In this document: positions 1-64,000 of the stretch, one piece after another
Numbering within the stretch: position 1 is the stretch's first letter
How the letters are laid out: every line of letters starts with the position of its first letter
Translations under genes and position numbers: made by a program
Notes under the pieces: generated by a model
The model's database searches: none
What the model was told of the DNA's origin: nothing
What the model saw: the letters and a program-made list of their open reading frames with translations, nothing else
Source: Pseudomonadota bacterium
Lineage (GTDB): Bacteria; Pseudomonadota; Gammaproteobacteria; JAKAQQ01
Length of the DNA: 64,000 nt
Reading direction: 5' to 3'
Assembly (NCBI GenBank): GCA_027365475.1
Contig: DAHXNI010000022.1
Coordinates: 24,264 to 88,263, forward strand

Positions 1-2607
1 CCAATCCGGAACCTCGGCCAGGGCCTGGTCGAGCACCTGGGGATCGCCTCCCCCCCCTTCAGCGAGATCGGCACGGCCGCCGCCGCGGCCGCCGATCCGG
101 CTGGCGATGTGGGCGACCAGTTCACGTGCCGGGGCTCGTTTGGATTCTGCGGGAGTCACCCCTGATACGATGCGGACTCTCCCGTCTTCGACCGAAGCCA
201 GAACCACAATCGCTTTCTTGAACTCGTGGCGGATCCGGTCGACCCCTGCCCGGAGACTCGGCACATCGGCTCCATCGATCCGTCGTGCAACCACCCGGAT
301 ACCCTCGATTTCAACCGGAGCGGCTGCCGGGTCGGACTCGGTTCCACCCACGAGACGCCGTTTGACCTCCTTCAATGACTCCTCGAGCGCACGCTCCCGC
401 TCCTGAAGCTGGCGGATACGCGCCGCCCATTCTTCGGGTCCCGCACCCAAAAGTGCCTGAAGTTCGCTCCGCGTGCGGCCAGCTTCCTGTATCCAGCAGA
501 GCAACCCGAGTCCGGTCACAGCCTCGATACGACGGATGCCGGACGCCAAACCGCTTTCGTTCACAATCTTGAACCCGCCGATATCCCCGGTTCTTTGGAC
601 GTGGGTTCCACCGCAAAGTTCGATCGAGAACTCGCCCATCGAAAGGACACGAACCCGTTCCCCGTATTTTTCCCCAAAGAGCGCCATTGCTCCGAGGCGC
701 CGGGCATCGTCAAAAGCCATCTCCCGGGTCACAACTGGCCGGTTCGCCACGATCTCGCGAAAGACGAGGGTCTCAACCGCATCCCGCTCGTCCGCCGTGA
801 GAGGAGCAGAATGGGAAAAATCGAAGCGGAGGCGCTCGGGTGCAACCAGCGATCCCTTCTGGGCGACATGTGTGCCGAGAACACTCCGCAGTGCCGCATG
901 CAGGAGGTGTGTGGCCGAATGATTGCGCATCGTCTCCAGGCGTCGTGCGACATCAACCCGTGCGAGAACTCCTTCTCCAGATACAAGAACGCCCGCTTCG
1001 AGCGTGCCCCGGTGGATCACAAACTGACCCGCCCGCTCGGTATCTTCGACCCGGAACCGCGCGTTGGGGGATTCGATCACACCGGTATCGCCCACCTGTC
1101 CGCCGGATTCCGGATAAAACGGTGTCCGATCCAGCACAAGCGCACCCTTCCCGCCCTCGTCCAGACGATCAACCGATTGGGATCCCACAAAAATGGTCGC
1201 AATCCGGGATGCAGTCTCAAGGTTCCCATAGCCCAGAAATTCCGTGGCTTCGACATCGAGCGGGATCCGGTGTTGTGCACCAAAATCGGATTCTCGGCGC
1301 GCCCGTTCGCGCTGGATTGTCATCAGCGCTTCATACCCCGCGAGATCGACGCCGAAGCCCCGTTCGCGGGCGGTGTCGATCAGAAGATCGATCGGGAACC
1401 CGTAGGTATCCGAAAGCCGGAATGCCAGCTCGCCCGGAATCACTCCTCCCGATAGAGACGCAAGCCCCTCTTCGAGCACCTGGAGGCCCTGGCGCAGGGT
1501 ACGTTCGAAGCGCTCCTCTTCCCGCTGGATCTCCACGGCCACCTCCGCCAGCACGGAGTCGGTGAGCTCGGGATAGGATGGCGCCATGAGTGTACCCACC
1601 ACGGGTACGAGGCGGTGCAGAAAGGGACCCTGGGCTCCTTCCTTGACCCCATGCCGGATGGCGCGGCGGATGATGCGCCGGAGCACATAGGCCCGTCCCT
1701 CGTTTCCGGGCCGGATACCATCGGAGATGAGAAACGTGGCAGCCCGGGCGTGATCCGCGATCACCCGGAGCGAACTCGAATCGCGGGATGCACAGGTCAG
1801 AATATCCGCTGCGGCCGCAATCAGCGTCCGGAAATGCGCGATGTCATAGTTCGAAGGTACCCCTTCGAGCACGGCCGCGATCCGTTCGAGCCCCATACCC
1901 GTATCGACACAGGGATGGGGCAACGGAGTGAGTACGCCCGTCTCATTACGGTTGAACTGCATGAAGACGAGATTCCAGATCTCGACATAACGGTCACCGG
2001 AAGCATCATCCGAACCCGGAGGACCGCCCGCGACATGGGGCCCGTGGTCGAAGAAGATCTCGGTCGAGGGCCCGCACGGACCCGTATCTCCCATGGACCA
2101 GAAATTGTCATCCCCTGGAATGCGCCGGAGGCGGCTTTGGGGCACGCCGATCACCCGGGTCCAGGCAGCATAGGCGGCCTCATCGTCCGGGTGGATCGTG
2201 ACCCAGAGGCACTCTGGATCGAGCGCAAGTGTTTCCGTGAGATAACGCCAGGCGAGCGTGATCGCCTCTTCCTTGAAGTAATCACCGAAGCTGAAGTTGC
2301 CGAGCATCTCGAAAAACGTATGGTGACGGGCGGTATAACCCACGTTCTCAAGGTCATTGTGTTTGCCGCCGGCCCTGAGACAACGCTGCACACTTGCAGC
2401 ACGCCGGTAGGGCCGGGTTTCGAGCCCCAGAAATACATCCTTGAACTGGACCATGCCGGAGTTGGTGAAAAGGAGCGTTGGATCCCGAGCCGGAACAAGC
2501 GACGACGAGGGCACGACCACGTGCCCACTCCCCTTGAAGTAGGATGTAAAACTCTCGCGAATGGTTTTGAGATCCAAGCTCCCGCCTCTCGATCCGAACC
2601 CGGCCAT
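1..2607 (-). CDS. alaS: alanyl-tRNA synthetase (C-terminus truncated at window edge)
   Basis: My reverse translation from 2607 reads MAGFGSRGGSLDLKTIRESF...LVPARDPTLLFTNSGMVQFKDVFLG...NHSATHLLHAALR...ELCGGTHVQRTGDIG; absent from the ORF track because it runs off the left edge. Confidence 0.95.
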   Translation of the reverse strand, partial: MAGFGSRGGSLDLKTIRESFTSYFKGSGHVVVPSSSLVPARDPTLLFTNSGMVQFKDVFLGLETRPYRRAASVQRCLRAGGKHNDLENVGYTARHHTFFEMLGNFSFGDYFKEEAITLAWRYLTETLALDPECLWVTIHPDDEAAYAAWTRVIGVPQSRLRRIPGDDNFWSMGDTGPCGPSTEIFFDHGPHVAGGPPGSDDASGDRYVEIWNLVFMQFNRNETGVLTPLPHPCVDTGMGLERIAAVLEGVPSNYDIAHFRTLIAAAADILTCASRDSSSLRVIADHARAATFLISDGIRPGNEGRAYVLRRIIRRAIRHGVKEGAQGPFLHRLVPVVGTLMAPSYPELTDSVLAEVAVEIQREEERFERTLRQGLQVLEEGLASLSGGVIPGELAFRLSDTYGFPIDLLIDTARERGFGVDLAGYEALMTIQRERARRESDFGAQHRIPLDVEATEFLGYGNLETASRIATIFVGSQSVDRLDEGGKGALVLDRTPFYPESGGQVGDTGVIESPNARFRVEDTERAGQFVIHRGTLEAGVLVSGEGVLARVDVARRLETMRNHSATHLLHAALRSVLGTHVAQKGSLVAPERLRFDFSHSAPLTADERDAVETLVFREIVANRPVVTREMAFDDARRLGAMALFGEKYGERVRVLSMGEFSIELCGGTHVQRTGDIGGFKIVNESGLASGIRRIEAVTGLGLLCWIQEAGRTRSELQALLGAGPEEWAARIRQLQERERALEESLKEVKRRLVGGTESDPAAAPVEIEGIRVVARRIDGADVPSLRAGVDRIRHEFKKAIVVLASVEDGRVRIVSGVTPAESKRAPARELVAHIASRIGGRGGGRADLAEGGGGDPQVLDQALAEVPDW

Positions 2608-2828
2608 GTGCTCGGCCGGGTCAATTGTGACGTAAAAGGGCCGCGAGGGGAATCCTCGCCTGTAGCGCCGCGCGGGCACTCTGCGGATGACCCAAGACCG
2701 GACCCATCATCTGGACGGGACTCGGTCTCGGCACGCAGGATGGATCCAGACACGACGCGAGTACACTGCGTCCTGAGCGCACTTTCTTCGCCGCGCCGCG
2801 CCGGGGCTTTGGTTGCTCGGAGCCCGGA

Positions 2829-3329
2829 TCAGAGAACCGGATCGTCATCCCGGCCCTCCCCAGCATCCGACAGAATATCGAGTCCCCAACCCTGCCAGAG
2901 GCCGGAGACGACCCGGGGCGAAAATCCTCGCTGCAGAAGAAAATGGCTCTGCTGCTCGCGCATAGCCACATCCGACGGACGGCTTGAACCGAAACGTTTG
3001 ATGCGCGCCCGCTCGGCCACGAGGATCCAGGCCGCATCCGGACGATGGAGTTCAGTTTCAATGAGCTCGCGGGAGATCCCGCGCGCTTCGAGTGTGTGGA
3101 CAATCTTGAGTGGCCCTTCGCCACGACGGATGCGCGCGCGGATGTATTCTCCGGTGAAGCGACGATCACTTTGCGCACCCGTGGCCGAAAGATGTTCGAG
3201 TACGGGTTCGATGGCCTCCTGGTTGCCCCCGAGTCTGACCAGTTTGGCGCGCAGTTCGGATCGCGCATATTCGCGCCGGGCCAGCCAGCCAAGCGCCCGT
3301 TTGAGAAGCTTGGGGTCAGGTGTCGTCAC
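2829..3329 (-). CDS. recX: regulatory protein RecX
   Basis: RecX-like [23 protein letters not shown]...; immediately downstream of recA; probable GTG start at 3329 overlapping the recA end. Confidence 0.85.
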
Positions 3330-4353
3330 CCGGAGTCGCCCGTTCAGCGACGCGATCCACCGCCGTCGGGACTTTCGCTCGGATCTCACTCTCGAGTGCC
3401 GCTGTTGCCTCCGGATGTTCGAAAAGATACTGGCGGGCGTTGTCCCGACCCTGCCCGATGCGATCACCCTTGAGGCTATACCAGGAACCGGATTTTTCGA
3501 TGAGACCCGCCGCCGAAGCGAGATCCAGAATTTCTCCTTCGCGCGAAATACCCCGGTCGTAGAGGATCTCGAACTCGGCCTGCCTAAAGGGGGGGGCGAC
3601 CTTGTTTTTGACCACCTTGACCCGGGTTTCGTTGCCGATCACCTCCTCGCCGCGCTTAACGGTGCCGATCCGGCGGATGTCGAGCCTAACCGACGCGTAA
3701 AACTTGAGCGCATTGCCGCCGGTCGTGGTTTCCGGATTGCCAAACATGATGCCGATCTTCATGCGGATCTGGTTAATGAAGATGACAAGCGTATTGCTCC
3801 GTTTGATGTTGGCTGTAAGCTTCCGGAGCGCCTGGGACATGAGCCGGGCCTGGAGTCCCACATGCGAATCCCCCATCTCTCCCTCGATCTCCGCACGTGG
3901 GGTGAGGGCTGCCACCGAATCGATCACGATCACGTCGATCGCACCGGAGCGGACCAGCATGTCCGCAATCTCGAGCGCCTGCTCACCGGTATCGGGTTGT
4001 GAAATCAGAAGATCCTCGACCTTGACGCCCAGTTTCTTGGCATAACCCGGATCGAGGGCGTGCTCAGCATCCACGAACGCGGCGACTCCACCCCGTGCCT
4101 GAGCCTGAGCAATCACATGGAGGGTCAAAGTCGTCTTGCCAGAAGATTCGGGTCCGTAGATTTCGACAACCCGTCCACGCGGCAGCCCGCCGATCCCGAG
4201 CGCGAGATCAAGTCCCAGAGAACCCGTCGGGATCACATCGATATCCCGGGGCTCAACCGCATCACCGAGCCGCATGACAGCCCCTTTACCGTACTGGCGT
4301 TCAATCTGACCGAGTGCCTGAATCAGCGCCTTTTTGCGATTGTCATCCGTCAT
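3316..4353 (-). CDS. recA: recombinase RecA
   Basis: 345 aa, [10 protein letters not shown] Walker A and full RecA signature. Confidence 0.98.
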
Positions 4354-4405
4354 GGGAGAAACCTATCTGGAATGCCTTTGAGCTTATCTCGTGATTATTC
4401 CACAT

Positions 4406-4957
4406 TCACCCTCCATCCTCCAAACCCGAAAGCCGCCACTCGGCGAGGATTTCATAATCACGCCCCGGAGAGGAACGGGCCAGGCAGAGCCGGCCGACCG
4501 GCCACCCGAGGAGAGGTGCCGATCGGGTCTCCGCGAACCTGCGGACGCCCCGCGCGAGCGTCACATGAGGCACGAAGGGGGGCGGTGCTCCGGAATCACC
4601 CGGATCGGGAGGAAAGCCTGCATCCGCGAGCCCAGACCGGAGCGTACGGACCAAAACTCTGAGTGCCTCCGGGATCCGGGAGGGAGCGAAATAGAGGATC
4701 CGGGACCGCCGGAACCAGCCCATCCGTTCGAGCACGAGATCAAAACCTGCGAGGTGGAGTGTGCCCACGTACGCGGTGATCGACGTTACGGCTTGGGGCG
4801 GCAACGATCCCAGAAAGGCGAGTGTGAGGTGATGGTTGGGCGGAGAAACCGAATGTGCACCCGGGAGCGATTCCCAAAATGGCCGGGTCAGCCGCTCGAT
4901 TTCCAGAGAAAGTGCGCATTCCGGCCAGAGGGCCAGAAAATAGTGTTCTTCAGCCAT
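4406..4957 (-). CDS. thpR: RNA 2',3'-cyclic phosphodiesterase (2'-5' RNA ligase family)
   Basis: Two HxT motifs: HHLTLAFLG and PHVTLARG; start reassigned to MAEEHYFLALWP. Confidence 0.85.
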   Translation of the reverse strand: MAEEHYFLALWPECALSLEIERLTRPFWESLPGAHSVSPPNHHLTLAFLGSLPPQAVTSITAYVGTLHLAGFDLVLERMGWFRRSRILYFAPSRIPEALRVLVRTLRSGLADAGFPPDPGDSGAPPPFVPHVTLARGVRRFAETRSAPLLGWPVGRLCLARSSPGRDYEILAEWRLSGLEDGG

Positions 4958-5498
4958 GGAGACGCTTGAGGAGTCCCATGAGCGCCTCGTGTACGGCCTG
5001 GTTGCGAATCGACTCCCGGCTCCCGGAAAACCCGAAACGTTGGACCTCCTCTGCTGGAGCCCCCCCACCGCGCTGTCCCCAACCAATGTAAACAAGCCCG
5101 ACCGAGGAATCCGGATCAGAGCGCTTGGGGACCCGCTCCAGAGTCTCCTCATCACCCGCGAAAGGCCCGGCGTAGCCTGTGGTCGCGAGTGCCCAATCCG
5201 CATCGCTTGCATCAAACGCCCCTCGCAGCATCCACCGCGCGACCGTCTCCGACACGGCTCCACAGCTGGCCAGAGCATCCGCCGGAACCCTGAGCCAGCG
5301 CTGCTTCGCCTCCACCTGATAGGAGACGATCGCGCCGTAAAACCACTTCGAGCTTCCGGGAATCGCGGTGAGTACTCCTCCGATCCACCCACCGGTTACT
5401 GACTCGGCAACGATCAGAGTCTCGCCCCGCCGAATGAGCTGGCTACCGATTTCGGCCGCCTGCTCCCAAAGGGGTGGATCTGCTTCAATGATTCTCAC
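4950..5498 (-). CDS. pncC: CinA C-terminal-like nicotinamide-nucleotide amidohydrolase
   Basis: TLIVAESVTGGWIGGVLTAIPGSSKWFYGAIVSY motif; adjacent to recA as in many gammaproteobacteria; GTG start inferred. Confidence 0.85.
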   Translation of the reverse strand: MRIIEADPPLWEQAAEIGSQLIRRGETLIVAESVTGGWIGGVLTAIPGSSKWFYGAIVSYQVEAKQRWLRVPADALASCGAVSETVARWMLRGAFDASDADWALATTGYAGPFAGDEETLERVPKRSDPDSSVGLVYIGWGQRGGGAPAEEVQRFGFSGSRESIRNQAVHEALMGLLKRLHG

Positions 5499-5556
5499 TT
5501 TCTCTTGCTCTCCCGGCGCTGGGCCCACAGCCAAAACGGCAATACGCTCACCCGAT

Positions 5557-6225
5557 TCAGATGAGCGGCCAGACCAGAAACACGAACCCGAGCAGCATGA
5601 TGAACCCGCCACTCAGAACCTCACCATACCGTTCGATGACACGGAAGCGGAACTGTCTCAACCCCCGGGTCGAATACACGCACATCACGACATAGGTCAC
5701 AATCGTGCTGGCTGCAAAAACCAGAGCCATGACTCCGATCAGCCAGGAACCGTAACGACCCGCCGCAAAAAATGCCGGCAGTCCCTCGATCATGGGCGAG
5801 GATCCGAGAACCAGGACCAGCGCGGTGGCCCGGGTACGGCCCGGCAGATGATCTCCAGACACGAGCGTCCCCGGAGCGGAGTGGGCCTTTGCACGCATCT
5901 CCCGCCAGGCTGCAACGCACATCCATCCCCCAAAAAGAATCAACCCGAGACTCGAGATGCGGGCAACGAGCGCGCCATAGTGGTGGGCGACCTCAAGCCC
6001 CGCATACCACATGACGAGTCCGATGAGGAGCGTGGACAGAACATGCCCGATACCGGCTCCAAGCGCGGTGGTGATCACTTTATGTTGCGACCATTGCTCC
6101 TGGCGGGCGAGCAGCGCGATCGGACCCCAATGATCTGGTACGATCGTATGCAGGACACCGACCAGGGCAACGGCACCGATCAGCAGAAACTCTGGAGCGG
6201 TATGCAAGCTCGAAACTCCGGGCAC
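5557..6225 (-). CDS. multi-pass membrane protein, NicO/RcnA-like nickel/cobalt (or related) transporter
   Basis: Hydrophobic 222 aa protein with HTIVPDH, matching the HX4DH signature of Ni/Co transporters. Confidence 0.55.
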   Translation of the reverse strand: MPGVSSLHTAPEFLLIGAVALVGVLHTIVPDHWGPIALLARQEQWSQHKVITTALGAGIGHVLSTLLIGLVMWYAGLEVAHHYGALVARISSLGLILFGGWMCVAAWREMRAKAHSAPGTLVSGDHLPGRTRATALVLVLGSSPMIEGLPAFFAAGRYGSWLIGVMALVFAASTIVTYVVMCVYSTRGLRQFRFRVIERYGEVLSGGFIMLLGFVFLVWPLI

Positions 6226-6401
6226 GCTTTGTTAGGCCCATGATCGCACGTCACGTCCGGTTCCGGCATGTCCCGGAATCGCAAGGGATTGAGTGAGCCC
6301 CGTCGGGACGTCCCCGAAGGGGCAGCTTCAAAGGCCGCTCGCACCATGTGCATTTCCAGGCTTCGAGACGATATGACCGCCCGCGGAGGCTTGGCAAGGC
6401 T

Positions 6402-6437
6402 TTGACAAACGATTATATTTTTATAATACTAGATATA
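6402..6437 (+). promoter_or_regulatory. sigma70-like promoter and AT-rich inverted repeat over the arsR start
   Basis: TTGACA at 6402-6407; ATTATA-TTTT-TATAAT inverted repeat 6412-6427; ATG at 6437. Confidence 0.5.
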
Positions 6438-6826
6438 TGGAATTATATTCCGCCACCCGCGCGCTCGGTGCGCTCGCACACGACACCCGGCTTGCCATCT
6501 TCAGGCTCCTGGTCCAAGCGGGCCCGGGAGGACTATGCGTCGGCGAAATCGGGAAAAGACTCGATCTCGCACCCGCCACCCTATCCTTCCACCTCGCGAC
6601 GCTACGCCAAGCCGGCCTCGTAGCCACCCGCCGTACCGGCCGTACACTTTATCAGGCAGCCAACTACACCGTCATGGGGGCACTCGTGGACTATCTCACG
6701 GCCAACTGTTGCGGGGAGGCAGGAGGTGGCAGCGCCGGTGCTTGCGGGATCATCTCTCCTCAAAACCCGATTCAAGCGCCCGATCCTGAGGTATGCGATG
6801 CAACAGCTGCCCGTATCCGGCGCTGA
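6437..6826 (+). CDS. arsR: ArsR/SmtB family repressor with C-terminal CC...C motif
   Basis: Winged HTH LAPATLSFHLATLRQAGLVATRRTGRTLYQ; NCCGEAGGGSAGAC. Confidence 0.85.
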   Translation: MELYSATRALGALAHDTRLAIFRLLVQAGPGGLCVGEIGKRLDLAPATLSFHLATLRQAGLVATRRTGRTLYQAANYTVMGALVDYLTANCCGEAGGGSAGACGIISPQNPIQAPDPEVCDATAARIRR

Positions 6827-7232
6827 TCTCGGCCAGTTGATCGCGATTGATTCGAGCCTGTTCGGAACCTGCCCCACGGTTCAGAAACCGGGCAACGCCA
6901 AATGGACGCTCGACGATCCGCGTGGCCCCTTTGCTCTTTTCAAAGCTGATCGCGGACCGGGTTTACCTCCTTTAGGTATTCAGACCGCAGACGCTCCCGG
7001 GCTGGAAGCGATTGGCGCACAGCTCAATGCCGCCTGGATAGCCCTTGAGGAGGAGCGAAACGGCATCTGCTGCACCGCCCGCTCAGACAAATACTGGGTC
7101 CGCGACCCCCAGGGCATCCACTGGAAAAGTTTTCTCACGCACGAGGCGGAGGAGACCGGGAACCGGCCGGAGACCCGTCATGCGTATGGCCCCTGCCCGG
7201 GGAATCATGACTCAATCAACGGCTGCATCTGA
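6798..7232 (+). CDS. divergent ArsI/CadI-like VOC-fold protein
   Basis: GNAKWTLDDPRGPFAL...LGIQ...CCTARSDKYWVRDPQGIHWKSFLT resembles ArsI/CadI; track ORF is 6726..7232, ATG at 6798 more likely. Confidence 0.6.
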   Translation: MQQLPVSGADLGQLIAIDSSLFGTCPTVQKPGNAKWTLDDPRGPFALFKADRGPGLPPLGIQTADAPGLEAIGAQLNAAWIALEEERNGICCTARSDKYWVRDPQGIHWKSFLTHEAEETGNRPETRHAYGPCPGNHDSINGCI

Positions 7233-8164
7233 TGACGATCTCAATCACACCCTTCGAGCCCGCGGATGAAACCTGGCTCCGGGCGTTACTGGCCACAGCC
7301 CACCTGGCCACAGCCGACATCACAACTGAGATGCTCGGCAATTTCATGATCGCCCGGGATGACGAGAAACGGGTCGGCCTTGCCGGAGTCGAGTTTCATG
7401 GCACCTCGGGACTGCTGCGCTCGGTGGTTGTGGAATCGTCCGTGCGCAGTACCGGAGTCGGGAGCCGGCTCGTGGAGGCGATCGAGGTACGGGCACGCAA
7501 GCGTGGAATCAGAGAACTTTTTCTGCTCACCGCAACGGCGCGGGACTTTTTCGCCAGACTCGGATACCACGCCTACACACGGAGTGAAGCTCCGGAGTCC
7601 ATCCGGGCCACCCGAGAGTTCGTTGAACTCTGCCCTCGAGGCTCTGACTGCATGAGTAAACCCTTGTGGATACCGACCCATTACGTGCTCTTCCTCTGCA
7701 CCGGAAACTCCGCCCGCTCGATCCTGGCCGAGGCGATTCTGAATCATCTCGCAACGCCCGAGGGCAGCGTACGGGCATTCAGCGCCGGAAGCCATCCCAA
7801 ATCCGGAATCCATCCGCTCGCCCTCGCAATCCTTGAGGAGAACCATCTTCCCACTGCAGAGCTTCGCACCAAAAACTGGAGTGAGTTTGACCAGCCGGGC
7901 GCTCCCCGCATGGATTTTGTGATCACGCTCTGCGATCAGGCTGCTCAAGAAGCCTGTCCCATCTGGCCCGGCCACCCGGTCACGACTCATTGGGGTCTCT
8001 CCGATCCCGCCTCCGTAACGGGTTCTGCTGATACGATGCGCCAGGCTTTCCGCGAGACTTACCGGGTCCTGCACCGGAGAATCGAGCTTTTTCTGGACAT
8101 GCCACTCGGCGAGTCTGATCCATCCGCACTCAAGACTCGCTTACAGGAGATCGGACAGCTCTGA
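7232..8164 (+). CDS. ArsN2-type GNAT acetyltransferase fused to arsenate reductase (LMW-PTP family ArsC)
   Basis: N-terminal GNAT (LLRSVVVESSVRSTGVGSRLV) followed by VLFLCTGNSARSILAEAILN ArsC P-loop in one ORF. Confidence 0.85.
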   Translation: MTISITPFEPADETWLRALLATAHLATADITTEMLGNFMIARDDEKRVGLAGVEFHGTSGLLRSVVVESSVRSTGVGSRLVEAIEVRARKRGIRELFLLTATARDFFARLGYHAYTRSEAPESIRATREFVELCPRGSDCMSKPLWIPTHYVLFLCTGNSARSILAEAILNHLATPEGSVRAFSAGSHPKSGIHPLALAILEENHLPTAELRTKNWSEFDQPGAPRMDFVITLCDQAAQEACPIWPGHPVTTHWGLSDPASVTGSADTMRQAFRETYRVLHRRIELFLDMPLGESDPSALKTRLQEIGQL

Positions 8165-8377
8165 GCCAGGGCCGGTCTTTCAGCAAGACAAGTCAACTCA
8201 CCATCCCGCCAGTTTCCTGCTGACGGCAGATGATGCGGCGTGCCCTGTCCGTATCAGGAAAGGGCCGGGTGGATTCCCGGACTCCGGTCGTCCCCGGTCG
8301 GCTATGATGGGAGACGCCTTGCTGGAATACCCGAGACGATCAGCAGCCTTGCAACACCCCTCACCCCAAACCCATCC

Positions 8378-10987
8378 ATGAACGCACCCTCCGCAAGCCA
8401 GCCCCCCCCATTCGAACTCGGCCACCACACGCCGCTCATGCGCCAGTATCTCGCAGTCAAGGCCGAACATCCGGAGCGCCTGGTTTTCTTCCGCATGGGC
8501 GATTTCTACGAACTCTTTTACGAAGATGCCCGTGAAGGTGCCCATCTTCTCAATATCGTCCTCACCGAGCGTGGCGTCTCGGCCGGTGCACCCATCCCCA
8601 TGGCAGGAGTCCCTTTCCACGCACTGGAGAGTCATCTGGCCAAGCTCATCGGTCAGGGCCGATCCGCCGTGATCTGCGAACAGATGACCGAGGCGGATGG
8701 ACGCGGGCTCATCGAACGCCGGGTGACCCGCATCGTGACGCCAGGGACTCTGGTCGAAACTCAGCTTTTGGACGAGAGGCGTGACAACTGGCTCGTCGCC
8801 CTGACGAACGAAGGCGAACGGATCGGCCTCGCGGCGCTCGATCCCTCGACCGGAGTGTTTCACGTGAGTGAGTTCGAAACGCTCTCGGATGTCCGTGCGG
8901 AACTCGGCCGCCTGCAACCCGCCGAAGCACTGCTTGCCGAGGGAGGCGGGCTGGCCCAAACGCTCCGCGAATCCCTCCCCAAAGCCCAAACCGAGCTTCC
9001 GCCCTGGCATTTCGAGAGAGAATCCGCACGCAGAAAACTCCTCGATCATTTCGGGTGCGCGGATCTCGCTCCGTTCGGCTGCGAAGCGCTCACACTCGCG
9101 ACAATGGCGGCTGGCGCGCTTTTGGGTTATGTCCAGTCGACTCTCGGTACCCATCTCCCCCAAATCCGCTCCCTCACCACCCGGCACTCCGAAGACCATC
9201 TTTGGATCGACGCCGAGACCGGTCGCCATCTCGATCTCGAACCGGATCCCGCCCGCCCGCGCGAATCAAGCCTCTTGGGACTGCTCGACACGACCGAAAC
9301 ACCCATGGGTGCCCGCCTCCTTCGCGAGTGGCTCCTCCGCCCTTTGCGCGCTGCCCCCAAAGCCGAGGCGCGACAGCGTGCGATCGTCGAACTCATGATA
9401 AGTGGCCACGAACCCAACATCCGTGAAACCCTAACCGGTGTCCGGGATCTTGAGCGCATCGGCGCGCGTCTGGCCCTGGGATCGATTCGCCCGCGCGAGC
9501 TTCTCACGCTCGCGCACAGCCTGAAACGGATCCCGGGCCTCATCACCCTCCTCTCTCCGCTGGCAGAACCCCTCTGGATCGAGCTGCAAAACCATCTCCA
9601 TTCCCAGGAATCCTGGGTAACCGGAATCGAGCAGGCACTGGCAGACGATCCACCCCAGCTGGCCCGTGAAGGCGGAGTGATCCGCCCGGGGTTTGATCCC
9701 GTTTTGGACGAGCTGCGCGGTATGGGTGGCGATACCGCAGCCGCCATCGCGCGTTTTGAGACAGTCGAGCGCGAGCGAACCGGAATTGCGACGCTCAGGG
9801 TCGGATTTCATCGGGTCCATGGGTACTACCTCGAACTCACCCGGGGCCAGGCCAGCCAGGCTCCTAACCATTACGAACGCCGTCAGACACTCAAGGGCGT
9901 CGAGCGTTTCACGACACCGGAGCTCCGGGCATTCGAGGATCGGGTCTTGTCAGCCGAAGCGCGGGCGCTCGCGCGCGAACGGGAACTCTACGAGACGCTC
10001 GTCTCGGAGTGGGGACGGGAGCTTCCCACACTGCTCGAAACAGCTGCCGCCATCGCAGCAGTCGATGTCCTGCGCACCCTTGCGGAACGGGCGAAAAGCC
10101 TGGATCTCCATACGCCCGTATTCATCCGCGAACCCGGACTGACCATCCGGGGGGGACGCCATCTTGTGGTCGAGCGTGCCTGTCATCCGGAACCATTTAT
10201 TCCCAACGACCTCGCATTCCACGACGGTCGTCGCCTCCTCATTCTCACGGGACCCAACATGGGCGGGAAAAGCACCTACATGCGGCAGGCCGCCCAGACC
10301 GTAATCCTGGCTTACGCCGGCTCCCTCGTTCCGGCCGAATCCATCGAGGTGGGACCGATCGACCGGATTTTCACCCGCATTGGCGCAAACGATGATCTCG
10401 CCCGGGGGCGCTCCACTTTCATGGTCGAGATGATTGAGACCGCCTCGATTCTCCGCCAGGCAACCCGGGAGAGCTTGGTGCTCCTCGACGAGGTTGGACG
10501 CGGAACGGGTACGCATGACGGCGTCGCGCTGGCCTGGGCGGCTGCCGAATATCTCTGCCGGACCCTGGGCGCATTCTGCCTTTTCGCCACCCATTATTTT
10601 GAGCTCACGCTCCTGCCGGATACGATCCCGGAAGCGGCCAATATCCACGTCTCCGTACGCGAACACCAGGGACGCCTGATCTTTCTTCACCGGGTCGAGG
10701 AGGGTCCGGCCGAGCAGAGTTATGGGATTGAAGTCGCCCTGCTGGCGGGCGTTCCCCAGGAGGTGATCCAAAATGCACGCAGCAAGCTTGCGGAACTCGA
10801 AGCTCCTTTTCCGGGCGGATTGCGTCCGCACCCCCTCGAAGCTTCGCTTTCCCCACCGCGGGAGCCTGCGCATCCGGCCGCATCACTGCTCGCCGCACTC
10901 AAGGCGATCCGGCCCGAGACCTTGACCCCGATCGCGGCACTCAATCTCATCGACGAGTGGCAAAGACAGTTCGGGAAACCCACCTGA
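8378..10987 (+). CDS. mutS: DNA mismatch repair protein MutS
   Basis: [46 protein letters not shown]; start reassigned to MNAPSASQ. Confidence 0.97.
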
Positions 10988-11253
10988 TCACCGTAGACCG
11001 AGTGCGATCACGGAACACGACTCGAGATTAAGGAGGATCCTAAATCCCGCCTACACACGCGACCCCAGCGCGAGCGCGTCGGCGAACGACGCTTCTGGCC
11101 GGATCTAGGTGATTGCACCTGAAATCCGCTCTCCCCGGGAGGAAGGAACTTTCCCGCTCTGGATCGGTCGCAATTTTCAGTGCCCCTTGTCGAGCCCTTG
11201 GACAATCGATGCCAGCCCGACCGCACCTCCCTATGGTTTCATGAGGTTGAAAT

Positions 11254-12228
11254 ATGAAGACTGTCCAGGTAACCCGACACCCGGCAAGCTGCGAAATCCG
11301 CTCCCTCCTCTTCCTACTGAGCGCCCTCTGTCTCGCGGTTCCCGCCAGCGCGCTGGCTCATGCACCCCCACAAGCCCGGAACAGGGCTCCTCACCCGACC
11401 CACAAAAAAGCACAGGTGAAAGCACATGCGCGGGAGCGGCATCAGCGATGGGAGATTCGGATCATGCGTGGCACCCCGGGCGGATACATGCAGGTGCGGG
11501 AAAATGCGGTACGCGGGACACCACTGCCGCTCGGCAGCGGCCTCGGCCTGAGCCCGCTCATCCGCCTGCGCATCGGATGGTCCACGCCGATCGGACCGAG
11601 GCAGAGACTCGTCCTCCACCTGGATCTTTCAAGATTCACGGGAAAGCAAACCTTCCCGCATACGATCTACTACAACGGCGTGGGACTCGTCCCGGGTCAT
11701 CCGGTTTACAGCAACACCCCGGTCGTAAATGACTGGCAGTTCACCGCCCTCGACCGGGTGCACCTCGCCTCCTGGTTCGGGAGTCGGCTCCGGGTGGATG
11801 GCGAACTCGGCTTCACCTATGTGGGCCTGACCTACAAGTTGAGCGGCACCCCGGTTGGTGCCACAACGCCCAACCAGATGAGCGGGAGCCGGACCATGGA
11901 GGATTTCATCACCCAGGAGCTGCCGGTCCCCGAGATCGGGCTCCGGGTTGAGGGGCGGCTCACCCCGAACTGGATGATCGTGGGCAGCATTCTGGGCGGT
12001 CATCTGCCCAATCTCTACAGCCTCCGTAACGAGGGTGGGAAAGTATTCGTAACCCAAACCAACCGGGCCATGGATCTCGGCGTGCGCTACCGCCTGAGTA
12101 GGAGATGGTGGGTCGGATTCGGTGCCTACACCCGCTATTACATGCAGCATGAGATCAGCGCCCAGGACGGTAACTACATCCGGATGAACGAGCATGGTCT
12201 CTATCTTGGCCTGACCGGCCGGTTCTGA
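11254..12228 (+). CDS. putative outer-membrane beta-barrel protein
   Basis: Signal peptide, alternating amphipathic strands, C-terminal GLYLGLTGRF with terminal Phe. Confidence 0.55.
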   Translation: MKTVQVTRHPASCEIRSLLFLLSALCLAVPASALAHAPPQARNRAPHPTHKKAQVKAHARERHQRWEIRIMRGTPGGYMQVRENAVRGTPLPLGSGLGLSPLIRLRIGWSTPIGPRQRLVLHLDLSRFTGKQTFPHTIYYNGVGLVPGHPVYSNTPVVNDWQFTALDRVHLASWFGSRLRVDGELGFTYVGLTYKLSGTPVGATTPNQMSGSRTMEDFITQELPVPEIGLRVEGRLTPNWMIVGSILGGHLPNLYSLRNEGGKVFVTQTNRAMDLGVRYRLSRRWWVGFGAYTRYYMQHEISAQDGNYIRMNEHGLYLGLTGRF

Positions 12229-12956
12229 TGCCCGGTATCCGGGAGACTCCAGCTCCCGCCCGAACGGGCAAGCGTCTGGTAGGCACGTGGCGTGAGTCCA
12301 ACCTGCGCCTTGAATTTGCGCGCGAAGGCGCTCTGGTCTCCGAAACCTGAGGCCAGTGCAACCTGCGCAATGCGTCCGCCGAGAGCCAGATGGCGCATCG
12401 CCGCCTCTATCCGGATCTGGCCAAGCAGTTGGCCCGGCGTGAGATGAAAGACCCGGCGCGAGAGCCGCTCGAGCTGACTCACACTCACTCGAAGTTCGCG
12501 GGCCAGATCTCCGATGATGGTGGGTTCCCCGTAGTGGGTTTCGAGGTGTTCGACGAGGCGCCGCAGCCGGCCATAGTCCGGGTGCCTGAGGTCGGGCCGG
12601 CCGAGATCGCGCGACAATCCCACGAGTCCCCGGATCTCGCCATGTACACGCAGCGGCCGCTTGGAACTGAGGCACCAGCCCGGCGCATGATTCGGGAAGA
12701 GGTGGAGTTCGAGTTCGTCCCGGATGATCTCTCCCGCGAGCACCTTTCGATCCTGGAGATCGTAGCGTGAGCCGAGCCCCGCGGGGAAAAGATCCGACGC
12801 GCGCTTCCCCACGAGATCCTCCCGCCGGGCCAGTCCCAGTCTGGCGAGAAGCGTCTGGTTCGCGTGGCTGTATCGCCCGGCCCAGTCTTTTACAAAGAAG
12901 ACGACATCCGGCAGGGCATCAAACAGGCGTTCGAGATCGTGCGCGGAAATGTCCAA
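12201..12956 (-). CDS. PAS domain-containing AraC-family transcriptional regulator
   Basis: N-terminal PAS (LFDALPDVVFFVKDWAGRYSHAN) and C-terminal AraC HTH (IAQVALASGFGDQSAFARKFKAQVGLTPRAYQ). Confidence 0.85.
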   Translation of the reverse strand: MDISAHDLERLFDALPDVVFFVKDWAGRYSHANQTLLARLGLARREDLVGKRASDLFPAGLGSRYDLQDRKVLAGEIIRDELELHLFPNHAPGWCLSSKRPLRVHGEIRGLVGLSRDLGRPDLRHPDYGRLRRLVEHLETHYGEPTIIGDLARELRVSVSQLERLSRRVFHLTPGQLLGQIRIEAAMRHLALGGRIAQVALASGFGDQSAFARKFKAQVGLTPRAYQTLARSGGSWSLPDTGHQNRPVRPR

Positions 12957-13039
12957 GAGCCACCTCCCAGGACCAGATTATGCCGAAATCGGCCTGAGTT
13001 TTCGCGAACCCGATCAAGACAGGGCGACTCGGGCATTCC

Positions 13040-13987
13040 ATGATGATCACGATGCACTACCTTGATGCAATCGACTCCCACACCGGCGGCGAGCCGACGC
13101 GTGTCGTACTTACCGGTTTTCCGGATCTCGGATCCGGCCCCCTTGCCGCCCGACGCATGCTGCTCCAGCAGCATCACGATGCCTTCCGCGCGGCGATTGC
13201 GGCCGAACCACGGGGATCCGATCCACTGGTCTGCGCCATTCTCACGCCGCCGGTCGATCCCGCCGCGCTGACCGGCGTCCTTTTCGTGAACAACGTGGGC
13301 ACGCTCGGGATGTGCGGGCATGGCATGATCGGTCTCGTCCATACGCTCGCGAGTCTGGGGCGGATGGGTACGGGAACCTACCGGATCGAGACTCCGGTCG
13401 GACTGGTTGCGGTCGAACGCCACGAAGACGGCAGCGTCTCGGTTGAGAATGTCGAGAGCTACCGGCTCCAAGCATCCATCCCGCTCGATGTCCCGGGTCA
13501 TGGCCGGATCAAGGGCGATGTGGCCTGGGGCGGCAACTGGTTTTTCATCACACACGACTGTCCTGCCCCACTGGTACGCTCAAATCTCGGGACACTCACC
13601 GCTTATGCCGCCAACATACGCAGTGCCCTCGGACAGGCAGGCATCTCTGGCGCGGATGGTGTTGAAATCGATCACATCGAACTCCAATCCCCCTCCCCCA
13701 CGCCGAATCTCGACGCCCGCAACTTCGTGCTGTGTCCAGGCATGGCCTATGACCGCTCACCCTGCGGAACCGGAACCTCGGCCACACTCGCCTGTCTCGC
13801 AGAAGATGGCCGTCTCCCACCCGGGGCGATCTGGCGCCAGGAGAGTTTCGTGGGCAGTGTGTTCGAAGCCTCCTACCGGCCGGGGAAACGCGGAATCTGG
13901 CCCCGGATACGCGGGCGTGCCCATCTCACGGCGCACACCCGCCTCGTGATCGATCCGGCCGATCCTTTCGCTTTCGGCATCCCGTGA
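13040..13987 (+). CDS. lhpA: 4-hydroxyproline 2-epimerase / proline racemase family
   Basis: DSHTGGEPTRVV, GNNVGTLGMCGHG-like and DRSPCGTGTSA motifs. Confidence 0.85.
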   Translation: MMITMHYLDAIDSHTGGEPTRVVLTGFPDLGSGPLAARRMLLQQHHDAFRAAIAAEPRGSDPLVCAILTPPVDPAALTGVLFVNNVGTLGMCGHGMIGLVHTLASLGRMGTGTYRIETPVGLVAVERHEDGSVSVENVESYRLQASIPLDVPGHGRIKGDVAWGGNWFFITHDCPAPLVRSNLGTLTAYAANIRSALGQAGISGADGVEIDHIELQSPSPTPNLDARNFVLCPGMAYDRSPCGTGTSATLACLAEDGRLPPGAIWRQESFVGSVFEASYRPGKRGIWPRIRGRAHLTAHTRLVIDPADPFAFGIP

Positions 13988-15078
13988 GTCATGACCTCAT
14001 CGTGATCGGAGGAGGGATCGTGGGTGCCGCCATTGCCTCAACGGCATCGGAGGCCGGGCTCAGGACCACCCTCATCGAATCCGCTCTCCCCGCGACCGGT
14101 GCGACAGGCTCCGGCATGGGACATCTCGTGATTCTGGATGATGCACTGCTCGCGCTCTCGGTCCGCTCACTCGAACTCTGGCGTACCCTGCCCGACCGTC
14201 CCGGTACTGAATACCGGAATACGGGCACGATCTGGATCGCGGAAACAGAGGACGATCTCCCGGGTCTTGAAGAGCAGTCTCTCCATCTGGCCACCCATCA
14301 GGTGGCTTCACATCTACTCGATCACCGGGATCTGCATGCGCTCGAACCTGATCTTGCAGGCGATCTTCCGGGCGGACTTCTCGTTCCGGGCGACGCCACG
14401 GTATACGCCCCCAAAGCCGTTGCGCATCTCCTGGGTCGTGCCCGACGGGCCGGCGCCCATCTCCTGCTCGGACAAAAAGTCGTGGCCCTCACCGGAGGCG
14501 GCGTCCGGCTTGCGGATGGCGAAAAACTCACGGGTGTGGTTGTGGTGGCGACCGGTCCATCCGGTTCCGAACTTCTCCCTGAACTGCCGGTCATGCCGCG
14601 CAAAGGCCATCTCGTCGTGACCGAGCGTGCGCCCTCTACGATCACCCACCAACTGGTCGAAGCGGGCTACCTCCACGGTGTACGGGAAACGCGGCATGCC
14701 ACGGTCGCGATGAATGTCCAGCCACGCCCCGGAGGCCAGCTCCTGGTCGGCTCCTCCCGCGAATCCGGTATTCAGGATCGCGCAGTCTCGGTTTCGGTCG
14801 TCTCCCGGATGCTCATGCGGGTGTTCCGGTTTCTTCCGGCACTCCGGGAACGGAAGGCGATCCGCATCTGGACCGGATTCCGCCCGGCCACACCCGATGG
14901 ATTGCCATTCATCGGCCAGGTTCCTGGCCGGACAGACGTCTGGGCCGCTTTCGGTCACGAAGGTCTCGGCATCACGACCGCGCTTGGAACCGCCGAACTT
15001 CTGGTCGACCTTCTGCTCAATCGTCCGGTTCGGCTCGACCCCAAGCCCTTCAACCCGGCGCGTGCGATCGAAGCCTGA
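13984..15078 (+). CDS. lhpB: FAD-dependent oxidoreductase, putative D-hydroxyproline dehydrogenase subunit
   Basis: DLIVIGGGIVGAAIA; DAO-type; operon context. Confidence 0.75.
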   Translation: MSHDLIVIGGGIVGAAIASTASEAGLRTTLIESALPATGATGSGMGHLVILDDALLALSVRSLELWRTLPDRPGTEYRNTGTIWIAETEDDLPGLEEQSLHLATHQVASHLLDHRDLHALEPDLAGDLPGGLLVPGDATVYAPKAVAHLLGRARRAGAHLLLGQKVVALTGGGVRLADGEKLTGVVVVATGPSGSELLPELPVMPRKGHLVVTERAPSTITHQLVEAGYLHGVRETRHATVAMNVQPRPGGQLLVGSSRESGIQDRAVSVSVVSRMLMRVFRFLPALRERKAIRIWTGFRPATPDGLPFIGQVPGRTDVWAAFGHEGLGITTALGTAELLVDLLLNRPVRLDPKPFNPARAIEA

Positions 15079-15317
15079 TGAAGACTGTCACGCTCACGGT
15101 CAACGGCATCCCGGTCACGGTGCCCGAAGGCACCAGCGCAGCGGCGGCGATTGCCACCGTGACGGATGTCTTCCACCGCTCTGTACGAGGCGCTCCGCGC
15201 GGGCCCTACTGCGGAATGGGCCAGTGCTTCGAGTGCCGGATCCGGATCGATGGATGGAGGATGCTCGCCTGCCTCGCACGCGCCACCGCAGGTGTCGCCA
15301 TCACGACCGATGACTGA
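15078..15317 (+). CDS. lhpF: (2Fe-2S)-binding small subunit of hydroxyproline dehydrogenase
   Basis: YCGMGQCFECRIRIDGWRMLAC ferredoxin-type motif; operon context. Confidence 0.75.
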   Translation: MKTVTLTVNGIPVTVPEGTSAAAAIATVTDVFHRSVRGAPRGPYCGMGQCFECRIRIDGWRMLACLARATAGVAITTDD

Positions 15318-16605
15318 ACACTTTGATGTTCTGATCCTGGGCGCGGGTCCTGCGGGTCTTGCCGCCGCCGAAACTCTGGCCCATGCGGGGCGCACGGTCG
15401 GTCTGGTCGATGAACAAACGGATCCCGGCGGACAAATCGGCCGTCGCGCGATCCGGCAAAGACCCGGCCGTGCATTCCGAAAAACACTGACGAGACTCCG
15501 GGCGAATGATCGTATTACCTATTTCCCAAGCCAGCGTGTAGTGGACTGCGACCCGCACCCTGCACTCGTGACCGAGTCCGACCTCGGATACACGAGACTG
15601 ACCGGTGCATCTCTGATTCTCGCACCGGGCGCGCGCGAACTCGTCCTGCCCTTCCCCGGCTGGACCCTTCCGGGAGTCCTCGGTGCGGGCGGGCTCCAAG
15701 CCCTGACCAAATCCGGCTGGCCGGTTCGCGGGCGGAACGTCGTCTTCGCTGGATCCGGCCCGTTGCTCATCGCAAGCGCGCACACCCTGAAAAAGGAGGG
15801 CGCACGTATCCGGGTCATCGTCGAGCAGACTGCGCGCAGGGAGATCGCCCGTTTCGTCGCCAAACTTCCGGCTTGGCCCTCAAAAGCCATACAAACCCTC
15901 ACTTTCACGCTTGGACTCGCTGGGATCCCCTACTACACGGACGCCTGGGTCACAGAAGCGCTGGGTGAGGAGAGGCTCGAAGCTGTACGCATCGTGCAGA
16001 GGGGACGGAGTTCAGTCGTGTCCTGCGATTTCCTCGGCACAAGCCTCGGACTCATTCCCAATGTAGAGGTGGCTCTCCGGCTCGGCTGCGCGCTCAGCCA
16101 CGATCCCCACCCAACCGTCCGTGTGGACAGTCTCCAGGCGACGAGCCAGCCCGGAATCTATGCCGCAGGGGAAATCACCGGCATCGGCGGCGCTGAACTC
16201 GCCCGGCTCGAGGGTACCATTGCGGGTCACGCGGTCGCAGGCGAACTCTCCAAGGCCCGGGCCCTTGCCCCCCGGCATGCGCATTGGGCGCGTTTCGGCG
16301 CAGAGGTCGCTCGGCATTTCGCTCTCCGGGATCCCCTTCGCGAGCTGGCCGGGTCCCAAACCATCCTCTGCCGATGCGAGGATGTGACCCTGGGCGAGAT
16401 CGATGCGGTTGCCGACACGGGTTCCATAAAGCTTCTCACCCGGCTCGGCATGGGGCCTTGTCAGGGACGGATCTGCCGGGCAGCGCTGGCCGAACTGCGC
16501 CCCGGGTATGGTACCGTGACCCCATCCGAGATCTCCCGCCCACCGCTTTTCCCCGCCCGTCTCGATACGCTCGCAGACCAAGCTTTGAAAGAGCCATCAT
16601 CATGA
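15310..16605 (+). CDS. lhpE: NAD(P)/FAD-dependent oxidoreductase, hydroxyproline dehydrogenase subunit with C-terminal BFD-like Fe-S motif
   Basis: DVLILGAGPAGLAAAETL; CRCEDVTLGE...GMGPCQGRIC; start reassigned to MTEHFD. Confidence 0.75.
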   Translation: MTEHFDVLILGAGPAGLAAAETLAHAGRTVGLVDEQTDPGGQIGRRAIRQRPGRAFRKTLTRLRANDRITYFPSQRVVDCDPHPALVTESDLGYTRLTGASLILAPGARELVLPFPGWTLPGVLGAGGLQALTKSGWPVRGRNVVFAGSGPLLIASAHTLKKEGARIRVIVEQTARREIARFVAKLPAWPSKAIQTLTFTLGLAGIPYYTDAWVTEALGEERLEAVRIVQRGRSSVVSCDFLGTSLGLIPNVEVALRLGCALSHDPHPTVRVDSLQATSQPGIYAAGEITGIGGAELARLEGTIAGHAVAGELSKARALAPRHAHWARFGAEVARHFALRDPLRELAGSQTILCRCEDVTLGEIDAVADTGSIKLLTRLGMGPCQGRICRAALAELRPGYGTVTPSEISRPPLFPARLDTLADQALKEPSS

Positions 16606-16644
16606 TTGAAGTGAGTTTCACCGGATCCATCTGGAGCAGACGCA

Positions 16645-17547
16645 ATGAATGACACGCATCCATTTCAGGGGGTTCTCCCCGCGCTCACGACACCTTTCGA
16701 CGCAATGGGAGCGGTTGACCACGCGAGTCTCGCCCGTCAGGCCAGGCGCCTCGTCGAGGCGGGGGCTCGGGGCGTGATCCCCCTGGGATCGCTCGGTGAG
16801 GGCGCAACACTCGAACCCCGGGAGAAATCCGCCATCGTGGCCACGCTGGTCCAGGCAGTTGGTCATACGGTTCCTGTGATCGCAGCTGTAGCCGCACCCT
16901 CGACTGCGGAGGCGGAAACCTTTGCGCGCGAGGCCCACCGTCTGGGTGCCCAAGGGCTCATGGTCCTGCCCCCTTATGTCTACTCGGGGAGCCCCAGGGA
17001 GATGGAAGCGCATGTAGCCTCGGTCCTGGAAGCGACCCCATTGCCCGGCATACTCTACAACAACCCCCTCGCCTATCACACCGATTTTATGCCAGAGGCC
17101 ATCGCTGCCCTCGCAAAAACGCATCCCAATCTTTGCGCCGTCAAGGAATCCGCTGGCGATATCCGACGTATCCATGCGCTGCGCGCGCTCGTGGGCAAAT
17201 CTGTCGCGCTTTTGGTCGGGGTCGATGATCTTCTGGTCGAATCCGTCCAGGCCGGTGCAACCGGCTGGGTGGCCGGTCTGGCCAACGCTTTTCCTGACGA
17301 ATCGGTCCGGCTCTTCGATCTCGCCAAGACGGGCGCTGAGCAAACACTCGACCGGTTCTATCACTGGTTCCTTCCACTGCTCCGGCTCGACACCGGAGTT
17401 CATTTCGTTCAGTCCATCAAACTTGCCCAGGCACGTGTGGGTCTTGGCAGCGAACGGGTCCGGCCGCCACGCCTGCCGCTTGTGGGAATCGAACGGGACA
17501 CCGTTCTCGCGACTCTTGATGCAGCGCTTCTCGGGAGACCCGCATGA
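16645..17547 (+). CDS. lhpC: DapA-family protein, putative cis-4-hydroxy-D-proline deaminase
   Basis: DHDPS family fold (GVLPALTTPF..., GILYNNP, CAVKES); operon context. Confidence 0.8.
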   Translation: MNDTHPFQGVLPALTTPFDAMGAVDHASLARQARRLVEAGARGVIPLGSLGEGATLEPREKSAIVATLVQAVGHTVPVIAAVAAPSTAEAETFAREAHRLGAQGLMVLPPYVYSGSPREMEAHVASVLEATPLPGILYNNPLAYHTDFMPEAIAALAKTHPNLCAVKESAGDIRRIHALRALVGKSVALLVGVDDLLVESVQAGATGWVAGLANAFPDESVRLFDLAKTGAEQTLDRFYHWFLPLLRLDTGVHFVQSIKLAQARVGLGSERVRPPRLPLVGIERDTVLATLDAALLGRPA

Positions 17548-19133
17548 GCCTCGCACCGCTGCTCGTAGATGGCGGCTTTGCCGCCACAGAGGATGGTCTT
17601 GCGGGATTTTCTGCCGTGAATCCGGAAACCGGCATCCCGATCCCGGGCGGCTATCCGACGAGCGGTCCACATGATCTCGAAAAACTGATTGCGGGAGGCA
17701 GCCGGAGCGCACGGGAACTCGCCGAGCTGGATCCCGAACCGATCGCCCGTTTCCTCGAAACCTACGCCCGGCGCATTGAGTCACGTGGGGTAACTCTTGC
17801 GGGCCTTGCACATGAGGAGACGGCACTCCCGGTCACCCCGCGCCTCACCCAGGTTGAAATCCCGAGGACTGTGGCACAACTGCGGGAAGGTGCGCGGATG
17901 GCCCGCAGCCGGAACTGGATGGAACCCGTGATCGATACCGCAGCCGGCATCCGCTCCTGCCGGGGTCCACTCGGCCGGCCAGTCGTGATCTTCGGCCCGA
18001 ACAACTTTCCCTTCGCCTTCAATGCACTTTGTGGAGGGGATTTCGTTTCCGCGCTGGTGGCGCAAAACCCCGTCATCGCCAAAGCCCACCCGGGTCATCC
18101 GCATGTCTCGGAAGTGCTCGCGCACCTCGCGTTTGAGACACTTGAAGAGACGGGGCTGCCGCCCGCATCCATCCAGCTCTGCTACGAACTCCCGGACGTA
18201 CTGGGCGAATCTCTGGTCTCGGACCCGCGCATCGGTGCCGTGACCTTTACCGGCAGTCGGTTGCGCGGACTCGCACTCAAAACCCAGGCAGACCGGGCTG
18301 GAATCCCGTTTTATGCGGAGATGTCCTCGATCAACCCAGTCTTCATCATGGCGGGCGCGCTCCGCGAGCGGGGACCCCGGATCATGCAAGACGTGCTCCT
18401 ATCGAGCCTCCTCGGCGCGGGGCAGTTCTGCACCCAGCCGGGACTCCTCGTCGTTCCGGACTCAGCCGATGGCCGCGAATGGATTACGCAGTTGGCCCGG
18501 GGATTCCAGAGTTCGCCCCCACAGACGCTTTTGGGAAAACGGGTACTCGATGGATTCCACACCGCTCTCAAAACCTGGGAGGAGGCGGGCGCGCATCCCC
18601 TGACACACGGTGTGCCAGAGTCTTCGTCAGGCGGTTTCCAGGCTCAACCCGCACTCTACCGAACCGATGCCCGGACGTTTCTGGCCAACCAACGCCAACT
18701 CGAAAGCGAAGCCTTTGGGCCCGCAAGCCTGGTCGTGCAGGCCGGAACGGTCGAGGACATGCTCGCGGTCGCAGAGGGTCTCACGGGCCAGCTCACGGCT
18801 ACCCTCGTGAGCGCCGCGGACGGATCGGATGATGCCCATTACGAGCTTCTGGCCAGACGATTGCGCCACCGGGCCGGGCGTCTGCTCAATGACAAGATGC
18901 CGACCGGAGTGGGCGTGAGTCCGGCCATGAACCATGGCGGACCTTACCCCGCAACGAATCATCCGGGTCTCACGGCAGTCGGGTTACCCGGGGCCGTCCG
19001 GCGTTTGAGTGCGCTTCACTGCTATGATGCCGTTCGAGCCGGCCGACTTCCGCCTGAGTTGCGGGACGCTAATCCGAACCCTGATCTCTGGCGCTCGATC
19101 AATGGGGTCTGGACCCGCGAGAACATCGGCTAG
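17544..19133 (+). CDS. lhpG: aldehyde dehydrogenase, putative 2,5-dioxovalerate dehydrogenase
   Basis: ALDH fold: FGPNNFPFAFN, FTGSR, GAGQFCTQPG; operon context. Confidence 0.8.
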   Translation: MSLAPLLVDGGFAATEDGLAGFSAVNPETGIPIPGGYPTSGPHDLEKLIAGGSRSARELAELDPEPIARFLETYARRIESRGVTLAGLAHEETALPVTPRLTQVEIPRTVAQLREGARMARSRNWMEPVIDTAAGIRSCRGPLGRPVVIFGPNNFPFAFNALCGGDFVSALVAQNPVIAKAHPGHPHVSEVLAHLAFETLEETGLPPASIQLCYELPDVLGESLVSDPRIGAVTFTGSRLRGLALKTQADRAGIPFYAEMSSINPVFIMAGALRERGPRIMQDVLLSSLLGAGQFCTQPGLLVVPDSADGREWITQLARGFQSSPPQTLLGKRVLDGFHTALKTWEEAGAHPLTHGVPESSSGGFQAQPALYRTDARTFLANQRQLESEAFGPASLVVQAGTVEDMLAVAEGLTGQLTATLVSAADGSDDAHYELLARRLRHRAGRLLNDKMPTGVGVSPAMNHGGPYPATNHPGLTAVGLPGAVRRLSALHCYDAVRAGRLPPELRDANPNPDLWRSINGVWTRENIG

Positions 19134-19156
19134 ACTGAGCCGGCGGCCCTGCCGCC

Positions 19157-20602
19157 TTGAATCCAATCCAAAAGGGGGACCCATATATGGGCATCTGGCA
19201 AACCTTGACCCGCCACCCATCGATCGAAGAACTCCAGGCACAAGCCGGTCAGAGTCGCGAGTTCCCGCGTGTGCTCGGTCTCGGGCATCTCACTGCAATC
19301 GGTCTGGGTGGCATCATCGGTGTCGGCATCTTTGTCCTCACCGGGGTCGTCGCCGCCAAGGATTCGGGGCCGGCCATCGTGATCTCGTTCCTCATCGCGG
19401 GCATCGCAAGCGCTGCGGCCGCCCTCTGCTACGCCGAGTTCGCAAGCATGATTCCCGTGACCGGCAGTACCTATGCCTACAGTTATGCCGTGCTGGGAGA
19501 GTTCCCGGCTTGGCTCATCGGCTGGGACTTCCTGCTCGAGTATCCGCTCATCGTGGCCGTCGTGGCCGCGGGCTGGTCGGGTTATGTCCAGGCTCTCATG
19601 CGATCGGCCGGGCTCCTGCTCCCGGTCTGGGCCCGGGGGCCTTCCGGGAGTGGGCCGGGACATGCATTCGACCTCATCGCCGCCCTCGTCGCGCTCGCCA
19701 TTACGATCCTTCTCACGATACGCACCGAGTGGGGTGCGCGCTTCAACAGCACCATCGTCACCATCAAGATCCTGGGGCTCGTCCTCGTGATCGCCATAGG
19801 GGCCTTCTTCATCCACCCCGCCTATTGGCACCCGTTCATGCCCTTCGGGTTCCATGGCGTGCTGGCTGGTGCCGCCGTCGTATTTTTCGCCGTCTTCGGT
19901 TATGACACGCTCACCACCGCAGCTGAGGAATCGAAAAATCCCCAACACGACCTGCCCTGGGCGGTCGTGATCTCCCTCGCCATCTCCATGGTGCTCTACC
20001 TCGCTGTCTGCCTCGTTTTGACCGGGATCGTTTCCTACACGACTCTCGACAATGCGGCCCCGGTCGCCACTGCCTTCTCGGACATCCACCTGCCTTGGGT
20101 CATGATCGTGATCTCGCTCGCTGCAATCACCGGCATTACGAGTGTCTTGTTCGCCAACCTGCTAGCCGGCGCCCGGATCGGATTTGCACTCTCCCGCGAC
20201 GGTCTCCTGCCACGCTGGTTTTCCCGGGTCCACCCGCGCTTCGGCACCCCCTACCGAACGACCCTGATTCTGGGAACCCTGACAGCGGTTGTGGCCGGTC
20301 TTTTCCCGCTCACGACCGTGGCCCGTCTCGTCAACATCGGGTTCCTGTCCGCCTTCATCGTGATCTGCGGGGCGATCCTCCTGCTCCGCAGGACGCGCCC
20401 TGATCTCCCGCGGCGGTTTCGGACGCCCTGGGTCCCCTGGATCCCGCTCATTGGAATCGGCTTCTCGGCCTGGTTGATCTCAGGCTTGCCTGCGTCAACG
20501 GACTGGGGATTTGCGATCTGGATCGCCCTTGGCGTAGCCTTCTATTTTAGTTATGGCATCCGGAAAAGCACACTTGCGGGCAAAGGCATCGAGCAGGCTT
20601 AG
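19157..20602 (+). CDS. APC-superfamily amino acid permease
   Basis: LGLGHLTAIGLGGIIGVGIFVLTG; about 12 TM segments; ATG at 19187 (MGIWQ) is an alternative start. Confidence 0.9.
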   Translation: MNPIQKGDPYMGIWQTLTRHPSIEELQAQAGQSREFPRVLGLGHLTAIGLGGIIGVGIFVLTGVVAAKDSGPAIVISFLIAGIASAAAALCYAEFASMIPVTGSTYAYSYAVLGEFPAWLIGWDFLLEYPLIVAVVAAGWSGYVQALMRSAGLLLPVWARGPSGSGPGHAFDLIAALVALAITILLTIRTEWGARFNSTIVTIKILGLVLVIAIGAFFIHPAYWHPFMPFGFHGVLAGAAVVFFAVFGYDTLTTAAEESKNPQHDLPWAVVISLAISMVLYLAVCLVLTGIVSYTTLDNAAPVATAFSDIHLPWVMIVISLAAITGITSVLFANLLAGARIGFALSRDGLLPRWFSRVHPRFGTPYRTTLILGTLTAVVAGLFPLTTVARLVNIGFLSAFIVICGAILLLRRTRPDLPRRFRTPWVPWIPLIGIGFSAWLISGLPASTDWGFAIWIALGVAFYFSYGIRKSTLAGKGIEQA

Positions 20603-20723
20603 TCCGGACGATCCGGTGGCTCACGGAACGCTCGGCAAGGGACACCTGCAATCAGGCCCCGCCTGACCCGGCGCCGCCCGAACCTCGGGACCAAGGGCGG
20701 CGCCGGGCGGCGGGAGAGCGTGG

Positions 20724-21332
20724 TCAGGCCTTCAAACCTTCTGCGGCAAAGGCCTGTTGCACCGCAGGACGACTCGCGATGCGCTTCTGGTAATCGATGA
20801 TCGCAGGCCACTTCGAGAGATCGAACTGGACCGTCTTGGCCCAGTTCGTCACCGTGAAGAGATAGGCATCGGCGGCCGTGAAGCGGGCTCCCATGAGAAA
20901 TGGCTCATTTTCAAGCGTCTTGGCGACGAAGCCGTAACGGCGTTCGAGATTGCCTGCAAAAATCTTCTTGATCTCAGCCGGCAGGGCCGGATTGAACAGC
21001 GGGGAGTACTGTTTGTGCAACTCCGTGCTCACAAAGTTGAGCCATTCCTGGAGCCGGTAGCGTTCAGGTGTGCCAGCGGGCGGCACCAGCCCGGAATCCG
21101 GTTTCCGGTCGCCCAGATACTGGACGATGACCGGGCCTTCGGTCAGGATCGCTCCATCATCCATCTCGAGCGTCGGAACATAGCCTTTGGGATTCACGGT
21201 CATGAAATCGAGACCCTTTTCTGTTTTTTTGGTTTTGAGGTCAACCCGTTCGAGGACGAGTGAAAGGCCCGCCTCCCGGGCCACAATATGGGGTGATAGC
21301 GAACAGGCGCCGGGAGAATAGTAAAGCTTCAT
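20724..21332 (-). CDS. gstA: glutathione S-transferase
   Basis: MKLYYSPGACSLSPHIVAREAG; bacterial beta-class GST. Confidence 0.9.
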   Translation of the reverse strand: MKLYYSPGACSLSPHIVAREAGLSLVLERVDLKTKKTEKGLDFMTVNPKGYVPTLEMDDGAILTEGPVIVQYLGDRKPDSGLVPPAGTPERYRLQEWLNFVSTELHKQYSPLFNPALPAEIKKIFAGNLERRYGFVAKTLENEPFLMGARFTAADAYLFTVTNWAKTVQFDLSKWPAIIDYQKRIASRPAVQQAFAAEGLKA

Positions 21333-21460
21333 TGGAAACCTCATCGGTGGATTCGAACGCTGATCCGGAGGTCACAGGGACAGCCCCGATCGACGGATCA
21401 ATTCTAGCGCAAGAGCATCTGTCCCGACTCAGCGCATCCGTGCTCCAAGCGCCTGTGCGA

Positions 21461-23236
21461 CTACTTCCCCCGCCGGTGCCGGATCTCGGCCGCGAGAGCC
21501 ACGCGCACCCGCTCGACCACCTCGATCCAATCACCGGGTTTCATCTGGCGAAAAAGCCGGAGGCTCGGATACCAGGGGCTGTCCTCCCGTTTGAGAAGCC
21601 ATCGCCAATCGGGCATGAAGGGCAAGAGCACCCAAGCCGTCTGCCCGAGTGCACCGGCGAGATGGGCGTGGAGCGTGTCCACGGTGATCACAAGATCGGC
21701 GGCTTCGATCACTGCGGCAGCCTCCTCAATGGGCAAAGTCCACGCCTCAATCGGAAACCCGGTCGCCTGAATGTCTTTCACGGTGCGTTCACCTGGCGCC
21801 ACCGCATAGAACCGGGCGCCGGGAATCTCCATGAGTGGCGCAAGCGACTTAAGCGGTATCGAGCGGCGGGCATCGTTCTTGTGCACTGGATTGCCATACC
21901 AGCTCACAACCACCTTGAAATCGCTCACCCCCTCGAAACGCCGGGCGGCCGCCTGGCGCGCCCCTTCCGGAATCGCGAGATAGGGTCGCTTCGCTCCAAG
22001 TGATTCGAGAGTGATCCCGAAACGGGCGGGCAGGCTCAAAAGCGCCACATAACGATCGAACGGGACACTGATCGATCCATCGTCCCGGCGGGAGATCACG
22101 AGGTCCGCTCCCGGCACTTGATCCAAAAGGTTCCGGAGCGCCGGATGCACCTCGAAGACCACCTGGCCACCTCGGGATTTCACTTCTGGCAGAAATCTCA
22201 TGAACTGAATCGCGTCCCCCAGCCCCTGCTCGGAATAGACCAGCAAGGTTTCCCCCGCAAACGATTCCCCCTGCCAGAGCGGCTTGCGGAACTCGCGGCG
22301 TGGCTGGCGGAGATCGGCACGCAGCCCCCATTCGTACTCCGCAAATCCGCTTGCATAATCACCCGTGAGGAGGAGATAGAGCGCCTGGTTGAAGTGAAGG
22401 ATCGGATCCTCAGGCGAACACTCGAGACTCTTCCGGTAGCAGGCCCCGGCCCGTTCGATGTCGCCGATTGCGAGCGCGGCATTGCCGAGGGAAGACCAAG
22501 CCCCACCGTGCCTTGGGTCAACTCGTACCGTGACTTCCGCGAAGGCGGCGCTCGCTTCCTGATCACGCCCGAGATCGCGGAGGATATTGCCATAGTTGAC
22601 ATAGAGATCCGCCTGGTCAGAATCGAGCTCAAGTGCCCGAACGAAACAGGTGAGTGCCTCCTCGGAGACTCCCCGCTCAGCCAGGACGAGCCCGAGATTG
22701 GAGAGCGCGGGTATAAAATCGGGCTGGATCGCCAGTGCCTTGCGCAGTGCATCTTCGGCGCGTGGCAGATCCTTGAGTTCGCGTAGGCTCGTGCCCAGAT
22801 TGTTCCAGGTTTTGTGATCGGAGGGCGCAATCGCCAACGCACGGTCGTAGCAGGCGACGGCCTCGTGAAGATTGCCTCTTTTTTTGAAGAGGTTACCAAG
22901 ATTGGACTGCGCGGGTGCGAGTTTGGGTGCGAGATAGGTGGCAATCCGCAACGCTTCCTCGGATCCATCGAGATCGCCCTGTTCCAAAAGCACCCGGCCG
23001 AGGTTCTGCTGGTAGGTGGCATTCGCAGGCGCGAGCGCCACGGCGAGCTTCAGGGATACGCATGCTTCCGCGTGTCGCCCGAGGCCGGATGTTGCAACAC
23101 CATGCAGATTGAGTGCTTCCGCGAAATCAGGCGCCTGCCTGAGAACCTCCTGATAAAGACGAGCTGCGCCTTCCAGATCTCCAGCCTGGTGACGGGTGAC
23201 AGCACGCTGCATGAGTTTCCGGACCTCGGGATCCAT
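21461..23236 (-). CDS. TPR-repeat protein with C-terminal glycosyltransferase-like domain
   Basis: Serial TPRs (NLGNLFKKRGNLHEAVACYDRALAIAP); C-terminal LVITVDTLHAHLAGALG...VLLPFMPDWRWLL GT9-like. Confidence 0.8.
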   Translation of the reverse strand: MDPEVRKLMQRAVTRHQAGDLEGAARLYQEVLRQAPDFAEALNLHGVATSGLGRHAEACVSLKLAVALAPANATYQQNLGRVLLEQGDLDGSEEALRIATYLAPKLAPAQSNLGNLFKKRGNLHEAVACYDRALAIAPSDHKTWNNLGTSLRELKDLPRAEDALRKALAIQPDFIPALSNLGLVLAERGVSEEALTCFVRALELDSDQADLYVNYGNILRDLGRDQEASAAFAEVTVRVDPRHGGAWSSLGNAALAIGDIERAGACYRKSLECSPEDPILHFNQALYLLLTGDYASGFAEYEWGLRADLRQPRREFRKPLWQGESFAGETLLVYSEQGLGDAIQFMRFLPEVKSRGGQVVFEVHPALRNLLDQVPGADLVISRRDDGSISVPFDRYVALLSLPARFGITLESLGAKRPYLAIPEGARQAAARRFEGVSDFKVVVSWYGNPVHKNDARRSIPLKSLAPLMEIPGARFYAVAPGERTVKDIQATGFPIEAWTLPIEEAAAVIEAADLVITVDTLHAHLAGALGQTAWVLLPFMPDWRWLLKREDSPWYPSLRLFRQMKPGDWIEVVERVRVALAAEIRHRRGK

Positions 23237-23240
23237 CGCC

Positions 23241-24368
23241 TCAGTCCTTGATCAGGTTTTCGGGACGCAACCAGAAGTAACATCCAGGCACCGAAATGGC
23301 TTCAAGCGCATCGGGAGTATCCGCGTGCACGATAGCCGGCCGCACCTGCCCTGTGAGCACCCGGATGTCGAAAAGCTCCGTACAGCCGGATGTGATTTCG
23401 AGGAGTCCCACCCGCGCACCGGAGCGGAGATCAATCACGGCGAGCCCGCACCTCAGCCGGTCGTGGGCGATCTCAACCGGCATGCCACCAAAAATCTGGG
23501 TCTCCCGTGCCTGACAGAGGCCAATCAGTGCGTGCGATCCCGAAAACGCGAGTCCGCGGAGATATCCGTCCAGCCGGCAGATCACTTCCGTGGAACCCCG
23601 ATCCGGATCGATACGCAGAAGCTCGCCCGCACCGGAGTTGAGCACATAAAGGGATCCTTCGTGGACGCGGGGCGAGTGCGGCATGGCGAGACCCCGAACC
23701 ACAACCTCTCCCGAAGCGCAATCGATGACGATTCCTCCTGCGACTTTGTGATCACGCCAACCTCCCGCGGTGTTGGTCTCAGCGAGCGCAGTCACAAAGG
23801 CCGGCTTGCCTTCCCGCATCGCGAGCCCGTTCAGATGGCAGCGATCCTCGGGCACAAGATCCGTGATGAATCGCGGGCGCCAGATGGGTTCGAACGTATG
23901 CTCATCACTCGGGTGCGCGAGACAGTTGAACCGTGTGTTGACCACCCAGATCCCGCCGGATCCGAGCGCCACATCATGGATATGAAGATCCGGGTACGGA
24001 TAGGAGATCCGCGGCAGATAGAGTGCATCATACCGGCCCGGTTCGCGGAAACGGTGCGCCAAGGTCTTCGAGTTTGCATAGACCAGCAGCGCATGGCGCG
24101 TGGCGAGCAGGAGTCTCGCGCCATCCCAGTCGAGCCCCATGACCTTTTCAAAGCGGCGCAGAAAGACCGAGATGACCTCGCCATTCCAGGAGAAAAAAGC
24201 CAGCATGCCAGCCTGGTAGGTACTGACTGCGAGCGTACTCCGCGACTGGGCCAGCCAGTAGCTGAATCCCGGGTCGGGACGCGCCTCGAAGGGGACAATG
24301 TCTGTTGGCGACGTAGATACCGGAGCGTTTTTCATTATCAACACTCGCGCTCGCGTTTCAGTTGCCAT
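23241..24368 (-). CDS. TIGR03032 / DUF4915-like beta-propeller protein
   Basis: STYQAGMLAFFSW...HLNGLAMREGKPAFVTALAETNTAGGWR. Confidence 0.75.
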   Translation of the reverse strand: MATETRARVLIMKNAPVSTSPTDIVPFEARPDPGFSYWLAQSRSTLAVSTYQAGMLAFFSWNGEVISVFLRRFEKVMGLDWDGARLLLATRHALLVYANSKTLAHRFREPGRYDALYLPRISYPYPDLHIHDVALGSGGIWVVNTRFNCLAHPSDEHTFEPIWRPRFITDLVPEDRCHLNGLAMREGKPAFVTALAETNTAGGWRDHKVAGGIVIDCASGEVVVRGLAMPHSPRVHEGSLYVLNSGAGELLRIDPDRGSTEVICRLDGYLRGLAFSGSHALIGLCQARETQIFGGMPVEIAHDRLRCGLAVIDLRSGARVGLLEITSGCTELFDIRVLTGQVRPAIVHADTPDALEAISVPGCYFWLRPENLIKD

Positions 24369-24517
24369 ACCCGGTCAAAAAGGCGCATGGCTCACCTCAC
24401 CCGTGAATATAAATAGACGACCGAGAACACTCTCTGCAGTCAGCCGGGGCCTTCAACCCATCAAGCATGCGTCCGGCAAAGCCGAAGACCCAGCCAGGGT
24501 CTCAAACCCTGTCACGT

Positions 24518-26383
24518 TCAGCGTGAGGATAACTTCCGATGCTGCTTGGCGAGCACTCCGAATCCCAAAAGCCCGAGAAGCTCAATCCAGCCGAATCCGC
24601 CACCGCCACCATTCCCGGAAAGCGGATTGGCCACCGTTACCGAACCCGTAAAGGCCGGCTCGCTACTCCCGGAAACCTGGGCTCCATAGTCGAGCGTTCC
24701 CACCGTGTCCGGCGCGATAAAGCTCATCATGAGGGGAGCTGAGTACTGCCCGGCCACCAAGCTCCCCGCATAGGTGCAACTCAGGGTATCCACTCCTGCC
24801 TGCAGGCAACTCCAGTTTGCTCCAGCCACAGGGAGCGGAATCGCTCCAGTGGGCAGCGTCACCTGGATCGTCGGATGTGAAATGCCCCCGATAAAACGAT
24901 TGAGATACGCATCTGCGGTTTCAAAAGCAGGAACCGTCCGGTTTACCACCTCTAAACTCACACTGAACCCGGAGCCCGGAAGAACCGTCGTATCCGACGA
25001 GACGCCCGTCACGGACACATCTGCCATGCCATCCTCCCCTGCATAGCGCTGGGCCACTATGTCCGAATACTTTGTGTTGACACCGCTCGTCTGTGTGGCG
25101 TAATAGTCTCCTTGTGCCACCACGAAATCACCGATCGCATCCACGGCAATCGCCGGCGGGAAGACAACAGTAGCAAGGGCACTAGATGCCGGCACGAACG
25201 GGCTGACAGCGACGTCGGAACTGAGCGCCAAACCACTCGCACTGTAACACCGCGCATAGTCAGAGCTGTCTATATAGCCGACTAGGATGAAACTATCCCA
25301 CGACACAACAAAATCGCCTGCCGCATCCATCGCGACCGCGGGACGTATCCGGGCATCGAAGATACTATTATTGGTATTGACGAGGAAATTGCTGCCTTCG
25401 GCCACACCGTTCGATGCATAGCGCTGGGCATAGATGTCGTATTTGCTCGTGGTGGACGCCTGTCTATAACTTTGCCAAGCCACCACGAAATCACCCATCG
25501 CGTCCATCGCCACCGCGGGATATTCCTGATTCCCGCTCGTGTAACTATTGACGAGGAAATTGCTCCCTTCGGCCACACCGTTCGATGCATAGCGCTGGGC
25601 ATAGATGTCCCATTTGCTCGTGCCCGACACCTGATCGTAACTTTCCCATGCCACCGCGAAATCACCCGCCGCATCCATGGCCACCGCGGGATATTCCTGG
25701 TTCCCGCTCGTGTAACTATTGACGAGGAAATTGCTGCCTTCGGCCACACCGTTCGACGCATAGCGCTGGGCATAGATGTCCCATTTGCTCGTGCCCGACA
25801 CCTGATCGTAACTTTCCCACGCCACCGCGAAATCACCCGCCGCATCCATCGCCACCGCGGGATATTCCTGGTTCCCGCTCGTGTAACTATTGACGAGGAA
25901 ATTGCTACCTTCGGCCACACCGTTCGACGCATAGCGCTGGGCATAGATGTCCCATCCGCTCGTGCCCGACACCTGGTTTAAACTTTCCCATGCCACCACG
26001 AAATCACCCGCCGCATCCATCGCCACCGCGGGATATTCCTGATCCCCGCTCGTGTAACTATTGACGAGGAAACTGCTCCCTTCGGCCACACCGTTCGACG
26101 CATAGCGCTGGGCATAGATGCTGCTCGTGCGCGACACCTGGTTTAAACTTTCCCACACCACCACGAAATCACCCGCCGCATCCATCGCCACTTTTTCGCG
26201 ATACGACAGCATAAGCTTTGAAGGAGGCGAGACCACGATCTGACTGCCAAACGGCGTGCCCGAACCCGATGCGGTGGCTTGCGCCAGGGGAACAGTCGCC
26301 AAAGCCAGCGCGACCGCCCAAGCCAGAGACGATGGACGTACGACCATGGGGCTTGACCTCAATCCAAGATGCTTAGAAGACAT
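24518..26383 (-). CDS. secreted repeat protein with GlyGly-CTERM-like C-terminal anchor
   Basis: Signal peptide, tandem VAMDAAGDFVVAWES...YAQRYASNGVAEGS repeats, C-terminal GNGGGGGFGWIELLGLLGFGVLAKQHRKLSSR. Confidence 0.75.
   Translation of the reverse strand: MSSKHLGLRSSPMVVRPSSLAWAVALALATVPLAQATASGSGTPFGSQIVVSPPSKLMLSYREKVAMDAAGDFVVVWESLNQVSRTSSIYAQRYASNGVAEGSSFLVNSYTSGDQEYPAVAMDAAGDFVVAWESLNQVSGTSGWDIYAQRYASNGVAEGSNFLVNSYTSGNQEYPAVAMDAAGDFAVAWESYDQVSGTSKWDIYAQRYASNGVAEGSNFLVNSYTSGNQEYPAVAMDAAGDFAVAWESYDQVSGTSKWDIYAQRYASNGVAEGSNFLVNSYTSGNQEYPAVAMDAMGDFVVAWQSYRQASTTSKYDIYAQRYASNGVAEGSNFLVNTNNSIFDARIRPAVAMDAAGDFVVSWDSFILVGYIDSSDYARCYSASGLALSSDVAVSPFVPASSALATVVFPPAIAVDAIGDFVVAQGDYYATQTSGVNTKYSDIVAQRYAGEDGMADVSVTGVSSDTTVLPGSGFSVSLEVVNRTVPAFETADAYLNRFIGGISHPTIQVTLPTGAIPLPVAGANWSCLQAGVDTLSCTYAGSLVAGQYSAPLMMSFIAPDTVGTLDYGAQVSGSSEPAFTGSVTVANPLSGNGGGGGFGWIELLGLLGFGVLAKQHRKLSSR
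25381..26235. repeat. 171-bp in-frame tandem repeats (about 5 copies, 57 aa each)
   Basis: The motif CGAGGAAA(T/C)TGCT starts at 25381, 25552, 25723, 25894 and 26065, exactly 171 bp apart; the unit edges are approximate. Confidence 0.9.
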
Positions 26384-26411
26384 GGAGTTTTTCTCCTTCT
26401 GATCTGCTTAT

Positions 26412-26443
26412 ATTATATATATACAGCATGCCGAGTATATCAA
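26412..26443 (-). promoter_or_regulatory. putative promoter of the repeat-protein gene
   Basis: Minus strand: TTGATA, AT-rich TATATATATAATATAAG, then AAGGAG ahead of the ATG. Confidence 0.4.
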
Positions 26444-26519
26444 GACTCAACCGCAGTAGGATATCCCCGTGCAAATGGGCGTGTCAAACCCAACCCAACT
26501 TCAAGAAGCCCGATCCGCA

Positions 26520-28202
26520 TCAACCGCGATCGTTCTCCCGGTCTGCCCTCGCATGACTCTCCGACCGATCGCGCATGCTACCCACCCGCCCCCAAACCAT
26601 TCCGCGTTCATGCGCTCGAAGCGTGCGCCAAACGCGTTCCCGGAGAAAGGCATCCCGGCGGTCGAAACGTAGCCATTCAGGGGCGAGTCCCAAATTCTCC
26701 AGGTGATGTTTCCCGGGTGTGCGCATGAGCCCGAACTCGCGCCTTGGAACCTCGAGCAGGGCGAGGGAGACACCGAGCGCCTCAGCACGTTCGAGCGCGC
26801 TGTCGATGAGGCCAAGAGACGCGCCTGCTGGAAGATAAAACAGCAGGTAACGGCCGACATCTTCCCTCCTGGATCCTTGGGGTTCAACTTCGATCAGGCA
26901 AAGCGGTGACTCCAGCCGACGAGGATCCATGCGGAGGGAAGCCTCCCGTCCTTCAAGGATGCCCATATCCAGACTGGCCGCACGCACACTCCCCCAGGCG
27001 AGATAGACCGGGGGTTTCAATCCTGAAAATCTCGGCGTAAAGGCACGCGCGCGTTTGGCGCGCCAGTCGGATCCGAGGGATACGGGTGTCCATCCAGGTG
27101 CCGCAACCGGCCTCGTCATGGATTCCAGCGATCCACCCAGCGCCCGCCAGAGTTTGACGGCGTCCACCTCGCCGAGTGCGCGCTCAAACACTCTGGCGTA
27201 GAATTCGATCCGCCTGAAGCACCCGTATTGGGCATCGAGTTCAGCCAAGGCACACTCCACAAACGTGGCCACGCGCGCCCGATCCGACGCCGGTTGGAGC
27301 CCTGCCTGATCCAGCATGGGGTGCCAGGGGAGCGAACGGATAGGTGATCGGGTCGATGTCTCGTACTCCTTTGACCAGCGGGCAGACAGAACCTCCCAGG
27401 AGACAGGGGTTTTGGGCGGGCGGGTGAGGAGCGTCACATACTGCTTCTGCCTCCCGCTTGCAACGGCCCGGCAGGAACCCTTCTCTTCAAGCACGTTTTC
27501 GATGTCACGGCTGCGCTTGGACCAGAGCCTGAGAAGGGCTGGCGGGACCTCCGCCAACTCGAAACCCGATCGCGTTTTGCGGAGCGCATATCCGATCGCC
27601 TGTACGGAAGCGGCCAGTTCGAGACGGTAGTAGGCACCGATCAGTTTGGCCGCGTTGAACACCGGAAGCCCGTGGAGCGATCGGAATTTCCCTTCATCGG
27701 TTCCCGTAAAATTGAGAATCACGGCGTGGCTGTGAAGCTGGGGATCGGCCAGTCGCGAGAGCCCATGCCGAAAGGTCGCGGCCAAAAGTCCCACACCGGG
27801 AACCGGCTGGCTCACCCCTCCAATGCACTTTCGAAAATAGCAGTGTTCCGTCTCAATCCACTTGAGCGTGGAACAAACGGCCCGGTCGTGTGCATCAACG
27901 AGACGCCGGTCACCCCAAACGAGAGCAGCCACCGATACCGACTTCGGTGCGCTGAATGTGGCATCAAACCCGGGGGCATGCACCAGGCGACCTCCTTGCG
28001 GGCGCCCCAGCCGGATCCCGCCCGGAATTCGACCGAGCAAAAGCTCACGAAAGTCCTCCGGACGAACCGGCGGCTCAAGCCGAAAGGTTGCTGCCCACTG
28101 CCCATTCCAGGAGCTCGCCAAGCGACCTTCCACCGTGAGGTCATCCATCCGGAAATAATGCTCGACATGTGCAGCATCGCGGATGCCGCGGAGACTCAGC
28201 AT
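26520..28202 (-). CDS. MobF-family (TrwC/TraI-like) conjugative relaxase, no helicase domain
   Basis: FDATFSAPKSVSVAAL and HGLSRLADPQLHSHAVILN three-His motif; start reassigned to MLSLRG. Confidence 0.85.
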   Translation of the reverse strand: MLSLRGIRDAAHVEHYFRMDDLTVEGRLASSWNGQWAATFRLEPPVRPEDFRELLLGRIPGGIRLGRPQGGRLVHAPGFDATFSAPKSVSVAALVWGDRRLVDAHDRAVCSTLKWIETEHCYFRKCIGGVSQPVPGVGLLAATFRHGLSRLADPQLHSHAVILNFTGTDEGKFRSLHGLPVFNAAKLIGAYYRLELAASVQAIGYALRKTRSGFELAEVPPALLRLWSKRSRDIENVLEEKGSCRAVASGRQKQYVTLLTRPPKTPVSWEVLSARWSKEYETSTRSPIRSLPWHPMLDQAGLQPASDRARVATFVECALAELDAQYGCFRRIEFYARVFERALGEVDAVKLWRALGGSLESMTRPVAAPGWTPVSLGSDWRAKRARAFTPRFSGLKPPVYLAWGSVRAASLDMGILEGREASLRMDPRRLESPLCLIEVEPQGSRREDVGRYLLFYLPAGASLGLIDSALERAEALGVSLALLEVPRREFGLMRTPGKHHLENLGLAPEWLRFDRRDAFLRERVWRTLRAHERGMVWGRVGSMRDRSESHARADRENDRG

Positions 28203-28254
28203 GGACGGGGCTCCCCCTGCTGGATCCGCCCATCTGCACCACCCCAAGAAGCCC

Positions 28255-29721
28255 TCACCAGGGCACCTCGCCCATCACCTCCATCCTCTTTGTGTGATCG
28301 CCCAGGGACGGGTTCGGAACGAAAGTTTCCGCCACAAGCCTCCGTTCCCGCACAGGCAGATAGACTGATTCGACCGGGCACCCGCGCGCACGCGCCAGAA
28401 ATCCCCTCCGGTCCTCGAGATTCTGGATCTCGCTTGCGAGCACGATGCGCTCGAGATGACGCCGATCTGAATGGGTTGCGCCGCCCCGACCGAAGCCGAG
28501 CTCGCGTTGGATGATCTCGCGCTCGCCCAGTTCACGACTCAGATGTTCGGCGGTCTCGGCCTCCTGAGTCCGGAGTACGAGCAGTGAGCCGAAACAGGAC
28601 AGAAGGATCAGGGCCCCGTCCCGGCCATAATGCCGGTAGAGCTGCCGGAGTGTCTGGACCCCTGCGAGGCAAGCCAGACCATACTTGCGCCCGCGCGTCA
28701 GCGCATCAGCCAGGACCGGAACTGTCCCGAGTGCCCCGAGCTCGTCCAGCACGATCCAGATGCGCCGCAGAGGATCCGGCTCCCTGGCGAGAATCGCACC
28801 CACCGCAAGATCGAGCCAGGCGGCCAGGAGCGGTCGTAACACGGTGGCCTGATCATCCCGGTAGGTCAGAAACAGCCAATCCGGGCTGGGCGCACGTGCC
28901 ACCCATTTCCGGATCGAAAAACCCTCCGCGCCGACCGCGCGATCGAGAAATCGGTAGGGGGCCAGGTAGGTGCCGACGATCCCTCGTACCGAAGCCAGCA
29001 TCCGTTGCGCTCCTTCTTCGAAAAGGCTCTGGCAGGGGTGACCGGCTACAAGCGCGGCCAGATCCGCGTTCGATGCCTGCGTGAGCGCATCAACGAACCC
29101 GCCGGTTTGTGCAGAGCCCGTAATCCACAATCGTTCGAGCACACCCGCAATCAGGGACTGGGCGTAGTGGTGCCACTCCCGATCGGCCCCATCGCGCTCC
29201 GGCACGAGACTCCGGGCGAGGCGTTCGGCGTCCCAGCCTTCCTGCATTTCGGCGAGCGGGGACCAGTCCATGGACCGTCCGTCCAGAGGATTCAGAATGC
29301 GGTCGCCGGGACGATAAAACCGTGCGAGGCTCTCCCCACCGCAGTCGGCGACGAGCACGCGGTCACCCCGTTCGCGCAGGGTTTCGAGGCAAGCCTGGAT
29401 GGCGACACTTTTACCCGAACCGGGGCTGCCCGCGAGAAGGAGGTGATAAGGCTCAAGCACGCGCGGGATCCGGACGGATCCGATTTTGAGACAAGGCCTG
29501 AACCGTCCTTCCGTAAGGATCCCGTGCATGACTCGGAACAATCGTCTCGGGAACCCGACCCGGCCGAACTGGCGTCCCCGCCGGTGGCGTGACCGGCCGA
29601 GACGCGGGCCACGCCCAAACGGCCTGCTCAAGCGCCCTGAGAGCCCGAGCGCCCACCACAGAAAGACCACTCCGCCGAGCCCGCTCAAGAGCCCAGCCCA
29701 GAAATCCAGCATCCCTCGCAT
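28255..29721 (-). CDS. type IV coupling protein (TrwB/TraD-like)
   Basis: N-terminal TM, LLAGSPGSGKSVAIQ Walker A, RIWIVLDELGALG Walker B. Confidence 0.88.
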   Translation of the reverse strand: MRGMLDFWAGLLSGLGGVVFLWWALGLSGRLSRPFGRGPRLGRSRHRRGRQFGRVGFPRRLFRVMHGILTEGRFRPCLKIGSVRIPRVLEPYHLLLAGSPGSGKSVAIQACLETLRERGDRVLVADCGGESLARFYRPGDRILNPLDGRSMDWSPLAEMQEGWDAERLARSLVPERDGADREWHHYAQSLIAGVLERLWITGSAQTGGFVDALTQASNADLAALVAGHPCQSLFEEGAQRMLASVRGIVGTYLAPYRFLDRAVGAEGFSIRKWVARAPSPDWLFLTYRDDQATVLRPLLAAWLDLAVGAILAREPDPLRRIWIVLDELGALGTVPVLADALTRGRKYGLACLAGVQTLRQLYRHYGRDGALILLSCFGSLLVLRTQEAETAEHLSRELGEREIIQRELGFGRGGATHSDRRHLERIVLASEIQNLEDRRGFLARARGCPVESVYLPVRERRLVAETFVPNPSLGDHTKRMEVMGEVPW

Positions 29722-29832
29722 CCACCCGACAGCAAATTCAAGGGGATCACAGACCCCCGGTCAATACCTTCATGAACCCGATATCAGCCGCTGGGAACGG
29801 GACTCCGGTGACACCCCGGAGTTCCGAGTGTC

Positions 29833-30216
29833 TCAAGGCGTAATCGAAGCCGCCATCTCTCCCAGAATCGGGCCGATCACGGCCGCAAACTCGATCTTGT
29901 TCACGAATCCATCAACGCCGAGTTCCTGCGCACGCTCGCGGTACTCTGGATCGTCGTAGAGGGTGATCAGAACCACTTTCGGGGAGCCCGGCTGTTTTTT
30001 GAGCGCTTCCGCGGCACCCAGCCCACCGATGCCGGGCATGGCCACATCAAGGAGGACCACATCCGGCTTGAGTGATTCGCAGAGACTCAGCGCCTCTTCT
30101 CCCGAACGTGCGAGACCGATCACCTGCACGCCCGGTTGAGCGGCCAACAGACTGGCGACCGACTCGACGAAGAGCGGGTGGTCATCGGCTACGAGCACCT
30201 TGAGACGCGGCATCAA
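29833..30216 (-). CDS. receiver-domain-only response regulator (NarL/FixJ-like receiver)
   Basis: VLVADDHPLFVESV, DVVLLDVAMPGIGG, VLITLYDD, VNKIEF; 127 aa. Confidence 0.9.
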   Translation of the reverse strand: MMPRLKVLVADDHPLFVESVASLLAAQPGVQVIGLARSGEEALSLCESLKPDVVLLDVAMPGIGGLGAAEALKKQPGSPKVVLITLYDDPEYRERAQELGVDGFVNKIEFAAVIGPILGEMAASITP

Positions 30217-30355
30217 TCTGATCCCTTGCGCTTAACCGAGAAATCGTAACTCATTTTACCTCTTCCCTCACGAAAACACTCCATCCCGATAAGGCCCGGC
30301 CCCGACTCCATCCTGATTGGATGACCTATTTCCTGAAAGAATACGACTAACCTTA

Positions 30356-31735
30356 TCATGTCGAGGACATTTCTTCTACTGCGCTCGAAACCGGCGGGGA
30401 GGCCAGCGCATCTTTCAGGGTAAACTGGATCTCGATCGAAGTGCCCTGCCCAGGTTCGCTCTGGAGCGAGAACTGTCCTCCCGCAAGCTGTACCCGTTCC
30501 TCCATGCCGAGGAGACCGAGACTCGAACCTGCCTGGACCCGCCGACGCATGGCTTCGAGATCGAATCCTCGCCCGTCATCCTGGATCCTAAGCTTGAGGC
30601 AGTCCTTGTCAATGGAAAGCGTAATCTCGATCCGAAGCGCACCGGCGTGGCGGGCAATGTTGTTCAACGCCTCCTGGATCACACGGTAGCTCGTGATTTC
30701 GACGAGAGGCGGGAAACGTGGGTCGGATTCTGGCAGATTCAGGGAAAGCCTGAGCCCCGAGAGGGTGGCCATCCGGGTTCCAAGCCCACGAATCGCGGCA
30801 ACGAGCCCTAAGTCGTCGAGCAGAGAGGGGTGCAAATTGAGCGAGAGCGTGCGGATCTGGGTGAGCACGCGATCCAGGCTGGCCACGAGCTCACCGTAGA
30901 GTTTCTCGCGCCGGCTAAGCTGGAAAAGATCAGCCATGGCATGCAAGCCGAGCTTCGCGGCCGTGAGCGTCTGCCCCACTTCGTCGTGGAGTTCACGTGC
31001 GAGATGACGACGTTCGTTTTCCTGGGTCTCAAGGAGTTTTCGGGAGAGTATCTTGAGCCGCTCGGCGTATTCGACGACCGTCTGCTGCATTGAGCGGAGA
31101 GCCGTCACGTCGCGGGCGATGCCGACACTGTAGTCGCGCCCCTCCCAGCGGATGAGGTAACGATATCCCTGAACCCATTTCCAGTCTCCACCGGCGGTTC
31201 GCAGACGGAACTCGCTCAGCGGGTAACTACGCCAGTCCCCCAGCCGCTCGAGGTCCGAGGGGTGAATGAGGCTTGCCGGATGCCGGTTCATGACCGCTTC
31301 GGCTTCCAACCCGAGAATCGCGAGATGGGACGGACTCACATACTCGTGAAGCCCCTCGATCGAAGCCATACTGACCAGATCGACCGAGTGCTCGGTCATG
31401 AGCCGGAACTTGAGTGCCTGTTCCTGCTGGATTCTGCGGATTCGCTCGCGGCGGATGAGATCGCGCTGGAAACGGGCTTCCTGCTGAGCGATGATCAGGG
31501 CCGAGAGCCCGACAAAAACGGCCATCAGGGAGGCATAGCCCACCATCCCGGCTTCCAAAAGGCGGATGCCGTACACAATGTGCACGACTACCCCTGCGAG
31601 GAGCATCCAGACTGCACCGAGCAGGAGATAGGCCAGCACAAGGCGCCAAATCGATCTCCGTGCCCAGCCGTGCACGCGGACGGTGGCCGCCATCAACTGC
31701 TCCAGTCGGACATCGAAAGGGCTACCATACCGCAA
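30356..31735 (-). CDS. PAS-containing sensor histidine kinase (HisKA_3, NarX type)
   Basis: RRHLARELHDEVGQTLTAAKLGL; DDGRGFD; GLLGMEERVQLAGG. Confidence 0.9.
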   Translation of the reverse strand: MRYGSPFDVRLEQLMAATVRVHGWARRSIWRLVLAYLLLGAVWMLLAGVVVHIVYGIRLLEAGMVGYASLMAVFVGLSALIIAQQEARFQRDLIRRERIRRIQQEQALKFRLMTEHSVDLVSMASIEGLHEYVSPSHLAILGLEAEAVMNRHPASLIHPSDLERLGDWRSYPLSEFRLRTAGGDWKWVQGYRYLIRWEGRDYSVGIARDVTALRSMQQTVVEYAERLKILSRKLLETQENERRHLARELHDEVGQTLTAAKLGLHAMADLFQLSRREKLYGELVASLDRVLTQIRTLSLNLHPSLLDDLGLVAAIRGLGTRMATLSGLRLSLNLPESDPRFPPLVEITSYRVIQEALNNIARHAGALRIEITLSIDKDCLKLRIQDDGRGFDLEAMRRRVQAGSSLGLLGMEERVQLAGGQFSLQSEPGQGTSIEIQFTLKDALASPPVSSAVEEMSST

Positions 31736-31795
31736 ATCTCCCGTTCAACCCAATCCGTGACGGACGAAGCCCACGCGCGTGCCATGAGAACCCGG

Positions 31796-32302
31796 TCAGG
31801 GTGCGCCCGTCTCGCGCAGACGGCGATCGGCAAAAAACCCCCTGAGCAGCAATATGGCCTCTTGGGATCGGATGCCACTCGTGATCACGAGATCATGGTT
31901 GAAGACCCACCCGATCCTCCCGGGATCGAGCCTTTCGAGCGCCCCGAAGCGGGGATCCGGCGCTCCATAAACCAGGCGCGCGACCCGTGCATGCATGATC
32001 GCCCCGAGGCACATCACACAAGGTTCGAGACTGACATAAAGCGTGGTCCCAGTGAGCCGGTAGTTTCCAATCGCCCGGGCGCCCGCGCGCAACACTTCGA
32101 TTTCGGCATGGGCGGTCGGATCGGTGTTACCGATCGGCCCGTTGCCTGCACCTGCAAGCAGCCGGTCTCCCTGGACGAGGACGGCTCCCACCGGAACTTC
32201 GCCCAGTTCGCGCGCCCGTTTGGCCCAAATGAGCGCCTCGTCCATCCAGGATTCGTCAGCGGACGCGTGCGGCGTCTTCACGGTCGCGGAATCACCCTGC
32301 AT
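31796..32302 (-). CDS. tadA: tRNA adenosine(34) deaminase
   Basis: TAHAEIEVLRAG and PCVMCLGAIMHARV zinc motifs. Confidence 0.93.
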   Translation of the reverse strand: MQGDSATVKTPHASADESWMDEALIWAKRARELGEVPVGAVLVQGDRLLAGAGNGPIGNTDPTAHAEIEVLRAGARAIGNYRLTGTTLYVSLEPCVMCLGAIMHARVARLVYGAPDPRFGALERLDPGRIGWVFNHDLVITSGIRSQEAILLLRGFFADRRLRETGAP

Positions 32303-32549
32303 CCACGCCCGACTGCATTGCGACCGAGGGTATGGATATCAGGCGGTATGACACGGCAATCCAGATCCCCGCTCGCGCGGACCGAGCCCGCGCTGCAGCG
32401 TACTGCAAGCAGAAACATGAACGTTCCATGAGACTCAGGGTCCATACTGACCAAGTGTGAAATGCGCAGTCATCGTATCACTGAACGGGTGATCACCCAG
32501 GGTAGCGGGCGGGCCAGAGCGCAGCCCCCTCTGCCGGTGGCGTTTTCTT

Positions 32550-32765
32550 GTGCTGATGACTTTCCCGGTGACGTTAGGCAAGGGCAAGCGCCTGTTCGGC
32601 GATGGCACACCTAGCAAGATGCTAAAGATGGTCGATCACAAGTTGACGGCAAAGGGCACTGTGATCACGCTTATGAGCCCGGCGCTGCGTTCCCGACTTC
32701 CCGCCATTCGGGCCGCAACCCAGCACAAGCTCGCGCGAAGCGGAACGCCAGCGCCGGATGGCTGA
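32550..32765 (+). pseudogene. C-terminal fragment of a RibD/DHFR-family reductase
   Basis: LMTFPVTLGKGKRLFGDGTPSKMLKMVDHKLTAKGTVI matches only the C-terminal end of the family. Confidence 0.6.
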
Positions 32766-32790
32766 GAGAAGCTGGTGATCTATCACCGTC

Positions 32791-32912
32791 TATCGCCTCC
32801 AAGCGACATTTCTTGTCGGTGTATTTGACAGTAAATTGTGGCAGAAGGAAACTTTCCATCTGCAGAAACAATAGATTCGGTATCTCGGAGACGATTGAGT
32901 AGGAGTGACCAG
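32791..32912. repeat. left copy of diverged direct repeat
   Basis: TATCGCCTCCAAGCGACATTTCTTGTCGGTGTAT ... CGGAGACGATTGAGTAGGAGTGACCAG. Confidence 0.7.
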
Positions 32913-32953
32913 ACCTAACTGTGGCCTTGAATATTGAGCGGGGATGGCTCATT

Positions 32954-34102
32954 ATGCGAGGCATGCTTAAGCGGACCAAGCTCTTAGCTAGGCTGCGCTC
33001 TGGCCTAAGAACGAGTCCCGCGGTGGCGCTGCTCGGTCCACGTCAGTGCGGCAAGACTACGCTCGCACGGCAGCTTGCTGGTACCTCGAAGAGCACCTAC
33101 TTCGATCTGGAAAATCCTGTCGATCTGGCTCGGCTATCCGAGCCCATGACGGCGCTAGAATCGTTGCGCGGTCTGATCGTGATTGATGAGGTGCAGCGTC
33201 ATCCCGATCTCTTCCCGATTCTCAGGGTATTGTTGGACCGCAAGCCGATTCGAGCGCGTTTTCTCATTCTTGGCAGCGCATCGCCGGAGTTATTACACCA
33301 GAGTTCCGAAACTCTGGCGGGCCGGATAGCCATTGTCGAGATGGCCGGATTCACGCTTGAAGAGCTCAGTCGCCCGGATCTCAATCGATTATGGTTGCGC
33401 GGTGGCTTTCCGCGCTCGTTCCTGGCGCGCACGGAAGGTGCGAGTACCGCATGGCGCGAGGATTTTATTCGGACTTTCCTCGAACGCGATTTGGCTCAAC
33501 TCGGGGTGCAAGTGCCCTCCGGCACGATGCGTAGGTTTTGGACGATGACCGCACACTATTCAGGTGGCATATGGAACAGCTCGGAGGTCGGGCGATCCCT
33601 GGGCGAGGCTCATACGACCGTCAAGCGCCACCTCGACGCTCTAGCCGGCGCACTTGTTGTGCGTGTGCTCGAGCCTTGGTACGTGAACATCGGTAAACGG
33701 CTGGTAAAATCGCCGAAGGTTTACATTCGGGATTCGGGATTACTGCATACGTTGCTCGGAATAGGCGATCGCCGGCAACTAGATGGTCATCCCGTTGTCG
33801 GTGGGTCATGGGAGGGGTTCGTCATCGAGCAGCTGCTCGCTCATTTGCCCAAGGCCAAAGCCTATTACTGGCGAACGCAGGCTGGCGCAGAACTTGATCT
33901 ACTGCTGTTTCTGAAAGGACGGCGTATTGGCATTGAGATTAAGCGGGCTGATGCACCGAAGATGACGCCGTCGATGGGATCGGCGCTCGAAGACCTTGAA
34001 CTACATCGGTTGTTGGTGGTTTATCCGGGCTCGGTGCGCTATACACTCCGTCCCAAGGTTGAAGTGATGTCGCTGGCGCAGTGCGTGGCCGAACTGACTT
34101 GA
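32954..34102 (+). CDS. AAA ATPase with DUF4143 domain
   Basis: LLGPRQCGKTTLARQLAG, GLIVIDEVQRHPDLF, YYWRTQAGAELDLLLFLKGRRIGIEIKR. Confidence 0.88.
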   Translation: MRGMLKRTKLLARLRSGLRTSPAVALLGPRQCGKTTLARQLAGTSKSTYFDLENPVDLARLSEPMTALESLRGLIVIDEVQRHPDLFPILRVLLDRKPIRARFLILGSASPELLHQSSETLAGRIAIVEMAGFTLEELSRPDLNRLWLRGGFPRSFLARTEGASTAWREDFIRTFLERDLAQLGVQVPSGTMRRFWTMTAHYSGGIWNSSEVGRSLGEAHTTVKRHLDALAGALVVRVLEPWYVNIGKRLVKSPKVYIRDSGLLHTLLGIGDRRQLDGHPVVGGSWEGFVIEQLLAHLPKAKAYYWRTQAGAELDLLLFLKGRRIGIEIKRADAPKMTPSMGSALEDLELHRLLVVYPGSVRYTLRPKVEVMSLAQCVAELT

Positions 34103-34249
34103 CGACGAAAGACACGGGATTCCATAGCGGGATGTGCCAGCAATAAATTGGACCAGGATTTTCGGCAGCCACTGATCAATTGATAGCTGTTCGTGTCGTA
34201 TGCGTATGGCTGCCAAAGCGCATTGACCCTGTCGGCATCTATTGCCTTC

Positions 34250-34380
34250 TATCGCCCCCAAGCGACATTTTCTGCCGGTATATATATATATCTGACGGCA
34301 AAAGTGGCGCGCCCCAACGTAATGTTACGTTATTTCATGTGCTTATAAGTTCCGGAGACAATTGAGTGGGAGTGAGCAGG
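34250..34380. repeat. right copy of diverged direct repeat
   Basis: TATCGCCCCCAAGCGACATTTTCTGCCGGTATAT ... CGGAGACAATTGAGTGGGAGTGAGCAG. Confidence 0.7.
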
Positions 34381-34486
34381 GGGCTGCTGACCAGCCGCGC
34401 ACCCAACAGGCCGACGACCGGAAATCGGCCGAGCAGTCGCGTGACGCTCCGGAGATGGAGGGGGCGCTCAATCACCCTTGAATCTA

Positions 34487-34523
34487 CCTTGAAATCTCGG
34501 TTTTTAAAACCGATATTTCAAGG
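34487..34523. terminator. long palindrome downstream of guaA, possible terminator
   Basis: CCTTGAAATCTCGGTTTT-T-AAAACCGATATTTCAAGG, 18-bp arms with one mismatch. Confidence 0.5.
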
Positions 34524-34538
34524 CTCCCATCCACCCCC

Positions 34539-37681
<3,143 letters not shown>

Positions 37682-37694
37682 CTATGATGGCTCG

Positions 37695-39098
37695 GTGAAA
37701 ACCCTGACCAACTGGCCGGATGCTCCGCCGGGGCGAATACCCGGAGGCGAACCCATTTCGGTTTCGGAGCTCATCCAAAAGGTTCAGCATGCGCTTGCCG
37801 ATTCCTTCGGTCCGGTCCTGGTCGCAGGGGAAATCGCTGATCTCAGGCGGCCGGCTTCGGGCCATTGCTACTGCAATCTCAAAGATGCCACCTCATCGCT
37901 CCGCGCGGTTCTCTTCGAACGCGAAGCCAGAAGACTGGGGTTCACTCTGGAGAACGGTCTTCGGGTACTTGCGCTCGGCCGGGTCGGCCTCTATGCCGCA
38001 CGCGGGGATTTTCAGCTCATCGTCGAATATCTTGAGGAAGCCGGAGAAGGGAGTCTGCGCCGCGAATATGAGCGGCTGAAAAAGGTACTGCAGGCCCAGG
38101 GGTTTTTTGATGCGCGGGCCAAACGACCGCTGCCCGCCTGGCCCCGACGGATCGGCATTGTGAGCTCGGGAACCGGTGCCGCCGTCCGTGACGTCCTCAC
38201 CGTGCTCGCAAGGCGCATGCCTCTCATCCCGGTCCGGATCGCCCCGGCCCAGGTTCAGGGCGAGGGCGCGGAGGCTACGCTGATCGAGGCACTCGAAAGA
38301 CTCAACCGGGATGAAACGGTGGACGTCGTGATCCTGACCCGGGGCGGCGGGTCGCTCAAAGACTTTGCACCGTTCAACACCGAAGCCCTGGTCCGGGCCA
38401 TTCGTGCCTCGCGAGCTCCCATCGTGACCGGCATCGGGCACGAGATCGACGAGACTCTGGCTGATCTCGCTGCCGACCTCAACGGGATCACGCCAAGCGG
38501 TGCGGCCGAGCGGGCCGCTCCCGCACGGGTGGAGGTTGAATCCCGGCTCGCCGACTGGCGTGCAAGACTTCTGAGGCAGCACCCGAAGCACCGGCTCGAT
38601 GAACTCGGGCAGAGACTCGACGAGTTGGCCACCCGCAACCGGCAGACCATCGAGGGAATCTTCCGCGAGAGCACCCAGCGCGTCCAGATCATCCGGGTGA
38701 GTCTCACGACTCACGGTCCCGCAAACCGGCTCCACCTCATCCAGCGAGAACTCTCCCATTGGGGCGAGCGGCTCCGGATTCAGATCCCCTTATCCCGGAT
38801 CGCCTCCGGTACCGCATCGCTCACCGAGAATCGAAACCAGCTCCTGCTCCATATCCGGATCCAGATCGACCGGGCACGCGACCGGCTCGAACGCGTTCAG
38901 GGCCTCTTCCAGGCACACGATCCGAAACTCCCCACCCGGCGCGGATTTGCCCTGGTACGCGATCCGTCCGGACGGATCGTGGGCGAGGCACAAGGTCTAC
39001 GGCCCGAGGATGCACTGACGCTCGAATGGTCCGATGGACGGGCCGGAGCACGGGTCGAATGGATCGACCCCCTGCAGGATTCGAATGCGGCGGAATAA
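37695..39098 (+). CDS. xseA: exodeoxyribonuclease VII large subunit
   Basis: ISVSELIQKVQHALADSFGPVLVAGEI...GIVSSGTGAAVRDVL; GTG start at 37695 inferred (track ORF begins at 37563). Confidence 0.9.
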   Translation: MKTLTNWPDAPPGRIPGGEPISVSELIQKVQHALADSFGPVLVAGEIADLRRPASGHCYCNLKDATSSLRAVLFEREARRLGFTLENGLRVLALGRVGLYAARGDFQLIVEYLEEAGEGSLRREYERLKKVLQAQGFFDARAKRPLPAWPRRIGIVSSGTGAAVRDVLTVLARRMPLIPVRIAPAQVQGEGAEATLIEALERLNRDETVDVVILTRGGGSLKDFAPFNTEALVRAIRASRAPIVTGIGHEIDETLADLAADLNGITPSGAAERAAPARVEVESRLADWRARLLRQHPKHRLDELGQRLDELATRNRQTIEGIFRESTQRVQIIRVSLTTHGPANRLHLIQRELSHWGERLRIQIPLSRIASGTASLTENRNQLLLHIRIQIDRARDRLERVQGLFQAHDPKLPTRRGFALVRDPSGRIVGEAQGLRPEDALTLEWSDGRAGARVEWIDPLQDSNAAE

Positions 39099-40617
39099 CC
39101 TCCGCGCCATACTCGCGCTCGTATTCGTCGCGGGGTTCGGTACCCAGGCTTTCGCCCGCCCCACGCTCGCATCCCTGAAACGGCTCTCCCGGGAAGGACT
39201 CCGGGTGAGCGCCGAGATCGTTTCGCTTGGCCCAGGCGGACAGGTTCTCGCACATTTTCATGCCGGCCGTGCGCTCATCCCGGCATCTTTGTCCAAGCTC
39301 TATGTGGCTGAGGCGGCACTCTCCCGCCTCGGTGCCCGCCATCGCTTCGCGCTCCGGATCGAGACCACAGGTCCGATCGTGGATGGCATTTTGCATGGCG
39401 CACTCGTCGTGGTCGATCCGGGCGATCCGGCCCTCGTCAATGACCGGATCGCACGGGTCGCCCGGTGGGCTCGGATACTGGGACTCCGCCGAGTCCAAGG
39501 CCCATTGGTTCTCGTGCTCGGTGGATTCGGCCGCCCCCCCTGCCGGCTCGTCGACCGCTGTCGGGCACAGGCGACCAGCCACCATGCCTACAATGCACCG
39601 CTTTCCTCGATCGCGGTCAATTATGGAACCTACGACCTTGTGGCCGCCCCAGGCCCCAGGCGAGGTGCCCCGGCCCGGGTTGCGTTCGATCCCTTCCAGC
39701 CGGGTTCCGTGGGACTCGACAACCGTGCCACAACGGGTGCCCCAGGCACGGGAGCCACACTGGCCATCACCCAGAAAGAAACCCCGACCGGAGCCATGGT
39801 CTCAGTCCGGGGAACCATCGCTTGGAAACACCCCCCCGTCTGGCTCTACGTCGCCTCCCCCCACCCCGATCAGACCGCGCTCGCCACCTGGTCTGGATGT
39901 TTCAGCCGTTCTGGAATCGCGATCACGGATGGCGCAAGGATCGAGGGACAGCCACCTCCCGGGGCCCGGCTCTGGTTCAAAAGCCGGGGCGTGACTCTCG
40001 AGACCCTCCTCGACCGCATGCTGGCTTACAGCAACAACTTCATTGCTGACGAGCTCACGCTGGATCTCGCACCCAAGTCCCGGGGCGCTCGTTCCCTCAC
40101 GCTGCCCCAGGCAAGTACTGCGCTCGCCCGGGAACTCTGGCCCACCCTCCGGCACTTCGGGGCATCGCCGCGGATCGTGCTCCGGAGCGGCAGTGGCTTA
40201 AGCCCCCAAAACCGGAGTTCCGCGAGCGATCTGATCGCGCTTCTCCGTGCCATGTATCAGGATTCGATGGATTTCCCCGCCTTCTGGGGTGCGCTGCCCC
40301 CTCCAGCGGAATCTCCCTTCGCCTTTCTCCGCCGGGGTCAGAGGATCTGGCGCGAGCGGTTCTTCGTGAAAACGGGAACGCTCAACGCACCATTCGGTGT
40401 GCTCGGCCTGGCCGGTTATTTTCGTCTCCCAGGCGGAAGGTTCGGGGCGTTCGCGATTCTCGTGAACGGGAGCCGCCGCCATCCCAACATTTCGATCGGT
40501 CCGATGATGCGGATACTGAGACACACTCTCGAAGCCTGGGCATCCCATGGGGCGGGACAACCGGTCGCTGCAGCGTCCCGTTCAACTTTGCTCCATAGAA
40601 AAGATGCACAGAGGTGA
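39085..40617 (+). CDS. dacB: D-alanyl-D-alanine carboxypeptidase / PBP4 family
   Basis: SLSK, SNNFIADEL (SxN) and FVKTGTL (KTG) motifs, signal peptide. Confidence 0.88.
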   Translation: MRRNNLRAILALVFVAGFGTQAFARPTLASLKRLSREGLRVSAEIVSLGPGGQVLAHFHAGRALIPASLSKLYVAEAALSRLGARHRFALRIETTGPIVDGILHGALVVVDPGDPALVNDRIARVARWARILGLRRVQGPLVLVLGGFGRPPCRLVDRCRAQATSHHAYNAPLSSIAVNYGTYDLVAAPGPRRGAPARVAFDPFQPGSVGLDNRATTGAPGTGATLAITQKETPTGAMVSVRGTIAWKHPPVWLYVASPHPDQTALATWSGCFSRSGIAITDGARIEGQPPPGARLWFKSRGVTLETLLDRMLAYSNNFIADELTLDLAPKSRGARSLTLPQASTALARELWPTLRHFGASPRIVLRSGSGLSPQNRSSASDLIALLRAMYQDSMDFPAFWGALPPPAESPFAFLRRGQRIWRERFFVKTGTLNAPFGVLGLAGYFRLPGGRFGAFAILVNGSRRHPNISIGPMMRILRHTLEAWASHGAGQPVAAASRSTLLHRKDAQR

Positions 40618-40912
40618 CTGGGATATCGCGTTATACTGGTACCATCCGTTCCTTTGATCTTTCATGGCGGGGAATCAAACTGATGAGACGGGTACGCTCA
40701 CTCATGAATCCCCAGCCGAGCTGTTCGAGACAGCAGCGGCCAGCGATGCGCCCAATCTGCGCGGTACGCATTTTTTACCCAGCCCTCGCTGCAACCCGGA
40801 AGCGGGAGCGCTCCCCTGTTTGCCGCCACCCCGCGCCACGCCCCTGGCGTTCGTTACTTTTGTTTCGCGGTCATACCTGAACCGCCACAGCCCGTGAACC
40901 ACAACGGAAATC

Positions 40913-41998
40913 ATGCCCTCAATCGATACCTTGACTCGTAGCGGCCTGCTCTCATCCGTCGACAGCCGCGACCTCCGCAACACCGGCCTGCATCCGGATT
41001 TCTGGTACCCACTGGCACGCAGCAACGACATCAAGCCAGGCAAAACACTCGGCGTAAGCTTTGCTGGCGAACCCATCGTGCTGGTGCGGCCAGAGAAGGG
41101 TGCGGTGTTCGCGTTGGAAGATCGCTGTGCGCACCGTCAGGTGCCGCTTCATCTCGGTGTGGTACGCGGAGACCGTGTGCAGTGCAGCTATCACTGCTGG
41201 ACCTACGACCGCAGCGGCAACTGCGTCAACGTGCCCTATCTCGACAAGAGCGAGACTCTTCCCAACGGTGTGCGCAGCTACCCCAGCCGTGAGGCCTACG
41301 GCCTCATCTTCGTCTTTCCCGGCGATCCCGCTCAGTTAGAGACGACGCCGTTTCCCAACGTTCCGACCTACGCCCAACCTGAATACAAAACTCGCTTTCT
41401 CGATCGCCGCATCAACTGCCACTACTCGTTCATGCACGAGAACCTGATGGACATGAATCATCAATTCCTGCACCGCAGCCTGATGGGCACGATCCGCGCT
41501 ACTCTGCTGGATATTCGCGAGGGTACCGACTGGGTCGAGGCTGACTACACCTTCTCGCGCGCCGCGGGCAAGCAGCCTCTGGGCGAGCGCTTCATGATCA
41601 ACCGCAAACACGAGCCGGACCCCACGAGGGGCCTGATCGACCTGATGACCATTCGTACCGGCTACCCCTATCAGACGCTTCAATTCCGTACCGCAGGTAG
41701 CACCGAGCCGGCGCTGGACCTGTGGTGTAGCTACGTTCCCGTGGACCGTAAGCAGCGTATCAATCAGACCTACGGTCTCATGATGATCCGCAAGCCCGAC
41801 TTTCCCGGCATGATCCACCTACTCTGGCCCTTCATCATATGGTTCACCAACGGCATCTTCCGTCAGGATCGTGACATTGTCGAAGCCGAGCAGCACGCCT
41901 TTAACGAACAGGGCAGAGATCTCAACAACGAGATCTCTCCGGTCATTCGGAAGCTGAAAGACTTGCTGACGCGCAAGGGTCAGCCCTTGCATGCCTGA
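40913..41998 (+). CDS. Rieske [2Fe-2S] aromatic ring-hydroxylating oxygenase alpha-subunit-like protein
   Basis: CAHRQVPLHLGVVRGDRVQCSYH Rieske motif; ENLMDMNHQFLH iron-site motif. Confidence 0.88.
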   Translation: MPSIDTLTRSGLLSSVDSRDLRNTGLHPDFWYPLARSNDIKPGKTLGVSFAGEPIVLVRPEKGAVFALEDRCAHRQVPLHLGVVRGDRVQCSYHCWTYDRSGNCVNVPYLDKSETLPNGVRSYPSREAYGLIFVFPGDPAQLETTPFPNVPTYAQPEYKTRFLDRRINCHYSFMHENLMDMNHQFLHRSLMGTIRATLLDIREGTDWVEADYTFSRAAGKQPLGERFMINRKHEPDPTRGLIDLMTIRTGYPYQTLQFRTAGSTEPALDLWCSYVPVDRKQRINQTYGLMMIRKPDFPGMIHLLWPFIIWFTNGIFRQDRDIVEAEQHAFNEQGRDLNNEISPVIRKLKDLLTRKGQPLHA

Positions 41999-42152
41999 GA
42001 TTTGAGGCAACATTGCCACTCAACTGTGCGGGACACACCTCCCATCCGTAAAGACCGCTTCTGATCGCCAACCCAGTCTGACCCGGTGCGCGACAAGCCC
42101 CGCCGTTCAGGGCGGGGAAGGATAGCGCGGACGGCGTAGCCGTCCTTGGGGT

Positions 42153-42593
42153 TCAGTGTGGGGTCTGTTGCTGCTCGATGTACTGCCGCACGATGGAAAT
42201 GGGTGCGCCACCACAGCTTGATGCGAAGTAAGACGGCGACCAGAGCACGCCCTTCCAGTAGCGTTTCTGGATGTCAGGTCGCTCTTTGCGCAGCAGGCGG
42301 CCGGAAACGCCCTTGAGACTGTTCACGAGGTTGGAGACGGCAACCTTGGGCGGATACTCCACCAGCAAATGCACAGGGTCGCGCGCTCCGTCCATCTCGA
42401 TCAGTTGCGCCTCGAAATCGGCGCAGACCTTGGCGAAGATTGTGCGCAGCCGGTTGATGGCATCGCCATCGAACACCCGGCGGCGATATTTCGCCACAAA
42501 GACCAAGTGGACGTGCATCTTGAAAACGCAGTTCCGTCCGCGCCGAATGTCGTTGTCATTACGCATAATAGACCAAGAGTATGATTGAGCCAT
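42153..42593 (-). CDS. tnpA: IS200/IS605 Y1 transposase TnpA
   Basis: MHVHLVFVAKYRRRVF (HUH) and YIEQQ catalytic Tyr region; true start may be the internal MRNDND. Confidence 0.9.
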   Translation of the reverse strand: MAQSYSWSIMRNDNDIRRGRNCVFKMHVHLVFVAKYRRRVFDGDAINRLRTIFAKVCADFEAQLIEMDGARDPVHLLVEYPPKVAVSNLVNSLKGVSGRLLRKERPDIQKRYWKGVLWSPSYFASSCGGAPISIVRQYIEQQQTPH

Positions 42594-43890
42594 GCAACGA
42601 CTTCAAGCCTACCAATACGAACTCAGGCCAAACGGCCAGCAAGAGCGGCAGATGCGCCGCTTTGCTGGCTCGTGCCGGGTCGTGTTCAACGAGGCTTTGG
42701 CGTTGCAGATGAAACGCCACGAGCAAGGCGAGAAGAAGCTCGGCTATGCCGGTCTGTGCAAACTGCTTACGGAGTGGCGTAACGGAGCGCCGCTGCCTTC
42801 CGGGCGCACGGCCCCGTGGCTGGCCGATGCGCCGGTTCATCCGTTGCAGCAGAAGCTCAAGGATTTGGAACGCGCCTATACCAACTTCTTCGCCAAGCAG
42901 ACCGACTTCCCACGTTTCAAGAAGAAGGGCCAGCACGACAGCCTTCGCTATCCCGACCCGAAACAGATCAGGCTCGATCAGAACAACAGCCGCCTGTTCC
43001 TGCCGAAACTTGGTTGGCTGCGCTATCGCAACAGCCGGGAAGCGCTCGGCACGGTGAAGAACGTCACCGTCAGCCAGTTCCGCGGCAAGTGGTTTGTCTC
43101 GATTCAGACTGAGCGGGAAGTCGAGCAACCCATCCCGCAAGGCGGAGTGGTTGGCATCGACATGGGCGTAGCCCGCTTCGCCACGCTCTCGGACGGCATG
43201 TTCTACGCGCCGCTCCATAGCTTCAAACGGCACGAAACCGCTCTGCGAAAAGCGCAGCAGGTCCTGAGCCGCAAGCAGAAGTTCAGCAACAACTGGAAGA
43301 AGGCCAAGGCCCGCGTCCAGCGCATCCATGCCCGTATCGGCAACGCCCGCCGCGACTACCTGCACAAGACCTCAACCGCGATCAGCCAAAACCACGCGAT
43401 GGTGTGTATCGAGGACTTGCAGGTGCGGAATATGTCCAAGTCGGCGGCAGGCACAACCGAAGCGCCGGGCCAAAACGTTCGAGCCAAGTCTGGCTTGAAT
43501 AAGTCCATCCTCGATCAAGGCTGGTTCGAGTTCCGCCGTCAACTAGACTACAAATTGGCATGGAACGGCGGTTGGCTCGCGGCCGTGCCGCCACAAAACA
43601 CCAGCCGCACATGCCCGGCCTGCGGCCATGTCTCGGCGGACAACCGCCAGATGCAAGCCAGGTTCGAATGTGTGGCGTGTGGTTTCGAGGAAAACGCCGA
43701 TCTGGTCGGCGCGATCAACGTGCTTCGTCGCGGCGAGGCAATGTTTGCAAGCGAAGGGCAGGACACGGTGGACGCTTCCACCGGGTACGCAAGTACAGCC
43801 CGGATCGCCTGTCAAGTGAGCGATGCAATAGGGTCGCCAGCAGCAGGAACCCACCGAAGCGACTCAGGGGCGGCACAATGCCGTGCCTGA
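42592..43890 (+). CDS. tnpB: TnpB RNA-guided endonuclease (IS605 OrfB family)
   Basis: RuvC motifs GIDMGVARFATLSDG, CIEDLQVRNM, ENADLVGAINVL; zinc finger CPACGH...CVACGF. Confidence 0.93.
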   Translation: MQRLQAYQYELRPNGQQERQMRRFAGSCRVVFNEALALQMKRHEQGEKKLGYAGLCKLLTEWRNGAPLPSGRTAPWLADAPVHPLQQKLKDLERAYTNFFAKQTDFPRFKKKGQHDSLRYPDPKQIRLDQNNSRLFLPKLGWLRYRNSREALGTVKNVTVSQFRGKWFVSIQTEREVEQPIPQGGVVGIDMGVARFATLSDGMFYAPLHSFKRHETALRKAQQVLSRKQKFSNNWKKAKARVQRIHARIGNARRDYLHKTSTAISQNHAMVCIEDLQVRNMSKSAAGTTEAPGQNVRAKSGLNKSILDQGWFEFRRQLDYKLAWNGGWLAAVPPQNTSRTCPACGHVSADNRQMQARFECVACGFEENADLVGAINVLRRGEAMFASEGQDTVDASTGYASTARIACQVSDAIGSPAAGTHRSDSGAAQCRA

Positions 43891-43933
43891 GCGCCGTAGG
43901 AATCCCCGGCATTCATGCCGGGGAGGATGTCAA
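43780..43933 (+). ncRNA. predicted omega-RNA / right-end RNA of TnpB
   Basis: Position-based: TnpB 3' end through the RE hairpin; 5' boundary unknown. Confidence 0.4.
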
Positions 43934-44204
43934 CGATAGCTCATTGCAGTGGTCTGCCACGACAGACCATCCGATCCGGAGCGATGCACTCTCAAGTACC
44001 CGTGGTGCAAACGTTCCGCTGCTCTCTTTGTCCAGGATGCAACGGTCTCCTTTTGAGATTTTGCGAAGGAGCGGCGAACGCAGTTGTGGTTGCGATCAGT
44101 GGACGGGAGTTCAAACGGCTCCGGATGATGGCCCGGGTGGCGGAGCAACGGATCCGGTTGAGAGAGGCGGCGGCCAGCCCTGCGAGGGGTATCGCAGGTC
44201 GGCT

Positions 44205-44642
44205 TCAGCGCAGAAACAGGCTGTAGGTCAAAACCACGCCGACGAAGGCGGTGAATGCGGTATATTTCCAGTTTTTTTCAGCCGCCGCGAAAAACACCAT
44301 CGAACTCACGACCCGGATATAGGGCGTGAAGATGAGCACCGCAATCCCGAGGTTGACGAAGGCACGTGGTCCGATCAGCGCAGGCGTCAGGATGGCGCGC
44401 ACATCACCGACCAAGAACTGGAAGAAATTCATTCCGGCAATGAGGTAGTTCAGGTGAAGCGAGCCGGTTTTCACATATTCCCAGATCATCCCGGTCAGGA
44501 CCAGAATAATGCTGAGAACCACTCCGGAAAGGAGCAGATAACCCACAAGGAGCTCCATCTCGTGCTCCTGGCGTGCTTCCTTCCCGATCTTGCTGTGCGA
44601 ATCCGGTGTTGCGGCGGGTTTTGGACGGTGCTTCGATTTCAT
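44205..44642 (-). CDS. DUF1634 membrane protein
   Basis: Multi-TM; upstream partner is a TauE/SafE protein, the usual pairing. Confidence 0.75.
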   Translation of the reverse strand: MKSKHRPKPAATPDSHSKIGKEARQEHEMELLVGYLLLSGVVLSIILVLTGMIWEYVKTGSLHLNYLIAGMNFFQFLVGDVRAILTPALIGPRAFVNLGIAVLIFTPYIRVVSSMVFFAAAEKNWKYTAFTAFVGVVLTYSLFLR

Positions 44643-44659
44643 GTGGGTCTCTCCATCCC

Positions 44660-45499
44660 CTAGGGGATCACGCCGATTCCCCGGAGGATCATCTCGACCC
44701 CGAGAGCGAGAAGCACATACAGGAAGAATTGGCGGATTGCATGGTTACTCAGGCGCTTGAGGAGACGGGTGCCGACAAAGGCACCGGCCACGACCCCCAC
44801 GATGACGGGGGCGACAAGCCCCGGGTCGACATAGCCGGCGGCGATATAAATACTGGTGCCGGCGAGAGCGGTAACCCCAATGATGAGGTTACTGGTCGTG
44901 GTCGAGACCTTGGGCGGGAGCCCCATCGCAAGATCCAGGATCAAAACCTTGAGGGCACCGGCCCCAATACCGAGGAGTCCCGCGATGAACCCTGCTCCGA
45001 ACATGCAGGGTCCGCCAAGCCAGGCGCGGCGGCCCTGATACTCGATCTCCTTGTGTTCGGCGTGATCGTAATAGGCACCCCGAAGTTCCAGCCAGCGCGA
45101 AAACCGATCAGCCGGAAGCAGGTAGTTGGTGAGGTTATGCTTGCGGATGAAAAGGGTACCCCAGGAGATGAGCAGGACAATCCCGAAGGCGATGAAAAGT
45201 GGCTGGTCGGACGAAACCAGGGTGACCGTGGCGCCGATGATAGCACCCAGAATCGTGAACATCTCGAGGAACATGCCCACTTTGAGGTTCGTGACCCCGT
45301 CGCGTACATACGCCGAGGCTGCCCCGCTCGAGGTGGCAATCACCGAGACGATACTGATCGCGATGGCGTGCTTGATGTTGACCCCGAAAAGCGTGAGGGC
45401 CGGGATGAGGACGATGCCTCCACCCATGCCGCTCATGGCGCCGATGAATCCGGCAACGATTGAAACGAGGAAGAGAACCCCAGGCGAGGTGATACTCAT
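44660..45499 (-). CDS. TauE/SafE-family sulfite exporter/permease
   Basis: GFIGAMSGMGGGIVLIPAL and GLLGIGAGALKVLIL repeats. Confidence 0.88.
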   Translation of the reverse strand: MSITSPGVLFLVSIVAGFIGAMSGMGGGIVLIPALTLFGVNIKHAIAISIVSVIATSSGAASAYVRDGVTNLKVGMFLEMFTILGAIIGATVTLVSSDQPLFIAFGIVLLISWGTLFIRKHNLTNYLLPADRFSRWLELRGAYYDHAEHKEIEYQGRRAWLGGPCMFGAGFIAGLLGIGAGALKVLILDLAMGLPPKVSTTTSNLIIGVTALAGTSIYIAAGYVDPGLVAPVIVGVVAGAFVGTRLLKRLSNHAIRQFFLYVLLALGVEMILRGIGVIP

Positions 45500-46704
45500 G
45501 CAAACTCCAACAGCTTGCGGATAGGAGGAGCGAAGTGTTCCCAGTCGATCAGGAAGGAATCGTGACCGAAGGGTGAATCAAAAATCCGCAGATCGACCGG
45601 GATCCCCGCCCGGCCGAGGGCCTGCGCGAGGGATTCCTGCTGGTGAGGCGGGTAGAGCTGATCAGTCACGACACCCGCAACCAGTGCCTGCTCAAGCTGG
45701 AGCCGTGAGAGCGCCTGGTCGAGCCGACCGCCACCATGCGCCTCAGCATCGAACTGATCCATGGCGCGCGAAAGGTAGAAGTAGGCATCTGGATCGAAAT
45801 GTCGGGCAAAACTTCTGGCGCGTTGCTCAAGGTACCATTCTACGGCAAAGGGTGCCTCGACGTCGAACGCATGCGCCGCACCCGAACGGGGATCGGTCTC
45901 TCGCCGGCGACCAAAACGTTCGCGCCATTCGACTGCCGAGCGGTAGGAAATAAGCCCGAGCTTGCGTGCGAGCATCATCCCCCGCTCCATCGCTTCCGGA
46001 TCTCCGTGCCGATGGCTGGCCAGGACCTCCCGCTGAAGTGAGCGGATGGCGATTGCGAAAGGTTCGCTTGTAGACGCGGTACAGAGCAATCCGAGCCGCC
46101 TGACAAACCCGGGATGGAGGAGTGCCAAAGCAAGTGCAGAAAACCCGCCCATGGACGGGCCGATCACGGCATCGAGTCTTTCGACTCCGAGCGCACGGAG
46201 GGCCTGATAGGCCGCCTCGGCAATATCCTCGATCGCAAGTTCGGGAAACGAGGTGCCATAAGGGTGCCCGGTCACCGGATTGATCGCAGCCGGGCCGCTC
46301 GACCCGAAGCAGCTGCCGAGCGAGTTAAAGCAGAAAACCCGGATCCTCCTCGTATCAATCGCTCGTCCGGGACCAATCAGGGGCTCCCACCAGCCAGGTG
46401 CGGGATCCTCATCGGATGAGGCTGCATGGGCCGATGGAGAGAGGCCGGTCAGAATGAGGAGGCTTGGAGCGGATGCTCGGGGCCCCCAGGTTTCGTAGGC
46501 CAGTGTGATCGCGGGCAGGCTGCCGCCTCTGAAAAAACGGAACGGATGGGCGAGCGCGAGCGTGCGCCGTGCCGTCTCCTCCGCATGAGGAGCCACCGCC
46601 CTGCCTTCTTCCAGGGTCGTTTCCAAAGCCCGGGTGCGCGCAGGGCCGCACCTTGCCGTGCCAGCAGCATGTGTGCGTCCCGGCTGCACATCACGCCGGG
46701 GCAT
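45496..46704 (-). CDS. metX: homoserine O-acyltransferase (MetX family)
   Basis: LAYETWG, GPSMGGFSALALAL, FGHDSFL; start reassigned inside the track ORF. Confidence 0.85.
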   Translation of the reverse strand: MPRRDVQPGRTHAAGTARCGPARTRALETTLEEGRAVAPHAEETARRTLALAHPFRFFRGGSLPAITLAYETWGPRASAPSLLILTGLSPSAHAASSDEDPAPGWWEPLIGPGRAIDTRRIRVFCFNSLGSCFGSSGPAAINPVTGHPYGTSFPELAIEDIAEAAYQALRALGVERLDAVIGPSMGGFSALALALLHPGFVRRLGLLCTASTSEPFAIAIRSLQREVLASHRHGDPEAMERGMMLARKLGLISYRSAVEWRERFGRRRETDPRSGAAHAFDVEAPFAVEWYLEQRARSFARHFDPDAYFYLSRAMDQFDAEAHGGGRLDQALSRLQLEQALVAGVVTDQLYPPHQQESLAQALGRAGIPVDLRIFDSPFGHDSFLIDWEHFAPPIRKLLEFA

Positions 46705-48076
46705 GGCGATTCCGGTTTCGTGGCCGGGTGGGTGCCCCACGTGGCGCACCCACAGGGTGCGCATGACGGTCCGCGCTTTCGCGGAACTCGAGCTTGAGCG
46801 GCACGCCGCCGAGATCGAAGGCAGTTGAAAAACGCTTCAGGAGGTAACGCTGATAATCCGCGCCCAGCAGGTTGAGCCGGGTACCGTGAATCACAACCGT
46901 GAGCGGCACCCGTCCGCCAGCGTGGCCATAACGGAGCTTGGGCCGGACGCGGCGTACCAGTGGGGGCAGCTTTTCGCGTACGGCATCGACCAGAATCCGA
47001 TTGATGAGCGGCGTCGGGAGCGGCATCCGGGACCGGTCGGACAGCCGCACCCAGGCTTTCAGGAGGTCCCCGAGCCCTGAACCATGGAGTGCCGAGATCG
47101 GAACCCAGTCGAATGCAGGCAAAAACCCAAGCAGGCTTTCTATCCCGCGTCGCGCACGCGTTTTTTCCGTTCTTGAGAGACCATCCCATTTGTTGAGCAC
47201 AACGACCAGCGGGCGGCCGGTCTCATAGGCCACTCCGGCTAGCCGGGCATCATCATCGACACTACCTGCCCGTGCATCCACGACCAGGGTGACCAGGTCG
47301 GCCCGTGCGATTGCCTGAAGACTCCGGGCGATGGCGAGCCGGTCACGCGGATCCCGAACCCGGGTTCTCGAACGGATCCCCGCCGTATCTACGAGGATCC
47401 AAGATCGATCCTGCCTGTTCATCGCAACTTCGACCGCATCCCGGGTTGTTCCCGGATCCTCTGAAGTGAGGACCCGGTCGGCACCTACGAGCTGGTTTAA
47501 AAGCGTCGACTTGCCCGCGTTCGGCCGTCCGATGAGCGCAACCCGGACGGGAGGTTCGAGGTTGGAGTCGGTCACAAGTACAGGAACGGGTGCCGGACTG
47601 GCCAGAGCCAGCGCAAGAGTCGCGAGCCCATCCCCCTTCCGTGCAGACACCCAGACCGGAGAACCCATCCCGAGCCGGGTGAAATCGAAATCGCGCTCAG
47701 CCCAGATTCGGCCCTCCGATTTGTTTGCAATCAGGAGAATGGGCTTACCTGCGTGGCGGAGCGTTTGTGCAAGTTCCTCATCGGCACCGGTCAATCCGCT
47801 CTGACTGTCGACCACCCAGAGAACTCCATCGGCTTCGCGAATGGCTTCACGGCTCTGGCGCCCGATCGCCTCTTCGAGGGGCAATCCTTCCCGCTCACCC
47901 ACCCCACCCGTATCGATGAAGCCGTGTCCCGAGAACGCGCCTCGTCCTGTCCCGTACAGCCGGTCACGGGTGAGATGCGGCTCTCCGGAAACGAGCGCCT
48001 GCGACGACCGAACCAGACGGTTAAAAAGCGTGGACTTGCCCACGTTCGGGCGCCCGACGATTGCCCAAAGTGCCAT
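46691..48076 (-). CDS. der: ribosome-associated GTPase Der (EngA)
   Basis: Two G domains: VGRPNVGKSTLFN and IGRPNAGKSTLLN; C-terminal KH-like domain. Confidence 0.96.
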   Translation of the reverse strand: MALWAIVGRPNVGKSTLFNRLVRSSQALVSGEPHLTRDRLYGTGRGAFSGHGFIDTGGVGEREGLPLEEAIGRQSREAIREADGVLWVVDSQSGLTGADEELAQTLRHAGKPILLIANKSEGRIWAERDFDFTRLGMGSPVWVSARKGDGLATLALALASPAPVPVLVTDSNLEPPVRVALIGRPNAGKSTLLNQLVGADRVLTSEDPGTTRDAVEVAMNRQDRSWILVDTAGIRSRTRVRDPRDRLAIARSLQAIARADLVTLVVDARAGSVDDDARLAGVAYETGRPLVVVLNKWDGLSRTEKTRARRGIESLLGFLPAFDWVPISALHGSGLGDLLKAWVRLSDRSRMPLPTPLINRILVDAVREKLPPLVRRVRPKLRYGHAGGRVPLTVVIHGTRLNLLGADYQRYLLKRFSTAFDLGGVPLKLEFRESADRHAHPVGAPRGAPTRPRNRNRHAPA

Positions 48077-48090
48077 CGCCCGAGTTGCGC

Positions 48091-49236
48091 TCAGCCTTTG
48101 GGCAGGCGGTAGGCCGCAAGCGTCCCGCCTGAAGTGAGCACGAACAGCCGACCCGCCTGGACGACCGGGGGAATCTGAATCTCGGAGCTGCCCGGGCGCA
48201 CGCGGGCGAGCAGATGTCCATCCGAACGCGACAGGAACTCAATCCAGCCCCCGAGATCACCCGTGACGACCGCAGGACCGAAAGGGATGGGCGCCGTGAG
48301 CCGCCGGCCCTTGAAATCCGGATTGACCCAGATCGGCAATCCGGTGACCCGGTCATAGACCCGCACGATGCTCGAAGCATCCGTCACATAGATATTTTCC
48401 ATGCCCGCCGCAAGTCCCGAAAGACTCGAAACCTTGCGCGACCAGACACGCGCCCCGGAGCGGGTCGAGAGACAAACCAACCGGCCGTGATCGGAAACGG
48501 CGAAAAGATGGTGGTGAACGAGTGCCATGGGCCCCACGATGTCGACCATGCGCGCGACGCGACTGTGACCGGTCGGATGGGCAATGGTTACATCCCAGAT
48601 GGTGCGGCCGGATCGGAGGCTCAGTGCCACCACCTGTCCGCTGTTCAAGCCGGCATAAATCCGGTTGCGGGTAACGACTGGAGGCGAGTTACCCCGGAGG
48701 ATAAGATGCGGCATGGATTCGGCCACCGTCCAGAGCCTCTGACCGGTCGCGACCCGGAATGCGACTAGGTGACCATCGGCCGTCTCGACGATCACCCGGT
48801 TACCGGAAACGACCGGGGGAGTGAGCGCAAAGGTGGGTAGTTTTGCACGCCAGGCGACATGGCCATCGGTTTCGTTCAGGGCAACCAGAGTGGCACGACG
48901 GGTCGTGACAAAGAGCTGCCCATCCCCAGCACCCGGTCCGGCAGTAATGGTCCGGTCGATGCGGATGCTCCAGAGCTCGTGTCCATCGGTTGCGCGGTAC
49001 GCGGCGATCCGGCCGCCCCGGCTCGCGGTGAGGACGGCATCCGCGTGGGGAGAGGGTACGAGCGCATAGCGTTGGCCACCGGCACCCGATCCGATCGTCC
49101 GTGACCAGAGATGGAGAACTCTGAGCGTCGCATGGAAAGGCTTGAGTGGCGTCGGGGGCAAAACGGTGGTATGTGTCGAGCATCCAGCCAAGAACAGAAG
49201 GCTGGTCGCAGCCAGAGCCCAGAGGAGGCGCGTCAT
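48091..49236 (-). CDS. bamB: outer membrane assembly lipoprotein BamB
   Basis: Lipobox LLFLAGCS, PQQ-like beta-propeller, between der and yfgM. Confidence 0.9.
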   Translation of the reverse strand: MTRLLWALAATSLLFLAGCSTHTTVLPPTPLKPFHATLRVLHLWSRTIGSGAGGQRYALVPSPHADAVLTASRGGRIAAYRATDGHELWSIRIDRTITAGPGAGDGQLFVTTRRATLVALNETDGHVAWRAKLPTFALTPPVVSGNRVIVETADGHLVAFRVATGQRLWTVAESMPHLILRGNSPPVVTRNRIYAGLNSGQVVALSLRSGRTIWDVTIAHPTGHSRVARMVDIVGPMALVHHHLFAVSDHGRLVCLSTRSGARVWSRKVSSLSGLAAGMENIYVTDASSIVRVYDRVTGLPIWVNPDFKGRRLTAPIPFGPAVVTGDLGGWIEFLSRSDGHLLARVRPGSSEIQIPPVVQAGRLFVLTSGGTLAAYRLPKG

Positions 49237-49922
49237 CGATGCGCTCCCGTCCGGGAAGCCTGGGCAGCTTGGGCCTGATGGGGCTTCGCCGGCTGAGCGG
49301 CTGGCAGTGTCACCATCTCGAGCATCACGAGGTGGCGCAGACCCGAACCCGGTTCGAGGTTGTCCAGGGCCAATGTGAAATCGTCATGTGCGCGAAGCGA
49401 ATGACCGAGACGCCGCTCGGCCCGCCCCCGGAGCCAGGCTGTCACACCGGCGAAGGCACCCGGATTGTGTCCATGGAACAGGGAGAGCACCGCCTGTGGC
49501 TGATTTTGGTCGAAAAGAATGCGTGCGAGCCGGATGCGGATGAGGGGGCGGAGCGCCGGATCCGCATGCTCGTCGAGCTCCGTGCGCAGACGCGCTGCGG
49601 CATGTGCCCAGTGTCCGTCCATGGCATCAAGTTTAGCGAGCGTGAGGGCGGCAAAAACAGCATAGGTCGAGCCTCCGTAGCGGTGCAGGATCTGTCGGGC
49701 CTCGACCCGCCCGGCACCAAAATGGTGGTGTGCGAGGTCGCGCTCAAGCCGGGTGTAGGCAGCACTTATGTGCTCCCCCCGCGCGCGCGACTCATAGCGC
49801 CAGAAACGGTAGCCTCCCGCAACGACCAGGGCAGCCACCACGCCGATGGCGATGGAGCGCCCATGGGTGCGCCAGAAGTTCATAAAGAGTTCGATTTCTC
49901 TCTCTTGCCACTGCTCTTCCAC
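49233..49922 (-). CDS. yfgM: YfgM-family (UPF0070) TPR membrane protein
   Basis: EEQWQEREIELFMNFWRTHGRSIAIGVVAALVVAGGYRFW. Confidence 0.85.
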   Translation of the reverse strand: MEEQWQEREIELFMNFWRTHGRSIAIGVVAALVVAGGYRFWRYESRARGEHISAAYTRLERDLAHHHFGAGRVEARQILHRYGGSTYAVFAALTLAKLDAMDGHWAHAAARLRTELDEHADPALRPLIRIRLARILFDQNQPQAVLSLFHGHNPGAFAGVTAWLRGRAERRLGHSLRAHDDFTLALDNLEPGSGLRHLVMLEMVTLPAAQPAKPHQAQAAQASRTGAHR

Positions 49923-49952
49923 GTGATCACCTCTCCCGTATGGGAACCGGAT

Positions 49953-51218
49953 TCATTGATCTGCCACCTGCGCCAGATGTGCCACGACCGCAGCACGGGG
50001 CACCCACTCCACCTGGGCTGGACCATCCAGCGCCTTGACCTGGACCACTCCCTTTGCGAGCTCATCATCCCCAAGAATGAGTGCCCAGCGGGCCCGAAGC
50101 CGGTCGGCCCGCTTGAGCTTGGACTTGAGGGTCCCAGGACCCGTAGCGAGAACCACCCTGAGACCGGGGTAGGCCTGGCGGATCTCCCGCATGAGCGCGA
50201 ATCCACTTTCTTCCGCCGCAGCGCCGAGTGTCACGAGAACTGCGCACGGACGCTTCACATCCGTCCGGCCAAGCAGGGCTGCGACCCGTTCCAGCCCGAG
50301 CGCCCAGCCCATAGCCGACGTGGGGGATCCCCCGAGCTGCTCAACCAGTCCATCATAGCGCCCTCCGGAGCAGACCGCCGACTGGGCGCCGAGCGCAGTC
50401 GAGGTCCATTCAAAAACGGTCTGTGTATAGTAATCGAGACCGCGTACCAGCCTCGGGTTGATCCGGTATGCGATTCCCGCAGCATCAAGCAGGGTACCAA
50501 CACGCTGCCAGTGTTCGCGTGAGGCTTCACCGAGAAAGTCACTCAGGACGGGCGCGTTGGCGAGGAGCTCCTGGATCTCAGCAGACTTGCTGTCCAAAAT
50601 ACGCAGCGGATTGCGCGCGAGCCGCATCCGATCGTCTGGCCCGAGCGCATCCTCATGCGACGAGAGGTAGGCGGCCAGCGCCGCCCGATAGTGCACGCGT
50701 TCCTCGGCAGTCCCGAGAGTATTGAGTTCGAGCGTCAGTCCCTCGATCCCAAGTCTGTCCCAAAGGCACTGCGAAAGCATGAGGAGCTCGGCCTCGAGAT
50801 CGGGGGTTGCGATGCCAAACACTTCGACCCCGATCTGGTGGAACTGGCGGTGGCGTCCCTTTTGCGGCCGCTCATGCCGGAACATGGGACCGTGATACCA
50901 GAGACGCTGGGGGCCTGAGCGGATCAAATCGTGCTCGATCACGGCGCGGACACAGCCGGCCGTAGCCTCCGGTCGCAGCGCCAGCAAATCTCCGTTGCGA
51001 TCCTCGAATGCATACATTTCCTTCTCAACGATATCAGTCGCCTCTCCGATGCTTCGCGTGAAAAGCCGGCTGTCCTCGACGATCGGCAAGCGGATCTCGC
51101 CATATCCGGCGGCTTCGAACACTTCACGCGCAGCGGACTCAATTTCCGCAAAATGTCGGGCTTCCTCCGGCAGGAGATCGTTCATGCCGCGCACCCGGCT
51201 GATCGCCCCGGGCTTCAT
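49953..51218 (-). CDS. hisS: histidyl-tRNA synthetase
   Basis: RVRGMNDLLPEE; LRPEATAGCVRAVIEH; RGLDYYTQTVFEW. Confidence 0.96.
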   Translation of the reverse strand: MKPGAISRVRGMNDLLPEEARHFAEIESAAREVFEAAGYGEIRLPIVEDSRLFTRSIGEATDIVEKEMYAFEDRNGDLLALRPEATAGCVRAVIEHDLIRSGPQRLWYHGPMFRHERPQKGRHRQFHQIGVEVFGIATPDLEAELLMLSQCLWDRLGIEGLTLELNTLGTAEERVHYRAALAAYLSSHEDALGPDDRMRLARNPLRILDSKSAEIQELLANAPVLSDFLGEASREHWQRVGTLLDAAGIAYRINPRLVRGLDYYTQTVFEWTSTALGAQSAVCSGGRYDGLVEQLGGSPTSAMGWALGLERVAALLGRTDVKRPCAVLVTLGAAAEESGFALMREIRQAYPGLRVVLATGPGTLKSKLKRADRLRARWALILGDDELAKGVVQVKALDGPAQVEWVPRAAVVAHLAQVADQ

Positions 51219-51985
51219 GGATGTGGTGATTCCAAGGGAGGGGCGATGGAGAGGACCGCCACATGATCGGCCCCGGTCCACGGGGACAGTGCAAAACGCT
51301 TGCCGTCAACAAAAAATGCGAGCCCGCGGGTATCGCCCAAAACGATCCTCACGGGCGGCCGGGCCAAAAGATGCAGAAGTGTCCCCTGCTTCACCAGTTT
51401 CGCGTAAACCGTGTGCCCGGCCGAGGTCACGGCAATCCAGGACGAGCGCGTGAGCACGAAACGCAGCCGGAGCTTTGGAACTGAAATCGGGCGCGGGTGC
51501 GGTAGAGATGGAACCGGATGGGCCCGCGTCGGACGCTTGGGCTGCAAGGCCACAACCCTTGGTAATGGAGGCAAGGGGTGCACACTCGGACCCGATCCCA
51601 GGACCAGCCAGAGCACTGCGAGAATCGCGCCCACGAGCAGAAGTCCAGCCGTAACGCCGAGCCACGCCCGTGAACCGGATGGCCAGGTATGATCAGAGTC
51701 CGGCGGGAAGGGCAAAGCGGGTTCACCGCTCCCGGGATCGGGAAGCGTCCGGATGAGGGCTTCAGGATCGAGTTCCAACCAGACGGCATAGCGACGCAAA
51801 TGTCCCAGATAATAGATGGGGGCTCCAAACGCACCGAACGCACCGGCTTCAAGACCTGCGAGCAGCGCATTCGGGACATGGAGCGTGCGTGCGGCGAACT
51901 CGAGCGTCACGCCACGCTCCTGCCGACGCCGGGCAAGTGCCCTGCCGACGTCTGCATAGGCACTGAGAGGTCGGAACTCGCTCAC
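51215..51985 (-). CDS. rodZ: RodZ-like helix-turn-helix cytoskeletal protein
   Basis: N-terminal HTH (GRALARRRQERGVTLEFAARTLHV), TM segment, C-terminal DUF4115-like domain; GTG start. Confidence 0.8.
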   Translation of the reverse strand: MSEFRPLSAYADVGRALARRRQERGVTLEFAARTLHVPNALLAGLEAGAFGAFGAPIYYLGHLRRYAVWLELDPEALIRTLPDPGSGEPALPFPPDSDHTWPSGSRAWLGVTAGLLLVGAILAVLWLVLGSGPSVHPLPPLPRVVALQPKRPTRAHPVPSLPHPRPISVPKLRLRFVLTRSSWIAVTSAGHTVYAKLVKQGTLLHLLARPPVRIVLGDTRGLAFFVDGKRFALSPWTGADHVAVLSIAPPLESPHP

Positions 51986-52743
51986 GGACTCGGGTGATGA
52001 TGGAGAAACGCCAGGGCTTCGGGGGAACCAGGGTAGTCTTCGAGCAGAATGGCCCCGTACCGTTCCGCGGCCACAGAATCCTTGACCGCCCATTCGGAGC
52101 GTATGAGGAGCCAGAGCACGGATGCGGCCGGTTTGGGCGGGAGATCCGCAAGACGCGTCAGCAATGAACGCGCACGGTGGAAAGCGTGATTCCGCATGTC
52201 GAGGTTCGCGAGCTGCCAGAGCGCCGGCGCGTAGTTGTCATTCAAGGCGATCGCACGAGAGAAATACCGAATTGCGGTGCTCTGGTCCCGGAGTCTCAGG
52301 GCACACACTCCGGCGTTGGTATAAGCCACCTCCGGCGTGATATAGGACGCAGTCTTGGCCGCCTTCACGAGTGCATGGATCGCGCGGTGCACTTGACCTG
52401 TACGGCAAAGCAGCACTCCGTAGGCGTTGAGCGTCTCTGGATCATTGGGACGAAGATTCAAAGATGCCCGGTAATACTTGCGGGCACGAGCCAGCTCGCC
52501 GAGTTCAACGTCGAGGAGCGCCATGGCATTGTGCGCCTTCACGGAGTCCGGGTTGAGCTTCAGGGCTCGCCCGAAACTGTGGAGTGCCAGGGTGCGCTCG
52601 TGCCTTTGCAGGTAGATCATTCCCATCGTGACATTGTCCCGCGCTGCGGCCTTGAAATTCGTCACCGGCTTCGGATGATTCGATTCGGTCACACATCCGG
52701 CGAGCAGGATCGCGCACAAACCGATCGCGAGTACCCGCCTCAT
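51982..52743 (-). CDS. pilW: type IV pilus biogenesis/stability TPR lipoprotein PilW/PilF
   Basis: Lipobox LLAGC; TPRs; position between rodZ and rlmN. Confidence 0.85.
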   Translation of the reverse strand: MRRVLAIGLCAILLAGCVTESNHPKPVTNFKAAARDNVTMGMIYLQRHERTLALHSFGRALKLNPDSVKAHNAMALLDVELGELARARKYYRASLNLRPNDPETLNAYGVLLCRTGQVHRAIHALVKAAKTASYITPEVAYTNAGVCALRLRDQSTAIRYFSRAIALNDNYAPALWQLANLDMRNHAFHRARSLLTRLADLPPKPAASVLWLLIRSEWAVKDSVAAERYGAILLEDYPGSPEALAFLHHHPSP

Positions 52744-53864
52744 GCGCAGGCCCTCGGAGAGGCGAACCGGAACTGCTCGGGCAGGCGATTCGCAACCGAC
52801 CCTGCCAGTTGGCCACAGGCCGCCTGGATCGATTGCCCACGGGGTTTACGAATGAGCGTCCGGAGACCCTGACCGATCAGAATCTTCTGAAACGCCAGAA
52901 TTCTGGATTCCGGCGAAGTCGCGAAGGCCGTTCCCGGGAACGGATTGAACGGGATGAGATTCACCTTGGCCGGAATCGCCCTCAGCAGGCGCGCCAGCGC
53001 ACGTGCATCGGCCAGCTGGTCATTCACTCCATCAAGCATGACATACTCGATCAGGATCTCGCGCTCCGGGTGCCGCGCGACGTACCGACGGCAGGCAGCC
53101 AACAGCTCAGCAAGGGGATGGGCGCGGTTGATCGGCACGAGCCGATCACGCAGGGCATCATCGGCCGCGTGCAGCGAAACCGCAAGCGCCACATCATGCT
53201 CGGTGGAAAGCCGGTCGATCAGGGGCACAAGCCCCGCCGTGCTCACTGTCACACGCCATTTGGAAAATCCGTAGGCGAGATCGTCGAGGAGCAGGCGCAA
53301 GACCGGCGAGAGCGCGTGGTAGTTGGCCAGTGGCTCGCCCATGCCCATGAACACCACGTTTTGAATCGGACGGTCCGACTTGGAACCATCCGGATCATGC
53401 CAGATTCGCCAAAGCTGCCCCACAATCTCGGCGCTTGTGAGATTCCGGCTGAACCCCTGGGCCCCGGTCGCACAGAAGGCGCAGTTGAGGACGCATCCCG
53501 CCTGGGACGAGACACAGAGCGTCCTACGGTCCTCATCCGGAATGATGACGGTTTCGACGGCATTGCACGCATCGACCTGAAACAGCCACTTCTCGGTTCC
53601 GTCGGCATCCACAGCCCGCCCGACTGCTGGCGGACAGACACAGTCGGCTGCCTCAAGAAGCATCGCCCGGAGACCGAGCGCGAGATCGGTCATGCGGTCG
53701 AAATCCGCGATCCCGCGCCGATGGATCCAGCCTAAGATCTGCCGGGCGTGGAAGGCTCTCGCACCTCGCGCCCCAACCCAGTTCTCAAGCGCTGCCCGGT
53801 CGAATCCGAGAAGGTTCGCGCGTCCGGCCGGGTCGGACTCAGCGTGGAGTTCGAGTGAAGACAT
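52740..53864 (-). CDS. rlmN: 23S rRNA/tRNA adenine C2-methyltransferase RlmN
   Basis: [11 protein letters not shown] radical-SAM motif; [14 protein letters not shown]; start reassigned to [10 protein letters not shown]. Confidence 0.95.
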
Positions 53865-54273
53865 CGATCTCGCCAAAAAAGAAGGCGATCTCGCGCAGCG
53901 CGTTCGCCGGGCTGTCCGATCCGTGGACCAGGTTGCGTTCAATGCTTTCACCCCATTCGCGCCGAAGGGTTCCGGGCGCGGCCCGGGCTGGATCGGTTGC
54001 GCCCATGAGATCGCGGTTTTTCTGAACCGCATCCTCGCCTTCGAGCACCTGGGCCATGACCGGACCAGACGACATGTACTCCACGAGTGACGGGAAGAAG
54101 GGCCGTTCCCGGTGCACCGCATAAAAGGACTCGGCTTCCGAACGGCTGAGCTGAAGCATCCGGGCCGCAGCGATCCGGAGCCCCGCCCGTTCGAACCGCT
54201 CATACACGGATCCGATTCGGTCGCGCGCAACGCCATCCGGTTTGATGATCGACAAGGTCCGTTCAAGACTCAT
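53839..54273 (-). CDS. ndk: nucleoside diphosphate kinase
   Basis: [15 protein letters not shown]; lacks nothing obvious at the active-site region. Confidence 0.93.
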
Positions 54274-54405
54274 TTGGGAAACTCTCCAGCGCTTGTCGCG
54301 TGAAGCCCGCAGGCACTCGATTTGAAAGACAAGCTAAACGAATGATTTTATCGTGTTCTGGCCTTTTCCTGCAAGCGAAAACCCGGAATCGGGCCTCCGT
54401 ACCGA

Positions 54406-54741
54406 TCACAGCGCGAAACTTTCGCCGCAGCCGCAGACCTCCCGCGCATTCGGATTGCGGAAACGGAACATCCGATTGAGACCGTCCCGGACATAGTCGA
54501 CCTCGATTCCAGCGAGCATCGGGAGATCAGCTTCGGACACGACCAGTGGCACACCCGCACAGTCGATCAACCGTTCACCGCTCGCCACTTCTTGGGCATA
54601 GTCGATCCGGATGCTGTGCCCCGCACAACCGCTAGGCTCAACCGATATCTTGAGACCCACCGCTTCCGCGTGCGTCCCGAGCAGACGCTTCGCCTGTTCC
54701 ACCGCGTCCGGGGTCCATGTCATTGCGTTCATCATTTTCAA
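54406..54741 (-). CDS. HesB/IscA-family iron-sulfur assembly protein
   Basis: SGCAGHSIRIDYA and C-terminal CGCGESF. Confidence 0.88.
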   Translation of the reverse strand: MKMMNAMTWTPDAVEQAKRLLGTHAEAVGLKISVEPSGCAGHSIRIDYAQEVASGERLIDCAGVPLVVSEADLPMLAGIEVDYVRDGLNRMFRFRNPNAREVCGCGESFAL

Positions 54742-55181
54742 CTCCCGCCACGCTCCCTGCGCCCGCTCCGGTCTTCATTGCCGAGCGCATGGATGATGGC
54801 ATCTTCAACCAGCAGTGCCTCATCATAACGGACCCGCGGGTATCCCAAAAATCCCGCCACCGCACAACCCGGCGGGACGATGTCCGACCGGGCGGACCGG
54901 CCCTCGAGCCACTCGGCATAGTATGCACAAGCTGCCCCGGTCCATGGGCCGCCACGATACCGGTAACGTGCCCGCGCGATCAGCCCATCCCGGATCTCAA
55001 GCAGAAATTCGATCTCGCTGCCCTGTTCGGGGCTGCCCGCCGTACCCTCACGGACATTCGGCAATCCCGGTTCGAATCCGCCCGCACGGCGCAAATCGCG
55101 AGCCCAGCGTTCGAATCTGGAGCGTGGCGATTCCCCCTCTTCCGGCAACAGGGGAACCGGATCCCCATCTCCCGGCTTCAC
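54738..55181 (-). CDS. divergent IscU/NifU-N-like protein lacking canonical cysteines
   Basis: Hand alignment to IscU (AEWLEG~TEWVKG; LLVEDAI~ILAEDAI); sits directly after iscS. Confidence 0.6.
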   Translation of the reverse strand: MKPGDGDPVPLLPEEGESPRSRFERWARDLRRAGGFEPGLPNVREGTAGSPEQGSEIEFLLEIRDGLIARARYRYRGGPWTGAACAYYAEWLEGRSARSDIVPPGCAVAGFLGYPRVRYDEALLVEDAIIHALGNEDRSGRRERGGS

Positions 55182-56377
55182 ACCGTTCGGGAGCCCATCC
55201 GGCCCCCTTTCCGGGGTGCCACTTCGAGCATCTGGCCGTAGGCCTCTGCAATGGCCTGGGCCGCACTTTCGATTTCATCCTCGGTCGTGAACCGCCCGAG
55301 GCTGATCCGCAAGGTCGCCTCCGCTTCAGCATCGGATCGCCCGAGCGCCTTGAGGACGTGGGAAGGTTCTCCCCGTGCACTCGCACAGGCCGATCCCTGA
55401 GCCAGGGCCAGATCACCGAGAAAGAAAAGCAGGCTCTCTCCCCCGACACCGGTAAACGTGAGGCTGAGTAATCCACAGACGCGTGGGACTGACGCACCAT
55501 TGAGTTCGACACCCGAAAGCGTACGGAGGCGAGCCCAGAGCCCGTCTCGCATCCCTTGGATGCGGCAGGCATCAGTAGCACCCTCAAGACGGGCGATCCG
55601 GAAAGCCTCGCCCAAGCCCACGATTTGATGGGTCGCAAGAGTTCCAGCGCGCAGTCCCCGTTCCTGCCCACCTCCGTGGATGATCGGCTCGAGGACAAGC
55701 TCGGGATCATTCCGCAGATAGAGCGCACCAATCCCCTTGGGGCCGTATATTTTGTGCCCTGAGAACGACATGAGATCGACCGGGAGAGCAGCCAAGTCGA
55801 TCGGCAGTTTGCCCGCACTCTGAACCGCATCGACGTGAAACACGATGCCCCGCTCTCGGCAGATAGACCCGATGGAAGCGACGTCCTGAATGACGCCGGT
55901 TTCATTATTGACATGCATGACCGAGCAAAGCAGGGTATCGGACCGTAGTGCCCGTCGGATTTCCTCCGGGTCCACGCATCCGTTACGATCGCAGGGCACA
56001 TAGGTCACTTCGAAGCCATCCGCCTCGAGCGAGCGAAGCGTGTCGAGCACGGAGGAGTGCTCGATCTGCGACGAGACGAGATGACGACCGCGTTCCCGGC
56101 GGGCCCGAGCCAGGCCGCTCAGGGCAAGATTGTTCGATTCAGTCGCCCCGGAGGTAAAAATGACCTCGCGATCCCGTGCACCGATCAGTGCGGCAACTTC
56201 ATGGCGGGCCGCTTCGACCGCTTCCCGGGCGGCGCGTCCGAGGGCATGGGTCGCCGATCCGGGGTTGGCGAAAACGGATCCCGGACCGAGGTATTCGAGC
56301 ATGCGAACGATGACCCGCGGATCGGCTGGTGTCGAGGCCGCATAGTCCAAGTAAATGGGCCGGGTGCGCTTGCTCAC
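55178..56377 (-). CDS. iscS: cysteine desulfurase (IscS/NifS family)
   Basis: YLDYAASTPADPRV, SFSGHKIYGPKGIGALY, ALAQGSACAS active-site Cys loop. Confidence 0.92.
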   Translation of the reverse strand: MSKRTRPIYLDYAASTPADPRVIVRMLEYLGPGSVFANPGSATHALGRAAREAVEAARHEVAALIGARDREVIFTSGATESNNLALSGLARARRERGRHLVSSQIEHSSVLDTLRSLEADGFEVTYVPCDRNGCVDPEEIRRALRSDTLLCSVMHVNNETGVIQDVASIGSICRERGIVFHVDAVQSAGKLPIDLAALPVDLMSFSGHKIYGPKGIGALYLRNDPELVLEPIIHGGGQERGLRAGTLATHQIVGLGEAFRIARLEGATDACRIQGMRDGLWARLRTLSGVELNGASVPRVCGLLSLTFTGVGGESLLFFLGDLALAQGSACASARGEPSHVLKALGRSDAEAEATLRISLGRFTTEDEIESAAQAIAEAYGQMLEVAPRKGGRMGSRTV

Positions 56378-56497
56378 GCCCCCATTATAGGGCGATCGGG
56401 CCTTCCCGGACAGTGTGCCGGGTTCGCTGCATGAATCCCACCCTCGCGGATCGCCAGCGGTCTCTGCTATGCTGGGGGATTACACGGCTGATCCCGC

Positions 56498-57310
56498 ATG
56501 CAACCCATTACCAATATCGCCATCCGCGCCGCCCGCCGGGGGGGCGAGGTCATCCTCCGCCAGGTGGACCGGGTCGAGCATCTCCGGGTTCAGGAAAAAG
56601 CCCGTCACGACTTTGTCAGTGAGGTGGATCGGGGAGCCGAACAGGCCATCCTGGAAGTCATCCGCTCCGTCTACCCCGACCACGCCATTCTCGCCGAGGA
56701 AAGCGGTCGCGGGGGGGCAACCGAGACGGATCTGCGTTGGATCATCGACCCGCTGGACGGCACCACCAATTTTCTTCACGGGCTCCCCATTTTCGCTGTT
56801 TCGGTTGCTTTTGAAGCCCGTGGCGTGCTGGAAGCGGGAGTCGTTCTGGATCCCCTGCGCGGCGAACTTTTCGTTGCCAGCCGAGGAGAAGGTGCACTGC
56901 TCAACGATCGGCGGATACGGGTGGCCAAACGCACCAATCTCGATGAGGCACTGCTCGGGACAGGATTTCCGTTCCGAGATTTCGGAAATCTCGATGCCTA
57001 TCTCGACATGTTCCGGACGCTACTGCCCCGCGTATCCGGAATCCGGCGGGGGGGTTCGGCCGCACTGGATCTGGCCTATGTGGCCGCGGGACGTCTGGAC
57101 GGATTTTTTGAACTTGGGCTCAATCCATGGGACACGGCTGCGGGACTGCTGCTGATCCAGGAAGCGGGCGGGCTTACGGAAAGTCTCCGAGAGGGGGTGT
57201 CACCACTTTTAAGCGGGGATCTCGTCTCGGGCAATCCGAAACTCCTCTCTGAGCTGCGAGATCTCCTCGCTCCCTGGTGCCGGGCCCTGTCAGGGCCGCC
57301 CGTCGACTAA
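56498..57310 (+). CDS. suhB: inositol monophosphatase family protein
   Basis: HAILAEESGR; WIIDPLDGTTNFLHGLP; WDTAAGLLLIQEAGG. Confidence 0.93.
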   Translation: MQPITNIAIRAARRGGEVILRQVDRVEHLRVQEKARHDFVSEVDRGAEQAILEVIRSVYPDHAILAEESGRGGATETDLRWIIDPLDGTTNFLHGLPIFAVSVAFEARGVLEAGVVLDPLRGELFVASRGEGALLNDRRIRVAKRTNLDEALLGTGFPFRDFGNLDAYLDMFRTLLPRVSGIRRGGSAALDLAYVAAGRLDGFFELGLNPWDTAAGLLLIQEAGGLTESLREGVSPLLSGDLVSGNPKLLSELRDLLAPWCRALSGPPVD

Positions 57311-58222
57311 ATCCTCACGCCGCCTCGGCAGAAGATCGGAACGGTCCACACCGAGCATGAGCGCCGTCGCGCTCGCAATGAAGATCGAGGAGTAGGTGCC
57401 CACGAGGATACCCACAAAAAGCGCGATTGAGAATCCCCGCAGCACTGGACCACCAACCAGCAGCAAAGCGACGACCACGAGCAGCGTCATGAATGATGTC
57501 ATGAGTGTTCGAGAGAGTGTTTCATTGATCGCAATGTTCATGAGCTCAAGCGGGGTTCCCCGGCGAAACTTCCGGAAGTCCTCCCGGATCCGGTCGAAAA
57601 CCACAACAGTGTCGTTCAGCGAGTAGCCCATGATCGCGAGGATCGCGGCCAGGACATTGAGGTTGAAGCCGATTCCCGTAAACGAAAAAAATCCGATCGT
57701 AAAAACCACATCGTGGATCGTGGCGGCGATCGCACCCACGGCAAACCTCCACTCAAAACGGAAAGCGACATAAAGGAGGATCAGAACGAGAGTCGCCACC
57801 ATGGCCGTTATCCCCTTCTCGCGCAGTGCGCTGCCAACCTGGGGACCGATGAGTTCCTCGCTCACCACCGTTGCACCTGGGTAGTGCGCCACGACGGTTC
57901 GGGCCAGAGCCGCAGCCACCCGCTTGCCCACGGTTTTGTGTTTGGGACGCAGCCTGATCAGCACGTCCGGGTGGTGGCCGAAACGGCTGACGTTCGCGTG
58001 TGAGAATCCAGATGTGGCCACAAACCTGCGAAGTGCGCTCAAATCCGGTACTTTCGGGAATCCAATCTCGACCACGACACCACCTGTGAAGTCGAGGCCG
58101 AGGTTGAGACCACGGGTTGCGAGCGAGATGCAGGCTGCGAGAAAAACCACCGTCGACGCAGCGAGTGCCACCTTGCGTGCGGCGAGAAAGTTGATGTGGG
58201 GGACTCTGTGGAAAAACTCCAT
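57290..58222 (-). CDS. secF: protein translocase subunit SecF
   Basis: GLDFTGGVVVEI; SLNDTVVVFDRIRE. Confidence 0.95.
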   Translation of the reverse strand: MEFFHRVPHINFLAARKVALAASTVVFLAACISLATRGLNLGLDFTGGVVVEIGFPKVPDLSALRRFVATSGFSHANVSRFGHHPDVLIRLRPKHKTVGKRVAAALARTVVAHYPGATVVSEELIGPQVGSALREKGITAMVATLVLILLYVAFRFEWRFAVGAIAATIHDVVFTIGFFSFTGIGFNLNVLAAILAIMGYSLNDTVVVFDRIREDFRKFRRGTPLELMNIAINETLSRTLMTSFMTLLVVVALLLVGGPVLRGFSIALFVGILVGTYSSIFIASATALMLGVDRSDLLPRRREDLVDGRP

Positions 58223-58241
58223 GCGGGACTCCAGTTCGCCC

Positions 58242-60086
58242 TCAGACAGGCAGTCGGGTCAGACGGCGTCCGCCGTAGACCGCGTTGGTGATGGCCCGGC
58301 TGTTCATGACCGCCGTGTAGAGGGAAGTCAGAATACCCAGGCAAAGGGTGATGGCGAAGCCCTTGACTGGCCCGCTACCGAGCAGAAAGAGCAAAACGCC
58401 CGCGATGAGCGCCGTGACGTGCGAGTCGACGATCGTTCCCCAGGCACGCTCATAACCCGCATGGATGGCCGCCTGCGGGCTCGCGCCGTTGCGGAGTTCT
58501 TCACGGATACGCTCGTAGATGAGCACGTTGGCGTCAATTGCCATACCGACCGTGAGTACCATACCCGCGATCCCGGGAAGCGTGAGGGTAGCCTGAAGAA
58601 GTGACAGGAGTGCCACAATCAGGATCAGGTTGACGAAAAGCGCAAGGTCCGCAATCACGCCGAACCACTTGTAGTAGAACGCCATGAACAAAACGACGAG
58701 CGCAAAACCCAGAATCACCGCGGCGACGCCATCCCGGATGTTCTCGCGGCCGAGACTCGGGCCGATGGTCCGCTCGGCCACGACGGTCATGGGCGCCGCA
58801 AGTGGGGTACGCAGAAGTAGAGCCAGCTTGTTGGCCTGCCGTTCAGTCAGTCCGGTGATCTGGAAATTGCTCGAGAAGACACCGCGGATGGTCGCGATGC
58901 TGATGACCCGCTCGATCTTCTTCGTCACGATCACCGACTGGCCATCGACTTTTCGATGCAGGCTCCGGTTTTCGATATAGAGTACGGCCATCGGCTGGTT
59001 CAGGTTGTGGCTCGTGGTCTCGAGCATCCGGTTCCCGCCCCTCGAGTTGAGCGTGACGTTCACGGCGGGCTGACCATTCACATAGGCCGATGTGGCATTC
59101 ACAATCTCGCGGCCGCTCACGATGATGCCTGAACTCAGCAGAACCGGCGCGCCCTGCGTGGTCGTGAAACGGCGTGCACCCGGCGGGACCTGACCCGATT
59201 GGAGCGCGCTCTGGGCGCTTGGGGAGTCATCAACCAGCCGAAACTGTACGGTCGCCGTATCACCGAGCCGTCGTTCGGCACGGGCCGCATCCTGGATGCC
59301 TGGCAGTTCCACCACCACATCTTGCGCGCCCTGTTGTTCAACCACTGCAGCCGTCACGCCCAGCTCGTTCACACGGCGCCTCAGTGCTGCTACGTCCTGA
59401 ACGACGGCAACCTGGTTGAGCGCGGTCTTTTGCGCGGAACCATAACGGGCGGTAATCACCGAGAAGCCTCCGGCCTCACCCGTGTGGAGAACAAGATGCG
59501 GGTGCTCCTTCTGGATGAGGTGGAGCGCCGGGCGGAGATCAACCGGACGGGCGAGCTCGATGCGCAATCCCGCAGCAGCCCGACTTACCCCGAGGTACCG
59601 GATGCCGTGGTGGCGCAGCAACACTTCGAGACTGGTCCGGATCCGACCCAATGCGTCGTGGACAGCCGCCCGAGTATCGACCTCGAGCAGGAAATAAATG
59701 CCACCCCGGAGATCGAGTCCCTCAGGCATCGGCTTGAGCCCCAATGTGCGCAGCCAGTCCGGCGTTTCCGGGACGAGATTCGGGGCGACCGAATAATCCT
59801 CTCCCAGAACCTGCTTGAGGAGCACGAGCGCCCGGCGCTGTATGGACTCATGGGCAAAGACGAGAAGGATGTGATCCCGCTCGATCCGAGCCCGCTTGAC
59901 GGATAAATGATGCGCCTCAAGATGGCGCTCGATCCGGGACAGGACCGCAGGCGGGACGATCGAGGCACCGATCCGGGTCACGTTGAGCGCAGGGGCTTCC
60001 GGGTAAAGGTTCGGCAACGCAAGGAACACCGCCACGAGCGTCACCACGATGACCAGAATGTTTTTCCACAGGGGATAACGGTTCAT
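58242..60086 (-). CDS. secD: protein translocase subunit SecD
   Basis: GLDLRGGIYFLLEVD; AIDANVLIYERIREELRNG. Confidence 0.96.
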   Translation of the reverse strand: MNRYPLWKNILVIVVTLVAVFLALPNLYPEAPALNVTRIGASIVPPAVLSRIERHLEAHHLSVKRARIERDHILLVFAHESIQRRALVLLKQVLGEDYSVAPNLVPETPDWLRTLGLKPMPEGLDLRGGIYFLLEVDTRAAVHDALGRIRTSLEVLLRHHGIRYLGVSRAAAGLRIELARPVDLRPALHLIQKEHPHLVLHTGEAGGFSVITARYGSAQKTALNQVAVVQDVAALRRRVNELGVTAAVVEQQGAQDVVVELPGIQDAARAERRLGDTATVQFRLVDDSPSAQSALQSGQVPPGARRFTTTQGAPVLLSSGIIVSGREIVNATSAYVNGQPAVNVTLNSRGGNRMLETTSHNLNQPMAVLYIENRSLHRKVDGQSVIVTKKIERVISIATIRGVFSSNFQITGLTERQANKLALLLRTPLAAPMTVVAERTIGPSLGRENIRDGVAAVILGFALVVLFMAFYYKWFGVIADLALFVNLILIVALLSLLQATLTLPGIAGMVLTVGMAIDANVLIYERIREELRNGASPQAAIHAGYERAWGTIVDSHVTALIAGVLLFLLGSGPVKGFAITLCLGILTSLYTAVMNSRAITNAVYGGRRLTRLPV

Positions 60087-60129
60087 GGATTCAGCCTGTT
60101 CACTCGGGGTCCGGCGTGGGGAGGATGGT

Positions 60130-60465
60130 TCAGACGGCTTTCAGGGTTCCCTTGGGATAAACGGCAGCGACCGCTTGCCGCTGCAGAGTCAGTTCGACCC
60201 CATTGGATGCTTCGAGCACGATGAACTGTTCGTTCAGCCGGACGACCCGGCCGACGAGCCCGCCCTGGGTCAGGACCTCGTCACCGGTTGCAAGCCCCTC
60301 GATCAGTTTGCGGTGTTCCTTCTGCCGTTTCTGTTGGGGACGCATGGCCGTAAAATAGAAAAACAGGATGAAAACAACGAAAATGAGCACGAGGCTCCAA
60401 ACGTTGCCGCCGGAAGACGGGCCGGGGGTGGCACCTTGGGCCCAAGCGTTCGGGATAAGATTCAT
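60130..60465 (-). CDS. yajC: preprotein translocase subunit YajC
   Basis: FYFTAMRPQQKRQKEHRKLIEGLATGDEVLTQGGLVGRV. Confidence 0.93.
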   Translation of the reverse strand: MNLIPNAWAQGATPGPSSGGNVWSLVLIFVVFILFFYFTAMRPQQKRQKEHRKLIEGLATGDEVLTQGGLVGRVVRLNEQFIVLEASNGVELTLQRQAVAAVYPKGTLKAV

Positions 60466-60502
60466 GAGGATGACTCCCGCGTGCGACTAGTAAAGTTCGC
60501 CA

Positions 60503-61615
60503 TTATCGCACAGCTGAGCCGCCTGCTTCCAAGGCTAGGATATCCTGCGCGACAGGGGCGAGTCGCCCCGACCGGATGGCTGCGCGCAGGCGCGCGAGGA
60601 GCATCTGGTAGTAGGTGAGGTTGTGGAGCGAGAGGAGACGGAGCGCGAGCGGGTCACCCACCCGGTCGAGATGATGGAGATACGCGCGACTCAAGCTCTG
60701 ACAGGCCGGGCATGGGCAGCCCGGATCGATCGGATTCTCATCGGTCCGGTAGCGGGCATTCCGCAAGCGGAGGACACCCCGAGTGGTGAAGAGGTGTGCG
60801 TTGCGGCCATTGCGGGTGGGCAGCACACAGTCAAAAAGATCGATCCCCCGCAGGACAGCTGCCACGAGATCGGCGGGCTTGCCCACCCCCATGAGATAGC
60901 GCGGACGATCGTGCGGTAGGACGGTTTTCAGTGCATCGAGAACAGCAAGACGCTCGGAGGCGGGCTCACCCACCGCAAGCCCTCCGATTGCAAATCCGGA
61001 AAACCCCATCGGTTCCAGAGCCTCGAAAGAGCGGAGCCGGCTCGCAATGCCGACCCCTCCCTGTACGATACCAAACAGGGCTCTCGTCCCCTCGCCGGCT
61101 GCACGGCGGGATCGCTCAGCCCACTTGATCGATCGGGCAAGCGACGCATCAATCTCCTCTGGGGTCGCAGGGTAAGCTGGGCAGTGATCAAGTACCATAC
61201 TCACATCGCTTCCGAGAGCCTCCTGAATCGTGATCGCCCGTTCGGGCGTCAAGCGGAACAGGCGCCCGTCAACCGGTGCACGAAAGGTAACGCCTTCGTC
61301 ATCGATCGTTCGCAGCGCACCCAGGCTCATGACCTGAAATCCGCCCGAATCGGTCAAAATCGGGCCTGCCCATCCCATAAAGGTGTGGAGCCCCCCGAGG
61401 CGGCTGATCACCTCGATCCCCGGGCGCAACGCCAGATGAAGCGTATTGCCGAGAATCATCCGGCTCCCGCTCGTCAGAAGATCGGCTCCATCAAGGCCCT
61501 TGACGGATCCATAGGTTCCGACCGGCATGAAAGCCGGCGTGTCGACAACCCCGCGCGGGAATCGGAGCTGACCGATGCGGGCATGCCCATCCGTGGCGAG
61601 GCATTCAAACTCCAT
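60503..61615 (-). CDS. tgt: tRNA-guanine transglycosylase
   Basis: DSGGFQVMSLG; YLMGVGKPADLVAAV; start reassigned to MEFECL. Confidence 0.96.
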   Translation of the reverse strand: MEFECLATDGHARIGQLRFPRGVVDTPAFMPVGTYGSVKGLDGADLLTSGSRMILGNTLHLALRPGIEVISRLGGLHTFMGWAGPILTDSGGFQVMSLGALRTIDDEGVTFRAPVDGRLFRLTPERAITIQEALGSDVSMVLDHCPAYPATPEEIDASLARSIKWAERSRRAAGEGTRALFGIVQGGVGIASRLRSFEALEPMGFSGFAIGGLAVGEPASERLAVLDALKTVLPHDRPRYLMGVGKPADLVAAVLRGIDLFDCVLPTRNGRNAHLFTTRGVLRLRNARYRTDENPIDPGCPCPACQSLSRAYLHHLDRVGDPLALRLLSLHNLTYYQMLLARLRAAIRSGRLAPVAQDILALEAGGSAVR

Positions 61616-62642
61616 CACGTCTCGGGATCCACATGGCATCACCATAGCTCAGGAATCGGTAGCCGTGGCTCAGGGCATGGGCATAAGCCGAACGGATCCG
61701 ATCGGTTCCTGCGAATGCGGCGACCAGAGGGAGCAGGGTCGATTGGGGTTGATGAAAGTTGGTAAGAAGGGCATCGGTCAGGCGAAAGACAAAACCTGGA
61801 CGAATGAACAGCCGGGTACGCCCCGGCCCGGGCCGCAGAGCCTGACCCGGGCTTGCGTTTTGGGCAAGCGTTTCGAGGGTCCGAACGACAGTCGTTCCAA
61901 CCGCCACGATGCGGCCACCAGACTCGCGTACGCGTGTCAGGCGCTCAATGGCTTCCGGGGTCACCACGTAGGCTTCCTCGTGCATCCGGTGATCTTCAAG
62001 GTGTTCGGTCCGAACCGGTTCGAATGTGCCCGGACCCACATGGAGAGTCACTTCGATGCTCTGGATTCCACGCCGTTCCAGCTCATCAAGCAGAGGCGCG
62101 TCGAAGTGCAATCCCGCCGTGGGTGCGGCCACCGAACCCATGTGTTTCGCATATACGGTCTGGTAGCGTTCCCAGTCCGAGCGGTCGTCCGGACGGCCGA
62201 GATAAGGCGGAATCGGAATATGCCCCACACGCTCGAGCCAAGTCCATCCCTCCCCCTGATTGTGCTCGACGATCCAGCCATCCGGATCCTGCCGTAAGAC
62301 GGTCAGACGGACACCCCCCTCAAGCAGGAACCCGGTTCCGATCCGTGGAGACTTACTGGAACGAAGGAGCGCACGGGCACCCGTAGGCGAGAGGATCTCC
62401 GTGATCAGGATCTCGACCCGGCCACCTGAATCCTTGTGCCCGCAAAGACGCGCAGGCATGACCTTGGAGTTGTTGAACACGATGAGATCCCGAGGCGTCA
62501 CGAGATCCGGCCAGTCCCGCATGTGCCGGTCACTGAATCCCCCGGGTTCGACGACCAGAAGTCGGCTCGCGCTCCGTTCAGGAGTGGGATAACGGGCAAT
62601 CCGCTCATCCGGCAAATCGTAGATAAAATCCTCGCGTCGCAT
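61605..62642 (-). CDS. queA: S-adenosylmethionine:tRNA ribosyltransferase-isomerase
   Basis: DFIYDLPDERIARYPTPERSASRLL; AAPTAGLHFD; LTNFHQPQSTLLPLVAAF. Confidence 0.96.
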   Translation of the reverse strand: MRREDFIYDLPDERIARYPTPERSASRLLVVEPGGFSDRHMRDWPDLVTPRDLIVFNNSKVMPARLCGHKDSGGRVEILITEILSPTGARALLRSSKSPRIGTGFLLEGGVRLTVLRQDPDGWIVEHNQGEGWTWLERVGHIPIPPYLGRPDDRSDWERYQTVYAKHMGSVAAPTAGLHFDAPLLDELERRGIQSIEVTLHVGPGTFEPVRTEHLEDHRMHEEAYVVTPEAIERLTRVRESGGRIVAVGTTVVRTLETLAQNASPGQALRPGPGRTRLFIRPGFVFRLTDALLTNFHQPQSTLLPLVAAFAGTDRIRSAYAHALSHGYRFLSYGDAMWIPRRDGV

Positions 62643-62742
62643 GCCGGCTCGTTTATGACCTTATATTCATATTGTAGGTGTCTTGAGGCATGCACGCCAA
62701 ACCCGCGCTACACTAAGGACGATTCCGCCTGCTTGAATCCTG

Positions 62743-63633
62743 ATGCGCCTACCCGCCATCGTCCGAAAGCGTGGAGTTCAGCCGTTTCAGGATGAATCAA
62801 GAACCCCGAAGCCGAAGCTCACAGGAAGCGGTGCGGTTGGATCAGGCTTTTTCCGCCGCGCGGCAGTCTTCCTGTCACCGGTTGCACTCATCCTGACTCT
62901 TGTCATGGCCCTCCCCCGCCGGGCGCGGGCAGACTACGACTGGAACCAGATCGACCTCGACAACGCAGTGCTTCAGAAAACCACCAAGGCATCCGGCTTT
63001 CAAGGCTCAATCTCCATGGGTTATCTCGGCACAACCGGGAACATCCAGTCGACAAGCTTGAACGGCAAGATTCTCATCGGCTACCGTATCAAACGCTGGC
63101 GGACCGATCTCGATCTCAGGTTCATTCAAGCAAGCACGAACAAGGTTCTAACCGACCAGAGCCGTGAAGCCACTTCCCAGACCGATTACGACTTCTCCGC
63201 TCACAACTACAGCTTCCTCTACCTCGATTACCTGAATTCCCCCTTCAGCGGCTATGCCCGTCGCGATACGGAAGTCGTGGGCTATGGCCGGCGTCTCATC
63301 TCCACCACAAATCAGTCGCTCGATGCCGAAATCGGTTTGGGGGGGCGCCAATCCACCCCTACCACGGGCGGTCCGCGCAGCTCCGCGATTGAGCGGGCTG
63401 CTCTCGACTATCATTTGAAAATCAGCAAAAACAGCTCCCTTCTCGAAGGGTTGAGCGTTGCACACGGTGTTTTCAATACCTATACGGAATCGGAAACCTC
63501 ACTCGTCTTGCACCTGGCCGGGAATTTTGCGCTATCGGTCTCCTACACAATCTCGCACAACTCATATGTGCCCGTTGGATTCGTCAAAACCAATACCGAT
63601 ACCTCAGTTTCCCTGATTTACAGTTTCAACTGA
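62743..63633 (+). CDS. DUF481-family outer-membrane-like protein
   Basis: GFQGSISMGYLGTTGNIQSTSLNGKILIGYRIKRW...; beta-barrel-like, C-terminal SLIYSFN. Confidence 0.7.
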   Translation: MRLPAIVRKRGVQPFQDESRTPKPKLTGSGAVGSGFFRRAAVFLSPVALILTLVMALPRRARADYDWNQIDLDNAVLQKTTKASGFQGSISMGYLGTTGNIQSTSLNGKILIGYRIKRWRTDLDLRFIQASTNKVLTDQSREATSQTDYDFSAHNYSFLYLDYLNSPFSGYARRDTEVVGYGRRLISTTNQSLDAEIGLGGRQSTPTTGGPRSSAIERAALDYHLKISKNSSLLEGLSVAHGVFNTYTESETSLVLHLAGNFALSVSYTISHNSYVPVGFVKTNTDTSVSLIYSFN

Positions 63634-63709
63634 ACCTCTTCCTGTAGCGGGTTGACAACTGTTGCCGTAAACATGAACCTTTGTAGGTGTTGATGCTGTC
63701 CTATTACGC

Positions 63710-64000
63710 ATGAGACTAAGTGCATGGGCAAAGACGCAGGGCGTGACTTATCGCACCGCATGGGAATGGTTCAAGAACGGGACCCTGTCCGTGCCCGCGC
63801 GTCAGTTGGCGACCGGAACCATCATGGTGGACGTGCCGGAATCTCCAACCGGCAGGACCGTCGTATATGCCCGCGTTTCCAGTCATGACCAGAAATCGAA
63901 TCTCGACGGACAGGTGGCCCGCTGCGTGGCCTTTGCCAATGGTCGCGGGCTTTCTGTGGCGGAGACCGTTACCGAGATCGGGTCAGGAATGAATGGACAC
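63710..64000 (+). CDS. tnpA: IS607-family serine recombinase TnpA (truncated by window edge)
   Basis: MRLSAWAKTQGVTYRTAWEWFKNGTL (MerR-like HTH) then VVYARVSSHDQKSNLDGQ (serine recombinase core). Confidence 0.88.
   Translation, partial: MRLSAWAKTQGVTYRTAWEWFKNGTLSVPARQLATGTIMVDVPESPTGRTVVYARVSSHDQKSNLDGQVARCVAFANGRGLSVAETVTEIGSGMNGH

Follow-up and report, generated by a model that had tools for sequence, protein, structure and literature searches.

An IscU orthologue without cluster ligands, encoded beside a tail-less IscS, recurs in Gammaproteobacteria

The cysteines C37, C63 and C106 of IscU are its Fe-S ligands and are textbook invariants. HscA is the chaperone that unloads IscU. The protein analyzed here, designated IscU*, resembles IscU/ISCU (TIGR01999, PF01592) in its fold, its iscS-iscU-iscA gene order, its ndk-rlmN locus, its Gly/Ala/Leu core and its basic residue at K103. 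It differs in having neither the cluster-site residues nor the HscA motif, and its genome lacks HscA, frataxin and the clasping tail of IscS. SufU (TIGR01994) has the same superfamily fold and is also a desulfurase partner, but it differs in retaining a Cys/Asp metal site and in carrying about 20 inserted residues. Neither feature was found in IscU*, and a separate canonical SufU (L001) is present in the genome. The ISD11/frataxin-type regulators of NFS1/IscS might be similar in the way they work, as small desulfurase-binding tuners without catalytic cysteines. However, their folds are unrelated to that of IscU* and there is no evidence of common descent. TusA is an alternative acceptor of IscS sulfur, and in E. 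coli the two acceptors IscU and TusA compete for IscS, altering the use of its sulfur (PMC11302665). TusA differs from IscU* in its unrelated fold and in needing its own cysteine, and it is absent from the genome studied here. It is already known that ISC and SUF exclude each other in Gammaproteobacteria (PMC10631705), and the fold and the locus are known as well.

We analyzed a stretch of 64,000 nucleotides (the window) from contig DAHXNI010000022.1 of a Pseudomonadota bacterium (GCA_027365475.1). The relevant features are as follows.

53839-54273, minus strand: ndk, with rlmN farther downstream; the conserved flank of gammaproteobacterial isc loci
54406-54741, minus strand: iscA-like gene for an A-type carrier, its three cysteines (SGCAG, VCGCGESF) intact
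54738-55181, minus strand: iscU*, IscU homologue of 147 aa with a GTG start, all five cluster-site residues replaced
54819-54824, minus strand: codons of Asp120-Glu121, at the His105-Cys106 positions (alignments)
54828-54830, minus strand: codon of Arg118, at the position of E. coli Lys103, an IscS contact (alignments)
54948-54950, minus strand: codon of Gly78, at the ligand Cys63 position (HMMER alignment)
55017-55019, minus strand: codon of Ser55, at the Asp39 position of E. coli IscU (HMMER alignment)
55023-55025, minus strand: codon of Gln53, at the ligand Cys37 position of E. coli IscU (HMMER alignment)
55178-55213, minus strand: C-terminus of IscS (RKGGRMGSRTV), where canonical IscS has the IscU-wrapping tail LWEMYxxGIDLxxVxWxxH
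55178-56377, minus strand: iscS, cysteine desulfurase of 399 aa, with the catalytic Cys loop GSACASA and the PLP lysine motif SGHKIYG

The open reading frame of iscU* lay between iscS and the iscA-like gene, as the sequence-only reading had described. The genes iscS, iscU* and the iscA-like gene form an overlapping or abutting row followed by ndk and rlmN, and the stop of iscS shares 4 bases with the start of iscU*. This is the ancestral arrangement iscS-iscU-iscA...ndk-rlmN. Because iscU* is the only IscU-type gene in the genome and occupies the ancestral isc locus, it is the orthologue of IscU by descent in degenerate form. The earlier suggestion of a paralogue was thus abandoned. A second copy beside a canonical IscU was rejected as well, as the genome search gave only SufU and no canonical IscU.

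The homology of the protein to IscU is well above chance. It matched TIGR01999 with E = 5e-6 in hmmscan, although the 26.6 bits were far below the equivalog cut-off of 192.4, and E. coli IscU structures in the PDB were matched at E = 5e-7 by phmmer. No Pfam family, PF01592 included, matched it in hmmscan. The proposed check against PF01592 thus gave no match, and the loss of the ligands was confirmed in the TIGR01999 and PDB alignments. The profile and PDB alignments agreed with the earlier hand alignment in placing Gln53 at C37, Gly78 at C63 and Glu121 at C106, so that no canonical cysteine was recovered at a ligand position. In the same alignments, Ser55 and Asp120 took the places of D39 and H105, the accessory ligands. 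The only cysteines of IscU* are residues 85 and 106, neither of which is at a ligand position, again as first read. The HscA-recognition motif LPPVK has become YPRVR. Sequencing error, frameshift and misalignment were ruled out by concordant relatives and by the profile, PDB and structure comparisons.

An AlphaFold model of IscU* alone, built with an alignment of 45 relatives, had a mean pLDDT of 89.2 and exceeded 94 through most of the core. Its best Foldseek matches in the PDB were ISCU chains of human NFS1-ISCU complexes (E = 1.4e-9; TM-score by target length 0.82-0.85), and E. coli IscU from 3LVL was also among the best. The structure prediction proposed earlier thus gave a confident model, and the predicted fold is that of IscU/NifU-N.

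Within the GTDB family to which this genome belongs, iscU* was present in six further genomes (G001, G002, G003, G006, G007 and G008), always beside iscS, and the alignment showed no ligand cysteine at C37, C63 or C106 in any of them. Two further genomes of the family had no iscU* in their assemblies: the contig of G005 ends inside iscS, and neither iscU* nor IscS was found in the assembly of G004. The motifs RYR[YF]xGxPWxxAACA[FY]YA and RYDExLxVEDA are sharply conserved in the family. The dN/dS of iscU* was 0.27-0.35 in four within-genus pairs (core, 0.23-0.29), with bootstrap upper 95% bounds of 0.36-0.58. By the same method, iscS gave about 0.1-0.2 and iscA 0.15-0.27, so iscU* evolved faster than both. 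The frame was open in all seven family members; in neutral simulations with substitutions only, it survived in 38 of 1000 runs at 0.35 changes per site and in 14 of 1000 at 0.7. We conclude that iscU* is under purifying selection. A pseudogene is unsupported given the dN/dS below 1 and the open frames, and IscU* is not obviously one.

The neighboring desulfurase has changed too. The tail motif LSPLWEMYxxG[IV]DLxx[IV]xWxxH was found in 27 of 27 IscS proteins beside an intact IscU and in 0 of 39 beside a ligand-lost one. The proximal SPLW part was kept in 12 of these 39, and the IscS of the window has neither the tail nor SPLW. Position Trp45 of IscS, a TusA contact, was W in 28 of 28 intact cases and in 10 of 39 ligand-lost cases; it is Arg in the window. 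Judged from these motifs, the IscS tail and the IscU loop that it touches vanished together. The tail loss and the change at Trp45 imply that IscS has been remodelled at both sites where its acceptors dock. In E. coli, IscS without residues 376-404 does not bind IscU (PMC2854127), and the matching segment is truncated in the window.

We searched 387 Gammaproteobacteria genomes with profiles and read the loci, adding the family of the window. A ligand-lost IscU-type gene was present in 42 genomes from 30 GTDB families. C37 was lost in every case, and among the 39 aligned ligand-lost proteins C63 was retained in 12, C106 in 11, D39 in 10 and H105 in 16. In place of the ligand cysteines, the C37 and C63 positions carried Gln, Gly, Ser, Ala, His or Arg, with variation even within the family of the window. 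Some new residues were common, namely Pro64 (25/39), Cys70 (19/39) and Ala107 (30/39). The cysteine at E. coli position 70, which corresponds to Cys85 of the window protein, occurred in no canonical protein. Beyond Gammaproteobacteria, we searched 299 genomes of the phylum, and each of the 28 highest-ranking additional matches was canonical.

The usual locus of the ligand-lost genes was trmJ-iscS-iscU*-(iscA)-ndk-rlmN. The genes hscB, hscA and fdx were missing beside every one of these loci; by contrast, most intact-IscU loci keep hscA and/or fdx. In most of the ligand-lost loci iscU* directly adjoins iscS, and this adjacency also holds in some twelve loci that have no iscA next to them and in every locus lacking hscBA/fdx. 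Mapped onto a tree of the linked IscS proteins, C63 required at least eight changes and C106 at least seven. On a neighbor-gene tree of RlmN, TrmJ, SuhB, Ndk and SecF, which are unrelated to cluster assembly, the intact/lost label needed four changes, two of them forced by well-supported branches, this being a quick tree with gappy rows. The label changes imply that the ligand-lost state probably arose more than once, as read from these sequences; a few ancient events may also lie behind it. In the IscU tree, the ligand-lost proteins had very long branches.

Several variants of the locus were seen. More eroded IscU-like open reading frames, near the limit of profile detection, lay directly behind iscS in L146, L152 and L155 (genomes G116, G060 and G036), and more such genes are probably unannotated. 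Several iscS loci were without any iscU (L141-L145, L147-L149, L151). Several SUF genomes retain iscS without iscU*; therefore, iscU* is not indispensable everywhere. In G021 (L111:3915-5621, minus strand), the one genome covered from its family, IscS and a ligand-less IscU-like domain were in one open frame of 569 aa. It is possible from the sequence that this is a natural fusion; the linker contains in-frame ATG and GTG codons, and separate translation is also possible. In G028 (L105:4009-7144, minus strand), the pair of ligand-less iscU* and iscS has a canonical sufU, accompanied by sufS, as a neighbor at about 2 kb.

The genome studied has SufS, SufB/SufD, a SufT-like protein and a SufU with intact LCGD, GSGC and VKC motifs, with their genes placed as follows.

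L001:566-3158, contig C21, minus strand: sufS-sufU-sufT-like, then a Rieske-type ferredoxin gene; SufB and SufD matches upstream

Judged by gene content, this SUF is of the SufU-containing type and the set is complete-looking. The search of the genome for another scaffold, which had been proposed on the basis of the sequence alone, thus turned up a canonical SufU with SUF and no canonical IscU. HscA over the cut-off was absent genome-wide, as was frataxin. MnmA was present and TusA absent, so IscS retains a non-cluster client. TusA (PF01206) was missing in the whole family (G000, G001, G002, G003, G006, G007 and G008), and MnmA was present in all four family genomes checked (G000, G003, G006 and G008). 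Therefore, sulfur transfer for 2-thiouridine probably runs without TusA in this family, as far as gene content indicates.

We compared the 42 ligand-lost genomes with 38 intact-IscU genomes. SufB was found in 40/42 versus 7/38 (Fisher P = 4e-13), HscA over the cut-off in 0/42 versus 31/38 (P = 9e-16), frataxin in 0/42 versus 10/38 (P = 3e-4) and TusA over the cut-off in 18/42 versus 34/38 (P = 1e-5), the P values being from related genomes in sets chosen by IscU state, with draws that were not independent, and the absence calls resting partly on draft MAGs. The two SufB-less ligand-lost genomes were MAGs of 65% and 77% completeness. Among the seven intact genomes without HscA over the cut-off, four carried a fragmentary or divergent HscA copy next to IscU. 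As TusA is present in those 18 ligand-lost genomes, there is no one-to-one exchange, and IscU* was rejected as a replacement for TusA.

Two IscS contacts of E. coli IscU, K103 and Y3 (PMC2854127), could be followed. Charge reversal at Lys103 abolishes binding in E. coli (PMC2854127), and 29 of 39 ligand-lost proteins have a basic residue (Arg or Lys) at this position. An aromatic residue was found at Y3 in 68% of 40 proteins. The whole set of IscS contacts was kept at 0.55, versus 0.48 for other canonical-invariant positions, which is weakly supportive. Partial correlations of evolutionary rate between IscU* and IscS were 0.31-0.36 (12-13 loci), and those for RlmN, TrmJ and IscA were similar or higher. 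From the contact residues, binding of IscU* to IscS is plausible.

Cluster assembly on IscU* seems very unlikely from its sequence and surroundings because the ligands, the IscS clasp and the unloading chaperone are all missing. The claim that the protein is no standard scaffold therefore stood: IscU* has no ligands left, HscA is missing from the whole genome, IscS is without its tail, and SUF is present with an intact SufU. Of the roles guessed earlier, a desulfurase partner appears to be the best. We propose, and give about an even chance, that IscU* is a non-catalytic IscS-associated subunit shaping how sulfur is delivered to tRNA thiolation and to other uses outside clusters. The clusters of the lineage would be made by SUF, which would have freed IscU* from cluster building. 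It would then have shed its ligands and its HscA-recognition motif, and IscS its clasping part, with the IscU fold and the tight iscS linkage retained. IscU* would still bind IscS, as a small subunit on the acceptor side, and it might tune how active the desulfurase is or which acceptor receives the sulfur (MnmA in tRNA 2-thiouridine synthesis, or other non-cluster uses). The competition of IscU and TusA in E. coli favors such a subunit. So do the purifying selection, the linkage to iscS with its 4-base overlap, the single frame in G021, the retention of K103 and Y3 and the presence of MnmA as a client. Against it stand the weak conservation of the contact set, the truncated IscS segment, the weak and unspecific rate correlation, the faster evolution of iscU* than of iscS or iscA, and its absence from several SUF genomes.

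The main alternative, possible if rather less probable than its opposite, is that IscU* is a slowly decaying relic, which became purposeless after the SUF takeover and erodes stepwise, losing the ligands, then the HscA motif and then the gene. It would persist for now because some constraint is left, for example through operon coupling or a minor function. The graded ligand loss across lineages, the long IscU-tree branches, the dN/dS above those of iscS and iscA, the further eroded copies, the iscS loci without iscU and the accompanying loss of the IscS tail all fit this explanation. However, a dN/dS clearly below 1, with upper bounds of no more than 0.58, does not, nor do the open frames in seven of seven family members and the high-confidence predicted fold; the common new residues and the sharp family motif are also unlike free drift. 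We consider it most improbable that iron or a labile cluster is bound through Asp120/Glu121 together with further side chains, which would make the protein another kind of scaffold. The Glu is invariant in seven of seven family members and the preceding Asp occurs in five, but the two remaining ligand positions are variable among the family members themselves, E121 is unconserved outside the family and HscA is absent. Equally slight is the chance of a sulfur-relay adaptor, a role that had been suggested, with the persulfide carried on Cys85. The frequency of Cys at position 70 in ligand-lost proteins and the lack of TusA in the family speak for it. Nevertheless, two family members, G003 and G007, have Ala in place of Cys85 and are likewise without TusA, so that no cysteine is common to all seven, and Cys85 sits within the helix after the former C63 loop. 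The metal site and the relay are thus both unlikely because the residues concerned are not common even within the family.

PF01592 caught 38 of 45 aligned rows and the IscU models 40 of 45, intact rows included, so ligand-lost proteins may be mis-annotated as scaffolds. When a 'NifU-like' protein is annotated next to IscS, a working ISC system should not be assumed before its ligand cysteines and the tail of IscS have been examined. Searches of the open-access literature turned up no description of a ligand-less IscU that is conserved, recurs and sits beside a tail-less IscS.

The recurrent loss beside IscS in SUF users suggests that the old IscU was retained to do something else next to IscS. 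It may be, though we would lean slightly against it, that when SUF replaced ISC several lineages independently made IscU a cysteine-free IscS subunit for non-cluster sulfur, and that IscS dropped its tail. The ligand-lost orthologues of IscU are natural separation-of-function variants. They show what IscU, or its gene, is kept for once cluster building has been removed, and they bear on the question of a second role for IscU on IscS, be it structural or regulatory.
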